The position numbers and the translations under genes were made by a program. Below, piece by piece: positions 1 through 50,335 of a stretch of DNA of 50,335 nt (positions within the stretch are counted from its first letter, which is position 1; the number at the start of each line of letters is the position of its first letter). The stretch comes from a virus. The notes under the pieces are model-generated. The model did not search any database and was not told the DNA's origin. It worked only from the letters and a program-made list of their open reading frames with translations. The stretch covers positions 1 through 50,335 of IMG/VR virus record IMGVR_UViG_3300028393_000094. One strand, 5' to 3'.

Positions 1-13
1 AAAGATCGGTAAT

Positions 14-120
14 AGTCTCCAGCCGTGTTGGTAGTGCGTAATGCGGGTTAGCGCCGCACTCTTGCGTGTTGTGCAAATACTAAAGACGGAAACACTGCTT
101 TATGTGAGCGTGCTACCAAC
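14..120 (+). ncRNA. 3' cloverleaf-like domain of the structured RNA (left copy)
   Basis: Bases 27-34 (GTTGGTAG) pair perfectly with 113-120 (CTACCAAC). This 8-bp stem encloses three hairpins: 35-38 with 55-58 (up to AGTGCG/CGCACT if 33-34 are used here), 62-65 with 73-76 (TTGC/GCAA, 7-base loop), and 93-99 with 107-112 (CAC-bulge-GCT/AGCGTG, 7-base loop). The result is a four-way, tRNA-shaped layout, although no tRNA identity is recognised. On a circular map it is the continuation of the element at 50061-50335. Confidence 0.5.
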
Positions 121-144
121 AACCTATTGGCGAAAACCATAAAG
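19..144 (+). repeat. Left copy of 126-bp terminal direct repeat
   Basis: These 126 bases are identical to 50210-50335. The match stops abruptly at 18, where T replaces C, and bases 1-17 do not resemble the sequence before the right copy. A plain circular overlap should match from base 1, so either the first 18 bases are a contig-end artefact or variant, or the unit really occurs more than once. The repeat coincides with the 3' domain of the structured RNA described at 50061. Confidence 0.95.
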
Positions 145-191
145 GTTTGATACACTGGCAACAATCAATCAAACCGAAGGGAATACGGGTC
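121..191 (+). other. Leader between the structured RNA and terS
   Basis: This short spacer leads from the structured RNA into the small terminase gene. It contains a purine-rich Shine-Dalgarno-like GAAGGGAA at 176-183, placed correctly for the ATG at 192. A TTG at 147 is in the same frame, but only AAAGG lies directly against it, so it is a poor start. No convincing promoter or terminator is visible. In many headful or cos phages the packaging site lies in or near terS, so this stretch is a candidate packaging region by position only. Confidence 0.4.
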
Positions 192-776
192 ATGCCAGAA
201 ACCGCCACAAAGGGGACAAAACGCCCCGCAAAGCCATCAAAGCCTAAAGTACAGGCAAAGGGTGCTACCGCGCCCGCAAAGGTTCCAGACCCCGCAAAAC
301 AAGTCCCCATTGGTAGACCAGTAGAGTTCACAGACGCTATAGCAGACGAGATATGCTGGAGACTCACTCACGGTGAGCCATTAGTGCAAATGTGCAAGGA
401 CGACCACCTACCGCACGTCGCAACAATCTATCGTTGGTTGGCTCGCTTCCCAATCTTCTGCGATATGTACGCACGCGCACGAGAGGATCAGGCTGACACT
501 AACGCTGACGAAATCCTCCAGATCGCTGATGAGCACCCTCCCGAGTACACCGACAAAGACGGTCGCACTACGCTGGACGCAACCTACATCAACTGGCAGA
601 GGAGTCGCATAGAGGCACGCAAGTGGACGGCGGCGAAACTCAAGCCACGCAAGTACGGCGACCGCTTTGCTGTTGAGGGCGTAGTGGGTGGAGCGCCTAT
701 CGCCACTGAAAACAAAAGCATAGACAGGTTTACAGAGATCGTTAAAAACATCGAGATGACTAAACGTGCTGGCTAA
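192..776 (+). CDS. terS: Terminase small subunit (Sf6-type)
   Basis: Encodes 194 residues with a basic, Lys/Pro/Ala-rich N-terminal tail (about 1-45) followed by a helix-turn-helix DNA-binding region. The segment GRPVEFTDAIADEICWRL begins that domain, and VATIYRWLARFPIFCDMYA is the probable recognition part. This arrangement is typical of Sf6/P22-like small terminases, which bind the packaging site on phage DNA and load the large subunit. It sits directly upstream of the ATPase/nuclease subunit, as expected. ATG at 192 is preferred over an in-frame TTG at 147 because of the GAAGGGAA ribosome site. The basic tail may contribute non-specific DNA contacts. Confidence 0.85.
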   Translation: MPETATKGTKRPAKPSKPKVQAKGATAPAKVPDPAKQVPIGRPVEFTDAIADEICWRLTHGEPLVQMCKDDHLPHVATIYRWLARFPIFCDMYARAREDQADTNADEILQIADEHPPEYTDKDGRTTLDATYINWQRSRIEARKWTAAKLKPRKYGDRFAVEGVVGGAPIATENKSIDRFTEIVKNIEMTKRAG

Positions 777-778
777 AA

Positions 779-795
779 AGTATTACAAATACTTC
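779..795. repeat. Inverted repeat between terS and terL
   Basis: AAGTATT and AATACTT form a perfect 7-bp inverted repeat around ACA, immediately after the terS stop codon. AATACTT occurs again at 846-852, just before the terL start. The intergenic stretch also carries GGGGTTTTATCCC, a second weak hairpin. No T-run follows, so this is not an intrinsic terminator. A packaging-related or RNA-processing role is possible but unproven. Confidence 0.45.
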
Positions 796-852
796 TGCTT
801 GGTGTCGAAAAACACGGGGTTTTATCCCTTGTTTGGGTTTTAGGTAATACTT

Positions 853-2271
853 GTGTTAACAGAACTACTCGAAGACCCAGAAGTTCAGGCGGAGTTCAAC
901 GCCAAGCCAGAGCACGACCGCATTGCGTTAATCGCTCACCTTGAGTGGGTGGCGAGCGCCCACAAGTACCAGATACCTCCGCCGTTGGAGTTGGATTGGA
1001 CGGTGTGGGCTTTGATTGCAGGCAGGGGCGCAGGCAAGTCCCATGCTGGTAGCCATGCGCTTTGGTGGTGGTGTTGGACGCACCCCGGCTCCCGTGGGCT
1101 GGTGTTGGCTCCAACATCTAACGACATCAAGTTCACCTGTTTCGAGGGCAAGTCAGGACTGCTCGCTAACATCCCTCCTGAATTGGTGGCTAAGTACAAC
1201 AAACAAGACCACGAGATTACGTTGTCCAATGGATCGAGCATTCGTGGCATTAGCGCTGACTCCTATGAGCGACTACGCGGCCCGCAGTTCCATTGGTGCT
1301 GGGCGGACGAGTTGGCGGCATTCCAATACCTCGGCGCTGGTGAGGCGTGGGACATGATGATGATGGGTTTGCGTCTGGGCGACCAACCTCGTGTGATTGT
1401 GACCACGACACCGCGCCCAAAGGATTTAATCCTTGACCTGATAAGCCGTGAGGGTGACGACGTAATCATTGATCGCGCCAGCACCTACGAGAACAAAGCC
1501 AACTTAGCGGCTACCTTCAGCAAGCAACTTGAGCAGTACAAGGGTACGAAGTTGTATCAGCAGGAGGTGCTCGGCGAGGTGGTAGACCTCGAAGACGGCA
1601 AGGTGGTGAGCAGGGATATGTTCAAGATGTGGCCTGCTGGTAAGCCCTTCCCTAAGTTTGAGTACATCATTCAGTCCTATGACTGCGCCTACACCGACAA
1701 GTCCTACAACGACCCAACGGCGATGACAACGTGGGGAGTGTTCAAGCCACAGGACAACCCGATGTCCGTGCTCCTGATTGACTGTTGGGCAGAGCACCTG
1801 ACGTTCCCTAAACTCAAGGAGCGGGCGCAGGACGAGTGGCGAGTGTCTTACGGTGAAGGCAGAGATGCCAAGCGCCCTGACCTGATACTGGTGGAGGAGA
1901 AGGCGGCGGGTCTATCCCTGATTCAAGAGTTGCAGAAGGCGCACTTGATGGTGCGGGGATATAACCCCGGTCGCGCTGACAAGATGCAACGCCTCCAAAT
2001 CACCGCGGCTATCTTTGTTGCCAAGCGTGTCTGGCTCCCAGAGTCGGAGGTGCATAAGGGCTATGTGAAGGATTGGGCTGAAGGGTTCCTGTCCCAGATA
2101 TGCGCATTCCCTGACTCACAGCATGATGACTATGTGGACTCAGCGACTCAGGCGATGCGTTGGTTGAAGGATATGGGCTGGCTCGACATTGACCCTGAGC
2201 CACGGTATGATGACGACGACGACGATTACTTCGATGCCCAGCCTGCGCGGGTCAACCCATATGCGGTGTAA
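853..2271 (+). CDS. terL: Terminase large subunit
   Basis: DNA-packaging motor of 472 residues with an N-terminal ATPase and a C-terminal RNase H-like nuclease. Visible motifs are Walker A GRGAGKS (57-63), Walker B with D152-E153 in WCWADELAAF, and the coupling motif TTT (184-186). Nuclease acidic residues are D277 (QSYDCAYTD), E348/E349 (ILVEEKAAG) and D425/D426 (QHDDYVDSATQAM). Length and motif order are normal for the family. The start is GTG at 853. The C-terminus has a run of six aspartates. It works with the upstream small subunit to translocate and cut phage DNA at the portal. Confidence 0.97.
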   Translation: MLTELLEDPEVQAEFNAKPEHDRIALIAHLEWVASAHKYQIPPPLELDWTVWALIAGRGAGKSHAGSHALWWWCWTHPGSRGLVLAPTSNDIKFTCFEGKSGLLANIPPELVAKYNKQDHEITLSNGSSIRGISADSYERLRGPQFHWCWADELAAFQYLGAGEAWDMMMMGLRLGDQPRVIVTTTPRPKDLILDLISREGDDVIIDRASTYENKANLAATFSKQLEQYKGTKLYQQEVLGEVVDLEDGKVVSRDMFKMWPAGKPFPKFEYIIQSYDCAYTDKSYNDPTAMTTWGVFKPQDNPMSVLLIDCWAEHLTFPKLKERAQDEWRVSYGEGRDAKRPDLILVEEKAAGLSLIQELQKAHLMVRGYNPGRADKMQRLQITAAIFVAKRVWLPESEVHKGYVKDWAEGFLSQICAFPDSQHDDYVDSATQAMRWLKDMGWLDIDPEPRYDDDDDDYFDAQPARVNPYAV

Positions 2272-2273
2272 CT

Positions 2274-5200
2274 ATGCCTAACTACTCCAAAATTGCCAGA
2301 GGATTGACAAGCGCGTTAAGAACGGAAGACGCAACAGCCAACGCAATTGGCAAAGCGGCGCAGTCGGCAGGGCAAAAGGCTCCAGTGGTTGCCAACAAGC
2401 CTTTGACCACCAATCAAGACTTCTATCAATCTTTGGGTGACGCAATCCAAGAGCGCGTGGCTAACAGGCAAAACCTAATTGAGTCTCTGCCCTACAAGTA
2501 TGACGCTGGGCATTATGTGTTTACGGAAGACAGCGCTCGCAAGAACTGGCCTCCGATGAAAATTCTGTACCGCGATCTGGCTGGTAACAAATTGATGAGG
2601 GAAGACCAGAACGACCCGCTCAGTAAAGTCATTAAAGATGAAGTAACAGGCAAGGCTTTACGCACGCCCCATGAGCAGGGTTACAAAGTCAGACTAGAGC
2701 ACGCCCCTGATAACTGGTCTGAGTTCTTGATCCCCGAGTCAGCAATTAAGGGCATGGTTAGCGAATCCAAAGGCGGTGCAATCCGCGGTGGTCTCTCAAG
2801 ATTTGCAGATGGTGGGGCGGCGTTTGGCGTGATGCCACAGATGAAGCCAAGGCGTGCGCACCAAGACCGCGAGGCGTCTAAGAATGTGCCTGTCGATGCG
2901 GCAAGAGGGTTTGTGTCTGGAGCGCTAGGACAGTTGGGTGACCTAGAGTCCCTCATTCGTATGTTGCCGTATCTAGATGAGAAGACTATCCTGCCGACCA
3001 GCGAAGAGATTGAGAAGCGCCTGCCATTTAAGTCGGATACGCCAGTGAGTCGTGCGGCTACTGGGTTGGGACAGTTGGGTGGCTCGTTCTACACTGGCCC
3101 CGGCTCGGGCTTTCATGCGCTTGGCTCTGCTTATAAAGGTGCTAAAACTTTAGGTAAAGAGTTGGCAGAGACTGCTGGACATAGGATTGCAACGGGTCAG
3201 TCCCTAATCCCCGGCGTGCCTGCATCCCTTGCTAACCCACCAGTAATGCACATTGTCAAACCGACTGACGGCAATTGGTTGCCATCTACTGACCGCATCG
3301 TGTACAGAACACAACTTGACCGCGAGTTAGAGAAACTTCAAAAGGGTAGGCACAACCCAAGCAGTCAAGACATCAAGGAAATGCTTGAGGATGCAGTTGC
3401 AAGAGGAGACGCGCCCCAAGTAGCAGGATTTACCAGAGATTTGCAAAATGCAATTGGTAACGAAGCCGCCAACAAATGGATCAAATCCAACCTGAAGAAC
3501 TACATCACTAAGCAAATGGGTACAGAGGCTGACCCAGTACGCAAGTTGGCGGAGGAAGGTATTACCGCTTTCCCTAAAAACGTGGATGAATATGGTGACT
3601 TGGAGTTGCATACATTTCCCAACTTTGATGTCAAAGGAAGACGAGAAGAATTTGGTTCTCCTGTTCGGGGTGTAGCACAAAACCCTTTGGCAAAGCATTA
3701 TGAGTTTTTGGCTGACCAAGCCATTTTGCCAACGCAGGCTAAACACTATCAACGTGTGCAGGCGCTACCAGATATGCAACGTCCACGAGGATTTGCGGAT
3801 ATGCCTTGGGTAAATAAGATAGACCCAGAGACAAACATATATTCCTTGAGTGGAGATGCTGACTTTAGCAAGATGGGTTTTGACCACATCATGGATGTGT
3901 TGCGTGAAGATGTAGCCGCAGGTCGCATCCGCCCTGAGCAACTTAACAAGGTGAGCATGGAAGACGCTGTACGTCGCGCCCACCAGTACGACGAAGAGTT
4001 GAAGGCAAAGATGCTCAACGCTAGAGTTGCAGAGCAAACAAGCGCTAAGGTTCACAAAGAGTATCCCGAAGGATACAAGTGGGTGCAGTTAGACCAGCCG
4101 GGGCAGTTTGCTTTGGAGTCTGACATCATGGGTCATTCCGTGCGCGGATACGAACCCTCACAAGGTCACCCTGATTGGACAGAACTATCTGGTAACTCAG
4201 GTTATCGTGACTACGGTCATGGTGGATATGAAGCCATTAAGTCTGGAGCCGCTAAGATTTATTCTTTGCGTGACCCCAAGGGAATGTCGCACGCTACGAT
4301 TGAGGTTGGCAAAGGGCAAGCCCACACCACACATGGAGATATGAACAAAATTTATGCTCAAGCAAACGATGAAGCCAATGCTAAAAACTTTAATGATTAT
4401 CATCAGCGCGATAGTTTTTATGCAAACAGAGTAAGAGATTTGCACAATGAGTTGTTAGACAAAAAACAAGCAGAAGCGCTACCTCGTATTTCTCAAATCA
4501 AAGGCAAACAGAATGCCGCACCCAATGAAGAGTATCTGCCTTACGTCCAAGACTTTGTAAGAAGCGGTCAATACTCAGACGTTGGAGACCTTGCCAACAC
4601 TGGTTTGAAACCGTTGACTCATATCAATGAAGACACAATAAATAAAATTGGATTAAAAATACCAAAATATGTAACTGAACAAGAATTAAAAGATTTAAAT
4701 AATTTTATTTATAACTACAAACCAGAGCATGGATTGCCACATGAAGTTCCATTGCCTGAGTCAATACAAAAATTTAGGTCTGAAAAAACACCACCAGAAG
4801 GCATGGCACAAGGCGGCGCTATCCATATGCAAGTCGGCGGACTCAGCGCTTTAGCCAAACTAGGAAAGGCTGGAACCAAACTGAGTAAGGCGGAGGAAGC
4901 CGCACTTCGCGCCAGAGGCATGGGCGTTCCAAGCGTTGACTTTGCTGATCCAATGAACCCCAAGGACATCATGCGGATGTCTGAGGCTTTGGGTAATGCT
5001 GGCGCAGAAGGCATGACTCTCAACCTAACGCAGGCTGATCGATCCCGAGTGTTCGGCCCCAACAAAGGTGGAACAGGTTTCTCTGGCTTGCAATTGACTA
5101 GCAAACCACACCAGAAAGCGGGTACGACTTGGGGCGTAGGTAAACCTAGCCACGCCACTCGCCTAATAAATGCCAATACGCCAGAAACTGTTTGGTCAAC

Positions 5201-6035
5201 CTTTGTTGGTTCACCAACTCAGCACATGAGTAACCCAGTGACTGTTGAGCGTATGTATGAGGCGCATAGAGCGGCTAACCCTTCTGCTGACTTAATTGAC
5301 AAAATGAATGCGCAGGTCAACGGTGCTGTTCACCCAAAGTCTGGCAAATTAATATTTCCTGAAGGCATTGATGTCAGTGACCCGACCGTGTTGGATAAGG
5401 CTAAGACATTTGACCAACGCAAAGTGTTAGCGCAGGCTATGACGATGGGCGGGGAGAAGCGGGGCGAAAAGGCAACGCAAGAAGCGTTCAAGATTATTAG
5501 AGAAGAGACTGACCCATTGTTAGCCAACTCGCCTACATACGCTGTGGGCAATCGCCTGTTCACTATTGATAGCGACACTGGCATCTATCGCCCTGACCTC
5601 AATGCGGCATTCCCGCATCAAGTGACAGGCACTGACCTTGGCTTGTTGTTTGAGCCAGCCCCTGTTGAGTTTGCCGCGCCTGACTTTGTGGCTAAGTATG
5701 CAAATCGTAAGAACAAGGCAGGCAATCCCCAACCGATGGGTCACAAAGACTTGACGGCAACAACGCCCAAGCAATTTGTAAGCGAAGACTATTTAACCAA
5801 CCTTCAAAAAGAAGGTCATAAAGACGGAGGCTCTGTGGAACAAATGTCATGGCTAGATGCCCTAAACAATCACCATCGCAAGATGGCTGGCGGAGGTGTG
5901 GTCAATATGAGCGACACAACGCCTGACGTAACGGATGGTGAGAACATCATTCCGCATAGTTTTTATGCCAAGGGTGGACAAGTCTTAGGTTATGAAGACT
6001 CAAATAATTTTTTAAGGAATATGTATGGCAACTGA
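2274..6035 (+). CDS. Large PcfJ-like multidomain protein
   Basis: Encodes 1253 residues between terminase and portal and overlaps the portal start by 11 bases. Residues about 595-770 resemble the PcfJ-like family of mobile elements and phages: MGHSVRGY near 619, then YSLRDPKGMSHATIEV, then ISQIKGKQNAAPNEEYLPYV near 739. A second region (about 880-1200) has MTMGGEKRGEKAT and DLGLLFEPAP and looks like another globular unit. Short Gly-Gly motifs recur: RFADGGAA (about 176), MAQGGAIHMQVGG (about 844), MAGGGVVNM and YAKGGQVLG near the end. The function is unknown; a virion-associated protein delivered with DNA is one possibility. Its size and location make it part of the morphogenesis operon. Confidence 0.7.
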   Translation: MPNYSKIARGLTSALRTEDATANAIGKAAQSAGQKAPVVANKPLTTNQDFYQSLGDAIQERVANRQNLIESLPYKYDAGHYVFTEDSARKNWPPMKILYRDLAGNKLMREDQNDPLSKVIKDEVTGKALRTPHEQGYKVRLEHAPDNWSEFLIPESAIKGMVSESKGGAIRGGLSRFADGGAAFGVMPQMKPRRAHQDREASKNVPVDAARGFVSGALGQLGDLESLIRMLPYLDEKTILPTSEEIEKRLPFKSDTPVSRAATGLGQLGGSFYTGPGSGFHALGSAYKGAKTLGKELAETAGHRIATGQSLIPGVPASLANPPVMHIVKPTDGNWLPSTDRIVYRTQLDRELEKLQKGRHNPSSQDIKEMLEDAVARGDAPQVAGFTRDLQNAIGNEAANKWIKSNLKNYITKQMGTEADPVRKLAEEGITAFPKNVDEYGDLELHTFPNFDVKGRREEFGSPVRGVAQNPLAKHYEFLADQAILPTQAKHYQRVQALPDMQRPRGFADMPWVNKIDPETNIYSLSGDADFSKMGFDHIMDVLREDVAAGRIRPEQLNKVSMEDAVRRAHQYDEELKAKMLNARVAEQTSAKVHKEYPEGYKWVQLDQPGQFALESDIMGHSVRGYEPSQGHPDWTELSGNSGYRDYGHGGYEAIKSGAAKIYSLRDPKGMSHATIEVGKGQAHTTHGDMNKIYAQANDEANAKNFNDYHQRDSFYANRVRDLHNELLDKKQAEALPRISQIKGKQNAAPNEEYLPYVQDFVRSGQYSDVGDLANTGLKPLTHINEDTINKIGLKIPKYVTEQELKDLNNFIYNYKPEHGLPHEVPLPESIQKFRSEKTPPEGMAQGGAIHMQVGGLSALAKLGKAGTKLSKAEEAALRARGMGVPSVDFADPMNPKDIMRMSEALGNAGAEGMTLNLTQADRSRVFGPNKGGTGFSGLQLTSKPHQKAGTTWGVGKPSHATRLINANTPETVWSTFVGSPTQHMSNPVTVERMYEAHRAANPSADLIDKMNAQVNGAVHPKSGKLIFPEGIDVSDPTVLDKAKTFDQRKVLAQAMTMGGEKRGEKATQEAFKIIREETDPLLANSPTYAVGNRLFTIDSDTGIYRPDLNAAFPHQVTGTDLGLLFEPAPVEFAAPDFVAKYANRKNKAGNPQPMGHKDLTATTPKQFVSEDYLTNLQKEGHKDGGSVEQMSWLDALNNHHRKMAGGGVVNMSDTTPDVTDGENIIPHSFYAKGGQVLGYEDSNNFLRNMYGN

Positions 6036-8535
6036 AATGCCCAATGATCCAGAGTTTGATAGATTCATAAACGGGATTAAAAACAACGCTGATGGCGGTG
6101 CTGACGTACAGTTGGACGAAGAGATAAACGACGTTGAAGAACTAGAAGATGGTTCGGCAATTGTTCGCTTGGGCGAGGACAAAGGCCCCGAGGAGGACGC
6201 AGAATTCTACGAAAACCTTGCAGAAGAGGCGGTAAACCTGTACGACCTAGACAAGGTTGGTATGCGTTATATCGACTTGATCGAGAAAGACAAGGAAGCG
6301 CGAAAGAACCGCGACAAGCAGTATGAAGAGGGATTGAAGCGCACGGGCTTGGGGAATGACAGCCCCGGCGGTGCTCAGTTCCAAGGCGCATCCAAGGTCG
6401 TCCACCCCGTTATGGCTGAAGCCTGCGTGGACTTTGCCGCTCGTGCTATCAAAGAACTCTTCCCACCAGACGGCCCCGTCCGCACCAAGATCATGGGCGA
6501 AGCCTCTGAGGAAAAGACCGAGCGTGCAGAGCGTAAGCGCGATTGGACAAACTGGCAGTTGACTGAGCAGATTGAAGAGTTCCGCGACGAGCAAGAGCAG
6601 TTGCTTACCCAACTACCTTTGGGTGGCTCACAGTACATGAAACTCTGGTACGACGAGCAAAAGAAGCGCCCCTGCGCTGAGTTCGTCCCTATTGACAACG
6701 TAATGCTTCCCTACGCCGCGGTGAACTTCTACACTGCCCAGCGCGTAACTGAGATGCAAGACATTACAGGTATGGAGTTCAAGCGCCGTATTGACGCTGG
6801 CTTGTACCGTGACATTGATTTTATCCGTGCGACTTCTGAACCAGAGCAAACGGCATCTGAGAAAGCCAACGACAAAATCGAAGGTAAGTCTTGGAGTGAC
6901 AACGAGGATGGTCTGCGCAAGGTCTACCACGTTTACACATGGTTGGAACTTGAAGACGATCCTGTAACCAAGGGCGCACTCGCTCCTTACATCTTAATGT
7001 TGGATGACCTTGAGCACAAAGTGCTTGGTCTGTACCGCAATTGGGAAGAGGGCGACGACACGATGACCAAGTTAGATTGGCTCATTGAGTTTAAATTCAT
7101 CCCTTGGAGGGGCGCATACGCTATTGGGCTACCCCAACTCATCGGAGGCTTGACAGCCGCCCTGACGGGCGCTTTGCGTGCCTTGTTGGACACCGCTCAC
7201 ATCAACAACTCGGCAACGATGCTGAAGTTGAAGGGGGCGAAGGTTTCTGGTCAATCGCAAAGTATTGAGGTGACGCAGGTAACGGAGATTGAGGCAGGCC
7301 CCGGCGTGAACGACATTCGCTCTATTGCCATGCCCATGCCGTTCAACGCGCCCAGCCCAGTGCTATTTTCTTTGCTTGGTTGGCTGACAACCGCCGCCAA
7401 AGGCGTGGTCACCACCGCTGAGGAGAAGATTGGCGATGTATCTGCTAACACCCCAGTGGGAACCACGCAGGCATTGATTGAGCAGGGAGCCGCCGTGTTC
7501 TCCGCCATTCACGCACGCTTGCATGACAGCCAGCGCCGAGTGCTTGGCGTGTTAGGTCGCATCAATCGTTGGTATTTGGACGATATGCGCAAGGGCGATG
7601 ACGTTGCCGAATTGCCAATCAGCCGTGACGACTTTAAAAAGAACAGCGACATTGTCCCTGTGTCTGACCCGCACATCTTCTCTGAGACCCAGCGTATGGC
7701 TCAGATGCAGGCGGTGTTGCAGATGTCGTCTGCGAACCCGGGGTTGTTTGACCAAAAGGCGGTACTGAGTCGAATGCTCAAGCAGTTAAAGATTCCTGAC
7801 ATTCAGGAGTTGTTGCCCAACGCATCCAAGCCTACGGAACTCAACGCGGCGGATGAAAACGCGGCAATGTCTTTGGGTAAGTCTGCCTTTGCATACCCCA
7901 ACCAAGACCATCTTGCGCACATTCAAACTCACCTTACCTTTGGCTTAGACCCAACGCTAGGATCAAACAACCTGATTGCGCCTAAGTTCATTCCGCAGGC
8001 GCTAGAGCACATCAAGCAACACATGATGCTTTGGTATACAGGTCAGATGAATGGATATGTGACTGCGGGAACCAACTTCAAACTTGGCAAATATGAAGAT
8101 AGCAAACTAGCCCCAGAGATTGACAAGGCTATGGCTATTGCTTCAGACCACGTTAAGTTGGATACCGCTGAGGTTTTCAAAGGTGTTATGCCAGCCCTAC
8201 AACAATTGGGTCAGGTCATGCAACAGTTCAAGCCACCAGCACCGCCTATGGATGGCGAGGCTCAGGCTGTGTTGCAGGCTTCTATGGCGGAAACCCAAAG
8301 AAGAGCGGCGCAAGACCAAGCCTCTAATCAACTCAAGATGCAGGAAATGCAAGCGCGTATGGAGCGCGAAAACAAAGATTTGCAAACTCGTATTGCTATG
8401 AATGCCGAAAACAACCTAACGAAAGAACGGATGATGACGGCAGACCTAACGGTCGAAGAGGCAAAACTGCAAAGAGAGCAGGAGCAGACTGCTGTGAAAC
8501 TGCAACAAACCACGCAACGCAACTTAGGAGAATGA
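6025..8535 (+). CDS. Portal protein
   Basis: This 836-residue protein is the expected dodecameric portal at the unique capsid vertex, the docking site for terminase and the head-tail adaptors. The N-terminus is acidic. The segment VMAEACVDFAARAIKELFPP and the following FVPIDNVMLPYAA are typical of podovirus portals of the large (700-850 residue) class. The C-terminal 100 residues are Gln/Glu/Lys-rich with strong heptad character (MQARMERENKDLQTRI), as expected for a barrel or crown coiled coil. It follows terminase and precedes the scaffold and capsid genes. It overlaps the previous gene, suggesting translational coupling. Confidence 0.92.
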   Translation: MATEMPNDPEFDRFINGIKNNADGGADVQLDEEINDVEELEDGSAIVRLGEDKGPEEDAEFYENLAEEAVNLYDLDKVGMRYIDLIEKDKEARKNRDKQYEEGLKRTGLGNDSPGGAQFQGASKVVHPVMAEACVDFAARAIKELFPPDGPVRTKIMGEASEEKTERAERKRDWTNWQLTEQIEEFRDEQEQLLTQLPLGGSQYMKLWYDEQKKRPCAEFVPIDNVMLPYAAVNFYTAQRVTEMQDITGMEFKRRIDAGLYRDIDFIRATSEPEQTASEKANDKIEGKSWSDNEDGLRKVYHVYTWLELEDDPVTKGALAPYILMLDDLEHKVLGLYRNWEEGDDTMTKLDWLIEFKFIPWRGAYAIGLPQLIGGLTAALTGALRALLDTAHINNSATMLKLKGAKVSGQSQSIEVTQVTEIEAGPGVNDIRSIAMPMPFNAPSPVLFSLLGWLTTAAKGVVTTAEEKIGDVSANTPVGTTQALIEQGAAVFSAIHARLHDSQRRVLGVLGRINRWYLDDMRKGDDVAELPISRDDFKKNSDIVPVSDPHIFSETQRMAQMQAVLQMSSANPGLFDQKAVLSRMLKQLKIPDIQELLPNASKPTELNAADENAAMSLGKSAFAYPNQDHLAHIQTHLTFGLDPTLGSNNLIAPKFIPQALEHIKQHMMLWYTGQMNGYVTAGTNFKLGKYEDSKLAPEIDKAMAIASDHVKLDTAEVFKGVMPALQQLGQVMQQFKPPAPPMDGEAQAVLQASMAETQRRAAQDQASNQLKMQEMQARMERENKDLQTRIAMNAENNLTKERMMTADLTVEEAKLQREQEQTAVKLQQTTQRNLGE

Positions 8536-8536
8536 C

Positions 8537-8716
8537 ATGGACGACAAAGTTAAAGAGTATCAATCGGAAGATGTACGTCAAAAGGCACGCAACGCCGCTG
8601 GCGCATGGATTAACGGCAGTGAATTAAAAGAGAAGAATACAGCGACACAACCTAAAGCAAACAGTGATCATGGGAATTTCTCCCAAAACAAGGGCGTAGA
8701 CAAGTCCAACGCATGA
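8537..8716 (+). CDS. Small hydrophilic protein after portal
   Basis: A 59-residue reading frame starts one base after the portal stop and ends with ATGA shared with the next gene. A good ribosome site, TTAGGAGAA, lies upstream. The product begins MDDKVKEYQSEDVRQKARN and continues with a polar, Asn/Lys-rich, probably disordered C-terminal half. The tight packing on both sides is the main evidence that it is translated. I do not recognise the family; small proteins here often assist head assembly. Confidence 0.65.
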   Translation: MDDKVKEYQSEDVRQKARNAAGAWINGSELKEKNTATQPKANSDHGNFSQNKGVDKSNA

Positions 8717-8898
8717 GGTACGTTTCCGACTTCATCGGCGCTGTAAAAGCGCGTCAAACCGAGATTGCTCAGTCGGTTGTTGCAGGTAACTGTGAGAACC
8801 ACGAGGCATATCAGAGGTTGGTCGGTACTTATGCAGGGCTTGTAGAGGCTCTTGACATCCTAGATAACCTTTTAAAGGAAGAAGATAAAGATGAGTAA
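8713..8898 (+). CDS. Small helical protein
   Basis: A 61-residue protein that overlaps the preceding stop (ATGA) and runs 8 bases into the next gene. The sequence is almost entirely helical (YQRLVGTYAGLVEALDILDN) with an acidic tail (KEEDKDE). Similar short helical proteins are common between portal and scaffold genes of podovirus-like phages, but their role is not established. No motif for a specific activity is visible. Confidence 0.65.
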   Translation: MRYVSDFIGAVKARQTEIAQSVVAGNCENHEAYQRLVGTYAGLVEALDILDNLLKEEDKDE

Positions 8899-9313
8899 CA
8901 GCACGGTAGCGGGTAATGCCGCTGATATAGAGGAGGCTTTTCCTCTTGTAGACCCCGGTGCGATTCCATTAGGCGCTCGTGTACTTGTACAAATGAGAAT
9001 AGCCAAAAAAAGAATGACCGAATCGGGAATTATCCTGCCTGAAGAAACACGAGACACCGAGCGGGCGCAAAACCCAATTGGTCGAGTCGTGGCGATTGGC
9101 CCCCTCGCGTTCAAGAAGCGCGATTCAATGGAACCTTGGGTTGAGGGCAGTTGGTGTGAAATAGGCGATTTTCTTCGCGTACCACGATGGACTGGCGACC
9201 GCTGGACTGTCAAGCACGGAGATGACGAACAAGTGGAGTTTATGATTATGAATGACCACGAAGTTATTGCTAAAGTAACAGGTAATCCGCTTGAAGTGAG
9301 GGCATTTATATGA
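8891..9313 (+). CDS. GroES-like co-chaperonin
   Basis: A 140-residue protein of the chaperonin-10 fold. Residues about 26-52 contain GARVLVQMRIAKKRMTESGI and IILPEETRD, matching the conserved N-terminal strand and mobile-loop region of GroES. NPIGRVVAIGPLAF and a C-terminal valine/isoleucine strand complete the barrel. Phage co-chaperonins such as T4 Gp31 substitute for host GroES to fold the major capsid protein. Position inside the head operon, upstream of the capsid gene, fits that job. The ATG overlaps the previous gene, and the stop is shared (ATGA) with the scaffold gene. The N-terminus carries about 25 extra residues compared with bacterial GroES. Confidence 0.85.
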   Translation: MSNSTVAGNAADIEEAFPLVDPGAIPLGARVLVQMRIAKKRMTESGIILPEETRDTERAQNPIGRVVAIGPLAFKKRDSMEPWVEGSWCEIGDFLRVPRWTGDRWTVKHGDDEQVEFMIMNDHEVIAKVTGNPLEVRAFI

Positions 9314-10308
9314 GTACCGAACAAATTACGGCTGAAAAGCCAGAAGTAATCACAATTCAAGAGGAGGTGGACGGTTCCGCAACGATTGAGTTGCCAGAAA
9401 GTATTCCATCCCCTGACGTACAGGCAGACTCAGAGCACGAAGACTCTGACGAGGCTGATGATCGAGCCAGACGCGCAGAAATGGCATCTGGTGGTGAGGT
9501 AGATGCTGATGCGGAAGCGATGCGTGAGGCAAAACGTCAAAAAAGACGCTCTCGCAAAGAGTATCACCGCAATGTCGAGCAAGAAAAAAGCGTAAAAATC
9601 CATCATTTGGAGCGCCAAAATCAAGAATTGCTTGAGCGCATGGCAGTTTTGGAGAAAAAGACGCATGGTTCTGAGGTTGCCCGAATAAATAAGGCAATTG
9701 AGAACGAGTATTCCAAGATTCAGTTTGCTAAATCCAAAATGGAAGAGGCTACAGCCACTGGAAACGGTGCTTTGGCGACGAATGCTCAGGAAATGTGGTT
9801 TGATGCGCGTAGAAATGCTGAGGCTCTTGAGAATATCAAGAAAAAAGCCACTGCACAGCGCCCACAACCCACTATTCAAGCGCCTGACCCAACGGTACAG
9901 AATTTTGCTAACCAATGGATGTCAAACAATTCTTGGTATGACCCCAGAGGCAAAGATTCTGATTCCAAGATTGCTTTAACAATCGACGCGGCTCTTGCAG
10001 AGGATGGTTATTCACCCCAAACAGCAGAATTTTGGGAAGAACTTGACAATCGCTTGCACAAGTACCTACCACACCGTTATACTAATAGCGCAAATGAGAA
10101 AACAACTGAACGACGACACCGTAATGTTGTGACGAGTTCGGGACGCGAAGCAGTATCGAGTAGTGGTGGTAGAAATACCTTCACCCTAAACCCAGATCAG
10201 GTTAGGGCTATGAAAGATGCGGGTATGTGGGACGATCCTGAGAAGAGAGCGCGAATGGTCGCTCGTTATGCTAAAGAAGCACGTCAAAACAACGGATATA
10301 GGAGTTAA
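9310..10308 (+). CDS. Scaffolding-type head protein
   Basis: Encodes 332 residues with the composition of a scaffold: a strongly acidic N-terminus (about 1-60, many Asp/Glu), a basic patch (AKRQKRRSRKEYHRN), a long coiled coil (about 90-180, HHLERQNQELLERMAVLEKK), and a C-terminal basic helical tail. Scaffolding proteins direct capsid shell assembly and are lost before maturation. It lies between co-chaperonin and capsid genes, the usual place. No catalytic site suggestive of a fused protease is visible. The assignment rests on position and composition more than on a diagnostic motif. Confidence 0.75.
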   Translation: MSTEQITAEKPEVITIQEEVDGSATIELPESIPSPDVQADSEHEDSDEADDRARRAEMASGGEVDADAEAMREAKRQKRRSRKEYHRNVEQEKSVKIHHLERQNQELLERMAVLEKKTHGSEVARINKAIENEYSKIQFAKSKMEEATATGNGALATNAQEMWFDARRNAEALENIKKKATAQRPQPTIQAPDPTVQNFANQWMSNNSWYDPRGKDSDSKIALTIDAALAEDGYSPQTAEFWEELDNRLHKYLPHRYTNSANEKTTERRHRNVVTSSGREAVSSSGGRNTFTLNPDQVRAMKDAGMWDDPEKRARMVARYAKEARQNNGYRS

Positions 10309-10310
10309 AA

Positions 10311-10850
10311 ATGGATTCTCGTTTAAAGAAAAATTTGTCTGCTGGTGGACGCGAAAATCGCGCAAGTCTTGATAAAAGTCGAGAGGCCCCTGAAGACCAG
10401 TTCGTATCGTCTGAGGAACGTCGCAAGATGTGGAAAGATGAGTGGACACAAAGCGCGTTGCCCAATGTCCCTGAAATGAAGGGATGGCATCTTTGCTGGT
10501 TATCGACAACCAATGCGTATGACAGCATTGACAAGAGGATCAGGCTTGGCTATCAACCCGTGAAAGCGGATGAGATGCAAGGTTTTGATAATTATCGAGT
10601 CAAGTCTGGCGAACAAACTGGTTATATCGCGTGTAATGAGATGCTCTTGTACAAAATCCCTATGGATATGTATCAAGAAGTTATGTCTCATTTTCACCAT
10701 GAAGCACCGCTTGAAGAGGCGAACAAGATTCGCTTACAAGCAGAGCAACAAGTGGGACGTGATAGCCGAGGGAGACCTCTGGGTCAGATTGAAGGCGAAG
10801 GTTTGGACAACATAGATAAGCCGATACCTGCTCCGCATTTTGCTGGGTAG
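10311..10850 (+). CDS. Conserved head-region protein
   Basis: This 179-residue protein lies two bases after the scaffold gene and just before the capsid group. Its start is basic and polar. It then has a compact central region with WHLCWLSTTNAYDSIDKRI and GYIACNEMLLYKIP, followed by a charged C-terminal tail. I do not recognise a named domain. The tight linkage to scaffold and capsid suggests a head-assembly or minor virion role. The aromatic, Cys-containing centre indicates a folded domain and not a leader peptide. Confidence 0.7.
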   Translation: MDSRLKKNLSAGGRENRASLDKSREAPEDQFVSSEERRKMWKDEWTQSALPNVPEMKGWHLCWLSTTNAYDSIDKRIRLGYQPVKADEMQGFDNYRVKSGEQTGYIACNEMLLYKIPMDMYQEVMSHFHHEAPLEEANKIRLQAEQQVGRDSRGRPLGQIEGEGLDNIDKPIPAPHFAG

Positions 10851-10879
10851 GGATGTTTTAACAAACAAGGAGTAAGACT

Positions 10880-11452
10880 ATGTCTTCAACAAACGCTCCG
10901 TTCGGTCTGCGCCCATCGTTCCATCCTTCGGGTCTGGATCGCGCTGTCGCGCTGGCTAACGGTATCGCCTCTGGCTATAGCACTGGCATTTTAAAAGGCC
11001 AACCTGTAGCCCTCAACACTAGCGGTAACATCATTACTGCTACTGCGGGCAGTGCCTTCCAAGGCGCATTCGCTGGTCAAGAGTACACCGACCTTACAGG
11101 TCGCCGTGTAGTCAGCAACCAATGGATTGCAAGCACTGCATACCAGACTGGCTCACAAGTGACTTATTACTATTCTGATCCTAATATCGTTTACGACATT
11201 CAGGCAGATGGTTCTTTGGCACAAACGTCAGTTGGTGATCAAGCAAACTTTACAAACGTGTCGGCTGGTTCAACAACCACAGGTCTTTCACAATGCACCA
11301 TCTCTACGAGTTTGGTGGGTACGAGCGCTGTTGGTGATCTTCGCATCATCAATTTGTCGCCCGCTGTTGATAACGCATGGGGTGATGCATACACTGTGGT
11401 TCAGGTTCAAGTGAGCCGTAGCCAGTATGTCGCCACCATTAACGCCATCTAA
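10880..11452 (+). CDS. Probable capsid decoration/accessory protein
   Basis: A 190-residue protein with a good AAGGAG ribosome site. It starts SSTNAPFGLRPSFHPSG, a motif often found in small beta-rich proteins encoded immediately upstream of the major capsid protein. The rest is rich in Thr, Ser, Gly and Val with short beta strands and no charged helices, as in head-decoration proteins. It ends 10 bases before the capsid gene, with the same ribosome-binding style. Identification as decoration protein is inference from position and composition; a minor capsid or head-fibre role is equally possible. Confidence 0.6.
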   Translation: MSSTNAPFGLRPSFHPSGLDRAVALANGIASGYSTGILKGQPVALNTSGNIITATAGSAFQGAFAGQEYTDLTGRRVVSNQWIASTAYQTGSQVTYYYSDPNIVYDIQADGSLAQTSVGDQANFTNVSAGSTTTGLSQCTISTSLVGTSAVGDLRIINLSPAVDNAWGDAYTVVQVQVSRSQYVATINAI

Positions 11453-11462
11453 GGAGTAAATT

Positions 11463-12377
11463 ATGGCCGCTCCAATGCGCAGTACGGACTTTAGAAGTAT
11501 TGTTGAACCTATCCTCAACGAATGCTTCGATGGAGTCTATGACCAACGTACCGATGAATGGTCACGGGTTTTCCGTGAGCAAGAAGGTATTCCACGCAAC
11601 TACCACGAAGAACCAGTCCTTTATGGATTTGGAGCCGCACCTCAATTGCCTGATGGAACACCAGTGTCCTATCAGCAAGGTGGTGTTCTCTTCTTGCAAC
11701 GCTATGTGTATAACGTGTATGGCTTGGCCTTCGCGTTAACCAAAGTGTTGGTTGAAGATGGCGACCATATCCGTATCGGTCAGGTTTACGCTCGTCACTT
11801 GGCTCAGTCTTTGATTGAGACTAAAGAGACATTGAGCGCTAACGTGTTGAACCGTGCGTTTAACTCTTCGTACCCCGGTGGTGATGGCGTTCAATTGAAC
11901 TCCGCTTCTCACCCAATCGTGAATGGTACTTTCAGCAACTTGTTGACCACAGCCGCTAACCTGAGCCAAACATCGCTTGAGCAGATGTTGATTCAGATTC
12001 GCCAAGCAGTGGACAACAACGGTAAGAAGATTCGTTTGGTTCCACGTCAATTGATCGTGGCTCCCGGCAACGTCTTCCAAGCCGAAGTTTTGTTGAAGTC
12101 TGTTCTCCGCTCTGGTACTGGTAACAACGACATCAATCCTGTTAAGTCTATCGGCCTCTTGGACGAAGGCGCGGCAGTGTTGTCACGTTTGACCAGCGCT
12201 ACAGCATGGTGGGTACAAACTGATGCACCAGAAGGCATGAAGTTGCTAATGCGTCGCAAACTCGAAAAAACTATGGAAGGTGATTTCGAGACCGACTCTA
12301 TGCGCTACAAGGCTACTGAGCGTTATCAAGTGGGCTTTACTGATCCACGCGCCGTTTACGGCACACCCGGCGTGTAA
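11463..12377 (+). CDS. Major capsid protein (HK97-fold type)
   Basis: This 304-residue protein shows the pattern of a HK97-like major capsid protein. The N-terminal arm includes [18 protein letters not shown], followed by an E-loop-like segment and a helical spine ([21 protein letters not shown]). The P-domain core includes [21 protein letters not shown], and the C-terminal part is [20 protein letters not shown]. It lies after co-chaperonin and scaffold and before a strong terminator, consistent with high expression. No N-terminal pro-domain is obvious, in line with a separate scaffold. Confidence 0.93.
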
Positions 12378-12388
12378 AAACCGCCACA

Positions 12389-12419
12389 GGGGTTGGGATA
12401 AAACCCAACCCCTTTTTTT
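12389..12419 (+). terminator. Strong rho-independent terminator after the capsid gene
   Basis: A 9-bp perfect stem (12389-12397 GGGGTTGGG with 12404-12412 CCCAACCCC), a 6-base ATAAAA loop and a run of seven T. It closes the head operon and lies in the only sizable gap of this region. Partial read-through probably feeds the downstream structural genes, which show no obvious promoter. Confidence 0.95.
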
Positions 12420-12459
12420 GTTAATTTGTATTTGTCATACTTTTCAAGGAGAAGACAAA

Positions 12460-13422
12460 ATGCCTCAATATTCAGACGACCTATTCTTAGGCCCAGCCGT
12501 TACCTACATGGGTACGGGTCTGCGCCCCTACACCTCAACCTTTACTGGTTCAATTTCAACCACGGTATTGAACGTCACAGCAATGCTGTCTGGTTCTCCA
12601 ATCGTGGTTGGTATGTACATTGACGGTACTAGCGTGACCGACGGTACTTACATTACTGCCTTTGGCACTGGCACTGGTGGCACAGGTACTTACACAGTAA
12701 GCGCCTCATCCACAGCGTCTAGCACCACAATTACTGGACACACCAATGTCCCTCTTGATAACCCTGCTCCTATGGACTTGGGTGTTGGCCCTCTCGGTCG
12801 CATCTACGTTTGGGACATCGTTCCTCAAGCCGCTGTCACCAACAACATCGCCGCGTCGCAAACTGCCGCCGCCGCTGGTGCTGTCACCCTGACTGCTGGC
12901 ACCTCAGTAAAGTCTGTCACTACTGCTGGTGGCGTAACTGTGTTGCAGTTAGACTGCCCTCGCGCTGTTAAAGTGAACTGCTCTACAACTGCTCGTGCAT
13001 TTACTGTCAGTGGTTACGACTACTACGGACAAACAATGAGTGAGACCATTACTGTTGCTGTGGCTGGCACTGCTGTTACTGGAAAAAAAGCGTTTTTCCA
13101 AATTTCTGGCGCAACGATTGCTGGTTCCGCAACGGCTGTTGTTATTGGCACAAGTGATAAATTAGGTATTCCAGTTCGCGTGTTTAACGTGTCTTATGTT
13201 GCAAGCGTTAAGAGCAATGACACACTTGCGCAAGACACTGGTACTTTTGTTGCCGCAGATACCGCAACAGCCACGACCACCACTGGTGATGTTCGCGGTA
13301 CATACGCCCCTGCCACTGCATCGGACGGTATTGTTCGTACAACAATGGGAATTTTGTTGCCTGCAATCGCTGTTGGCCCTAACGCTACTCGCGTTGGCGC
13401 TCTCGGTGTCACTCAAGCCTAA
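12460..13422 (+). CDS. Beta-rich virion protein
   Basis: The start is set at ATG 12460, behind the ribosome site AAGGAGAA, although the frame is open further upstream. The product is 320 residues, rich in Ala/Thr/Val/Gly with repeated short beta strands ([39 protein letters not shown]). The C-terminal part ([19 protein letters not shown]) looks like an immunoglobulin- or fibre-like sandwich. Placed immediately after the capsid terminator, it may be a head fibre, decoration protein or tail-associated structural protein. No enzymatic motif is present. Confidence 0.65.
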
Positions 13423-13433
13423 AGGAGACTGAC

Positions 13434-14810
13434 ATGGGTCAATTTAAACCAATGGTCAAGATGGAGACCACAGAACCAACCGTTGAGTTAAAACTCAAAA
13501 AAGGTGGTGCAGTCAAAATGAAAAAGGGCGGAAGCACCACTAAAGCCAAGAAAATGGCTATGGGTGGTGGCGCTATGGACATGATGACTGGAACACCTGC
13601 TTTGTTGGGTCGTCCTGCTGTTAACGCTCCAGTGCGCACCCCTATGAAGCCCTCAATGGCTATGCGTCGTAAAGCGATGATGGCAAAGCCTGCTGTCACG
13701 CCGTCAGGCCCCCCAATGGCTATGCCTATGATGAAAAAGGGTGGCAAGATGATGATGGAGGGCGGCAAATCTGATATGGCGCAAGACAAAGCCATGATCA
13801 AGAAGGCGTTTAAGCAACACGATATGCAAGAGCATAAAGGTGGCAAAGGAACGGCATTGAAACTTAAAAAAGGTGGCATGAAAAAATTTGCCACTGGCGG
13901 TTCAATTCCTTCTGAGGAAACTTACGGTTCTTACGACACCACATTAGTGCATCAAGCCAAGCCTGACAATTCACCAGCCAAAACTGGTGGTGTGCGTTAT
14001 GGCAACGCTGGTGGCTTCAAAAAGGGTGGAAAAACTAAGTATGCAACTGGTGGCGTGGCTAAGTCCAATGCTGGCGGTTATGCAACTGGAGGCTCTATTC
14101 CTTCAGAGACTACAAGTGGCTCATATGACACTACGCGGATGCATCAGGCAAAACCAGATCGCTCAAGAGCCGTAACAGGCGGTGTGCGTAACGGTAATGC
14201 TGGTGGTTTCAAAATGGGGGGCAAAACCTCAAAAAAAGCCTACGCGACGGGGGGAACTGTTGATTCAGGTCGCGCCGTCGCAATGCCGCAAGGCAATAAG
14301 CCAGTTCCAGCACCAGTAGCAATTAGTCGCTTATCTGGCACTTACAAAAAAGGTGGCAAGGTAACTCCTGCGGAAGCACGCTTGTTGAAAAACAACGCCG
14401 CGGAGAACTTTATGTCCATGCGAGATGCCAAAAAGGATAGCAACCTGAAATATGGTTCGCCTAAACGCATGGCTGGTGGTGGTACTCCTTCTACCAAAGA
14501 GTTGGAAGATATGTCCAATGGCGCGTATGACGCTCACTATGCCAATGAAAGGGCAGAAAACGAGTCAATGCGCAACATGATTCTTGACCCGCTCAAGAGT
14601 CTTGGACAGCACGTTATGCGTTCTTTTGACCCAGAGGGTTACTTCAAGGGCGATGAGCGCAAGAAGTTATTCGAGAGTCAATCTCGTAACTACTTGGCTG
14701 ACAGAATAAAAGCAGATCGTGCGGCTAAAGGGCAGGGAGCAGTGACTCAGACTGAAAAGTCTGTAACTGTTACACCAGCAGGAAAGAAGCGTGGCGGACG
14801 CGCTTGTTAA
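13434..14810 (+). CDS. Lys-Gly-Gly repeat virion protein
   Basis: This 458-residue, strongly basic protein is dominated by KKGGK, KGG and ATGG motifs and by unusually many methionines in the first 140 residues. Two long imperfect repeats start at residues 152 and 216 with FATGGSIPSE and YATGGSIPSE. Each continues through GSYDTT, HQAKPD, TGGVR and GNAGGFK. The C-terminal 130 residues are less repetitive and helical (LLKNNAAENFMSMRDAKK). I recognise no enzyme domain. The basic repeats suggest interaction with DNA or with another repeat-bearing virion protein. Ribosome site AAAGGAGA lies 6 bases upstream. Similar GG motifs occur in several other proteins of this phage. Confidence 0.7.
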   Translation: MGQFKPMVKMETTEPTVELKLKKGGAVKMKKGGSTTKAKKMAMGGGAMDMMTGTPALLGRPAVNAPVRTPMKPSMAMRRKAMMAKPAVTPSGPPMAMPMMKKGGKMMMEGGKSDMAQDKAMIKKAFKQHDMQEHKGGKGTALKLKKGGMKKFATGGSIPSEETYGSYDTTLVHQAKPDNSPAKTGGVRYGNAGGFKKGGKTKYATGGVAKSNAGGYATGGSIPSETTSGSYDTTRMHQAKPDRSRAVTGGVRNGNAGGFKMGGKTSKKAYATGGTVDSGRAVAMPQGNKPVPAPVAISRLSGTYKKGGKVTPAEARLLKNNAAENFMSMRDAKKDSNLKYGSPKRMAGGGTPSTKELEDMSNGAYDAHYANERAENESMRNMILDPLKSLGQHVMRSFDPEGYFKGDERKKLFESQSRNYLADRIKADRAAKGQGAVTQTEKSVTVTPAGKKRGGRAC

Positions 14811-14814
14811 AACG

Positions 14815-14836
14815 AGTGGGGGCTTCGGCTCCCACT
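14815..14836 (+). terminator. UUCG-capped hairpin after the KGG protein gene
   Basis: Nine base pairs, including one G-T wobble (14815-14823 with 14828-14836), capped by the very stable TTCG tetraloop. There is no proper T-run afterwards, so it may attenuate transcription or stabilise the upstream mRNA instead of terminating fully. Confidence 0.7.
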
Positions 14837-14853
14837 TCTAATTGGAGATTTAT

Positions 14854-15273
14854 ATGGCTATTACGGCTACATCACAAACATTGTTTGATGGCGAACGAGT
14901 TGCCATCATGAAGTTCTATGCGTCTATGGGCGCAACAGAAAACGAAACCAACGTCGTCAAAGTCAATCCTTCAACCCTTCTTCCATCTAACGCTGGTGGT
15001 GCTTGCGATGCTGTAAGCATTTTAAAAGTTACCGCATTGACGCATGGACTTGAGGTTCAAATGAACTGGGTGGCTACGGCTCCCGTGGTTATTGAACTTA
15101 TTCCTCAAAACACCCAGTACACGCAAGACTTTTCCAACTTTGGTGGCTTGACCAACAATGCTGGTGCAGGTAAGACTGGTTCAATTTCTTTCAGCACTTT
15201 AGACGGTGGTGCTGGGGATGCATATACAGTCATTCTTGAAATGCAAAAACATTACGTTAATCCTGTTATCTAA
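14854..15273 (+). CDS. Small beta-rich structural protein
   Basis: The start ATG 14854 follows GGAG at proper distance; an in-frame TTG at 14842 is less likely because it lies on the ribosome site. The product has 139 residues with a globular beta-rich sequence (VSILKVTALTHGLEVQMNW, VVIELIPQNTQYTQDFSNFG, AYTVILEMQKHYVNP). Its neighbours are small proteins of the structural operon. No named domain is recognised. A virion or assembly role is inferred from position alone. Confidence 0.65.
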   Translation: MAITATSQTLFDGERVAIMKFYASMGATENETNVVKVNPSTLLPSNAGGACDAVSILKVTALTHGLEVQMNWVATAPVVIELIPQNTQYTQDFSNFGGLTNNAGAGKTGSISFSTLDGGAGDAYTVILEMQKHYVNPVI

Positions 15274-15275
15274 CC

Positions 15276-15554
15276 ATGCCAAGCAAATCACCTGCCCAAC
15301 ACAATTTAATGGCGGCGGTCGCACATAACCCTGCGTTTGCTAAAAAAGTTGGTATACCTCAAAAGGTTGGCAAAGAATTTAATGAGGCTGACAAAGGTAA
15401 AAAATTTAAAGGAGGCGGCTTGTATGACAACATTAATGCAAAACGTGAAAGAATTTCTGAAGGCTCTGGCGAAAAAATGCGTCGAGTTGGTAGCAAAGGT
15501 GCGCCAACGGCTGAAGCCTTCCGAGAGTCAGCCAAAACAGCCAAAGTAAAATGA
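15276..15554 (+). CDS. Small basic conserved phage protein
   Basis: A 92-residue basic protein beginning MPSKSPAQHNLMAAVAHNPA, a start often seen in a family of short phage proteins of unknown role. It continues AFAKKVGIPQKVGKEFNEAD and then KGKKFKGGG, again showing the GG motif shared with the KGG-repeat protein. The stop overlaps the next start (ATGA). Probably a virion-associated or DNA-binding small protein; the function is not known. Confidence 0.7.
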   Translation: MPSKSPAQHNLMAAVAHNPAFAKKVGIPQKVGKEFNEADKGKKFKGGGLYDNINAKRERISEGSGEKMRRVGSKGAPTAEAFRESAKTAKVK

Positions 15555-15805
15555 GCAAGAAGAATGTAAGTCTTGCAGTTGGTCGCGGTGAAAAGTTGTC
15601 TGTTGAAAAAGGTGCTGGATTAACAGCCAAAGGTAGGGCAAAATACAACCGTGAAACTGGGAGCAATTTAAAGGCTCCACAGCCTAAAGGTGGCGCTCGA
15701 AAAGACTCATTTTGCGCACGCATGAGCGGCGTTGTAGAACATTCAAAGGGGGACGCACCACGCGCTAAAGCATCGCTAAAGCGGTGGGACTGCCCCGGTT
15801 GGTAA
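15551..15805 (+). CDS. Small basic protein, DUF6321-like
   Basis: An 84-residue basic protein with GLTAKGRAKYNRETGSNLKA and then PQPKGGARKDSFCARMSGVV, a conserved pattern I associate with the DUF6321-type phage family, although the DUF number is from memory. It ends RAKASLKRWDCPGW. Two cysteines and many Lys/Arg residues suggest nucleic-acid contact. It overlaps the preceding gene by four bases and precedes the adaptor gene, so it belongs to the structural operon. The role is unknown. Confidence 0.65.
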   Translation: MSKKNVSLAVGRGEKLSVEKGAGLTAKGRAKYNRETGSNLKAPQPKGGARKDSFCARMSGVVEHSKGDAPRAKASLKRWDCPGW

Positions 15806-15816
15806 AAGGATAGGTA

Positions 15817-16890
15817 ATGGCTTACTCAGGAACCGTCGGCACAACCGTTATCAACGTCCAAACGCTGATAGATCACGGCGCACGTCGGTGTGGAAAGTTA
15901 GCCGAAGAATTAACCTCTGAGCAGGTTCTTTCTTCTCGTCAATCACTTTTCTTTTTGTTGTCCCATCTTGCCAACATTGGCATCAATTATTGGGCAATAA
16001 GCAAAAAAGTCTTTGGTCTTAACGCAGATCAGTACATTTACTCTATGCCATTGGGCTGTATTGACGTTTTGAATGTGCTTTACCGCACAATAAACCGTCC
16101 AAATGGTGCATATACCACCTCAGCGGGCGGTGTGGTGGCAAATGTGTATGACGGCGATGTCAATACTTATTGCCAGCAAACGTCAACAAACGGCAATATT
16201 GCGGTCAATTTTGGCTCTAGCAACCCCATTTATATTGGTTCGATTGGATTTTTACCCTATGTAGCAAGTAATGGATCAGCCACTTGGTCAATTGCGTTGG
16301 AATACTCCACTGACAATTCAACATGGACTATGTTGCAAGATTTGGGAACCATTGTGGTTTCTAACAACGAGTGGGTGTGGACGGATATAGACCCCGGCGA
16401 GTCGGTCGCTTACTACCGAATTCGTGCCTACAACAGCACAACCTTGGCTCTGCGTGAGTTGTACTTTGGTAACAACAGCCGCGAGATTCAAATGGCTCGC
16501 TTGAACCGTGACGACTACACCAATCTGCCAAACAAGAACTTTACGGCTAATCAACCCTATCAGTTTTGGTTTGATAGAACAATCCCGCAGGCTACGGTCT
16601 ATTTGTGGCCTACCCCTAGCGATCCGTTCATTCAGATGACTGTGTGGTATCAGCGCCAGATCATGGATGTTGGTGCGCTTACTGACGAATTAGAAGTCCC
16701 ACAACGCTGGTATGAGGCTGTTGTGTTCATGTTGGCTCACCGTATGAGCCTAGAGTTGCCACAAGTGGCGAATGATCGAATTACTTACCTTGAGAAGATG
16801 GCTGATCGTTTCTATTCAGAAGCCGAGGCAGAAGAGCGCGATAAGTCGCCAATCTACCTTGCCCCTAACATTTCGGTGTATACAAGATAA
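15817..16890 (+). CDS. Head-tail adaptor with inserted discoidin-like domain
   Basis: Encodes 357 residues. Segments 15-95 and 222-357 resemble a podovirus connector/tail-adaptor protein (FFLLSHLANIGINYWAISKK; PQRWYEAVVFMLAHRMSLEL; LEKMADRFYSEAEAEERD). Between them, residues about 95-220 look like an F5/8 type C (discoidin-like) jelly roll: YDGDVNTYCQ, IAVNFGSSNPIYIGSIGF, then EYSTDNSTWTMLQDLG and YYRIRAYNSTTLALRELYFG. Such domains usually bind carbohydrates or surfaces, so the adaptor may display a binding module at the neck. Overlaps the next gene by one base (TAATG). Confidence 0.72.
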   Translation: MAYSGTVGTTVINVQTLIDHGARRCGKLAEELTSEQVLSSRQSLFFLLSHLANIGINYWAISKKVFGLNADQYIYSMPLGCIDVLNVLYRTINRPNGAYTTSAGGVVANVYDGDVNTYCQQTSTNGNIAVNFGSSNPIYIGSIGFLPYVASNGSATWSIALEYSTDNSTWTMLQDLGTIVVSNNEWVWTDIDPGESVAYYRIRAYNSTTLALRELYFGNNSREIQMARLNRDDYTNLPNKNFTANQPYQFWFDRTIPQATVYLWPTPSDPFIQMTVWYQRQIMDVGALTDELEVPQRWYEAVVFMLAHRMSLELPQVANDRITYLEKMADRFYSEAEAEERDKSPIYLAPNISVYTR

Positions 16891-17267
16891 TGCCAATCTT
16901 TCTTGACACAATCGGATTGACATCTCTTGCCATCGCGGTTTGCGATAGGTGCAAGATGAAAGTTCCTTTTGTCACGCTGGTGGCGGACTCTAACGCGCCC
17001 GGCTTACGGGTTTGCGCAGAACGTGGGTGTAAAGACCAACTTGATCCTTATCGACTTCCCGCTAGAAAGACTGAGCGCATTAATCTTAGATTCCCACGTC
17101 CTGATGTTAGCGTTGCCGCAAACGACAACTTCTTGATGACAGGTAGCAAAAACCTTGATGGTTCGAGCCAATTCCAGATTTCTACGGAGCAGAACACTCA
17201 GACTCCTACAAATACTGGAAACAAAGATACTATTGCTCCGAACCCTCCAGACAATACGAGTACATAA
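16890..17267 (+). CDS. Small zinc-ribbon-like protein
   Basis: A 125-residue protein with cysteine pairs C18/C21 (CDRC) and C42/C47 (VCAERGC), which could hold one zinc ion. The C-terminal 50 residues are Asn/Thr/Pro-rich and probably disordered (NTGNKDTIAPNPPDNTST). It lies between the adaptor and the first fibre gene with no gaps. The zinc-ribbon reading is from spacing only, and the function is unknown. Confidence 0.65.
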   Translation: MPIFLDTIGLTSLAIAVCDRCKMKVPFVTLVADSNAPGLRVCAERGCKDQLDPYRLPARKTERINLRFPRPDVSVAANDNFLMTGSKNLDGSSQFQISTEQNTQTPTNTGNKDTIAPNPPDNTST

Positions 17268-19895
17268 ATGTCAGCACAAGTCGTCATTACCCAACTCCCA
17301 GCCGCTGGCGCTCTAACAGGCACAGAGGCGGTTCCTATTGTCCAAAATGGAGTGACAGTTCAGACTACGACTGGCGCAATTGCCGTCCAGCCTACTCAGA
17401 CTCAGACGTTTTTAACGGCAACACAGCAAACGTCGTTACCTAATAGCCGTTATGTAACCGCTGGCACTGGTTTGTCTATTACTGATGGTGGAGCAGGCTC
17501 GTTCTTTAGGGTAAATCTTACGGATACCGCCCTAAGCCTTGATAACGCCGCTGGTGGCATTATTGTGAAGGACTCGGCATCTACGGTAGCCTCGCGGTCA
17601 ATTGCTGTCTCTGGCAACGGTTTAAGCGTTTCCAACGCTAATGGCACTGGCGGCAACCCAACACTAGCCTTGAGCGGTCTGCCTGCTACTTTGGCTAACC
17701 TAAGTGGCTCTGGAATGCTTGCCATTATTAGTGGCACTAGTATTAACCCTCGTACCATTACTGGTACGTCAAATCAAATCACGCTGACAAATGGCGATGG
17801 TCAGGCTGGTAACCCAACAATTGCTTTGGCTGACAACACGGTGATGCCCGGCACTGGGGGTATGGTTGTACCTATTGGAACAACTGCCCAACAGCCAGTA
17901 GGTACGGCTGGGCAGATTCGTTATAACAGTGAAACCAATGCGTTTTACGGATACGCCTCTGGCGCATGGAATGCTTTTACTCTGGCTGGCGGTGTTTCAA
18001 CCTTTAGTGCAGGCACAACAGGTTTTACGCCATCCTCGGCGCAATCTGGAGCAATAACTCTTGGTGGAACTTTAAACGCCGCAAACGGCGGAACTGGTGC
18101 AACCTCGTTGACGGGTTATGTGTATGGCAACGGCACTGGTGTAATGACTGCCAGCACCACCATACCAAGCACGGCAATTACTGGGTTAGGCACTATGGCG
18201 ACCCAAAATGCCAATGGTGTTGCAATTACTGGTGGATCAATTGCTGGCGTAACTATCAATAGTTCTGCAATTGGTGGGTCAACGCCTGCGGCTGGTGCTT
18301 TCACTAGCGTAGCGATGACCACAGGAACAATTACCACAGCGCCTTCTAGTGACAATGACATTGTCAATAAGTTGTATGCCGACGCGCTTGTGTCTGGTAT
18401 TAATTTTCACGCCGCTTGTAACTATGCAACTACCGCAGACCTTGGAGCCGTCACATATAACAACGGCGCTTCTGGTGTTGGCGCAACATTAACCAAAACA
18501 GCGCCTCTCTCCGCCTTATCAATTGATGGCTCAACGCCAGCGGTTGGTAACCGTATTTTGGTCAAAAATGAGACCAATGGCGCTTATAACGGCATTTATA
18601 CGGTAACTGTTGTTGGTTCTGGCGCTACGGCTTGGGTGTTAACTCGCGCCACTGATTACGACAGCACTGGCACTGGAACCAATGAAATTGACCAAGGCGA
18701 CTACGTTTTGGTGTTGTCTGGTACTGTAAACGCCAATACATCATGGGTTCAGCAAACTGCATTGCCAATTGTGATTGGTACAACTGCCTTGGTTTGGACG
18801 CAGTTTGGTGCGGCAACTGTCTACACCGCTGGTACAGGGTTAACTCTTGCAGGCAATGTTTTTAGCATAACCAACACAGCGGTGACTGCGGCAACCTATG
18901 GTTCTGCCTCTCAAGTTCCTGTTTTGACGGTAAATGCGCAGGGTCAACTGACTGGCGTAACAAATACCTCAATTGCCATTGCCGCAGGCGCTGTATCAGG
19001 TCTTGCACCTTCTGCAACAACTGACACGACCAATGCATCCAACATCACCTCTGGAACGCTCCCTACGGGTCGTTTGAGCGGTTCTTACACTGGTATTACT
19101 GGTGTCGGTACGCTGGCGGCGGGAACTTGGAACGGTACAGCAATTGGCGTGGCTTACGGTGGCACGGGACTAACTGCAACTCCGACCAACGGTCAATTGC
19201 CTATTGGTAATGGTACTGGCTACTCTTTGGCTACCCTAACAGCAGGAACTAACGTCAGCATCAGCAATACGGCTGGTGGCATCACGATCTCTGCGACACC
19301 TTCCGCTGGCGGTACGGTTTCGTCAGTTGCCATGACTGTGCCTACGTTCTTGTCTGTATCTGGTTCCCCAATCACTACAAGTGGCACTTTGGCTGTAACT
19401 TTGTCTGGTACAGCCCTTCCAGTGGTAAACGGTGGTTCTGGGGCTACAACCCTGACTGGTTACTTGTATGGCAACGGAACTAGCGCATTTACAGCATCCA
19501 CAACAATTCCTAACACAGCAATTACTGGTTTGGGAACGATGTCTACTCAAAATGCCACTTCAGTAGCAATTACTGGTGGCACAATTGAAGGAACATCGGT
19601 TGGTGCAACAACAGCCTCGACAGTGCGCGGTACAACGATTACTGCGACAACTCAATTTACTGGCGCAGGAACTGGCTTAACTGGCACGGCTTCTGGTTTG
19701 TCGATTGGTGGCAACGCGGCAACGGCAACGCTGGCAACTACGGCAACAAACGTGGCAGGTGGCGCGGCAGGTTCTATTGTTTACCAAACTGGTTCTGGTA
19801 CTACATCAACACTCGCACTAGGAACTCAGGGCTTTGTTCTGACGGCTGGTGCAACTGCTCCCACTTGGAGTGAAATTTCAGGAGGAACATTCTAA
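17268..19895 (+). CDS. Long tail fibre / receptor-binding protein
   Basis: This 875-residue protein is rich in Gly, Thr, Ser, Ala and Val and has few charged residues, as in trimeric beta-structured fibres. A motif starting GGTGATSLTGYVYGNGTG, followed by STAITGLGTMATQNA, recurs near the C-terminus with variations (about residues 275-330 and 720-775). A central domain (about 370-530) contains AVGNRILVKNETNGAYNGIY and WVLTRATDYDSTG, often found in phage fibres. The C-terminal part again has GSIVYQTGSGTTSTLALGTQ, the module shared with the short fibres that follow. Likely mediates host recognition. Confidence 0.85.
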   Translation: MSAQVVITQLPAAGALTGTEAVPIVQNGVTVQTTTGAIAVQPTQTQTFLTATQQTSLPNSRYVTAGTGLSITDGGAGSFFRVNLTDTALSLDNAAGGIIVKDSASTVASRSIAVSGNGLSVSNANGTGGNPTLALSGLPATLANLSGSGMLAIISGTSINPRTITGTSNQITLTNGDGQAGNPTIALADNTVMPGTGGMVVPIGTTAQQPVGTAGQIRYNSETNAFYGYASGAWNAFTLAGGVSTFSAGTTGFTPSSAQSGAITLGGTLNAANGGTGATSLTGYVYGNGTGVMTASTTIPSTAITGLGTMATQNANGVAITGGSIAGVTINSSAIGGSTPAAGAFTSVAMTTGTITTAPSSDNDIVNKLYADALVSGINFHAACNYATTADLGAVTYNNGASGVGATLTKTAPLSALSIDGSTPAVGNRILVKNETNGAYNGIYTVTVVGSGATAWVLTRATDYDSTGTGTNEIDQGDYVLVLSGTVNANTSWVQQTALPIVIGTTALVWTQFGAATVYTAGTGLTLAGNVFSITNTAVTAATYGSASQVPVLTVNAQGQLTGVTNTSIAIAAGAVSGLAPSATTDTTNASNITSGTLPTGRLSGSYTGITGVGTLAAGTWNGTAIGVAYGGTGLTATPTNGQLPIGNGTGYSLATLTAGTNVSISNTAGGITISATPSAGGTVSSVAMTVPTFLSVSGSPITTSGTLAVTLSGTALPVVNGGSGATTLTGYLYGNGTSAFTASTTIPNTAITGLGTMSTQNATSVAITGGTIEGTSVGATTASTVRGTTITATTQFTGAGTGLTGTASGLSIGGNAATATLATTATNVAGGAAGSIVYQTGSGTTSTLALGTQGFVLTAGATAPTWSEISGGTF

Positions 19896-20593
19896 TGGCG
19901 GCTACAGGCTTTACCCCAATTTCGCTGTACTACAGCACGACAGCATCGGCTGTCCCATCGTCTGGGAACTTAGCGAATGGCGAGTTAGGACTCAACATCA
20001 ACGACATGAAGTTGTACGCCAAGAACAGTTCTGGCGTGGTAACTTTGTTGGCTTCTGCTTCTGCAACTACGGCGGTCAACACCATTTCGTTTGGAACGAC
20101 TGGTCTTACCCCAAATACGGCAACTTCAGGTGCTGTTACGGTTGCAGGAACTTTGGCAATTACTAATGGTGGTACAGGTCAAATAACTGCAACAGCGGCT
20201 TTTAATGCCTTGGCTCCAAGCCAGACGAGCAATGTTGGTAAATACCTAACCACAGACGGTACGACTACATCTTGGGCAACGGTTGTTTCTGGTGCGACTA
20301 TCAGCAACGACACAAGTACAGCGTCAAACCTGTACCCCATGTTCTCAAACGCCACAAGTGGCACGCCAACGACGGTGTATACCAGTAACGCAAAGTTGTT
20401 GTACAAGCCCTCTACAGGCGAGTTGCAAGCCTCTGAAATGGTGGCATCAAACGGCATTTTCGTTAATAATGCAACAGTGTCAGCAAGTTATACGGTAGCA
20501 AGTGGTTACAACGCAATGTCGGTTGGCCCTGTCACTGTGGCTTCTGGTCAAAGCGTAACCGTCACCAGCGGTCAGCGCTGGGTCGTACTTTAA
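19895..20593 (+). CDS. Tail fibre protein with conserved N-terminal anchor
   Basis: A 232-residue fibre protein overlapping the previous gene by one base. The N-terminus (FTPISLYYSTTASAVPSSGN, then LANGELGLNINDMKLYAKNS) is a recurring fibre/tailspike attachment segment. The middle has FGTTGLTPNTATSGAVTVAG, the shared fibre-shaft type. The C-terminus is beta-rich (VGPVTVASGQSVTVTSGQRW) and probably trimerises. It sits in an array of fibre paralogues, so several adhesins may decorate the tail or be alternatives. Confidence 0.8.
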   Translation: MAATGFTPISLYYSTTASAVPSSGNLANGELGLNINDMKLYAKNSSGVVTLLASASATTAVNTISFGTTGLTPNTATSGAVTVAGTLAITNGGTGQITATAAFNALAPSQTSNVGKYLTTDGTTTSWATVVSGATISNDTSTASNLYPMFSNATSGTPTTVYTSNAKLLYKPSTGELQASEMVASNGIFVNNATVSASYTVASGYNAMSVGPVTVASGQSVTVTSGQRWVVL

Positions 20594-20602
20594 GGAAAAA
20601 AC

Positions 20603-21454
20603 ATGAGTTCAGTAGTTATTTCAGGCGACACATCGGGTTCGGTAACCCTGCAAGCGCCAGCCGTTGCTGGTACTACCGTATTGACCTTGCCTGCGACCAG
20701 TGGCACAGTTATTACGACAACTAGCGGTACTGCATCATCTGCTACTACCGCAACGACTGCAACAAATCTTGCTGGTGGTTCCAACGGTACGATTCCTTAC
20801 CAGTCAGCATCTGGCACAACACAAATGTTGGCTGTTGGTACAAGCGGTCAAGTTTTGCAAACAAACGGTGCTGGTGCGCCAAGTTGGGTGACTCCTAGTG
20901 CGGGTGCTATGACACTTATTAGTACTCAAACTGCTTCAAGTTCTGCATCAATATCGTTTACAGGATTATCTGGTTACGATAAATATATGTTGATTTATGA
21001 AAATGTAGTTCCTAGTAGCACATCTGGCGCATCCTTTTATATGCAATTTGGAACAGGCGGTGGGCCAACTTATGTAACAAGTGGTTACTATATGTATTAT
21101 TTCCAAAGAACATCGAATAGCGCTGGTCTTGCAAATAATCCAGCCAATGCAATCAGTTATCCAAATCAATCTATCTGGTATTTTGGTAGTAGCACAGGAG
21201 TTGCGGCTAATACAACTGTTTGTTCTGGTTCTTGTATGTTTTCTGGAATCACATCAAGTGGCGGTAAAAATTACAGTTGGAATACTTATGCCTATGACAC
21301 TAACAATGCACCATCAGGAAATGTTCCCGCTTATGAAATTGATTACGGTGTAGGTTACAGCGCTAATTCTTCAACAGTTACTGCTTTGAAATTTTATCCC
21401 ACAAATGGAAGTTTTACTTCTGGCACATTTTCTCTGTACGGCATTTCATCTTAA
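20603..21454 (+). CDS. Tail fibre paralogue 1
   Basis: A 283-residue fibre protein. Its first half carries the shared shaft module (NGTIPYQSASGTTQMLAVGT, then GQVLQTNGAGAPSWVTPSAG). The variable distal part includes GYDKYMLIYENVVPSSTSGA and ends FSLYGISS, a C-terminal signature shared with the two following paralogues. Ribosome site AAGGAAAAA lies before the ATG. The modular build, with a conserved shaft and tail end and a divergent middle, suggests diversification by recombination. Confidence 0.8.
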   Translation: MSSVVISGDTSGSVTLQAPAVAGTTVLTLPATSGTVITTTSGTASSATTATTATNLAGGSNGTIPYQSASGTTQMLAVGTSGQVLQTNGAGAPSWVTPSAGAMTLISTQTASSSASISFTGLSGYDKYMLIYENVVPSSTSGASFYMQFGTGGGPTYVTSGYYMYYFQRTSNSAGLANNPANAISYPNQSIWYFGSSTGVAANTTVCSGSCMFSGITSSGGKNYSWNTYAYDTNNAPSGNVPAYEIDYGVGYSANSSTVTALKFYPTNGSFTSGTFSLYGISS

Positions 21455-21465
21455 AAGGAAAAATC

Positions 21466-21756
21466 ATGGCACTTAATGAAAAAATTAAAGCATATCTTGC
21501 ACAATCTAACATTGCGTTTACAGCGGGTGACTACCAAACTGGTCAACCAGAAGGTCAAGAAGACCAAGTGTTGATTTGGAATACAGAAAAGTTAGGTGCT
21601 CAACCAACACAAGAGCAATTGGACTCTACTTACGAAACATATCAAACAAATTTAGCATTGGCAGAACAAGAAAAAATTAATATCAAAGCATCAGCCCACG
21701 CTAAACTTGTTTCTCTTGGGTTGTCTGCTGATGAAATAGCATCTTTGGGAGCATAA
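21466..21756 (+). CDS. Small fibre-associated protein (XkdW-like)
   Basis: A 96-residue protein between two fibre genes. The N-terminus (IKAYLAQSNIAFTAGDYQTG) resembles a small N-terminal fold seen in XkdW-like and fibre-assembly proteins. It is followed by a helical region (QPTQEQLDSTYETYQTNLAL) and a C-terminal LVSLGLSADEIASLGA helix. Such proteins next to fibre genes often act as assembly chaperones. The name is by resemblance, with no active site visible. Confidence 0.6.
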   Translation: MALNEKIKAYLAQSNIAFTAGDYQTGQPEGQEDQVLIWNTEKLGAQPTQEQLDSTYETYQTNLALAEQEKINIKASAHAKLVSLGLSADEIASLGA

Positions 21757-21758
21757 AC

Positions 21759-22508
21759 ATGAGTTCAATAGCGGCAGGAACCACAAGCGGAACGGCTCTA
21801 GTCTCAAGTGCAGACACAAGTGGTACGCTACAACTTCAGATTAACGGAACTACTCCAGCAGTTACTTTAAACACATCAGGTGCTGTAGGTGTTGGTTCTT
21901 CACCATCGTATGGAAGTTCTGGTCAGGTGCTTACTTCGGGTGGTAGCAGTGCTGTCCCTACTTGGACTACGCCAAGCGCTGGTGCTATGGCGCTTATAAG
22001 TACTCAAACTATAAGTTCTGCTGTATCTTCAATTCAATTTACTGCTTTGACTGGATATGATAAATATTTTATATTGTTTGAAAATTTAACTTATTCTGCA
22101 ACTTATGATTCTATAGGCGTTCAATTAGGAACTGGCGCTGGGCCTACTTATTTAACAAGTAATTATAATGTTAGCGTAATTGATACAGGCACATCTGGGA
22201 CTTCACCCATTTATGCTTCTGGCACAGGATTAAACTCTCTTACTTATCCAGCAGGTACAGCCATGTTTTCTGGGTCAGTTGGTATAAGCGGATTAATGTA
22301 TTTAAATGGATTTACTTCTACAACAGGTATAACAACAGCAAATTACCAATTAAATTTTCAAAAATACGATAGTTCTTATTGCCAAACAATTGGTATGGGT
22401 CAATTGCTAAGTAATACAACAATTAAAACAGCAATAAAAATATTTGGTGTTTCAAATTCTAGTAATTTAACTAGTGGAAAAATATCACTTTACGGTATTT
22501 CATCTTAA
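21759..22508 (+). CDS. Tail fibre paralogue 2
   Basis: A 249-residue fibre protein. It starts with a short beta shaft (SGTLQLQINGTTPAVTLNTS), then GSSGQVLTSGGSSAVPTWTT and PSAGAMALISTQT, the same shaft-to-head transition as its neighbours. The distal part contains GYDKYFILFENL, close to the equivalent point of paralogue 1, then diverges, and ends KISLYGISS. Base composition of its distal half is more AT-rich than the shaft, consistent with module exchange. Confidence 0.8.
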   Translation: MSSIAAGTTSGTALVSSADTSGTLQLQINGTTPAVTLNTSGAVGVGSSPSYGSSGQVLTSGGSSAVPTWTTPSAGAMALISTQTISSAVSSIQFTALTGYDKYFILFENLTYSATYDSIGVQLGTGAGPTYLTSNYNVSVIDTGTSGTSPIYASGTGLNSLTYPAGTAMFSGSVGISGLMYLNGFTSTTGITTANYQLNFQKYDSSYCQTIGMGQLLSNTTIKTAIKIFGVSNSSNLTSGKISLYGISS

Positions 22509-22518
22509 AGGGTAAAAC

Positions 22519-23364
22519 ATGGCAGTAATAATTGATGGCACAACAGGAATAACGACCCCCGGCGAAACAAACACGGGTAACTTGAGTGTTGCTGGAACTA
22601 CAACGCTGACTACGCCACTGCCTGTTGCTTCTGGCGGTACAGGTGCAACTTCGTTGTCTGGCATTACTGTAGGTACTGCAACCACGGCAACGACTGCAAC
22701 CACGGCAACGACTGCAACCACGGCTACAAACTTAGCCAGTGGTTCTAACGGAACCATACCTTACCAGACTGCTTCTGGAACAACAGCAATGTTAGCGGTG
22801 GGTACAAGTGGTCAAGTTCTGCAAACTAACGGCGCTGGCGCTCCAAGTTGGATAACTCCAAGTGCTGGTGCATTGACGTTAATTAGTACGCAAACCCTTT
22901 CAGGTTCCGTTGACCCAACATTTACATCTGGTATTTCATCTACATATAAAACATATCTACTTGTTACGCAACTTTATGGAAGCCAGAATTGGTATCCATT
23001 AATTAGGTTTTATGCGGCTGGTGGAGTAGATACTAACAATGCGTATTCATATTCTTTTAAAACTGGTAATACTTATTCTGGCGCCGCTGGGCAAGGCGCA
23101 ATTTTTGTTTATAACGGACAAACGGGAAGTTCCCAAAGTACTGCGTACGGTTTTGAAACAATAATTTACGCCCAATATAGCCAATCGTATCCTTATTCGG
23201 TAGGAACTTCTTCAATTGGTAACATACAAGGAGGCAGTGTAATGCTTTCAAGTTCTGGCGGTTATGACAGTTCTGGTGGTAGAGGCGGAGCAATCACGGG
23301 TGTTCAAATTTATTCAAACGGAGTAGGCGTGTACGGTACGATTTCTTTATATGGAATTTCATAA
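22519..23364 (+). CDS. Tail fibre paralogue 3
   Basis: A 281-residue fibre protein. The N-terminus (IIDGTTGITTPGETNTGNL) is a common phage fibre start. The middle has a TAT-rich run coded by an 18-bp tandem repeat, then NGTIPYQTASGTTAMLAVGT and GQVLQTNGAGAPSW shared with paralogue 1. The distal part is unique to this copy and ends GTISLYGIS. Together with the two upstream paralogues it forms a three-member fibre array, with the XkdW-like gene between the first and second. Confidence 0.8.
   Translation: MAVIIDGTTGITTPGETNTGNLSVAGTTTLTTPLPVASGGTGATSLSGITVGTATTATTATTATTATTATNLASGSNGTIPYQTASGTTAMLAVGTSGQVLQTNGAGAPSWITPSAGALTLISTQTLSGSVDPTFTSGISSTYKTYLLVTQLYGSQNWYPLIRFYAAGGVDTNNAYSYSFKTGNTYSGAAGQGAIFVYNGQTGSSQSTAYGFETIIYAQYSQSYPYSVGTSSIGNIQGGSVMLSSSGGYDSSGGRGGAITGVQIYSNGVGVYGTISLYGIS
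22678..22726 (+). repeat. 18-bp tandem repeat in fibre gene
   Basis: The unit GCAACCACGGCAACGACT occurs twice perfectly (22678-22695, 22696-22713), followed by a partial copy. It is in frame and encodes an alternating Ala/Thr tract, so slippage would lengthen or shorten the fibre by six residues without a frameshift. Confidence 0.9.
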
Positions 23365-23543
23365 TGACAACATTAACTAAAATGGTTGACGGAGTTGTTC
23401 TCCCTTACACGGACGAAGACTATGCCCAACTTGAAAAAGATAGAGCAAATTTGGCTCAACTTCAACAACAATCAATTCCAACAAAAGAAGAATTGCTTGC
23501 TCAATTGCAAGCCCTTCAAGCACAAATTCAGGCACTAGCATGA
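23364..23543 (+). CDS. Small fibre-chaperone-like protein
   Basis: A 59-residue frame that starts inside TAATG at the end of fibre paralogue 3 and overlaps the next start by four bases. The product begins TTLTKMVDGVVLPYTDEDYA and ends in a Gln/Leu-rich helix (LLAQLQALQAQIQALA). Short proteins of this type often follow fibre genes and may assist assembly. The overlapping start and stop support translation. Confidence 0.65.
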   Translation: MTTLTKMVDGVVLPYTDEDYAQLEKDRANLAQLQQQSIPTKEELLAQLQALQAQIQALA

Positions 23544-23689
23544 ACCTACAACTCCCAATTGAAACAGTAAACCAAGTCCTTGGTTACCTTGGCACACGCC
23601 CTTACCAAGAGGTGTTTAGCCTAATTCAAGCCATTCAGGATGCGGCAAAGCCTCCTGTTGCGCCAACTGAAGATCAGGGTAATGTCTGA
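23540..23689 (+). CDS. Very small protein between fibre and lysis genes
   Basis: Encodes 49 residues (MNLQLPIETVNQVLGYLGTR at the start, Ala/Pro-rich tail). It overlaps its upstream neighbour by ATGA and its downstream neighbour by 8 bases. The compact helix LGTRPYQEVFSLIQAIQDAA resembles small phage proteins that bind a partner through one amphipathic helix. The function is unknown. Evidence for translation is the end-to-end packing. Confidence 0.6.
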   Translation: MNLQLPIETVNQVLGYLGTRPYQEVFSLIQAIQDAAKPPVAPTEDQGNV

Positions 23690-23897
23690 CACTCACGAAC
23701 TAGCCACGGAGACTGACAAGCGCCTCGCGGTTCACGAAGCGATTTGTGCGTCCCGTTACGAGGGCATACAAAAGCGTTTTGACGACGGCTCCAAGAGAAT
23801 GCAACGTATTGAGTACATCTTGTATTTAATTGTTGTAATAACTCTTTTAGGAACTGATTCGGTCTCTACGCTTTTGATGAAACTTATCATTCGATAG
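23682..23897 (+). CDS. Single-pass membrane protein, lysis cassette
   Basis: The start at ATG 23682 overlaps the preceding gene by 8 bases. The 71-residue product has a soluble charged N-terminal half (LAVHEAICASRYEGIQKRFD) and a hydrophobic helix at about 44-58 (YILYLIVVITLLG). A short tail ends with basic residues. It opens a run of five genes each with at least one membrane-spanning segment, ending in an endolysin. Possible holin-like or spanin-related role; no family recognised. Confidence 0.65.
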   Translation: MSDTHELATETDKRLAVHEAICASRYEGIQKRFDDGSKRMQRIEYILYLIVVITLLGTDSVSTLLMKLIIR

Positions 23898-23906
23898 GGG
23901 TGCGAC

Positions 23907-24614
23907 ATTGACCCCTTCAGCATCTTACTCGCCGCGCAAACCGCTTTTGGAGTCATCAAACAGGGGGTCGCCCTCCTTCACGATGGTCGCATGGCGGTCG
24001 AGTCTGCTAAAAAAACTGTTGATCAAGCGATTGACGATGTTAAAACTATCAAAGGTGTCTGGGACTGGTTTATTGGGTTTTTCAAGTCATCCGACAAGAC
24101 AACCGCGCCCAAGCCTGTGGCGCAAAAGAAAATTGCCAAAGCCCAACAATCTTACGAAGAGTTTGAAACCAAACTTATCAACGATATTGGTACAAGCCTC
24201 GGAGTTCTGTTTGACGCGCAACAACAGATTAACAACCATTACCTTGAACTAGAAGAAGAATCAAAAACCAAGTACAACCCAGAGCAAAACACCTCAAAGA
24301 AAGCAACGGAGAGGGTGCTTATTGAGTTGCAGATGGAAAAGATGATGGAGCAGGTAAGGGAGGCAATGGTGTATGCGCCTTCTGAATTAAAGGATTTGTA
24401 TAGTCGATTCCTCAAGATGCACGCCAAGATAGAACGTGAACAGGAGTGGGCTAAGTCAGAAATGATTCGTAGGGCTAGGCTGGCTAGATGGCGCAAGGAG
24501 CAAGATGAGATTAGATTCATTGAGTTAACAAGTGGTGTAGTTGCCGTGGTATTTATATCTTCATTCTTTGGGTGGATCATGTGGGAACTACGAAACTTGT
24601 CTGTTGGATATTGA
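23907..24614 (+). CDS. Membrane-anchored coiled-coil protein with probable ATT start
   Basis: In this frame a stop (TAG, 23895-23897) is followed by only three codons before ATT at 23907. The stretch after ATT reads IDPFSILLAAQTAFGVIKQG then VALLHDGRMAVESAKK, and this N-terminus matches the usual opening of related phage proteins. AGGGGTG lies at ribosome-site distance before the ATT. The first ATG is at 23991 and would remove 28 residues. The 235-residue product has a hydrophobic start, a long charged helical middle and a C-terminal membrane helix (VVAVVFISSFFGWIMW). Probably part of the lysis module; the exact role is unknown. Confidence 0.65.
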   Translation: MDPFSILLAAQTAFGVIKQGVALLHDGRMAVESAKKTVDQAIDDVKTIKGVWDWFIGFFKSSDKTTAPKPVAQKKIAKAQQSYEEFETKLINDIGTSLGVLFDAQQQINNHYLELEEESKTKYNPEQNTSKKATERVLIELQMEKMMEQVREAMVYAPSELKDLYSRFLKMHAKIEREQEWAKSEMIRRARLARWRKEQDEIRFIELTSGVVAVVFISSFFGWIMWELRNLSVGY

Positions 24615-24748
24615 TAGGAGTAGCAATATGTCTTATTGTTGGAGTTACATCAATGGCGTATGTGGAAACTCTATATATGAAAGCCCAACTCAGGCAAGAG
24701 ATCAAAGAGTTGCGTAAATTAAAACGGGAACTAAAGGAGTCTAAATGA
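24581..24748 (+). CDS. Tiny membrane protein with basic helix (spanin-like?)
   Basis: A GTG start inside the end of the previous gene gives 55 residues: a transmembrane helix (CWILIGVAICLIVGVTSMAY) followed by a highly charged Lys/Glu/Arg helix (LRQEIKELRKLKRELKESK). The stop overlaps the next ATG (ATGA). An N-terminal anchor plus a charged coiled coil is the general shape of inner-membrane spanins, but the length is short. Assignment as spanin-like is tentative. Confidence 0.55.
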   Translation: MGTTKLVCWILIGVAICLIVGVTSMAYVETLYMKAQLRQEIKELRKLKRELKESK

Positions 24749-25017
24749 ATTGGGCAGATGTATTAAAAGCAGTCATTCCTATCATTGTGGCATCCCTTGC
24801 TTGGCTCTTGGGTCAGGTCAACGATTTCTCCACGCGCTTGACGCGAATTGAAGGCGCTATGCCTGCATTGATTACCAAAGAGGGCATCCCAACGGACAGC
24901 CCAATTTCTGCGGATAGAAGAACCATTATGAAAGAGCAGTTGATGAACCACATCAACGAGTTGCAAGTCAAAGTCAGGTTGCTTGAAGAACGTGAAAAAA
25001 TGGGAGTTAAAAAATGA
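24745..25017 (+). CDS. Small N-terminally anchored membrane protein
   Basis: A 90-residue protein: N-terminal hydrophobic helix (VLKAVIPIIVASLAWLLGQV), then a polar region and a heptad-rich C-terminal helix (MNHINELQVKVRLLEEREK). The topology resembles i-spanins or accessory holins. It overlaps both neighbours by four bases, a sign of strict translational coupling in this cassette. It most likely acts with the holin and endolysin in envelope disruption. Confidence 0.65.
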   Translation: MNWADVLKAVIPIIVASLAWLLGQVNDFSTRLTRIEGAMPALITKEGIPTDSPISADRRTIMKEQLMNHINELQVKVRLLEEREKMGVKK

Positions 25018-25412
25018 TACCTATTGGCGCACTTTTAGACATTGGCGGGAAGATACTAGATAAGGTCTTTCCTGACCCAGCACAGGCGGAGCAGGCCAAA
25101 CTCAAACTGCTTGAGATGCAACAAAACGGAGAGTTGGCAAAACTCAACGCAGATGTATCTGAACAGCATGAACTCACAGAGAGACTTAAAGCGGACATGG
25201 GTTCTGACTCTTGGCTATCCAAAAACATCCGTCCTATGACCTTGGTGTTTATCTTAATCACTTATACAACGTTTGCCATGATGTCTGCATGGGACATTGA
25301 AGTTAACAACAATTACGTTGAATTACTGGGACAATGGGGTATGTTGATTATGTCGTTTTACTTTGGTGGTAGAACGTTGGAAAAGATCATGGATATGAAA
25401 GCCAAGAAGTGA
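25014..25412 (+). CDS. Holin of the 3TM type
   Basis: A 132-residue protein of the pattern known for the GTA/3TM holin family. It has an N-terminal amphipathic hydrophobic segment (IGALLDIGGKILDKVFPDP), a charged helical middle, and then NIRPMTLVFILITYTTFAMM. A second transmembrane helix (LGQWGMLIMSFYFGGRTLEK) is followed by a basic tail. Holins form lesions in the inner membrane that release or activate the endolysin. The very next gene is an endolysin, overlapping by four bases, which supports the assignment. Confidence 0.82.
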   Translation: MIPIGALLDIGGKILDKVFPDPAQAEQAKLKLLEMQQNGELAKLNADVSEQHELTERLKADMGSDSWLSKNIRPMTLVFILITYTTFAMMSAWDIEVNNNYVELLGQWGMLIMSFYFGGRTLEKIMDMKAKK

Positions 25413-25867
25413 ACCTCAGCGAACACTTTACCCTTGAAGAGGCAACGTACAGCGAGACTGCTATACGGATGGGTATTAATAACCAACCCGATGAGCGCCA
25501 ACTGGCAAACATGAAGGTGGCGGCGGGGCATTTGGAGGAGGTGCGAAATGTCACAGGCGCTCTTCGTGTTAATTCTTGGCTACGCTTGCCCGATGTTAAT
25601 CTTGCTGTTGGCGGTTCTAAAGTATCCAGCCACATGGATGGTTGGGCTATTGATTGCTCTTCTTCTGCTCACACTCCTTACGACTTATGTCAAATTGTTT
25701 TAAAAGCAGGCATTAAGTTTGACCAGATGATCCATGAATACGGGCGGTGGATGCACATATCCTTTGCGCCTGAGATGCGTCAGCAAGAACTAACCATCTA
25801 TAAGCCAGAAGGAAAATACAAGGCTGGAGTTTTAACCGAAGCCCAATACCATGCCAAAGTTGCCTAA
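25409..25867 (+). CDS. Endolysin, peptidase M15-like
   Basis: A 152-residue enzyme with the M15 (D-Ala-D-Ala carboxypeptidase-like/L-Ala-D-Glu type) zinc site: H75 and D82 in SSHMDGWAIDC, and H116 in RWMHISFA, with E110 as a possible catalytic acid. It would cleave peptidoglycan cross-link peptides. No signal peptide is present, so export depends on the upstream holin. The start codon is GTG, overlapping the holin stop (GTGA). Length is normal for single-domain endolysins of Gram-negative phages. Confidence 0.9.
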   Translation: MNLSEHFTLEEATYSETAIRMGINNQPDERQLANMKVAAGHLEEVRNVTGALRVNSWLRLPDVNLAVGGSKVSSHMDGWAIDCSSSAHTPYDLCQIVLKAGIKFDQMIHEYGRWMHISFAPEMRQQELTIYKPEGKYKAGVLTEAQYHAKVA

Positions 25868-25917
25868 ACAAGGTCTAGGCAATACAATAACCTATACCAA
25901 ATTCTTGGAGAAATAGC

Positions 25918-26553
25918 GTGACGACTGCTTCGGTAATGACATATGACTCCTTGGTCGAAAACATTCAGTCATATCTGGAGCGTACTGACACCGCTACGCT
26001 TGAGAAAATCCCTCTGTTCATCATGCTGGCAGAGCAAATTATTGCCAGCCAAATTAAGTTTTTAGGTAACTTAACCGTTGTGGAATCCACAATGGTTTCC
26101 AACCAAGCGGTTATTGATAAGCCAGCACGTTGGCATAAGACAGTTTCGTTCAATATTTCAGTGGCTGGTGAGCGCCAGCCTGTTTTGTTGCGCAAGTATG
26201 AGTACCTTCGTGAGTATTGGCCTGACGCGACCAAGACTGGTATTCCCGCGTACTTTGCGGATTACGACTACACCCATTGGTTGGTTGCACCAACTCCTAC
26301 TACAACCTACTCATTTGAAGTGCTGTATTACGAGCGCATCCAACCTTTGGATTCTTCTAACCAGACGAATTGGTTCACAATTTACGCGCCACAAGCGTTG
26401 CTGTATGGGTCTTTGTTGCAGGCTATGCCGTTTCTCAAAAATGATGAGCGCATGGGTATGTGGCAACAGAACTATGACCTCATCATGCAAACCTTGATGG
26501 CGGAAGATAAATTGAGATTGGCTGATCGTCAAGCCGTAGCAGTGGACACATAA
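25918..26553 (+). CDS. Head-tail adaptor protein (SU10 adaptor-like)
   Basis: A GTG start behind GGAGAA gives 211 residues. The sequence MTYDSLVENIQSYLERTDTA, then IPLFIMLAEQIIASQIKFLG, and a later beta-rich segment (FEVLYYERIQPLDSSNQTNW) matches the pattern of adaptors that sit under the portal in podoviruses. The C-terminal helices (PQALLYGSLLQAMPFLKNDE) are typical. It is the first gene after the lysis cassette and precedes tail genes. A second adaptor-like protein is encoded at 15817, so the neck may contain two related rings. Confidence 0.8.
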   Translation: MTTASVMTYDSLVENIQSYLERTDTATLEKIPLFIMLAEQIIASQIKFLGNLTVVESTMVSNQAVIDKPARWHKTVSFNISVAGERQPVLLRKYEYLREYWPDATKTGIPAYFADYDYTHWLVAPTPTTTYSFEVLYYERIQPLDSSNQTNWFTIYAPQALLYGSLLQAMPFLKNDERMGMWQQNYDLIMQTLMAEDKLRLADRQAVAVDT

Positions 26554-27782
26554 TGAGTTACAACAGCCCTTTTACTGGTAACGTCATCCAGCCAACTGAC
26601 GTATCGTATAGCCGCATCACGCTGACAGATGATTTGCAGTTGACGTGGCCTATCAACGGTTCGATAACCAATGATGCCGCCGCTAGAGTCATGGAGGTGT
26701 CAACCACTACCACGGCAAACGAATTGTGGATGCCTCCTGCTAATCAAGCCTCGGTAGGTCAGGATGCCTTGATTCGTAACGTCGGCTCTGTTTCGGTAAC
26801 GGTCAAAGACTTTACTGGCGCAAACACCATTGTTACGGTTGCCGCTGGTCAGGCGCAGTACATCTACATTACAACCAACGCTACCACGGCTGGAACATGG
26901 GGCATTATTGCTTTTGGAATTGGTTCTTCTGGCGCAGACGCGGCTACATTGGCTGGATATGGACTTTTGGCTATTGGTCAGACGTTGAACCAAAGCCAGC
27001 CTGTAACGACTTTCTCCTCTAGTTACACCGCACTGACAACAGATCGTTCCAGCACCTATGTGTGGACTGGTGGCGCAGGAACTTTGACTCTATCGCTTGC
27101 GTCTACGCTTGGGAATAATTGGTTTATGTTTGTGCGCAACAGCGGCACTGGCGTTTTGACTGTTACAGGCACAAGCGGAGACTTAATTAACGGCTCCACA
27201 TCAATTGTTCTTCAGCCCCTTGATTCTTGTATTGTTGTATGTAGCGGAACGCAGTTCTACACCGTTGGATTGGGTAAGTCTACGCAATTTGCATTCACTC
27301 AACTATCCAAGGCTGTTACGACTGGCAGTTACACGCTGACAGCGGCTGAGGCTTCCAACGTCATTCAAAAATATACTGGCGCGTTGTCAGGCAACGTGAC
27401 CATCATTGTTCCTTCAACGGTTCAGGTTTATTACATTGTCAATGCAACAACTGGCGCATATACCGTAACCATTTCAACTGGTTCTGGGTCAAACGCTATT
27501 TTGACCGCTGGATCACAAGCCACGCTTGTTTGCGATTCTGTCAACTTGTTCAATGCCAACACTATTTTGGCTGGCTCATCTACAGTGAGTTTGAACAATG
27601 GTTCTGTTGGTGCGCCATCTTTGAACTTTTCTTCAGAAACAACTACTGGCATTTACCGCGCCGCTTCGGGTGAGTTCAATGTTGCAATATTGGGAGCACT
27701 GCGATTGACGGTGTCTGCCTCTGGAATTGCCGTTGTAGGTACTGGAACATTTTCTGGTGGGATTGCTGGCGGGACTTATTGA
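26553..27782 (+). CDS. Beta-rich tail structural protein
   Basis: This 409-residue protein is Thr/Ser/Gly/Val-rich with many short beta strands. The N-terminal part has PFTGNVIQPTDVSYSRITLT and LQLTWPINGSITNDAAARVM. Repeated units such as GNVTIIVPSTVQVYYIVNAT and YTVTISTGSGSNAILTAGS look like stacked beta modules. The C-terminus (SETTTGIYRAASGEFNVAIL) resembles fibre shaft repeats ending at a head or trimeriser. Position between adaptor and tail hub suggests a tail needle, fibre or side protein. It overlaps both neighbours by a single base. Confidence 0.7.
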   Translation: MSYNSPFTGNVIQPTDVSYSRITLTDDLQLTWPINGSITNDAAARVMEVSTTTTANELWMPPANQASVGQDALIRNVGSVSVTVKDFTGANTIVTVAAGQAQYIYITTNATTAGTWGIIAFGIGSSGADAATLAGYGLLAIGQTLNQSQPVTTFSSSYTALTTDRSSTYVWTGGAGTLTLSLASTLGNNWFMFVRNSGTGVLTVTGTSGDLINGSTSIVLQPLDSCIVVCSGTQFYTVGLGKSTQFAFTQLSKAVTTGSYTLTAAEASNVIQKYTGALSGNVTIIVPSTVQVYYIVNATTGAYTVTISTGSGSNAILTAGSQATLVCDSVNLFNANTILAGSSTVSLNNGSVGAPSLNFSSETTTGIYRAASGEFNVAILGALRLTVSASGIAVVGTGTFSGGIAGGTY

Positions 27783-30052
27783 TGACTAAAAAAGTTTTAA
27801 CAATTGATACCCTACCCGGCATCCAGCGGGACGGTACTTTTTTCGATAAAAACTTTTACAGCGATGGTCGATGGGTAAGATTTCAACGCGGTCGTCCGCG
27901 CAAAGTGGGGGGATATCGGTCAATAACTCAACTAGCAACTGGCGTATCTCGGGGAATTTTTGTTAACTCCGCTGATGGCGTAAATCAAGTTTTTAACGGA
28001 TACAGTTCTGGACTTGAGGTTCTTAACGTAAACAACCTTGGTATTGGCGGCGGTGTAAACCAGTTTGTCTTTAACGGTTTCATTTTGACGCTTAACACGC
28101 TTGTGGGCGGTACGCTATATACCAATGGAACTTATACAGGTGTAAGTCTAACTGGCGGTACTGGCACGGGTGCAAAGGCGACCATTGTGGTTGCTGGCGC
28201 TACGGTCACCACTGTGACCCTTACAGCGGCTGGTGATGGCTACGCTGTAGGCGATACCCTAAGCGCAACGGCGGCAACTATTGGTGGAACTGGCAGTGGG
28301 TTTTCCATTAAAGTGGCGACAATTAATAATGGGTTTACGGCAAATGATTTGAACCTTTGGCAATTTGATTCTTCTTTTGACTCTCAAGGTTCTGGGAATC
28401 AGTTGTTGTTGGCGCACCCCGGTCAAAACTTGGCGCAGATTGACCAAACCGTATCAACTCCAGTTTTGGCTGGAAATATAAATGGTTTGGCTATGCAACC
28501 TTTGCGCGACATTAATGGCACAACCCCTACGAATGCAACCATTTCTGTTGCTGGTGGAGTGGTTGTTTTGCACCCATACGTTTTTGTATATGGCGACAAC
28601 GGTCTAATTAAGAACTGTGCCGCTGGTGATCCATACAATTGGAATAGCGCAGACTCTAACGAAGCCAATGTTGCCTCTACAAAGATTGTCAAGGGGTTAC
28701 CCGTAAGGGGTGGTTCTAACGCTCCATCTGGTTTATTTTGGGCTTTAGACTCGTTAATTCGTGTCTCTTACACCCCAACAACAATTACTGTGGGCGCAAC
28801 ATCTAGCACTTTTTATTGGCGTTATGACATTATTTCTAGCCAGTCGTCGATCCTGTCATCGCAGTGCGTGATTGAATATGACGGCATCTACTATTGGATT
28901 GGTGTTGATCGATTTTTGCTATACAACGGCGTAGTTAAGGAAATTGCTAACACCATGAACCAAAACTACTTTTTTGACAATCTGAACTATGCGCAGAGTC
29001 AAAAGGTATGGGCAACAAAAGTTCCGCGTTTTGGTGAAATTTGGTGGTTCTATCCTTCTGGTGATTCAGTAGAGTGCAACAACTGCATCATCTATAACAT
29101 TCGAGAAAACTGTTGGTATGACGCTGGTTTCTCTGATGGCGCTAAACGCACGGCTGGATATTTTTCACAAGTTTTTCATTACCCCATCAATGCTGGGGCA
29201 GACTTGAGTATTCAGGCAACGCTGTTTACGGCAAATATTGCCACAACAAATTCAAGCGCTACCGTGACCATGTCAATCAATAATCAAATTACAAACGGTC
29301 AATTGGTGGTGGCAACTGGGGTTCCTACGGGTGCATACATTTCTGCAATCGTTGCAAATTCAGCCGCAACAACTGCAACAGGTACTTCTGGTGCAAGCAC
29401 TATTACGGTAGCAAGCGCAACGGGAATTTTAAGAAGTCAATTGGTGACTGGTACAGGAATCGGTACTGGCGCAACCGTTGTAAGTGTTGTGGGTACAACT
29501 ATTACTTTGTCAGTTGTAAATTCTGGAGCGGTTTCAGGCGCGGTTGCGTTCTCTGGAAACACTTTGACGCTTTCTTCTGCGGCGACTGCCACAGCAATTG
29601 TGTCTGCAAACTTCCAAAGTGTGCCAAATAAAGTTATTCTTTGGCAACATGAAATTGGCACAGATGCTGTAATTGATCAGGTTTCTGATGCTATTGAGAG
29701 TTATTTTGAAACATCCGACTTGGGTTGGGTCAGTGGCGGCCCCTCCCAGTCCCCGCAGATTCCCCAAGGTGGCGTAGGCGAAAACCGTTGGTTGCATCTT
29801 GAGCGTGTCGAGCCTGACTTTGTGCAGTCTGGCGTTATGTCACTGCAAGTTGTTGGTCGACCATTTGCCCAAAAAGACGATGTAATTTCTGACCCATACT
29901 ATTTTGACCCAGACACTGGCAAGGTAGATATGCGTGAGCAACGCAGAGAATTGAGATTGCGATTTAACAGCAATATACAAGGCGGAACTTACCAAATGGG
30001 TAAGGTTTTGCTCAGTGCAGACTTTGGCGACGTTCGCCCATACGGAAGTTAA
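27782..30052 (+). CDS. Tail hub protein (P22 gp10-like)
   Basis: The start is ATG 27782, overlapping the previous stop by one base; a TTG directly before it is in frame but unlikely. The 756-residue protein has the opening LTIDTLPGIQRDGTFFDKNF and YSDGRWVRFQRGRPRKVGGY typical of the packaged-DNA-stabilisation/tail-hub family. Later it has beta-propeller strands (YDGIYYWIGVDRFLLYNGVV; FGEIWWFYPSGDSVECNNCI). A Thr/Val/Ala-rich insert (about residues 490-620) interrupts the propeller. The C-terminus has GKVDMREQRRELRLRFNSNI. It would plug the DNA-filled head and join the tail to the neck. Confidence 0.85.
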   Translation: MTKKVLTIDTLPGIQRDGTFFDKNFYSDGRWVRFQRGRPRKVGGYRSITQLATGVSRGIFVNSADGVNQVFNGYSSGLEVLNVNNLGIGGGVNQFVFNGFILTLNTLVGGTLYTNGTYTGVSLTGGTGTGAKATIVVAGATVTTVTLTAAGDGYAVGDTLSATAATIGGTGSGFSIKVATINNGFTANDLNLWQFDSSFDSQGSGNQLLLAHPGQNLAQIDQTVSTPVLAGNINGLAMQPLRDINGTTPTNATISVAGGVVVLHPYVFVYGDNGLIKNCAAGDPYNWNSADSNEANVASTKIVKGLPVRGGSNAPSGLFWALDSLIRVSYTPTTITVGATSSTFYWRYDIISSQSSILSSQCVIEYDGIYYWIGVDRFLLYNGVVKEIANTMNQNYFFDNLNYAQSQKVWATKVPRFGEIWWFYPSGDSVECNNCIIYNIRENCWYDAGFSDGAKRTAGYFSQVFHYPINAGADLSIQATLFTANIATTNSSATVTMSINNQITNGQLVVATGVPTGAYISAIVANSAATTATGTSGASTITVASATGILRSQLVTGTGIGTGATVVSVVGTTITLSVVNSGAVSGAVAFSGNTLTLSSAATATAIVSANFQSVPNKVILWQHEIGTDAVIDQVSDAIESYFETSDLGWVSGGPSQSPQIPQGGVGENRWLHLERVEPDFVQSGVMSLQVVGRPFAQKDDVISDPYYFDPDTGKVDMREQRRELRLRFNSNIQGGTYQMGKVLLSADFGDVRPYGS

Positions 30053-30053
30053 T

Positions 30054-30311
30054 ATGGCACTGGCGCTTGTTTACGACCCTAGATATCACACATGGGACTC
30101 ATGGGCGAGTCTTATGTGCGAGGCGTATGCTGGTCAACAATTGGCTGTTCCCTCTGGGGAGGAGCATTGGAAAGAGTGGGCGGCGGGATTGAAGGCGATT
30201 GATATATTTACCAACGAAGGCATTCCCGGCCCCTACATTTATGACAATTGGCATGATTGGGCGCAAGCGATTGTTGGCGCAATCAATCAACCAACACAGA
30301 CTTTAGGATAA
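30054..30311 (+). CDS. Small acidic tail-region protein
   Basis: The start at ATG 30054 lies one base after the hub gene. The 85-residue product has many Trp/Tyr residues and conserved blocks (YDPRYHTWDSWASLMCEAYA; EEHWKEWAAGLKAIDIFTNE; GPYIYDNWHDWAQAIVGAIN). I have a general memory of this family in podovirus tail operons but no function. It is compact and helical, probably a virion component or assembly factor. Confidence 0.7.
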   Translation: MALALVYDPRYHTWDSWASLMCEAYAGQQLAVPSGEEHWKEWAAGLKAIDIFTNEGIPGPYIYDNWHDWAQAIVGAINQPTQTLG

Positions 30312-30314
30312 CGT

Positions 30315-32897
30315 ATGGCAGTAACAGAAGACCAAGTAGCCGAATGGCAAGCCGCAAATCCAAATGCAAGTATGGATCAACTTATTGCCGCCACTCAAAA
30401 TGGATTACAACCACTTGCACAACCATCGCCACCACCCCCTCAGTATGAAAGTGCGCCACAAAGAGACATAGTTGAAACTAATCGTGAGACTTCTAATGGA
30501 ACTGCTCCTATATTTAAAACAGCGGCTGAGGTCTATCAGAGCGTATTAGGTCGTGCTCCAGAAAATAAAGAAGTTGAAAAAGCGTGGGATGATTACTTTG
30601 GCGGAAATGTTGACGTATCAAAATTGCAAGGCTTTTTGCGTGCCGCGAGTCCTGAATTAAAGGCTACTGGTTACAAACCAGAAAATGAAGGTTTTAACGC
30701 CAAGGCTTATTTTGCGGGAAACAAAGACATTTCAGATGCCTACGCTATTGAAACTTATGGCTTAACCCCTGAGCAATTTGCCGCACAGAATTACAACATT
30801 TTTGGAAAGAAGGCAGGACGAGAAGCAGACCCAAGTGCTCAATACGACAAGTTAGTACAAGATGCATATAGCACAGTGCAAGGTCGCAGTGGAATTGGTA
30901 CTGATAAAAGTAACATTGACCAAGGCGGTTTAGATTATTGGAAAAATCAATTAGTTTCTGGTGCTGTTACAAAAGATAAATTTAACGATGTTTTTGGTAA
31001 TGCTACTTCTGCATATATAAAAGCAAATCCAAATGATGCCTACACGCAGTATGTTCAAAACTATCAATTAAAACAACAAACAGACACAATCAAGCAAGGT
31101 CTTTCTGCTGTATTAGCAGACAGCAATATTTCTTTAGATGAAGCCAAAAACATCAAGGCTTATCAAGACAAGTACAACTTTTCGCCAGAACAGATTGCCT
31201 CTGTTACAGGGATGAAAGTTGATTCTATAAAAACAATATTGGGTTCTCAGGATGCCATCATCAAAAACACGGTGTCGGCAAATTTAAATAACCCGTATGC
31301 TTTAGCAACTTTTGCAAAAAACAATGGTTTAACTGCACAACAATTAGCAGATGCTTCTGGTGGCGCTTTTACGCAGGCGCAAGCACAATCTGCTATTGAT
31401 AAATCAGGTACTTTTCAAGGGCAAATTGAACTTATAAGCCCTACTGCGTATAACCAAATAGCAAACATGGCGAAATACACAGCCAATGAAAACTTTGGCG
31501 GAAAAATTCAAGACTATCAAGTTCAACTGTTTACGCCTTTGGATACGAACAAGACGAGCATACCAACACAGTTGGAATTTACAAAACCTTCTCCAATAAC
31601 AGCAATTGACCCAGATACTGGAAATCCATATACATATACGCCACAACCTCAAGTAAAAAATCCAAACGTCACACGGGACGATGATGGAAACTTTGTTTCA
31701 ACTACACCTACCTATGTTAATGGCATTCCTGTGTTTGCTTCTTATGACGACAAGGGAAAAATTACAGGTTACTCAGGCGATCCTCGTGTCGTTACTTGGT
31801 TAGATGGCGGTCATTATGTCTATGGAAATTGGGATGCACAAGGCAATGCAAAGCCTGCCCAAGTAGCAACAAGGGGAGGTGGTTTTTTTAAAAACTTGGC
31901 TCAAGATGTAGCGGGTGCGCTAAAAGACCTCGGCCCGCTTTGGACGGTTGCCAAAATAATTGAACCACAGTTGTCTTTAGTTGATGTTGCAACCGATGTA
32001 GCACAAGGTAAGTTTGACCTTGGCACGGTTATGAGCGGGATATCAGGCTATACAGGGTTGCAGAACGCAGATATTGCTGGTATGCAATCAGTGAATGGTT
32101 TAAATTCTGTAAGCGGTTTGGACTTATCCAGTGATATAGCAACTAAAGGATTTAATCCAGCGGTGCAGGCGGCATCAAATATTTCAACAGCAAAGTTGGC
32201 GGCCTCTGCAATCAGCGCAGTCCAAGCGGCTGATAAGGGTAACTTCACACCATTGATAGCAATGGGCGCAAATGTAGCAACCACTGAAAATCTGCCAACT
32301 GTGTCATTGGCTATGAGTACGCTATCCGCGGCTAATGCAATTGCAAAAAATGATCTAAGCGGTTTGTTACAAGTTTCTGGAAACTTGGTCAACAGTCCTG
32401 ATTTGAAAGTTGCGGGAGCCGCGACCAAACTAATCCAAGCATACAACTCTGGCAATCAATCAGCGGTTACTTCGGCGGGTATGGAACTTGCCACTGCAAT
32501 TGATACGAATGTACCAAGTGCTACCGCAACACTAAAAAGTATTGTGAATAATGCAGTATCTTCGATTAGCCCAACAACAAAAACTGCTTCGCTATCAGGT
32601 GAAGACATTCAAACTGAAGATACAACAAAACCAACTGGCGGATTAAATCAATTTGCTGATGTCAAAAATTTTGTGACTGATAACAAGAGCATATTGAATG
32701 CTGTAAATTCAGCAAGACAAAATACTGCTACACAAATTTCTGATTCAAAAGTAGGTAATCCACCTGCACAAGTAAATGTAAGTAAATTAACACCAATAAC
32801 CAAAACGCCAAGTTTAAATTTGGTAAAAACTGCATCTTTTTATCCGCCTACCTCAAAATTGGCAACAACTTCAGGCAATCAAAATAAAGTGGTATAA
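30315..32897 (+). CDS. Internal virion / ejection protein with DUF4214-like repeats
   Basis: This 860-residue protein begins the ejection block. The N-terminus has AEVYQSVLGRAPENKEVEKA and later AYSTVQGRSGIGTDKSNIDQ with GGLDYWKNQLVSG. Both resemble DUF4214-type repeats of extracellular and phage proteins. The remainder is Gln/Asn/Ala-rich with helical segments, a short Pro-rich stretch (about 35-45, PPPPQ), and a Ser/Thr-rich disordered C-terminus. Podoviruses carry two to four such proteins inside the head, which leave with the DNA and line a channel through the envelope. No lytic-transglycosylase catalytic motif was seen. Confidence 0.7.
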   Translation: MAVTEDQVAEWQAANPNASMDQLIAATQNGLQPLAQPSPPPPQYESAPQRDIVETNRETSNGTAPIFKTAAEVYQSVLGRAPENKEVEKAWDDYFGGNVDVSKLQGFLRAASPELKATGYKPENEGFNAKAYFAGNKDISDAYAIETYGLTPEQFAAQNYNIFGKKAGREADPSAQYDKLVQDAYSTVQGRSGIGTDKSNIDQGGLDYWKNQLVSGAVTKDKFNDVFGNATSAYIKANPNDAYTQYVQNYQLKQQTDTIKQGLSAVLADSNISLDEAKNIKAYQDKYNFSPEQIASVTGMKVDSIKTILGSQDAIIKNTVSANLNNPYALATFAKNNGLTAQQLADASGGAFTQAQAQSAIDKSGTFQGQIELISPTAYNQIANMAKYTANENFGGKIQDYQVQLFTPLDTNKTSIPTQLEFTKPSPITAIDPDTGNPYTYTPQPQVKNPNVTRDDDGNFVSTTPTYVNGIPVFASYDDKGKITGYSGDPRVVTWLDGGHYVYGNWDAQGNAKPAQVATRGGGFFKNLAQDVAGALKDLGPLWTVAKIIEPQLSLVDVATDVAQGKFDLGTVMSGISGYTGLQNADIAGMQSVNGLNSVSGLDLSSDIATKGFNPAVQAASNISTAKLAASAISAVQAADKGNFTPLIAMGANVATTENLPTVSLAMSTLSAANAIAKNDLSGLLQVSGNLVNSPDLKVAGAATKLIQAYNSGNQSAVTSAGMELATAIDTNVPSATATLKSIVNNAVSSISPTTKTASLSGEDIQTEDTTKPTGGLNQFADVKNFVTDNKSILNAVNSARQNTATQISDSKVGNPPAQVNVSKLTPITKTPSLNLVKTASFYPPTSKLATTSGNQNKVV

Positions 32898-32899
32898 AA

Positions 32900-35371
32900 A
32901 TGGCTAAAAAAATTATTAACCCTTTTGAAACTAGAACACCAGTACGGACTATAAGTTCGGTGATGCGTAATGCGCCTCGCAACTTTGGCAGGTCTCAAAC
33001 AAGAACAGGCGTTGCTCCAATCAACCAAAGCATTGCGGCAAACCCAAATAGACCTGTTACTTCAATTAGTAATCAAAACTTAGCAACAAATTCAAATAAA
33101 CCTGTTGCGCCAATTTCTTCTGTTGGTTCACCTGTTGGAAAAACTCCACTTACTTCTGTAGTCCAGCCTAAAACCCCAATATCCAATTTGCCTAGCAAAG
33201 TTGTACAACCAGTTAGCAAAACGCCAGTTACTGTCAAGCAACCCGTTAAGCCAATTATTACAACGCCCAAAAAGCCTGTTACTCCTATAGTAACCACAAC
33301 AAAGACTCCAGTAAAACCCATAACTACGCCAACCACAAAAACGCCAATAACTATTCCAAAAACTAATACCTCTGGCATAACCAGTGTTCTTAATAATCCA
33401 GTTGTCAAAACGATTGCAGGTGCTGGCGCTGGTGCTCTTATTGGAAAAGTTTTAGGTGGTGGCACTAAGCAACCCACTGGTGGTGGAACTTCTGGTAGCA
33501 CAAGATCACCTGCTGGCGGAACTAGCGGAAGTTCAGGAGTTGTATTAAATCCATCAACTGGTTTGCCATCAGGCACAGGATTTGGTAATGAGCCAGATGA
33601 ATACACGACTGACTCTTTGGGTAATGTTTATAAAACAATGCCTGATGGAACTTCTGTGCTTTATCGCGCCGCTGAGGTAGAAGATTTTCCAAACACTACA
33701 GTTGCTGGTGGAGATACAACCGTAACAGGTGGGGACACTGTCGTTGCTGGTGATACAACTGATGGAGACACTACGGTTACTGGGGGAGACATAATTCTTG
33801 CTGATGACAATACTGTAGGCGGTGATTACACATTAGGTGGTGGTGACGATTATTCACTTGGTGTTGGCGACTACACACTAGCGGGTAACGATACGCCAAT
33901 AGATTTTGGTGGTAATGACTCGGGATACGATTTTAGTTATGACTCTTTTGCAAAAAATGGTGGCTCTATGCATCAAAAAAGAAAAGGCGGATTGCCTAGA
34001 TTCGCTGACGGAAACCTTGTTGATGAGACTGGGGCTATCACAGACTATGCGATTAATCCTGAAACTGGAGACTTGTATAAGCCTTTAGGAACAAACGAGT
34101 CTGGTGACTCTTATGTGCCTGTTCTTGGTAGCCAAGGACAAACAAAATCCATGACTCCAACATCTTTGAGCGATGTTGCGCCAGTATCTAATACTAGTGC
34201 CGACACTTCCTATATGCCAGAAGGCGCTGTAGACAACAACGATGGAACTTACACTCTTAATGGCACAACTTTTGATATGCAAACGGATATGCCTTTGTAC
34301 AGAGATAATCCAAAAGGCGGTGTGGATGTAGTTACTGACAACAATGATGGAACATATTCAATAGGAGATCAAACCTATGATATGCAAACTAATCAACCCA
34401 TAAACTTTAGTGGCTCGCCAAGCAGTCCTAAACCAGTAGAAGCAATTAAATCTGCTGGTAGTGGAACTCAACAAAGTTTTCTTGCTAAACAAGCGGCTGA
34501 CAAAGCAAAAGCAGAAGCATTAACTACAACTACTCCTGATACTGGCGTAGTAGATGCACTTAAAACTTATATATCAAATAATCCAGCGCTTGCTGGCGGT
34601 GCAATTGGCGCATTGCTAACTTCGTTGATGGGTTCAAGCGGTGATTCAAGCGGTACGAGACAGCCAGTAGATATTTCGGAATTAACAGCAATAACTCCAA
34701 GAACTACAGATTTCGGTGCAGGTATGACAAGCGGTCGCACAGGCACTGGTAGCACTGTTGTTCCCTACCAAGACTACGACCAAGGTTCTGATTACCAATA
34801 CACCCCAGACCAGCGCTTGTATTCAGACCTTGGCATTTCTGGTTATTTGAACGAGCCTGAGATGACTCAGTACACCGACGACCAAGGTAATCCAGTGGAT
34901 CAGTCTGGAATTGACCAGAGCGATACAAGTGGTGAAACCAGCACTGAGGAGCCAGCAATGGCTACTGGTGGTGCTACTCATTACACCTTTGGTCGCGCTA
35001 TTGATCCTGCTGAGAGCCTTGGCTTGGCTAAGGGAATGAGAGCGGGCGGTCTTTCGCAGGCGCACACAATGCACAGCCACCACACCAATCCAGTGGTAGA
35101 CAAGCGCGTGGATTTCCGTCAAGGCTCCGCTGTTAACGGTGCCGGCGATGGTCAATCGGACGACATTCCTGCATGGCTGGCTGATGGAGAATACGTTATG
35201 GATGCCGAATTGGTTTCCATGTTAGGTAACGGTTCTAATAAGGCTGGCGCAAAGGTGCTAGATAAGTTCCGTGAGGAAGTTCGCGCACACAAAAGAAGCG
35301 CACCTCTCGGTAAAATACCCCCAAAGGCTAAATCACCTTTGAACTATATCAAGGAGTCTATGAATGGCTGA
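32900..35371 (+). CDS. Large repetitive internal virion protein
   Basis: Encodes 823 residues in several contrasting parts: a basic start; a Pro/Thr/Lys linker (about 80-160, units such as KTPVTVKQPVKP and TKTPVKPITTPT); a hydrophobic Gly/Ala patch (VVKTIAGAGAGALIGKVLGG); an Asp/Gly/Thr tract (about 265-350, units TTVTGGD, YTLGGGDD); and paired repeats (DNNDGTYTLNGTTFDMQT / DNNDGTYSIGDQTYDMQT). The conserved C-terminal domain has GDGQSDDIPAWLADGEYVMD and then VSMLGNGSNKAGAKVLDKFR. That last block is widespread in phage ejection-type proteins. The GG motifs RFADG and MATGGA appear as in other virion proteins here. Confidence 0.7.
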   Translation: MAKKIINPFETRTPVRTISSVMRNAPRNFGRSQTRTGVAPINQSIAANPNRPVTSISNQNLATNSNKPVAPISSVGSPVGKTPLTSVVQPKTPISNLPSKVVQPVSKTPVTVKQPVKPIITTPKKPVTPIVTTTKTPVKPITTPTTKTPITIPKTNTSGITSVLNNPVVKTIAGAGAGALIGKVLGGGTKQPTGGGTSGSTRSPAGGTSGSSGVVLNPSTGLPSGTGFGNEPDEYTTDSLGNVYKTMPDGTSVLYRAAEVEDFPNTTVAGGDTTVTGGDTVVAGDTTDGDTTVTGGDIILADDNTVGGDYTLGGGDDYSLGVGDYTLAGNDTPIDFGGNDSGYDFSYDSFAKNGGSMHQKRKGGLPRFADGNLVDETGAITDYAINPETGDLYKPLGTNESGDSYVPVLGSQGQTKSMTPTSLSDVAPVSNTSADTSYMPEGAVDNNDGTYTLNGTTFDMQTDMPLYRDNPKGGVDVVTDNNDGTYSIGDQTYDMQTNQPINFSGSPSSPKPVEAIKSAGSGTQQSFLAKQAADKAKAEALTTTTPDTGVVDALKTYISNNPALAGGAIGALLTSLMGSSGDSSGTRQPVDISELTAITPRTTDFGAGMTSGRTGTGSTVVPYQDYDQGSDYQYTPDQRLYSDLGISGYLNEPEMTQYTDDQGNPVDQSGIDQSDTSGETSTEEPAMATGGATHYTFGRAIDPAESLGLAKGMRAGGLSQAHTMHSHHTNPVVDKRVDFRQGSAVNGAGDGQSDDIPAWLADGEYVMDAELVSMLGNGSNKAGAKVLDKFREEVRAHKRSAPLGKIPPKAKSPLNYIKESMNG

Positions 35372-36356
35372 TCTATTCCAAGGCGCGGCACTGCCAGATG
35401 TAACCACAACGGTTCAGAAGCAGGATACCGCCCCCGATTACTACAACAATTACCTCCAAGATATTGCAAACTTAGGGCAGAGCGCTGTCCAACAGGGCGG
35501 TGTCGCAGGGTTTAGCCCGCTCCAACAGCAAGCCTTCCAAATGGCTCCAGACATGGCGTTTGCTGGCTCTGGGTCGCTGGGTCAAGCCAGTCAAATGCTG
35601 ACAGGCGCAGGCGGTACAGCAACCCCTGAGATTGTTGGTGGTTACATGAACCCGTACCAAGCCAATGTTGTGGACGAGATGGGTCGTTTGGTCAACCGCA
35701 ATGTAAAAGAAAATGTTTTGCCTGCACTCGGTGGCGCGGCGATTGGTTCTGGACAGTTTGGCTCACAGCGCCAGCAACAGATTACAGGAAACACGCTACG
35801 CGACATCCAAAGCGATTTGTTGGGTAAACAATACCAAGCCCTTAGCACTGGATACGATACGGCTACAAAGGCGGCGCAAGCCGATTTGACTCGGCAATTG
35901 ACGGCAGGTCAGGGTTTGGGTCAACTAGGTCAAGCACAAAATCAACTTGGTACTGGTGGCCTAAACACCCTATTTAACTTTGGTGCAAACCAACAGAAGT
36001 TAGGGCAAGCGGCGCTTGATTACCCAATGTTGCAAGCACAAAACTATGCAAAACTTTTGCCAGCGGGTACGGTGCCTATGGGTTCATTACAGCAGACGGT
36101 GGCTCCCGGCACTCAAGGGCAGTTCGGACTCAGCCCACTGACTCAAATCGGTTCTTTGGGAACAATACTCGCGTCGTTGTCTGGTAATTCTGATATATCC
36201 AAGGCTATCAAAGAAGGAATGGATGTAACGAAACCAGTAGTAGCAAAGGCAGACGGCGGTGCTGTAATGATGGCAGATGGAGGAGTACCTATGGGCGCTT
36301 CTTACCACGATGGTCAGGGTAATTTCTATGATCAACATGGCTATTTAGTGGGGTAA
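35364..36356 (+). CDS. Internal virion protein
   Basis: A 330-residue protein overlapping its predecessor by 8 bases. It is Gln/Gly/Ala/Leu-rich with long helices (GFSPLQQQAFQMAPDMAFAG; LGQAQNQLGTGGLNTLFNFG), as in ejection proteins that form a trans-envelope tube. The C-terminus carries two GG motifs (KADGGAVMMADGGVPMGA) and an aromatic/Gly tail. Part of the ejection block between tail hub and terminator. No enzymatic signature. Confidence 0.7.
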   Translation: MADLFQGAALPDVTTTVQKQDTAPDYYNNYLQDIANLGQSAVQQGGVAGFSPLQQQAFQMAPDMAFAGSGSLGQASQMLTGAGGTATPEIVGGYMNPYQANVVDEMGRLVNRNVKENVLPALGGAAIGSGQFGSQRQQQITGNTLRDIQSDLLGKQYQALSTGYDTATKAAQADLTRQLTAGQGLGQLGQAQNQLGTGGLNTLFNFGANQQKLGQAALDYPMLQAQNYAKLLPAGTVPMGSLQQTVAPGTQGQFGLSPLTQIGSLGTILASLSGNSDISKAIKEGMDVTKPVVAKADGGAVMMADGGVPMGASYHDGQGNFYDQHGYLVG

Positions 36357-36359
36357 TAA

Positions 36360-37904
36360 ATGAATGAACAACAGGGTGGTTTAAACCAAGTCTCTCAAGC
36401 GCCACCGCCTAATCAGGCTAATCAGCCTGTACAGCCTGCGCCAAAACTAGATCAGGCATCGCAGGCGGATCAAATTGCGTCTGAAAATCTATCCAACAAG
36501 GCAGGATTTGATGTTGACGCAGAGATGAGCAAATACCGTCAGGGTCAAAATATTTTGGATATGCAAATTCAAAAGATGCAAGAGGCTTTGACAAAGCGTA
36601 TGCAACCCAATCAAGGTCTGAACTATGACCCTAAATTGTTGGCATTAGGCATAGGCATGGCGCAACCGACTAAAACAGGAAACTTTTTTGAGTCGCTTGG
36701 TCAGGGAGCATCAGCCTACAACAGGGCATCGCAAGATGAGTTGACTGGTCAAAGCGAATTGATGGGTAAACAAGTTGAATTGCAAAAAGCGGTTCAAGAA
36801 GAGCGCAAACGTCGTTTGTTAGAAAGCGCGTCATCTTCTCTTTATAAAAAAGTTAAAGACCCTTATGGCGAAGAAACTTTTGTGTTTGATCCTAATGCGG
36901 CGCAACGCTTAACGCAATTGTCTGGTGACCCAAAATATGTTGCACAAATAGTAGAGCAACAAAAAAAGTCAAACATAGAGACTGCGTATCGAAATATGTT
37001 TACGCAGGTTAAAACTCCCACTAAAGAAGGTGAAGAGCCTATTACTTCTTACCAAGTAAACCCAACCGCAGTGCGGGATATTTTCCGCTTGGCGGGGCCT
37101 AAAGACGCGCTGGAGTTTATCAAGGCTATTCCAGAGATGCGCAAGGCAGGTCTGCTTGGTGACCGTTCAACCGAAGGAACGCCATTTGATGCATTAGCAA
37201 TGATGGCTCAAGACCCAGCCATTCGACAACAAGCGGTACTCGCCGCACAGAGATACAAGTCAGGACTAATAAAAGAAGAAGATGCCGACAAGTTAGCAAA
37301 TCAAATGTTAACCATGATGACCTCGCATATGGATCGTCAGTCAGCATTGGCGCAGGCGGCGGCGGTGTCATCTGTCAACCAATCTTTAGCGCAACAGCGT
37401 TTGTTTGATCAGCAACAAGCCCAAGAGACAAAGAGAAATCTTGCACAACAAACCCAAAAACAGGCTTTCGATACTGCTCAGGATGTGATCAATCAAGTTA
37501 ATTTAATTAAGAACCACCCCGGTCGCATGAACGGATTGACTACATACAATCCAGCGCAATTAGTCCGCGGCACAAATTCTTTTGACTTTATGAATGAAAT
37601 GGAAAAACTCAAGTCCCAAACATTCTTGGCTAACGTTCAATCAATGAGGGGGTTGGGTGCGCTATCTAACAAAGAAGGCGACAAAATCACGGATGCAATT
37701 GCAAAACTCAATCCCGGGATGTCCAAAAAATCCTTTGATAACTCACTTGTTGAAATTAACAAGTTTATGGTGCGTGCTCAACAACGTGCAAAAGATATTG
37801 CTGAAGGTCGTCCGCCCGTATTTGATGAGGAGCCAGCGTCGCCATCGTCTAGTGGCAAACCAAAATTTACAGTACTTGGAACTGAACCAGCAAAGGCTCC
37901 GTAA
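36360..37904 (+). CDS. Internal virion protein, Gln-rich
   Basis: A 514-residue protein. The first 50 residues are Gln/Pro/Ala-rich and disordered, then long amphipathic helices follow (SKYRQGQNILDMQIQKMQEA; ELMGKQVELQKAVQEERKRR). A domain near residues 390-490 has IKNHPGRMNGLTTYNPAQLV and FLANVQSMRGLGALSNKEGD, which recurs in phage ejection proteins. It ends in a Pro/Ser tail. It overlaps the next gene by one base (TAATG). Location and composition suggest a DNA-ejectosome component. Confidence 0.7.
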   Translation: MNEQQGGLNQVSQAPPPNQANQPVQPAPKLDQASQADQIASENLSNKAGFDVDAEMSKYRQGQNILDMQIQKMQEALTKRMQPNQGLNYDPKLLALGIGMAQPTKTGNFFESLGQGASAYNRASQDELTGQSELMGKQVELQKAVQEERKRRLLESASSSLYKKVKDPYGEETFVFDPNAAQRLTQLSGDPKYVAQIVEQQKKSNIETAYRNMFTQVKTPTKEGEEPITSYQVNPTAVRDIFRLAGPKDALEFIKAIPEMRKAGLLGDRSTEGTPFDALAMMAQDPAIRQQAVLAAQRYKSGLIKEEDADKLANQMLTMMTSHMDRQSALAQAAAVSSVNQSLAQQRLFDQQQAQETKRNLAQQTQKQAFDTAQDVINQVNLIKNHPGRMNGLTTYNPAQLVRGTNSFDFMNEMEKLKSQTFLANVQSMRGLGALSNKEGDKITDAIAKLNPGMSKKSFDNSLVEINKFMVRAQQRAKDIAEGRPPVFDEEPASPSSSGKPKFTVLGTEPAKAP

Positions 37905-39733
37905 TGTCTGATGTAATTTACAAAATCCAAGCGCCAGACGGAACGATACTGAAGATTCAAGGCCCTTCGGGGGCGACTGAGGCTGACCTCCAACAAGCGG
38001 CGGAGGAGCACTACTCTTCCATAAAGAAACAAGCCCCAGCAGAGCCTGTAAAACCACTTGTTCAAGAGCCTCCGCAAAAGGTTGCGTCACCAAACCCCTA
38101 CGCAAACCCAGACACAGTTTATGACCCTGTTAGCGGGGTTCCTATGGATTACGGTATGGGTCAACGCATGGGTGCTACGTTGATGAGCGGATCGGCTGGA
38201 ATGCTTAAGCCATTTGCTGGTGCGGCTCAGTTTCTAGGCATCAACAAACCTGCTGAAACTCTAGAAAAAGTTACTAACATGGGCGCACAAGTTGGTGGAA
38301 CGCCAGCCGAAGTTGCTGATATTGTGGGTCAAGTTGCCAGTCCTGCGCCTATGAAGATGTTTGAATTGGCAGGCAAGATTCCAAAATTTGTTCCGCAGAT
38401 TCGTGGAGCCACATCAAAAATAGGTTCTGTCTTAGATAAATCTGTATTGGCTAAGTCTGCCGCACAAGGAGCAGGTTCTGCGGCTTTTACGCCAACATCA
38501 GACACAGGAGACTATGCAGATTTCTTGACAAAGAAAGCCGAGCAGATGGGCGAGGGCGCAGTGCTTGGGGGCGTATTAGGCAAGGCGGGTCAGTTAGTTT
38601 TTGATCCCAAAGTTTCTGCTGAAATGAAGATGTTGAAAGATTTGGGAATGAAGCACTTCACGCCCGGTCAACTCGCGGGGCAAATCCCAGTGGTTGGAGG
38701 CATGATTCAAAAAGCGGAAGAAGCACTGACTAGCGCCCCATTACTTGGTTCAATCATTGGACACGGACAACGCATAGCAACCGAAGACTTCAACCGCGCT
38801 ATGGGTAATCAGGTACTAAAACCTTTGCACGAGACTTTGCCAAAAAGTGTCTCTGCTGGTCAGGACATGATCAACCATTTGTATTCAAAAATAAATGGTG
38901 CGTATAAAAGTTTAGAGCCAAAAATCTCTTTTGGTAACTTTATTGACCCTAAGACCAATTCGACAACTATCAATCGAATGATGGATTCGAGTGTCAACAT
39001 AACAAAAAATCTTGTCCCAGAAGCCGCTCAAAAAGTAGATGACGCTCTGAAGAAAACATTCTTTGAGCCACTCTTGGAAAGATATTCGCTTGATGGAAAA
39101 CAATTTCGCATTGCCGAAATGAGTTTGGGCGAGATGGCTAAGACATATATTTCAAGCGCAGACCCAATACAGCGCAGTCAAGGTTTTGCCCTGCGTGAGT
39201 TCCAAGAAGCCTTACGCAATGAATTGACCAAACAAAACCCACAAGTGGGCAAAGAACTTAGAGAGGCGCACGAGGCGTTTAAAAATTATCTTCGCGTAGA
39301 AAAAGCGGCGGCTTTGCGTGGCGCAGATGAGGCTGTATTTTCTGCCAACCAAATGCGTTCCGCGGCTGAGTCTATGGCTGGTCGTCGTGCAACTGCAAGA
39401 GGTATAGGTATGTCAGTGCCTGAGTCTCAGGCGGCGGTCTCCGTTATGGGTAAAGGACTGCCAGATAGCGGTACAGCGGCTCGTTTGCTAACTCCAGCGG
39501 CATTGGGAAAGATGCTTGGATTTGGCGCGGCGGAGGCTGGCGGACATTTTCTTACAAGCGGTGCTCCGTTAGTTGCCGCGGGCGCTATGTACAACAAACC
39601 TGCAATGCGTGGCTTGACTGCATTGGCTACAGAAAGACCAGCGCAAATGCGTGCGGTAGCAGAACCTGTGCGCGGTGGCTTGTCACAACTTGGTGGTATT
39701 TTGGCGGCTAAACGCGAACGCCAAGAAGAATAA
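37904..39733 (+). CDS. Internal virion protein, last of the structural operon
   Basis: A 609-residue protein. The first 40 residues (YKIQAPDGTILKIQGPSGAT and EADLQQAAEEHY) match a small N-terminal module found in large phage virion proteins. A hydrophobic Gly/Ala/Met-rich segment follows (about 85-110 and 200-235), and the rest is mostly helical (HFTPGQLAGQIPVVGGMIQK; QGFALREFQEALRNELTKQN). Probably inserted into or across the host envelope during ejection. Its stop is followed by two terminators, marking the end of the late operon. Confidence 0.7.
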   Translation: MSDVIYKIQAPDGTILKIQGPSGATEADLQQAAEEHYSSIKKQAPAEPVKPLVQEPPQKVASPNPYANPDTVYDPVSGVPMDYGMGQRMGATLMSGSAGMLKPFAGAAQFLGINKPAETLEKVTNMGAQVGGTPAEVADIVGQVASPAPMKMFELAGKIPKFVPQIRGATSKIGSVLDKSVLAKSAAQGAGSAAFTPTSDTGDYADFLTKKAEQMGEGAVLGGVLGKAGQLVFDPKVSAEMKMLKDLGMKHFTPGQLAGQIPVVGGMIQKAEEALTSAPLLGSIIGHGQRIATEDFNRAMGNQVLKPLHETLPKSVSAGQDMINHLYSKINGAYKSLEPKISFGNFIDPKTNSTTINRMMDSSVNITKNLVPEAAQKVDDALKKTFFEPLLERYSLDGKQFRIAEMSLGEMAKTYISSADPIQRSQGFALREFQEALRNELTKQNPQVGKELREAHEAFKNYLRVEKAAALRGADEAVFSANQMRSAAESMAGRRATARGIGMSVPESQAAVSVMGKGLPDSGTAARLLTPAALGKMLGFGAAEAGGHFLTSGAPLVAAGAMYNKPAMRGLTALATERPAQMRAVAEPVRGGLSQLGGILAAKRERQEE

Positions 39734-39781
39734 GGAGCAGTTGCCACTCTCCTTTTTGCCCCCTTTTCAGGGGGCTTTTTT
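39733..39781 (+). terminator. Tandem terminators ending the late operon
   Basis: The first hairpin pairs AGGAG (39733-39737) with CTCCT (39749-39753) and runs into five T. The second is stronger: GCCCCC (39758-39763) with GGGGGC (39770-39775), a six-base TTTTCA loop and six T. The last T-run overlaps the stop codon of the converging minus-strand gene. On the minus strand the same hairpin lacks a U-run. Confidence 0.93.
39741..39757. repeat. 17-bp direct repeat, copy 1
   Basis: These 17 bases are identical to 40892-40908, where on the minus strand they form the ribosome-binding leader of the exonuclease gene. Here the copy lies beyond the last gene of that operon, with no reading frame attached. 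It may be a relic of a deleted gene or of a recombination junction. Confidence 0.8.
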
Positions 39782-39962
39782 ATGCGTTTCCTGCTGTCAT
39801 CATTAACAGCATTTGAGTCTGTAGGAAGTTATGCTCGGCATCTTCGACACCGTCGTCAAAGCCTTTCATATACGCTTCCAACAGAGCCTTTTCTATTTCG
39901 GCTTCTGATTTGCCAACGAGCGAGCCACCTCTGAATTCATGTCGTTCACAATTTGTATGCAT
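39780..39962 (-). CDS. Small helical protein, end of minus-strand operon
   Basis: A 60-residue frame with the only available ATG at 39962, which lies 70 bases inside the preceding gene. The first 17 residues are unremarkable; the remainder is a convincing helix (KSEAEIEKALLEAYMKGFDD then GVEDAEHNFLQTQMLLMMTA). Small proteins with EAYMKGFDDGVEDAE-like sequence are common in phage early regions. Function unknown. The long overlap leaves the exact start uncertain. Confidence 0.55.
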   Translation of the reverse strand: MHTNCERHEFRGGSLVGKSEAEIEKALLEAYMKGFDDGVEDAEHNFLQTQMLLMMTAGNA

Positions 39963-40114
39963 CTCTGGTGTTCCCTTCCAGCAATGATGGGTTGAAGGTA
40001 TGCCTCCAGTTTATGTGCAAACTGGACGATGTCTACCTCGTCGGCAATGAGCGCATTTGGCTCGTGCAGATCACAGTAAAAAAAGATTTGTTTGACTTCT
40101 TCTTCGCTTAACAT
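39893..40114 (-). CDS. Small early protein
   Basis: A 73-residue protein on the minus strand, starting MLSEEEVKQIFFYCDLHEPN, with a helical middle (VQFAHKLEAYLQPIIAGREH) and a basic end. A ribosome site (AATGAGGAAA on the coding strand) lies upstream. It is between the exonuclease gene and the last operon gene. I recognise no family. The operon position next to recombination functions suggests an early regulatory or DNA-metabolism role. Confidence 0.65.
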   Translation of the reverse strand: MLSEEEVKQIFFYCDLHEPNALIADEVDIVQFAHKLEAYLQPIIAGREHQRCIQIVNDMNSEVARSLANQKPK

Positions 40115-40121
40115 GGTTTCC

Positions 40122-40892
40122 TCATTGGTGTTGATTTTTTAATTGCCAGAACGACAGGAGGTGCATAAACATCTCCCAGCCACGATTTAAATCCTCAGCC
40201 TGCCATTCTTTTACAACGACTAGATTGGGGACGCTACGAGACACAAACACGTTTGCACAACGTGCGTGCGGTATGCCTAGACCAACTCGATATGCCGAGA
40301 GTTGCATAAGGTGCTCGTCATAGGCATCGACCTTTGCGGGGTCGCTAAACTCTTTGGTCTTGATGTCAATGACCGCGTTAAAGGTTCCAGCGCAAAATAA
40401 ATCGCACTTACCTCCAAAACCTGCCTCATGTGCAAATGCACGTTCGGAAATCCAGACGGCTTCTCCGAAGTGATCTGTGATGGCTTTGACGCAGGCGCTA
40501 ACACTCTCTTGGTGTTTTCCTGTTGGTCTATCTTCATAATGTCCTTGAATAGATGCATGGATATCAGTTCCAGCATCCGCCGCCGAACGACCCTGTTCTT
40601 TGGAATCGTTGATGATTCGGTCGATGTATTCCTTTTCAGGTTCGTCGGGGCGGCGTGGAAGGGTTAGCGCCGCATACAGCACCTGTTGTTGCATCCAAGC
40701 AAGCAGGGCTGGTTTAGCGGCGACATTGAGAACCGTAGTTACCGAGGGTACAAGGTTCATTGTACGGGCATCACGCAAGGTTGTAGCCCTTTGTCCGCCC
40801 TTTTTAGCCTCTACGGTATACATAGGCGCACCGTCACGGGTGTACCAGTGATTGCTTTCGCTGGCGCGAGTTGTTGAAACAGTTAAAGTCAT
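40122..40892 (-). CDS. PD-(D/E)XK exonuclease (RecB/Cas4-like fold)
   Basis: The start is ATG at 40892, chosen over an in-frame GTG six bases upstream because AAGGAG sits 7 bases before the ATG. The 256-residue product has H112 in GTDIHASIQGHYE, E150, D164 in GFGGKCDLF, D176 and K178 in AVIDIKTKE, and Q197/Y201 in LMQLSAYRVG. This is the full active-site pattern of PDDEXK exonucleases of the RecB/Cas4 group. It probably resects DNA ends in phage recombination or replication, together with the SSB-like protein encoded just upstream. No iron-sulphur cysteine cluster is evident. Confidence 0.85.
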   Translation of the reverse strand: MTLTVSTTRASESNHWYTRDGAPMYTVEAKKGGQRATTLRDARTMNLVPSVTTVLNVAAKPALLAWMQQQVLYAALTLPRRPDEPEKEYIDRIINDSKEQGRSAADAGTDIHASIQGHYEDRPTGKHQESVSACVKAITDHFGEAVWISERAFAHEAGFGGKCDLFCAGTFNAVIDIKTKEFSDPAKVDAYDEHLMQLSAYRVGLGIPHARCANVFVSRSVPNLVVVKEWQAEDLNRGWEMFMHLLSFWQLKNQHQ

Positions 40893-40908
40893 TGCCACTC
40901 TCCTTTTT
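40892..40908. repeat. 17-bp direct repeat, copy 2 (exonuclease leader)
   Basis: Identical to 39741-39757. On the minus strand it reads as a Shine-Dalgarno leader (AAAAAGGAGAGTGGCAA) directly before the exonuclease start codon. Confidence 0.8.
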
Positions 40909-40910
40909 AA

Positions 40911-41567
40911 TTAAAACGGGATGTCATCATCCATCTCTTCAAACCCTTTTTTGGGGGCAGTGACAGGGTTGAAGGATTGTGAGTTACTAAAACGCTCTTT
41001 CCATTCGGGCGTTGCTTGTAACTTCTCTTTCATCTTGTTGCTGAAAGTCTCAAACAATTCCATGTTTGGGTCTTCCATGTCAAAAATTGTTAGTTCGTTA
41101 TGAGGGTCAGGCAAACCAGCCTTTTTCATTTGTGATGACACTGGGTTAATGCTAGAGATGTTGGTGTACTCGTTGCCATCGTTGCCAACTTCTTTGACTA
41201 CAGACAACAAAGCCCAAGCGCCCAATACATTCTTGAGTTCAAACCCATTGAGTTCTTCTTGGGTAAATGCCCGTGAGCGCCAGTTCTCAAGTTCTTGACG
41301 CAAGATGGCGTTTTCGCCAAGGCTGGCTGTAAAGGTCTTGCTGATGGACAAGGGTTCGCCTTTGTCGGTGGTCAGCGCGTGACCACTAGCATCCTCGCTA
41401 TGAACTTCAAACTGCAACATAACCTTGGGTTGTTGCTTGGTAGCGCCCTTCCAAGTGGTGATTTGAGTACCCATGTCGATGACGCGGTAGCAACGCGCGA
41501 GGTGCATCCCCGGCGGTACTTGTTTAAAAGTGGATACCCCACCTGATGCTTTCACTGTTAATCCCAT
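40911..41567 (-). CDS. Single-stranded DNA-binding-like protein
   Basis: The start at ATG 41567 follows CAGGAGCG; further upstream the frame is open but lacks a ribosome site. The 218-residue product has a beta-rich N-terminal half (GMHLARCYRVIDMGTQITTW; PKVMLQFEVHSEDASGHALT) compatible with an OB-like fold. It ends MDDDIPF, the classical acidic SSB tip that recruits partner enzymes. It is located immediately upstream of the exonuclease gene. Comparable phage proteins are annotated as ssDNA-binding or recombination accessory proteins. Confidence 0.78.
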   Translation of the reverse strand: MGLTVKASGGVSTFKQVPPGMHLARCYRVIDMGTQITTWKGATKQQPKVMLQFEVHSEDASGHALTTDKGEPLSISKTFTASLGENAILRQELENWRSRAFTQEELNGFELKNVLGAWALLSVVKEVGNDGNEYTNISSINPVSSQMKKAGLPDPHNELTIFDMEDPNMELFETFSNKMKEKLQATPEWKERFSNSQSFNPVTAPKKGFEEMDDDIPF

Positions 41568-41749
41568 GATTCGCTCCTGATTGATAAAGTTTCTAAAGTC
41601 ACAATTGGACGTTTTGGCACACCGCATTCACTGCGAATGATGCTCCAGTCGTCCCCACTAGCAACGCCCGCCTCAGCCCTTTCCAGAGCCTCCTCAAGCA
41701 TTTGCATTCTTTCCAACATTAGTTGGTGCATTTCTTCTTCACTGTTCAT
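41558..41749 (-). CDS. Small helical early protein
   Basis: First gene of the minus-strand operon; 63 residues, overlapping the SSB-like gene by 10 bases. The N-terminal 30 residues form a strongly charged coiled coil (EEEMHQLMLERMQMLEEALE) followed by a compact end (SIIRSECGVPKRPIVTLETL). Possibly a regulator or partner of the SSB-like protein. No domain recognised. Confidence 0.65.
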   Translation of the reverse strand: MNSEEEMHQLMLERMQMLEEALERAEAGVASGDDWSIIRSECGVPKRPIVTLETLSIRSESWD

Positions 41750-41763
41750 AGTTCACTTTTGAG

Positions 41764-41792
41764 TTAAACACGCCTAAGTGTATCATGTTTAA
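41764..41792. promoter_or_regulatory. Candidate operator: perfect 7-bp inverted repeat
   Basis: TTAAACA (41764-41770) and TGTTTAA (41786-41792) face each other with 15 bases between them, centres 22 bases apart (two helical turns). Inside the spacer ACAC and GTGT form a second weak dyad. The site lies between the minus-strand operon and the Cro-like HTH gene, where a repressor dimer would sit. Confidence 0.55.
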
Positions 41793-41799
41793 TCTGTAG

Positions 41800-41828
41800 T
41801 TGCACAATTATTTTTTCTGGTGTAAGAT
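41800..41828 (+). promoter_or_regulatory. Sigma-70-type promoter for the rightward early operon
   Basis: TTGCAC (41800-41805) and TAAGAT (41823-41828) are separated by exactly 17 bases. This would start transcription about 15-20 bases before the HTH gene. On the opposite strand TTGTGC overlaps the same -35 region and may serve the minus-strand operon with a less clear -10 (TACACT), so the two promoters are back to back. Confidence 0.7.
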
Positions 41829-41852
41829 GCAGTTAACCAAAAAGGAAATAAG

Positions 41853-42065
41853 ATGACGTTACAAGAATTTTTTAAAGACAAACCAAGAGGCTCAATGATT
41901 GCTATGGCTCGTAAGTTGGGTATTAGCAAGACTTGGTTTTCATTGATTGTTACGGGGCGACAACTGCCTAGCCCCGAACTGGCTCGTGACATCGAGTTGA
42001 GCACAGGCAGAAAAGTGAAGAGGGCGGAACTCCGACCCGACATATTTGGAAAGACAGCGAAATGA
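41853..42065 (+). CDS. Cro/YdaS-like helix-turn-helix regulator
   Basis: A 70-residue DNA-binding protein with an HTH at about residues 13-40 (SMIAMARKLGISKTWFSLIV, then TGRQLPSPELARDIEL), as in Cro, YdaS and related one-domain repressors. It is encoded first in the rightward operon, behind a sigma-70 promoter and next to a candidate operator, so it probably regulates both divergent units. The stop overlaps the start of the replication gene (ATGA). No partner CI-type repressor or integrase was found, so a temperate switch is unproven. Confidence 0.8.
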   Translation: MTLQEFFKDKPRGSMIAMARKLGISKTWFSLIVTGRQLPSPELARDIELSTGRKVKRAELRPDIFGKTAK

Positions 42066-42814
42066 TATGGTACAAATTCCACATAGGCGACTACATCTCA
42101 CACACCATGCACTTAGACGATGCCGAAGACTTGGCATACCGTCGATTGTTGGATTGGTACTACATGAGCGAAAAACCATTGCCATTAGACATTGCGTTAG
42201 TTTCTAGACGCATACGACTTGATGAGGATGTGGTGGCTCCAGTGTTAGCAGAATTTTTTGTAAAGACTAAAGACGGTTATATCAACCCACGAGCAGATAA
42301 GGAAATATTTGCTTACAACGTGCGTGTGGAATTAAATAGAAAGTCTGCAAAATTGGGCGGTAGACCTAAAACCATTGAGGTTCCTAAAGAAGAACCATTA
42401 AGCCCCCCCAAACAGAACAGATACAGAACAGATACAGAACAGAATATAAATACAGATGCTAACGCATCTTTGTCGGGAACTCCGTTCCCTCCTTGTCCCC
42501 ACAAAGCGTTATTAAAACTTTATCAAAAGCATTTGCCTCATCTCACTCAGCCAAGGGTATGGGAAGGCTCTAGGCAGTCCAGCATGAAGTCCAGATGGAT
42601 TCAGGCAAGTAAGCCATCGGAGTATTCGCCCAAGGGGTATGACACATTGGAAGATGGGTTGACGTGGTGGGATTCTTTTTTTGGATACATTGCTAACGAC
42701 ACAAGTCTTGCAAAAGGTTTTGAGACTAATGGCAGGACGTGGCAACCTGATTTGGTGTGGATAGTTAACGCAACAAATTTTGCAAAAATTATTGATGGGA
42801 AATATACAAAATGA
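42062..42814 (+). CDS. Replication protein with DUF1376 domain (O-like)
   Basis: The N-terminal 90 residues are the DUF1376/YdaU domain: WYKFHIGDYISHTMHLDDAE, then DLAYRRLLDWYYMSEKPLPL and VSRRIRLDEDVVAPVLAEFF. A polar linker follows (about 100-150, rich in Lys, Pro, Thr, Asn), then a C-terminal domain with KALLKLYQKHLPHLTQPRVW. The phage O-like arrangement (DNA-binding domain, linker containing the origin, helicase-recruiting end) is suggested by direct repeats inside the linker coding region. No helicase or polymerase gene is visible, so host replication enzymes must be recruited. Confidence 0.75.
   Translation: MIWYKFHIGDYISHTMHLDDAEDLAYRRLLDWYYMSEKPLPLDIALVSRRIRLDEDVVAPVLAEFFVKTKDGYINPRADKEIFAYNVRVELNRKSAKLGGRPKTIEVPKEEPLSPPKQNRYRTDTEQNINTDANASLSGTPFPPCPHKALLKLYQKHLPHLTQPRVWEGSRQSSMKSRWIQASKPSEYSPKGYDTLEDGLTWWDSFFGYIANDTSLAKGFETNGRTWQPDLVWIVNATNFAKIIDGKYTK
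42414..42446. repeat. 11-bp iterons inside the replication gene (candidate origin)
   Basis: AGAACAGATAC is repeated at 42414-42424 and 42425-42435, with a partial third copy at 42436-42446, followed by AT-rich AATATAAATAC. Eleven bases is about one helical turn and is not a multiple of three, so the repeat is kept at DNA level and not as a protein repeat. Lambda-type origins lie at the corresponding place inside the O gene. Confidence 0.6.
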
Positions 42815-43053
42815 CATTTGCCAAACCAGAAAGAAAGAATGATTTTGTGGATGTGGATGCGATGCTGTACTGCACGCACCCCGGTTGCACCAAGCGGTGG
42901 TCAGTGATGATGGAAAGACGGCTATGCAGTTATCACGCATGGAGCGAAGACAAGCCCTCTTACCCTCCTGCCAAGCCAATGGAAAAACTTATTGACAAGT
43001 TGACCGACAAGCCAATCCCCAAAAGTTATTACGAAAGAGATGAGGATTTTTAA
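42811..43053 (+). CDS. Small zinc-binding protein
   Basis: An 80-residue protein overlapping the replication gene by four bases. Four potential zinc ligands are C21, C26 (CTHPGC), C39 and H42 (RLCSYHAW). The C-terminal half is Lys/Pro-rich. The compact zinc module after a DUF1376 protein suggests help in origin opening or helicase loading, but this is only contextual. The stop forms TAATG with the next gene. Confidence 0.7.
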   Translation: MTFAKPERKNDFVDVDAMLYCTHPGCTKRWSVMMERRLCSYHAWSEDKPSYPPAKPMEKLIDKLTDKPIPKSYYERDEDF

Positions 43054-43340
43054 TGGATAAACAACAAGCCCATGAACTACTTGATGCAAGAAAACGAGGA
43101 CTTGCAGTCCTACCTAGCGCGATTGATCAAGCACTATTCCTCACAGGAGACCTTAGAAGAAATGCGTTGGAGTTTGGCGCAGGAATGGATAAATCGTTAC
43201 AACATACAAGTTCAACAGGTTGGCAAAGTAAAGGCAAAGACTTGGTGGCTAACACAGGTAGATTTTATGGAAGCCAAGCGTGGTTTGATATTCGTAACGG
43301 ACTTAAGAAAACGAATGAACAAATTGAGAACCAAACATGA
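43053..43340 (+). CDS. Small early protein (overlapping-frame pair, A)
   Basis: A start inside TAATG and a stop inside ATGA of the RusA gene give 95 residues. The N-terminal 35 residues (MDKQQAHELLDARKRGLAVL, then PSAIDQALFLTGDL) have the conserved-looking pattern of a small phage family. The rest, from about residue 36, is less convincing. An alternative frame over the same bases (43072-43344) gives another good-looking protein. One may be real alone, both may be translated, or a frameshift joins them. Confidence 0.55.
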   Translation: MDKQQAHELLDARKRGLAVLPSAIDQALFLTGDLRRNALEFGAGMDKSLQHTSSTGWQSKGKDLVANTGRFYGSQAWFDIRNGLKKTNEQIENQT

Positions 43341-43344
43341 TTGA
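43072..43344 (+). CDS. Small early protein (overlapping-frame pair, B)
   Basis: A 90-residue frame shifted by one base relative to the 43053 gene. The middle and end (EEMRWSLAQEWINRYNIQVQ; AKTWWLTQVDFMEAKRGLIF; TDLRKRMNKLRTKHD) look like a folded, conserved helical protein with tryptophans. Its ATG lacks a ribosome site, suggesting translation by coupling or as a frameshift product from frame A. It ends beyond the RusA start, an 8-base overlap. Confidence 0.5.
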   Translation: MNYLMQENEDLQSYLARLIKHYSSQETLEEMRWSLAQEWINRYNIQVQQVGKVKAKTWWLTQVDFMEAKRGLIFVTDLRKRMNKLRTKHD

Positions 43345-43684
43345 GTTAACACTACCTTGGCCTCCGTCGGTCAACACTTACTGGCGAAACTTCGATGGTC
43401 GAATGATTATTTCTGCTAAAGGGAGAGAGTACCGAGAAACTGTTGGTGACCAGATGATTTTGCAGAAAGCAATCAAACACTTTACAGGCCGGCTATGCGT
43501 GGAGATTGAGGCATGGCGACCAGACAAACGACGCAGGGATTTAGACAACCTGTTGAAAGCAACGCTCGATGCGCTGGCGCACGCAGGTGTGTATGAAGAC
43601 GATTCGCAGATTGTTGACCTACGCATTTATTGGTCAGAAGATATTGGTGGAATGTTGAAAATCAAAATTAAGGAGATTTTATGA
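43337..43684 (+). CDS. rusA: RusA-like Holliday junction resolvase
   Basis: A 115-residue enzyme with the RusA pattern. The N-terminal LPWPPSVNTYWRNFDGRMI is followed by the catalytic cluster D68, D70 and K74 in RRRDLDNLLKATLDAL, and D89 in GVYEDDSQIVDL. Spacing equals that of E. coli RusA (D70, D72, K76, D91) with an offset of two. RusA homodimers cut four-way DNA junctions symmetrically, here probably resolving replication or recombination intermediates before packaging. It overlaps both neighbours by four bases. Confidence 0.93.
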   Translation: MIELTLPWPPSVNTYWRNFDGRMIISAKGREYRETVGDQMILQKAIKHFTGRLCVEIEAWRPDKRRRDLDNLLKATLDALAHAGVYEDDSQIVDLRIYWSEDIGGMLKIKIKEIL

Positions 43685-43968
43685 TTGCATATGCGTTTCG
43701 TTTTCTTAATGACGAAGACAAGCCTACGGGTTGGTACGGGATTGCATTTGCGCCAGACAAAAGAGAATTGTTTTGGCAAATTGACCAACATGGAGACCCA
43801 TACGGTTGTGAAATAAAAGTATTGAATCGTGGTAGTTGTTGTCTTTTAAAAAGTGAAGACGATGAATTTGTAGATGCAGAGGTAGACACAAACTTTTTGC
43901 TGAACGATAAACCTTGGATAAAGCCAACTTGGAAAAAGCCACATGAAACAAGAACCAGAATGGATTGA
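43681..43968 (+). CDS. Small acidic early protein
   Basis: A 95-residue protein with an aromatic, beta-strand-rich N-terminus (YAFRFLNDEDKPTGWYGIAF; LFWQIDQHGDPYGCEIKVLN) and an acidic middle (SEDDEFVDAEVD). No family is recognised. ATGA overlap with the resolvase gene supports translation. The C-terminal basic/aromatic tail (WIKPTWKKPHETRTRMD) overlaps the next small gene. Confidence 0.65.
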   Translation: MIAYAFRFLNDEDKPTGWYGIAFAPDKRELFWQIDQHGDPYGCEIKVLNRGSCCLLKSEDDEFVDAEVDTNFLLNDKPWIKPTWKKPHETRTRMD

Positions 43969-44119
43969 TGTATTGGCTTTGGTTGCTATGCATTCGTTGT
44001 TGCAAACAGCCCCTAAAAATACAAAAGTAGAACACATTGCTATTCACTCTTATGAGTTGGCTAAAGCAATGATGTTAGAAAAAACAGATTTAATAAATCA
44101 AGGAGTTAGTAATGATTGA
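43943..44119 (+). CDS. Very small early protein
   Basis: A 58-residue frame starting within the end of the previous gene and ending 8 bases inside the next. The sequence (KQEPEWIDVLALVAMHSLLQ; VEHIAIHSYELAKAMMLEKT) is helical and well composed. Its start lies after GGAAAAAGCC, a weak ribosome site. The gap it fills would otherwise be empty. Function unknown. Confidence 0.6.
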   Translation: MKQEPEWIDVLALVAMHSLLQTAPKNTKVEHIAIHSYELAKAMMLEKTDLINQGVSND

Positions 44120-44621
44120 CCAATTTGATATGTTTGAGGGCGAGGGTTCTTTTCTCGCAAAGATGCGCAATAACTGGAACAAGTCGATTGAGGCTGACGG
44201 TGGGTTTTGTCCATGCTGTGGCAAGTGGGGCAAGGTCTATAAAACCAAACTAAGTCAGCACCTTGCGTTATGCCTGCGATGGATGTATATCCACGGAGAT
44301 GCGGTGGATGGATGGGTTGATGTGCAAAATACAGCGCCACGTTGGATGCTCAAGAGTAAGACATATCCTTTGCTTGAGCATTGGGACTTAATTGAATCGA
44401 AGTCAACGCGCTCAGGAATTTGGCGCGTGAGTTTGAAGGGTCAAGACTTTGTACAGGGACTAACTAACTTACCAAGTGCTGTACACATCTATGACAACAA
44501 GGTGTGGGGATTTGAGGCAGAAGAAGTTTCTTTTCGAGGTTGTTTTGGCACCCACTTTGACTTCGATGAGATGATGTCAGACCAATTTAAGTGGGCTAAC
44601 TTACAGGAGAAAAAGCAATGA
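44112..44621 (+). CDS. Zinc-finger-containing early protein
   Basis: A 169-residue protein with a CPCCGKWGK motif (C33, C35, C36) followed by H50 and C54, which could form a zinc site. The central helical part has LSQHLALCLRWMYIHGDAVD and the later region KTYPLLEHWDLIESKSTRSG resembles a winged-helix fold (IWRVSLKGQDFVQG as strands). A DNA-binding or regulatory role is plausible. I recall similar phage proteins without assigned function. The start follows AAGGAG. Confidence 0.65.
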   Translation: MIDQFDMFEGEGSFLAKMRNNWNKSIEADGGFCPCCGKWGKVYKTKLSQHLALCLRWMYIHGDAVDGWVDVQNTAPRWMLKSKTYPLLEHWDLIESKSTRSGIWRVSLKGQDFVQGLTNLPSAVHIYDNKVWGFEAEEVSFRGCFGTHFDFDEMMSDQFKWANLQEKKQ

Positions 44622-44743
44622 CGCTTGATACTTTTTGGACAGCCATTTTTGTTACGTTAGCGTTGACTGGCGTACTGACTTGGATTGTTGGAATATTTGC
44701 TGTTTGGTTTTATTGGATGAGCAATCGTCCACCACAGGAGTAA
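44618..44743 (+). CDS. Tiny single-pass membrane protein
   Basis: A 41-residue frame with one long hydrophobic helix (FWTAIFVTLALTGVLTWIVG, then IFAVWFYW) and a short polar tail ending PPQE. The ATG overlaps the preceding stop by four bases, after AGGAGAAAAA. Small membrane proteins in early operons may modulate the host membrane or exclude other phages; no specific evidence here. Confidence 0.6.
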   Translation: MTLDTFWTAIFVTLALTGVLTWIVGIFAVWFYWMSNRPPQE

Positions 44744-44746
44744 GAG

Positions 44747-45079
44747 ATGAACGAAGACAGAGACCCCCACAAAGCCGTTGACTACATATTGCTCAACGGT
44801 AAAAACTTTGCAAAGGCAAAAGCCGAGCGTTGTTACATTGAAGAATTTCGTAAATCTCTTAAAGCGTTGTTGATGAAAAGATCGTTGGAATCAGCAATAG
44901 GAGCGCAGGAGCGTGATGCATATGCAGACCCTGAGTATGTCAAGTTGCTTGAGGGTTTGCGAGTGGCAATTGAAACGGAAGAAAAGTTACGTTGGGATTT
45001 GATTGGTGCGCAGGCACGAGTTGAAATATGGCGCACTGAGCAGGCAAATAACAGAGCAGAAGGAAAGGCTACGCAATGA
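44747..45079 (+). CDS. Conserved helical early protein
   Basis: A 110-residue helical protein. The pattern KAKAERCYIEEFRKSLKALL, then SAIGAQERDAYADPEYVKLL and EEKLRWDLIGAQARVEIWRT recurs in many phage early operons, but no activity has been assigned to my knowledge. Charged heptads suggest a coiled-coil oligomer. It lies between small early genes and overlaps the next by four bases. Confidence 0.75.
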   Translation: MNEDRDPHKAVDYILLNGKNFAKAKAERCYIEEFRKSLKALLMKRSLESAIGAQERDAYADPEYVKLLEGLRVAIETEEKLRWDLIGAQARVEIWRTEQANNRAEGKATQ

Positions 45080-45285
45080 CGATTGATGATGACATTGTTG
45101 AACGGATATATGAACTGCCTGAGAACAAGCAATTACGCGAAGATGTAAAGAGGTTCATCATTAAAAAACAAATACTTGATGCCGCAGATAACTGCCCCAT
45201 GTGCGCCGAACATAAAAAGTCTAGACATCTTTGGCAAGAGATAGCCCTGTACTTATTTGAAAAAAAAGGAGTGAAGAATGGTTGA
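45076..45285 (+). CDS. Small early protein with CxxC
   Basis: A 69-residue protein with an acidic start (IDDDIVERIYELPENKQLRE), a CPMCAEH segment that may bind zinc or form a redox pair, and a C-terminal helix (HLWQEIALYLFEKKG). Overlaps both neighbours. No family recognised. Confidence 0.65.
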   Translation: MTIDDDIVERIYELPENKQLREDVKRFIIKKQILDAADNCPMCAEHKKSRHLWQEIALYLFEKKGVKNG

Positions 45286-45457
45286 AGAAGACGAAGAATT
45301 TACTCGCATAGAGATGGAGTCTCGCATCAAGCAAGAGTACATCCGAAACATGAAGACACCCACCAGAGAACAACTAATGGCTGAGGTCACCGTGCTGACT
45401 GAGATGGTGCGCGTCTTGTCTGACAAGGTTACTGAGTTGGAGGGTAAGCATGACTGA
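45278..45457 (+). CDS. Small acidic coiled-coil protein
   Basis: A 59-residue frame behind a strong AAAAAAAGGAG ribosome site. The product is acidic at the start (VEEDEEFTRIEMESRIKQEY) with a heptad-like C-terminal helix (EVTVLTEMVRVLSDKVTELE). The overlaps at both ends (8 bases each) support translation. Function unknown. Confidence 0.65.
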   Translation: MVEEDEEFTRIEMESRIKQEYIRNMKTPTREQLMAEVTVLTEMVRVLSDKVTELEGKHD

Positions 45458-45605
45458 AGAAGATGATGACATCCAAGACTACGTTCGCCCTTGGGTGGGG
45501 CTGACGGATGATGAGTATCAAGATATTTTGAAAAAAGCAGACGGATGTGGATTTTTAGTTTTTTACAATTTAATAGAAGAAAAACTAAGGCATAAAAACA
45601 CATGA
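45450..45605 (+). CDS. Very small acidic protein
   Basis: Encodes 51 residues (TEEDDDIQDYVRPWVGLTDD at the start, helix FLVFYNLIEEKLRHKNT at the end). It has a GGAGGG ribosome site inside the previous gene, and its stop overlaps the nuclease start (ATGA). Its WVGLTDDEY motif is found in other small phage proteins. Function unknown. Confidence 0.65.
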   Translation: MTEEDDDIQDYVRPWVGLTDDEYQDILKKADGCGFLVFYNLIEEKLRHKNT

Positions 45606-45904
45606 CTACAAAAGCAGAACGCAAGCATATGAACACCGTGGCTGAACTTGGGTGCGCGGTATGCAGGCGTATGGGGTACGCGGGTACGCCTGCCGAGTTG
45701 CACCATCCAAGGCGATTGGCGGGGGGTTGGGGGCGTTCTAGCCACATGAGTGTCATACCGCTATGCCCAGAGCACCACAGAGGCTCTACGGGCGTTCACG
45801 GGCTTGGCACGAAAGGATTCCCTAAACACTGGGGCTACACCGAAGAAGACTTGCTAATTGACACTTTAGGATTACTTGAGGGCAATATTAGGGAAATCAC
45901 CTAG
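45602..45904 (+). CDS. Ref-like HNH nuclease
   Basis: A 100-residue HNH protein. C18 and C21 (LGCAVCRR), H34-H35 (ELHHPRR) and C55, H58, H59 (IPLCPEHHRG), followed by GVHG and a C-terminal EEDLLIDT helix, match the Ref family (recombination enhancement function, a RecA-dependent nuclease first known from phage P1). In P1, Ref cuts at RecA-formed D-loops, so this enzyme would rely on host RecA. It ends the early operon just before the first repeated promoter-leader cassette. Confidence 0.82.
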   Translation: MTTKAERKHMNTVAELGCAVCRRMGYAGTPAELHHPRRLAGGWGRSSHMSVIPLCPEHHRGSTGVHGLGTKGFPKHWGYTEEDLLIDTLGLLEGNIREIT

Positions 45905-45952
45905 AAAATATTTGCAAATAGTTGTTGACATCGTTTAAGACTGGCTTAAACT
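45888..45952 (+). promoter_or_regulatory. Repeated promoter cassette, copy 1
   Basis: TTGACA (45925-45930), 16 bases, then TAAACT (45947-45952). The sequence after the -35, TCGTTTAAG, recurs in copies 2 and 3. Upstream, TTAGGGAAATCACCTAG followed by AAAATA (45889-45910) matches the other two copies and may be an operator or UP element; part of it is a TAGG/CCTA dyad. It drives 46007-47595 and probably 47605-48087. Confidence 0.82.
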
Positions 45953-45958
45953 ACACAC

Positions 45959-46006
45959 ATCGACACAGCAATAACGCACAGTCGATACAGTGAAGGAAAC
46001 AGTGAA
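45959..46006 (+). ncRNA. Structured 5' leader, copy 1
   Basis: ATCGAC (45959-45964) pairs with GTCGAT (45981-45986) around the 16-base loop ACAGCAATAACGCACA. This is followed by ACAGTGAAGGAAACAGTGAA and the start codon at 46007. Copies 2 and 3 have other stem sequences that still pair, with the loop core AGCAATA..GCA preserved. The hairpin would begin within a few bases of the transcription start. Confidence 0.75.
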
Positions 46007-46291
46007 ATGAACAACGACCTAAACCTCAACAGCGTAGACACTCTCGGTTCTTTGTTGGCGCAGATTGCCGACCTTACAAAACAAGCCGAGGCTATCAAGG
46101 ACGCAATCAAGGAATCAGCCAGCAAGGGTGGCGCTAAGGTAGTCGAAGGCGCTATCTTCAAAGCCACCTACAGCGACTCCAACGTCACAACTTTTGACAA
46201 GGACAAATTCATCGCTAAGTTCGGCGCGACTGAGTACGCAAACTACACCAAGACCAGCGCTCGTTTCACCGTCAAAGTTACATCACGTTAA
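46007..46291 (+). CDS. Small coiled-coil protein, first gene of accessory unit 1
   Basis: A 94-residue protein: helical N-terminal half (LGSLLAQIADLTKQAEAIKD then AIKESASKGGAKVVEGAIFK) and a strand-rich, basic C-terminal half (FKATYSDSNVTTFDKDKFIA; YTKTSARFTVKVTSR). It is the first translated product behind leader 1, so it is probably made in quantity. I recognise no named family. It may bind DNA or a host protein. Confidence 0.75.
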   Translation: MNNDLNLNSVDTLGSLLAQIADLTKQAEAIKDAIKESASKGGAKVVEGAIFKATYSDSNVTTFDKDKFIAKFGATEYANYTKTSARFTVKVTSR

Positions 46292-46304
46292 TCAGGAGTC
46301 CAAC

Positions 46305-46601
46305 ATGAAAAACCCAGCATGGAAAAAAGACTTTGTGGTTGTAATGCACAGCGATTACGACAACACATGGATTGACAAAACTATCCCTTGCACCTTAAAG
46401 CAGGCTGTTAAGTTTGTCTATGCCAAGCGTTGGAGTCACGCCTTGGATAAAGGCACTGTACGCATTTTGAGCACTGCTGATTGGGCAAAACTCAAACTGG
46501 AAGGGGAGCGCGATGCCAAAGTTGCCCCGTTCAATTACGACGCGCCATACAACCCCCAGTTTTTGGGCGCACAACCAGCCCGTGCAGGCGAAGACTATTA
46601 A
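46305..46601 (+). CDS. Small aromatic protein
   Basis: The start at ATG 46305 follows AGGAGTCC. The 98-residue product is rich in aromatic residues (NPAWKKDFVVVMHSDYDNTW; IPCTLKQAVKFVYAKRWSHA) and ends in a Pro/Ala tail. Second gene of unit 1. Family not recognised. Confidence 0.7.
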   Translation: MKNPAWKKDFVVVMHSDYDNTWIDKTIPCTLKQAVKFVYAKRWSHALDKGTVRILSTADWAKLKLEGERDAKVAPFNYDAPYNPQFLGAQPARAGEDY

Positions 46602-46615
46602 AAAGGAGCCACAAC

Positions 46616-46822
46616 ATGAACGAATCAACTATGAGCGAATACATCAAAGGCTTTGACCACGGGTGCGACTACATCGTGGCGGAGATCGAGCGATACACCA
46701 AGGAGGCTAACAGCCACGACGCGATGGTGCTGGTCGATTTGGTTAAGCGCCTCAAGATGGAGGAAAACACCAAGAATATTGCGGCTATTCCATCACTTAA
46801 AGGGCAGGAGAAAGTTTTGTGA
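46616..46822 (+). CDS. Small helical protein before the Mom-like gene
   Basis: The start at ATG 46616 follows AAAAGGAGCC. The 68-residue product is helical (EYIKGFDHGCDYIVAEIERY; SHDAMVLVDLVKRLKMEEN) and overlaps the Mom-like gene by four bases. The YIKGFDHGCDYIVAEIE pattern resembles other short phage helical proteins, including the 39780 product. It could be an accessory factor of the modification enzyme, but only position suggests this. Confidence 0.7.
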   Translation: MNESTMSEYIKGFDHGCDYIVAEIERYTKEANSHDAMVLVDLVKRLKMEENTKNIAAIPSLKGQEKVL

Positions 46823-47595
46823 AAGCCCATCAAAGAATTATTCGTGAACAGGCTGAGTTCAAAGAATCTTCTTCTCTTTTTCCAGTTGTACCTGAAAACA
46901 TTTGTTTGGATGATGCTCAATTCAAACGCATTGACTACCTGACAGCAAAACCAATCATTGAGGAACATGAATGGATTGGCACAATGCCTTTGCCTAAGTC
47001 ATGCCGCTATATGTTTGGCGTTTATTTTGAAAATATATTGGGTGGGGTTGCTGTGTTTGTTGAACCATCAACTCGTCAATTTAATGCTTTGTATCCTAGA
47101 GTTGTGTTGCAATTAAACAGAGGTGCTTGCGTCTGGTGGACACCAAAAAATACAGCAAGTTGGCTTATCTCTAAAAGTTGTGATTACCTTAAAAACGAAA
47201 ACATAAAAGCCATAATTGCGTATTGCACACCAGAGGCTGGTGAGATCGGCACAATCTATCAGGCTTGCAATTTCCTTTATGTTGGAGACACAACCAAATC
47301 TAAAGCATATTTTTTAGACAACCATTGGGTGTCTGCTAGAACTATGGCTGACAAAACTGCATGGGCTAAAGACAAGCACCCTATGTGGGCAAAGGCTTTC
47401 CAAGAAATACCTGTACGAAATCAAAAGCCAAAGCATAGATATATCAAGTTAATCGGCAACAAAAACGAGAACAGAAAATTTTTTAAGGTCTACAACTATG
47501 AGGCCAAACCATATCCAAGGCGGGAGAGTTCAGAGGTGAACGCTGTATCCAATACAGAGGCAAGGTTCGATTCCTTGATCCCGCTCCATCAATAG
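46819..47595 (+). CDS. mom: Mom-family DNA adenine modification protein
   Basis: A GTG start behind GGGCAGGAGAA gives 258 residues. The body matches the Mom family with a GNAT-like fold: LYPRVVLQLNRGACVWWTPK (about 91-110), SWLISKSCDYL, IIAYCTPEAGEIGTIYQACN (about 132-151) with FLYVG, and HRYIKL near 206. Phage Mu Mom converts adenine in DNA to N6-carbamoylmethyl-adenine, protecting phage DNA from restriction. The last 24 codons (about 235-258, VNAVSNTEARFDSLIPLHQ at the end) are read from a tRNA-Gly-like element, so the natural protein end may once have been near KPYPRR. The family call is firm; the chemistry of this copy is inferred. Confidence 0.85.
   Translation: MKAHQRIIREQAEFKESSSLFPVVPENICLDDAQFKRIDYLTAKPIIEEHEWIGTMPLPKSCRYMFGVYFENILGGVAVFVEPSTRQFNALYPRVVLQLNRGACVWWTPKNTASWLISKSCDYLKNENIKAIIAYCTPEAGEIGTIYQACNFLYVGDTTKSKAYFLDNHWVSARTMADKTAWAKDKHPMWAKAFQEIPVRNQKPKHRYIKLIGNKNENRKFFKVYNYEAKPYPRRESSEVNAVSNTEARFDSLIPLHQ
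47520..47588 (+). tRNA. tRNA-Gly-like element overlapping the Mom-like gene
   Basis: A 69-base cloverleaf. The acceptor stem is GCGGGAG (47520-47526) with ATCCCGC (47578-47584), 6 pairs plus a G-A mismatch. It has discriminator T47585 and an encoded CCA. The D-arm is GTTC/GAAC with a 6-base loop AGAGGT, and the T-arm is CAAGG-TTCGATT-CCTTG. The anticodon arm is CTGTA-TCCAA-TACAG, so the loop has 5 bases, or 7 (ATCCAAT) if the stem opens by one pair. Acceptor, T73 and T-loop match bacterial tRNA-Gly, whose glycyl-tRNA synthetase reads G1-C72, C2-G71, U73 and anticodon CC. A UCC is present but not in a normal loop with U33, and only one base joins acceptor and D-stem. Probably charged with glycine but poor at decoding; a decayed tRNA is the alternative. 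Confidence 0.75.
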
Positions 47596-47604
47596 GTAAA
47601 ACAA

Positions 47605-48087
47605 ATGCGCAGAATAACGCCTGAAGGCCGTTTAGCGGACTTTCACCCAGAGGTAGGCAAACTCTGGCGTAGTCGCCATGAAGAGCCAGAGCAGGAGGTA
47701 TTCAAGCGCCAGCCACCGTGGATGGCTCCAGAGTCCGAAGACATTGACAACAAAATTGATTTGGAGCGCTTGATTCCAAAAACTTTGGAACAACTGACCG
47801 ATAGAGAAAGGGCTTGCCTTTGGTTTCGGTTTTGGGACGACCGCACGCTTGATGATGTCGGGCAGTTCTTTCGAGTGACCAAGGAGAGGGTACGCCAGAT
47901 TGAGGCTAAAGCGCTCCGTAAATTAAGACACCCATCTCGTAGTGATCGACTGTATCCCTTCATTGACCGATGCCCAATAGAGCAACGTAAGCAAAAGGAA
48001 GAGGCTGAAAAACATCGTAAGTGGGCTATTAAGTGGCGCGAAGACCAGTTGATTGAGAAACTTTTGGCACTTAGGGAAACTACTTAG
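47605..48087 (+). CDS. Stand-alone sigma-70 region 4 protein
   Basis: A 160-residue protein. Residues about 61-120 read [20 protein letters not shown], then [20 protein letters not shown] and [20 protein letters not shown]. This is nearly the RpoD region 4 signature, including the helix-turn-helix that contacts the -35 element. Regions 1, 2 and 3 are absent. The acidic N-terminal 60 residues and the charged helical C-terminus (about 125-160) are phage-specific. It may replace or block sigma region 4 on host RNA polymerase, or activate phage promoters. It lies between two copies of the repeated promoter cassette. The start has only a weak AGGT site. Confidence 0.85.
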
Positions 48088-48125
48088 AAAATAATTGTTG
48101 ACAGGCTGTTCGTTTAAGATATACT
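48072..48125 (+). promoter_or_regulatory. Repeated promoter cassette, copy 2
   Basis: TTGACA (48098-48103), 16 bases ending in CGTTTAAGA, then TATACT (48120-48125). Upstream TTAGGGAAACTACTTAG plus AAAATA matches copies 1 and 3 and overlaps the end of the sigma-region-4 gene. It drives the 48177 gene. Confidence 0.85.
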
Positions 48126-48132
48126 TAAACCA

Positions 48133-48176
48133 ACAACAGCAATAGTGCAGTTGTAAACAGTGAAGGAACAGTGAAT
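48133..48176 (+). ncRNA. Structured 5' leader, copy 2
   Basis: ACAAC (48133-48137) pairs with GTTGT (48150-48154) around AGCAATAGTGCA, a 12-base version of the loop. AACAGTGAAGGAACAGTGAAT then leads to the ATG at 48177. The stem differs from copies 1 and 3 but stays complementary. Confidence 0.72.
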
Positions 48177-48791
48177 ATGGAAACAAATCAAATCAGAGGT
48201 AATTGCCAGTGTTGCGGTCGCCAGCAGGCTATCAAAAACGGCAAGATGGCAAAACATGGTTACACCGTAGAGCACGGTTGGTTCAATGGTGTGTGTTCTG
48301 GTGAGCGCCACGCCCCTATCCAAGTAAGCCGTACAGAGACTGACAAAATCATTGCTGACATCAAGGCAGAGATTCCAGAGTTGTTGAAACAGGCAGAGCA
48401 GGTAATCATGGGCAAGTTGTTGCCGCAGTTTGTGATTACTGGTCGCCACAGCAAAAGAGTCACTATTCCTTACGTCGAAGCAAACTCCTATGACCAGCGC
48501 CAAGCCCGTCAACAATTAGAGTGGGAATTAAAAATGAAGGCGCGTGCCGGCGAATCATTTATCAAAACACTTGGTGAAATCGCTGATGAGTACCACGGTA
48601 AGCCTTTGGTCACAGTTACCAAGACAGCCCCAGTACAAATCGAAATTGGCGAGAAAAGAACCGCACACGATGCAATCTATGTAGCCACCCAATTAGACGG
48701 CGCACGGGTTTACTTCAAAGCCCAGAGAGAAGAGAAAGTTTGGAAGAGTTGGATTGGCTCCACCGCTTGGAGAAAGATGGAGAAGGTCTAA
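48177..48791 (+). CDS. Zinc-binding accessory protein
   Basis: ATG 48177 is chosen by analogy with the other leaders; an in-frame GTG at 48171 is too close to the ribosome site. The 204-residue product starts with a zinc-type module (C10, C12/C13, H27, H33, C40 in GNCQCCGRQQAI and GWFNGVCSGERH), then a helical domain (ADIKAEIPELLKQAEQVIMG) and a beta-rich end (AIYVATQLDGARVYFKAQRE). I recall similar phage proteins of unknown role. Encoded as a single-gene unit behind leader 2. Confidence 0.7.
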   Translation: METNQIRGNCQCCGRQQAIKNGKMAKHGYTVEHGWFNGVCSGERHAPIQVSRTETDKIIADIKAEIPELLKQAEQVIMGKLLPQFVITGRHSKRVTIPYVEANSYDQRQARQQLEWELKMKARAGESFIKTLGEIADEYHGKPLVTVTKTAPVQIEIGEKRTAHDAIYVATQLDGARVYFKAQREEKVWKSWIGSTAWRKMEKV

Positions 48792-48795
48792 AGCA

Positions 48796-48815
48796 GGGGG
48801 GGCGAAAGCCCCTCT
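48796..48815 (+). terminator. GAAA-capped GC hairpin
   Basis: The stem 48796-48803 with 48808-48815 contains a GGGGC/GCCCC core and two G-T wobbles; its loop is the stable GAAA tetraloop. It follows the 48177 gene closely. No T-run is present, so it may only slow transcription or protect the mRNA end. Confidence 0.7.
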
Positions 48816-48821
48816 CCCAAT

Positions 48822-48887
48822 ACTAGGGAAAGTACCTAGAAAATAAATTGATAAAGTTGTTGACATCGTTTAAGTTGGTGTTATACT
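48822..48887 (+). promoter_or_regulatory. Repeated promoter cassette, copy 3
   Basis: TTGACA (48860-48865), 16 bases beginning TCGTTTAAG, then TATACT (48882-48887). The upstream element is CTAGGGAAAGTACCTAG plus AAAATA, in which CTAGG and CCTAG form a perfect dyad. This is the best-matching of the three promoters and drives 48941 and later small genes. Confidence 0.87.
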
Positions 48888-48893
48888 AGTATC

Positions 48894-48940
48894 ACTGACA
48901 CAGCAATACCGCATAGTCAGTAACAGTGAAGGAAAGTGAA
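48894..48940 (+). ncRNA. Structured 5' leader, copy 3
   Basis: ACTGAC (48894-48899) pairs with GTCAGT (48916-48921) around the 16-base loop ACAGCAATACCGCATA, followed by AACAGTGAAGGAAAGTGAA and ATG 48941. Loop length equals copy 1, while the stem has changed on both sides, which is compensatory change. Confidence 0.75.
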
Positions 48941-49333
48941 ATGAACTATCAACACAATGACGGAGGCCGCAAAGCCGCAGGCTTCAAGGGAACAGCAGGC
49001 GACTGTGGTGCCCGTGCAATGGCAATCGCACTGTGCCTCGACTACAAGGCCGTGTACAAGGAACTGGCTCAAGCCAATGCCGACAACGGTCGTGCTAAGT
49101 CAGCCCGTAACGGCATCAACAAAGACATCTACGCAGAGGTGCTGAAGCGTTACGGTTGGGTGTGGCACAAGGCTCCCCAGTTCACAGGCCGTAAAGCGCG
49201 TTGCAGTGATATGCCCAAGGGTGTGGTCATTGCCAAGCAGGCCCACCACTTCGTGGCCGTGATCGACGGTGTGGCTAACGACATCTGGAACTGCACCGAG
49301 CGTATGGTGTACGGGTACTGGGTTAAGCAATAA
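48941..49333 (+). CDS. Papain-like cysteine peptidase-fold protein
   Basis: A 130-residue protein in the pattern of small phage C39/papain-like proteins. C22 is in KGTAGDCGARAMAIAL, H103 is in AHHFVAVIDG, and D114 lies in VANDIWN, giving a possible Cys-His-Asp triad. The C-terminus ends MVYGYWVKQ. Such proteins are common in phages but substrates are unknown. Alternatives are a transglutaminase-like or inactive relative. It is the first gene behind promoter and leader 3, so it is probably well expressed. Its GC content is visibly higher than that of its neighbours. Confidence 0.7.
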   Translation: MNYQHNDGGRKAAGFKGTAGDCGARAMAIALCLDYKAVYKELAQANADNGRAKSARNGINKDIYAEVLKRYGWVWHKAPQFTGRKARCSDMPKGVVIAKQAHHFVAVIDGVANDIWNCTERMVYGYWVKQ

Positions 49334-49339
49334 ACCAAC

Positions 49340-49378
49340 GGGGGGTTCTCCCCCCACTAACAGTGAAGGAATAGTGAA
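49340..49378 (+). promoter_or_regulatory. GC hairpin and leader-4 ribosome site
   Basis: GGGGGG (49340-49345) pairs with CCCCCC (49350-49355) over TTCT, without a T-run. It is followed by AACAGTGAAGGAATAGTGAA and ATG 49379, the same ribosome-binding block as leaders 1-3 but without promoter or AGCAATA hairpin. A truncated fourth copy. Confidence 0.75.
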
Positions 49379-49582
49379 ATGATTCGTTTTAGCAAACAAA
49401 ATTTAATCAACGCTTTGGAAACAAAAATTGCAAAGATGGAAGATATATGGGGGTTTGTCACCACTAACGGTACAAACCAAATTAAAGACAAAACAGATTT
49501 TGATCGCGTTATGGCTTATGGCGAATACATCTCATTGTTGGATATTTATGAGTCTGTTAGAGATAACACATTTTTAAATTAG
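49379..49582 (+). CDS. Small helical accessory protein
   Basis: A 67-residue protein with helices FSKQNLINALETKIAKMEDI and FDRVMAYGEYISLLDIYESV. It is translated from the shared AACAGTGAAGGAA ribosome block. Family not recognised. Confidence 0.68.
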   Translation: MIRFSKQNLINALETKIAKMEDIWGFVTTNGTNQIKDKTDFDRVMAYGEYISLLDIYESVRDNTFLN

Positions 49583-49591
49583 GAGCACACG

Positions 49592-49795
49592 ATGAATTTC
49601 CAAACCAGAATTGAAACCACCGAAAGAGGTGAAGTGGTATTTACTGATAAGCACGACGACGAGGTCTGGTTGTCTATTCATGTAAAGGGTGGTGGTGCTC
49701 ACGTCACCTTGACTTTTGAGCAGGCACGTCAGATGATTCACGCATTGCAGTGCGTCGTTGACAACGTCCCAGTACCAGAGGAGGAAGAGGCATGA
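49592..49795 (+). CDS. Small acidic beta protein
   Basis: A 67-residue protein behind AGGAGCAC. A beta-strand-rich body (RIETTERGEVVFTDKHDDEV; WLSIHVKGGGAHVTLTFEQA) is followed by a helix (RQMIHALQCVVDNV) and an acidic end. It overlaps the next gene by four bases. Function unknown. Confidence 0.68.
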   Translation: MNFQTRIETTERGEVVFTDKHDDEVWLSIHVKGGGAHVTLTFEQARQMIHALQCVVDNVPVPEEEEA

Positions 49796-50010
49796 ACAAG
49801 CAGGAAATAGACGAGATGATGAGTCATCTCCCGAGCCAGCAAATACCAGAAGAAACCTTGTTTGAAAAGGTTGGAATTGCTATAATGGTTTTGTTGGTTG
49901 TGTTTCTTTTGGCGTGGGTTCCAGACTTTGTGTTGACTGAGCAGGAATGCGCACAGCAGGAGTCGAGCGCCTACGTCAAAAACCTTTGCAAAGAATCAAC
50001 GAAACCTTAA
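49792..50010 (+). CDS. Small membrane protein
   Basis: A 72-residue protein with a polar N-terminus (NKQEIDEMMSHLPSQQIPEE), one transmembrane helix (VGIAIMVLLVVFLLAWVPDF) and a cysteine-containing C-terminal part (TEQECAQQESSAYVKNLCKE) that could form a disulphide outside the cytoplasm. Last protein gene before the structured RNA region. Function unknown. Confidence 0.68.
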   Translation: MNKQEIDEMMSHLPSQQIPEETLFEKVGIAIMVLLVVFLLAWVPDFVLTEQECAQQESSAYVKNLCKESTKP

Positions 50011-50017
50011 TGGTTTC
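50001..50017 (+). terminator. Small hairpin at the end of the last gene
   Basis: GAAACC and GGTTTC form a perfect 6-bp stem over TTAAT and include the stop codon at 50008. No T-run follows. It could separate the mRNA from the downstream structured RNA, possibly as a processing site. Confidence 0.5.
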
Positions 50018-50060
50018 ACAATGGTTTTCGGAGGTCTGTAATCTTTATATAGGTGAAGTA

Positions 50061-50335
50061 GGCCAAGCCCGTGTGATTCGGGACAAAGCATCCGAGGGAA
50101 GGTGACTCGGAGCCATCACGCATGGGGATTGGTAGCCCTGTACAGGCTATTTTGGTACAGCGATAGAGAGTTATTGTGTAGGTTCGGCCTGCCGTGATTT
50201 TCGCAGTCCCCAGCCGTGTTGGTAGTGCGTAATGCGGGTTAGCGCCGCACTCTTGCGTGTTGTGCAAATACTAAAGACGGAAACACTGCTTTATGTGAGC
50301 GTGCTACCAACAACCTATTGGCGAAAACCATAAAG
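50061..50335 (+). ncRNA. Large structured candidate RNA spanning the genome junction
   Basis: This gene-free region contains many nested stems. 50071-50077 (GTGTGAT) pairs with 50115-50121 and encloses TCCGAG/CTCGGA (50091-50096 with 50106-50111). 50124-50130 (GGGGATT) pairs with 50205-50211 (AGTCCCC) and encloses TAGCC/GGCTA (50133-50137 with 50145-50149). The loop CTGTAC of that hairpin (50138-50143) can pair with GTACAG (50155-50160) as an H-type pseudoknot. GTAGG/CCTGC (50178-50182 with 50188-50192) follows. 50218-50225 pairs with 50304-50311 and encloses three hairpins. G-U wobbles in three stems favour the plus strand. A short minus-strand frame here is not convincing. No known RNA family is recognised. 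Confidence 0.58.
50210..50335 (+). repeat. Right copy of 126-bp terminal direct repeat
   Basis: Identical to 19-144 and running to the last base of the window. The exact match over the window end is what a circular molecule, or one with redundant ends, would give. The repeat carries the cloverleaf-like domain of the structured RNA. Confidence 0.95.

Follow-up and report, generated by a model that had tools for sequence, protein, structure and literature searches.

The three fibre genes described here lie in a 50,335-base record of an uncultivated virus, which was analysed over its whole length and is called the window below. Profile matches in the window indicate a terminase, a portal, a capsid protein (match at 11463-12374) and an adaptor-like protein, the SU10-adaptor profile reaching 21.6 bits, below its cut-off. 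Together these four genes point to a tailed phage; a short tail would be a guess. By terminase, the closest records that bear a name are MW202545 (Manatee Spring; 53.9%) and four Caulobacter phages (about 45%). The adaptor-to-lysis region holds several fibre-like genes, namely one of 875 aa, one of 232 aa and then the three fibres of the array. At the equivalent place MW202545 carries genes annotated as tail fibre and endo-N-acetylneuraminidase, in keeping with a putative host-recognition locus in the window; a tblastn search of fibre 1 against named phage records yielded no match. The left border of the array is formed by the 232-aa fibre-like protein (19895-20593, plus strand, anchor class T0), whose copy in the related locus L010 is 94-95% identical over its whole length. 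The right border is a small plus-strand ORF with the motif LGTRPYQEV (23540-23689), assigned by eye, at which the match to a second related locus, L008, sets in.

The array consists of three complete ORFs arranged head to tail on the plus strand, each with its own start: fibre 1 in slot 1 (20603-21454, 283 aa), fibre 2 in slot 2 (21759-22508, 249 aa) and fibre 3 in slot 3 (22519-23364, 281 aa). All three proteins start with an anchor (about 35-50 residues), continue through a joint into a tip that makes up their C-terminal 170-190 or so residues, and end in SLYGIS or SLYGISS. A preliminary description had read the locus as an array of three fibre paralogues with a common shaft and a common C-terminal end; the three plus-strand ORFs and the common end are present, but the shared shaft is absent from gene 2. 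A 215-nt block coding for NGTIPYQ.ASGTT.MLAVGTSGQVLQTNGAGAPSW.TPSAGA is common to genes 1 and 3 at 78% identity (20729-20943 and 22693-22907). The full connector, GTIPYQ(S/T)ASGTT(Q/A)MLAVGTSGQVLQTNGAGAPSW, was located by its pattern in fibre 1 (20786-20887, plus strand; GTIPYQSASGTTQMLAVGTSGQVLQTNGAGAPSW) and fibre 3 (22750-22851, plus strand). Fibre 2 has only the short joint GQVLTSGGSSAVPTW (21921-21965, plus strand), as seen by sequence comparison, and the part that gene 2 has in common with the others is limited to the stretch from GQVL through TPSAGAM.LISTQT.

The N-termini of the three fibres are three different anchors, assigned to classes T1, T2 and T3, with none in common. The slot-1 anchor (residues ~1-36; 20603-20710, plus strand) shows a mean DNA identity of 84% among seven slot-1 genes that carry unlike tips, and the slot-3 anchor region (22519-22673, plus strand) is identical to that of L010 at 92% over 156 nt and to that of L008 at 83% over 162 nt. 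Although the tips fall in one family, the genes are not plain duplicates, each N-terminal anchor being distinct. None of the three fibres has a Pfam match at E 0.1, and the N-terminal parts of fibres 1 and 3 were modelled at low confidence.

The anchors differ in all three genes and are non-redundant, which argues for several adhesins per virion rather than alternatives; we infer that all three fibres are displayed on one virion. Invertible systems are known to carry alternative fibre parts in arrays, and the three genes could likewise encode alternative adhesins, one used at a time and switched by inversion or by a diversity-generating retroelement. This reading is at odds with three genes that are all complete, lie on one strand and each have their own start and anchor. 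Within the record, no match was found to RVT_1, the reverse transcriptase feature of a diversity-generating retroelement, to Resolvase, as would be expected of a Gin/Cin-type invertible switch, or to Phage_integrase. Inverted repeats among the fibre genes are 20-31 nt long with 70-81% identity and do not amount to a switch site. Retroelement diversification and invertase switching were both rejected on these grounds, and we regard a switched array as highly improbable. The earlier remark that no reverse transcriptase or invertase was found agrees with the searches, which covered three families in a record that is possibly incomplete.

The tips occupy 20888-21451 in fibre 1, 21966-22505 in fibre 2 and 22852-23361 in fibre 3 (all plus strand). 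What had been described as a differing middle corresponds to this variable tip domain, but the tips of fibres 1-3 are still related by identities and profiles. Identities, in counts that take in the common linker and end, are 63/171 between fibres 1 and 2, 43/158 between fibres 1 and 3 and 43/158 between fibres 2 and 3. After removal of the linker and the end, phmmer links tip 1 to tip 2 (E 1.6e-11), and tip 3 finds itself only. An iterated profile run over 4308 ORFs of the fetched loci placed tips 1-3 and the slot-1 and slot-3 tips of L010 in one family of ~50 proteins, fibres 2 and 3 entering through the iteration; fibre 2 was also assigned by the tip tree. Aligned with hhalign, tip 3 matches the profile of the other family members with a probability of 95.7 over 91 columns, but does not match that of the clade holding tips 1 and 2 (probability 0.87). 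Fibre 1 matches phrog_14820, a PHROGs family of unknown function, at E 1.6e-10 through its tip; fibres 2 and 3 gave no match at E 0.1, and 25 of 38 aligned relatives match at E 0.001. In Pfam and NCBIfam searches with these 38 relatives, no name covered the tip family and the few weak matches concerned 1-2 members each; a BP39L-family lectin was matched by 2 of the 38 (E 0.00076). Two antibody chains, the sole PDB sequence matches of the fibre alignment (E 0.0066 and 0.02), were taken as chance.

AlphaFold2 predicts a beta-sandwich for tip 1 (mean pLDDT of the protein 77.8) and for tip 3 (72.5). Fold searches at E <=0.001 returned 104 predicted viral proteins for fibre 1 and 93 for fibre 3, mostly uncharacterised, and Foldseek against the PDB gave no match for fibre 1 at the same threshold. 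In a PDB fold comparison, both fibres resembled galectins, the C-terminal domains of GH32 proteins and a tail fibre from Haloferax tailed virus 1 with Z values of 6.5-9.4, of which those below 8 may mean a common arrangement only, at sequence identities of ~4-12%. For the fibre 1 tip the matches were 8bet_B (Z 9.4, 3.7 A over 127), the galectin-9 entry 2d6p (Z 6.9, 3.5 A over 115) and the Haloferax virus fibre 9h5b (Z 6.7, 3.8 A over 124); the corresponding Z values for the fibre 3 tip were 8.2, 7.0 and 7.1. It is plausible from these models that the tips are lectin-like beta-sandwiches that would bind a surface glycan.

Two small plus-strand ORFs, 21466-21756 and 23364-23543, had been overlooked in the preliminary description. 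The former follows fibre 1, encodes 96 aa and is XkdW-like: it scores 25.6 bits against PF09636, barely above the cut-off of 24.6, and has 95.5% DNA identity to the slot-3 chaperone of L008. The latter, of 59 aa, was assigned by its position behind fibre 3 and has no family match; tail comparison identified its last 20 residues, TKEELLAQLQALQAQIQALA (23481-23543 with the stop codon, plus strand), as a slot-linked tail. No such ORF lies behind fibre 2. From their position and their covariation with the tip (see below), the two ORFs are presumed to encode fibre chaperones.

Relatives of the locus were collected as contigs similar to window proteins, keeping the best 80 per scan, and the sample is thus biased. 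It comprises 381 overlapping loci including the window, or 285 distinct groups by a shared-word rule; anchor classes, linker and connector were defined by our own regular expressions. The features of the array go beyond chance, since further contigs show the same anchors, the same joint and members of the same tip family. The only other record of the virus, L005, is 100% identical over 16,849 nt and hence carries no information on variation. In L010, the adaptor is 98% identical to that of the window and the flanking genes are 94-98% identical. The anchors of slots 1-3 are kept in order, with 17-18 of 20 residues identical at their start; past the joint, identity goes down to 2-7 of 20 residues per block in slots 1 and 3. 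Slot 2 of L010 holds an 89-residue stub only, and here too identity collapses at the joint. All three anchors have thus persisted and all three tips have changed, the break falling where shaft and tip meet, a pattern that supports exchange.

The strongest single case for exchange involving the window is L008, in which the slot-1 chaperone appears to sit in slot 3. The fibre of L008 has an anchor like that of fibre 3 (83%) and a shaft and tip start like those of fibre 1 (82%). Beyond a diverged tip core come 334 nt that match, at 95.5% DNA identity, the last part of the fibre 1 gene and all of the chaperone gene behind it, and after the chaperone L008 matches the window at 23539-24738 (93.75%) and 25010-29575 (89.7%). 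The ORF before this fibre resembles, by eye, the ORF before slot 3 of L010. Assembled contigs may be chimeric; against this speaks, for L008, its tip core, which is not found in the window.

The anchor order T1-T2-T3 is also seen in L007 and L321, and related orders, for example T2-T3b-T2b, occur elsewhere. By our reading of the 21 arrays listed, no anchor class is repeated within one array; T1 stands before T2 in 7 of 8 and T2 before T3 or T3b in 10 of 10, L045 being the exception with its T2 anchor before T1. Some close relatives, among them L248, L249, L250 and L251 with adaptors 92-96% identical to that of the window, lack a three-fibre array and carry fibre genes of quite another kind; the locus is therefore variable, and the array is one of the several gene contents it can have. 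Full conservation of the array in all relatives had been set beforehand as the outcome that would contradict exchange; the comparison of relatives gave the opposite result.

Similar tails, at 56-94% identity, occur on different anchor classes. The tip tree joins L006 (T1) with L007 (T3) and L010 (T3) with L030 (T2b), each at a support of 100/100. In codon-level profiles, the first pair switches from unlike to alike at the joint, and the second slightly before and after it, its shafts being different; L028 (T1b) and L328 (T3) have a common tail of another kind (94%). Comparison of 68 fibres gave 50 pairs with similar tails, of which 26 combine different anchor classes, a count that includes contig-group repeats such as L058/L059. 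Conversely, tails are dissimilar in 180 of 201 pairs from different groups whose anchors are at least 80% identical. The proposal that host-recognition parts are swapped by recombination is accordingly well supported by tips replaced at kept anchors, by like tips on unlike anchors and by the L008 mosaic.

These distributions also bear on a history of duplication within the lineage, followed by fast point-mutation divergence of the tips under host-driven selection and without exchange. Such a history would account for the relatedness of tips 1 and 2 (37% identity) and for the shaft common to genes 1 and 3. It is difficult to reconcile with three different anchors that each have a counterpart in other phages, with the same tip on unlike anchors elsewhere, with a chaperone type that changes with the tip, and with a tip tree in which the window tips form one clade in 0% of 200 bootstrap trees and tip 3 sits on a long branch. 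We rejected this explanation as unlikely.

A search with the connector DNA pattern found 74 stretches in the viral collection and 1 in the genome collection; no paper was found in a text search of the literature for the connector peptide. The 74 stretches gave 49 complete non-redundant proteins, 47 of which were placed in 12 head and 27 tail clusters. They represent 33 head-tail combinations, fewer than in any of 5000 shuffles, versus 41.7 (37-46) expected if heads and tails were independent. Full shuffling is ruled out by this result, and heads and tails seem to be partly inherited together.

Homologous exchange between the slots of one genome, guided by shared shaft DNA, might be the main motor of change. 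The 215-nt block of genes 1 and 3 would offer a substrate, and the shaft of fibre 3 is nearer to that of fibre 1, in the window and in L010, than to that of fibre 3 of L010. However, when connectors of different anchor classes are compared, their third-base identity is 0.454, near the 0.378 given by codon usage (0.633 within classes), and the third base is equal at 17 of 30 connector codons between fibres 1 and 3 of the window. Connector protein identity between classes has a mean of 0.85, partly built in by selection with a protein pattern. Shaft and connector are probably kept mainly as protein, and their DNA would at present serve poorly as a homology arm for exchange between slots; as the main motor, exchange within one genome appears rather unlikely.

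The downstream limit of the exchanged unit was sought in correlations between the parts of fibres and chaperones, with the first 32 chaperone residues taken as the front. Over a wider set of 48 non-redundant fibre-chaperone units, and with permutation tests that leave some relatedness in, the chaperone front correlates with the tip at r 0.68 (0/2000 permutations as high) and with the anchor at r 0.10 (67/2000). The chaperone tail correlates with both, at 0.31 with the tip (0/2000) and 0.27 with the anchor (1/2000). Among unit pairs with similar chaperone fronts, tips were clearly similar by score in only 19 of 105. The narrower set comprises the 20 units whose chaperone bears the TKE(E/Q)L tail; the slot-1 chaperone of the window has no TKE tail and is therefore outside it. 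Here the front has a partial r of 0.64 with the tip (0/2000) and -0.06 with the anchor, and the tail DNA one of 0.43 with the anchor (0/2000) and 0.09 with the tip (353/2000). Removal of a near-duplicate, leaving 19 units from 15 loci, gave 0.65 and -0.01 for the front with tip and anchor, and 0.39 (1/5000) and 0.01 for the tail with anchor and tip.

Individual pairs follow the same division. Between L006 and slot 3 of L007, tip and chaperone front are alike (77% DNA) and the tail is not (57%); between L006 and slot 1 of L010, the chaperone tail is alike (85%) and the front is not (53%). For slot 1 in seven loci (21 pairs), identities run from 84% (DNA) in the anchor through 72% (DNA) in the joint to 24% (aa) in the tip and 30% (aa) in the chaperone front, and then to 89% (DNA, 15 pairs) in the chaperone tail and 79% (DNA) in the next gene. 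There is good but not final evidence that the exchanged unit ends, on its downstream side, within the chaperone gene and not at SLYGIS. Among the titles listed by a literature search with limited coverage of subscription journals, none dealt with a fibre chaperone whose two ends are inherited separately.

We think it likely that the locus is a three-slot host-recognition array in which anchors stay and cassettes of tip plus chaperone front are exchanged by recombination. Each slot would keep its own N-terminal anchor, giving three different fibres per virion, and behind each anchor would sit an exchangeable, lectin-like tip that, judging from the predicted fold, probably binds glycans. Comparison indicates that tips have been replaced and have moved between positions and phages by recombination over evolutionary time. 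Within the fibre gene, the cassette would start at the joint GQVLQTNGAGAPSWVTPS; it would cover the tip and then the front of the next, small gene, the presumed fibre chaperone, and end before the last 20 chaperone residues, which would be left with the slot. These limits are seen as a correlation in 20 units, from which the crossovers themselves are deduced. Tips that are portable together with their chaperone fronts argue for repeated exchange. More tentatively, one cassette between two conserved coding joints, GQVLQTNGAGAPSW in the fibre gene and PTKE[EQ]LL in the chaperone gene, might fit several unlike anchors in the manner of a plug-in grammar, yielding a chimeric chaperone with a tip-recognising front and a slot-specific tail. 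The slot-specific tail could perhaps act like an address label, guiding the fibre to its position on the virion. If correct, the proposed exchange would make tips, chaperones and positions readable from metagenomes alone, with predicted pairings of chaperone front with tip and chaperone tail with slot, and would suggest a testable division of labour inside small fibre chaperones.

Exchange of adhesin tips as such is already known, but it is seldom possible to see where the exchanged unit begins and ends; in the uncultivated phages compared here, both of these limits appear repeatedly within coding sequence. Adhesin exchange at the T-even distal tail fibre locus (gp37/gp38) was reportedly described by Tetart et al. 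in 1998. That locus concerns one fibre position, whereas the window has three slots and a lower exchange limit that apparently lies inside a chaperone-like gene. The branched tailspike complex of Ackermannviridae (kuttervirus S117, CBA120) is alike in that several receptor-binding proteins are encoded in one cluster, with conserved, distinct N-terminal parts and variable, exchangeable C-terminal parts, and conserved 5' ends may serve recombination, according to PMC11414711. A distinct anchor per receptor-binding protein is likewise found here, by self-written classes in the 21 arrays listed and in the L010 profiles. Ackermannviridae have gp10-like XD domains and beta-helix tailspikes. The window, in contrast, has small chaperone ORFs behind fibres and, in place of a beta-helix, predicted beta-sandwiches in tips 1 and 3; its anchors are short, lack a Pfam match and may or may not contain XD domains. 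The Alteromonas phages A5 and V22 offer a further parallel, a fibre and its cognate chaperone being common to distant phages (PMC10579305). The chaperones of A5 and V22 are treated there as whole units, whereas in the group of the window each genome has several slots, and the front of a chaperone apparently differs in its history from the tail.

In relatives, the second fibre position of the array (slot 2) is often occupied by a short stub of its N-terminal anchor class, T2 (89–194 aa), followed by separate proteins. This arrangement was seen in the related loci L010 (8972–11009), L007 (8908–10868), L321 (from 6335) and L042 (from 4951); the stub is followed by a glycine-rich protein of 423 aa in L010 and of 415 aa in L007. 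The tip, the exchangeable C-terminal part of the fibre, can therefore be encoded by a separate gene. Between slots 2 and 3, L010 and L007 carry a small ORF (11440–11775 and 11295–11633, respectively) whose translation, read by eye, is cupin-like in appearance (HTHQFDHLT...HDVMHE); unlike these two loci, the window has no cupin-like small ORF between the two slots.

Fibre 2 of the window (21759–22508) lacks a chaperone ORF of its own, and its tip is closest to tip 1 among the three window tips. Accordingly, the XkdW-like 96-aa putative chaperone encoded behind fibre 1 (21466–21756) may serve both fibres.

Residues 101–203 of the adaptor-like protein (15817–16890) matched PF00754 (F5/8-type C, discoidin-like) with an E-value of 4.3e-5, the score of 24.1 bits lying below the cut-off of 28.2. 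Judged from sequence, this region is possibly an additional sugar-binding domain of the predicted tail adaptor.

In the related Caulobacter phage GB2A, a gene amid the structural genes (L444, 3252–4802) is annotated as a homing endonuclease.
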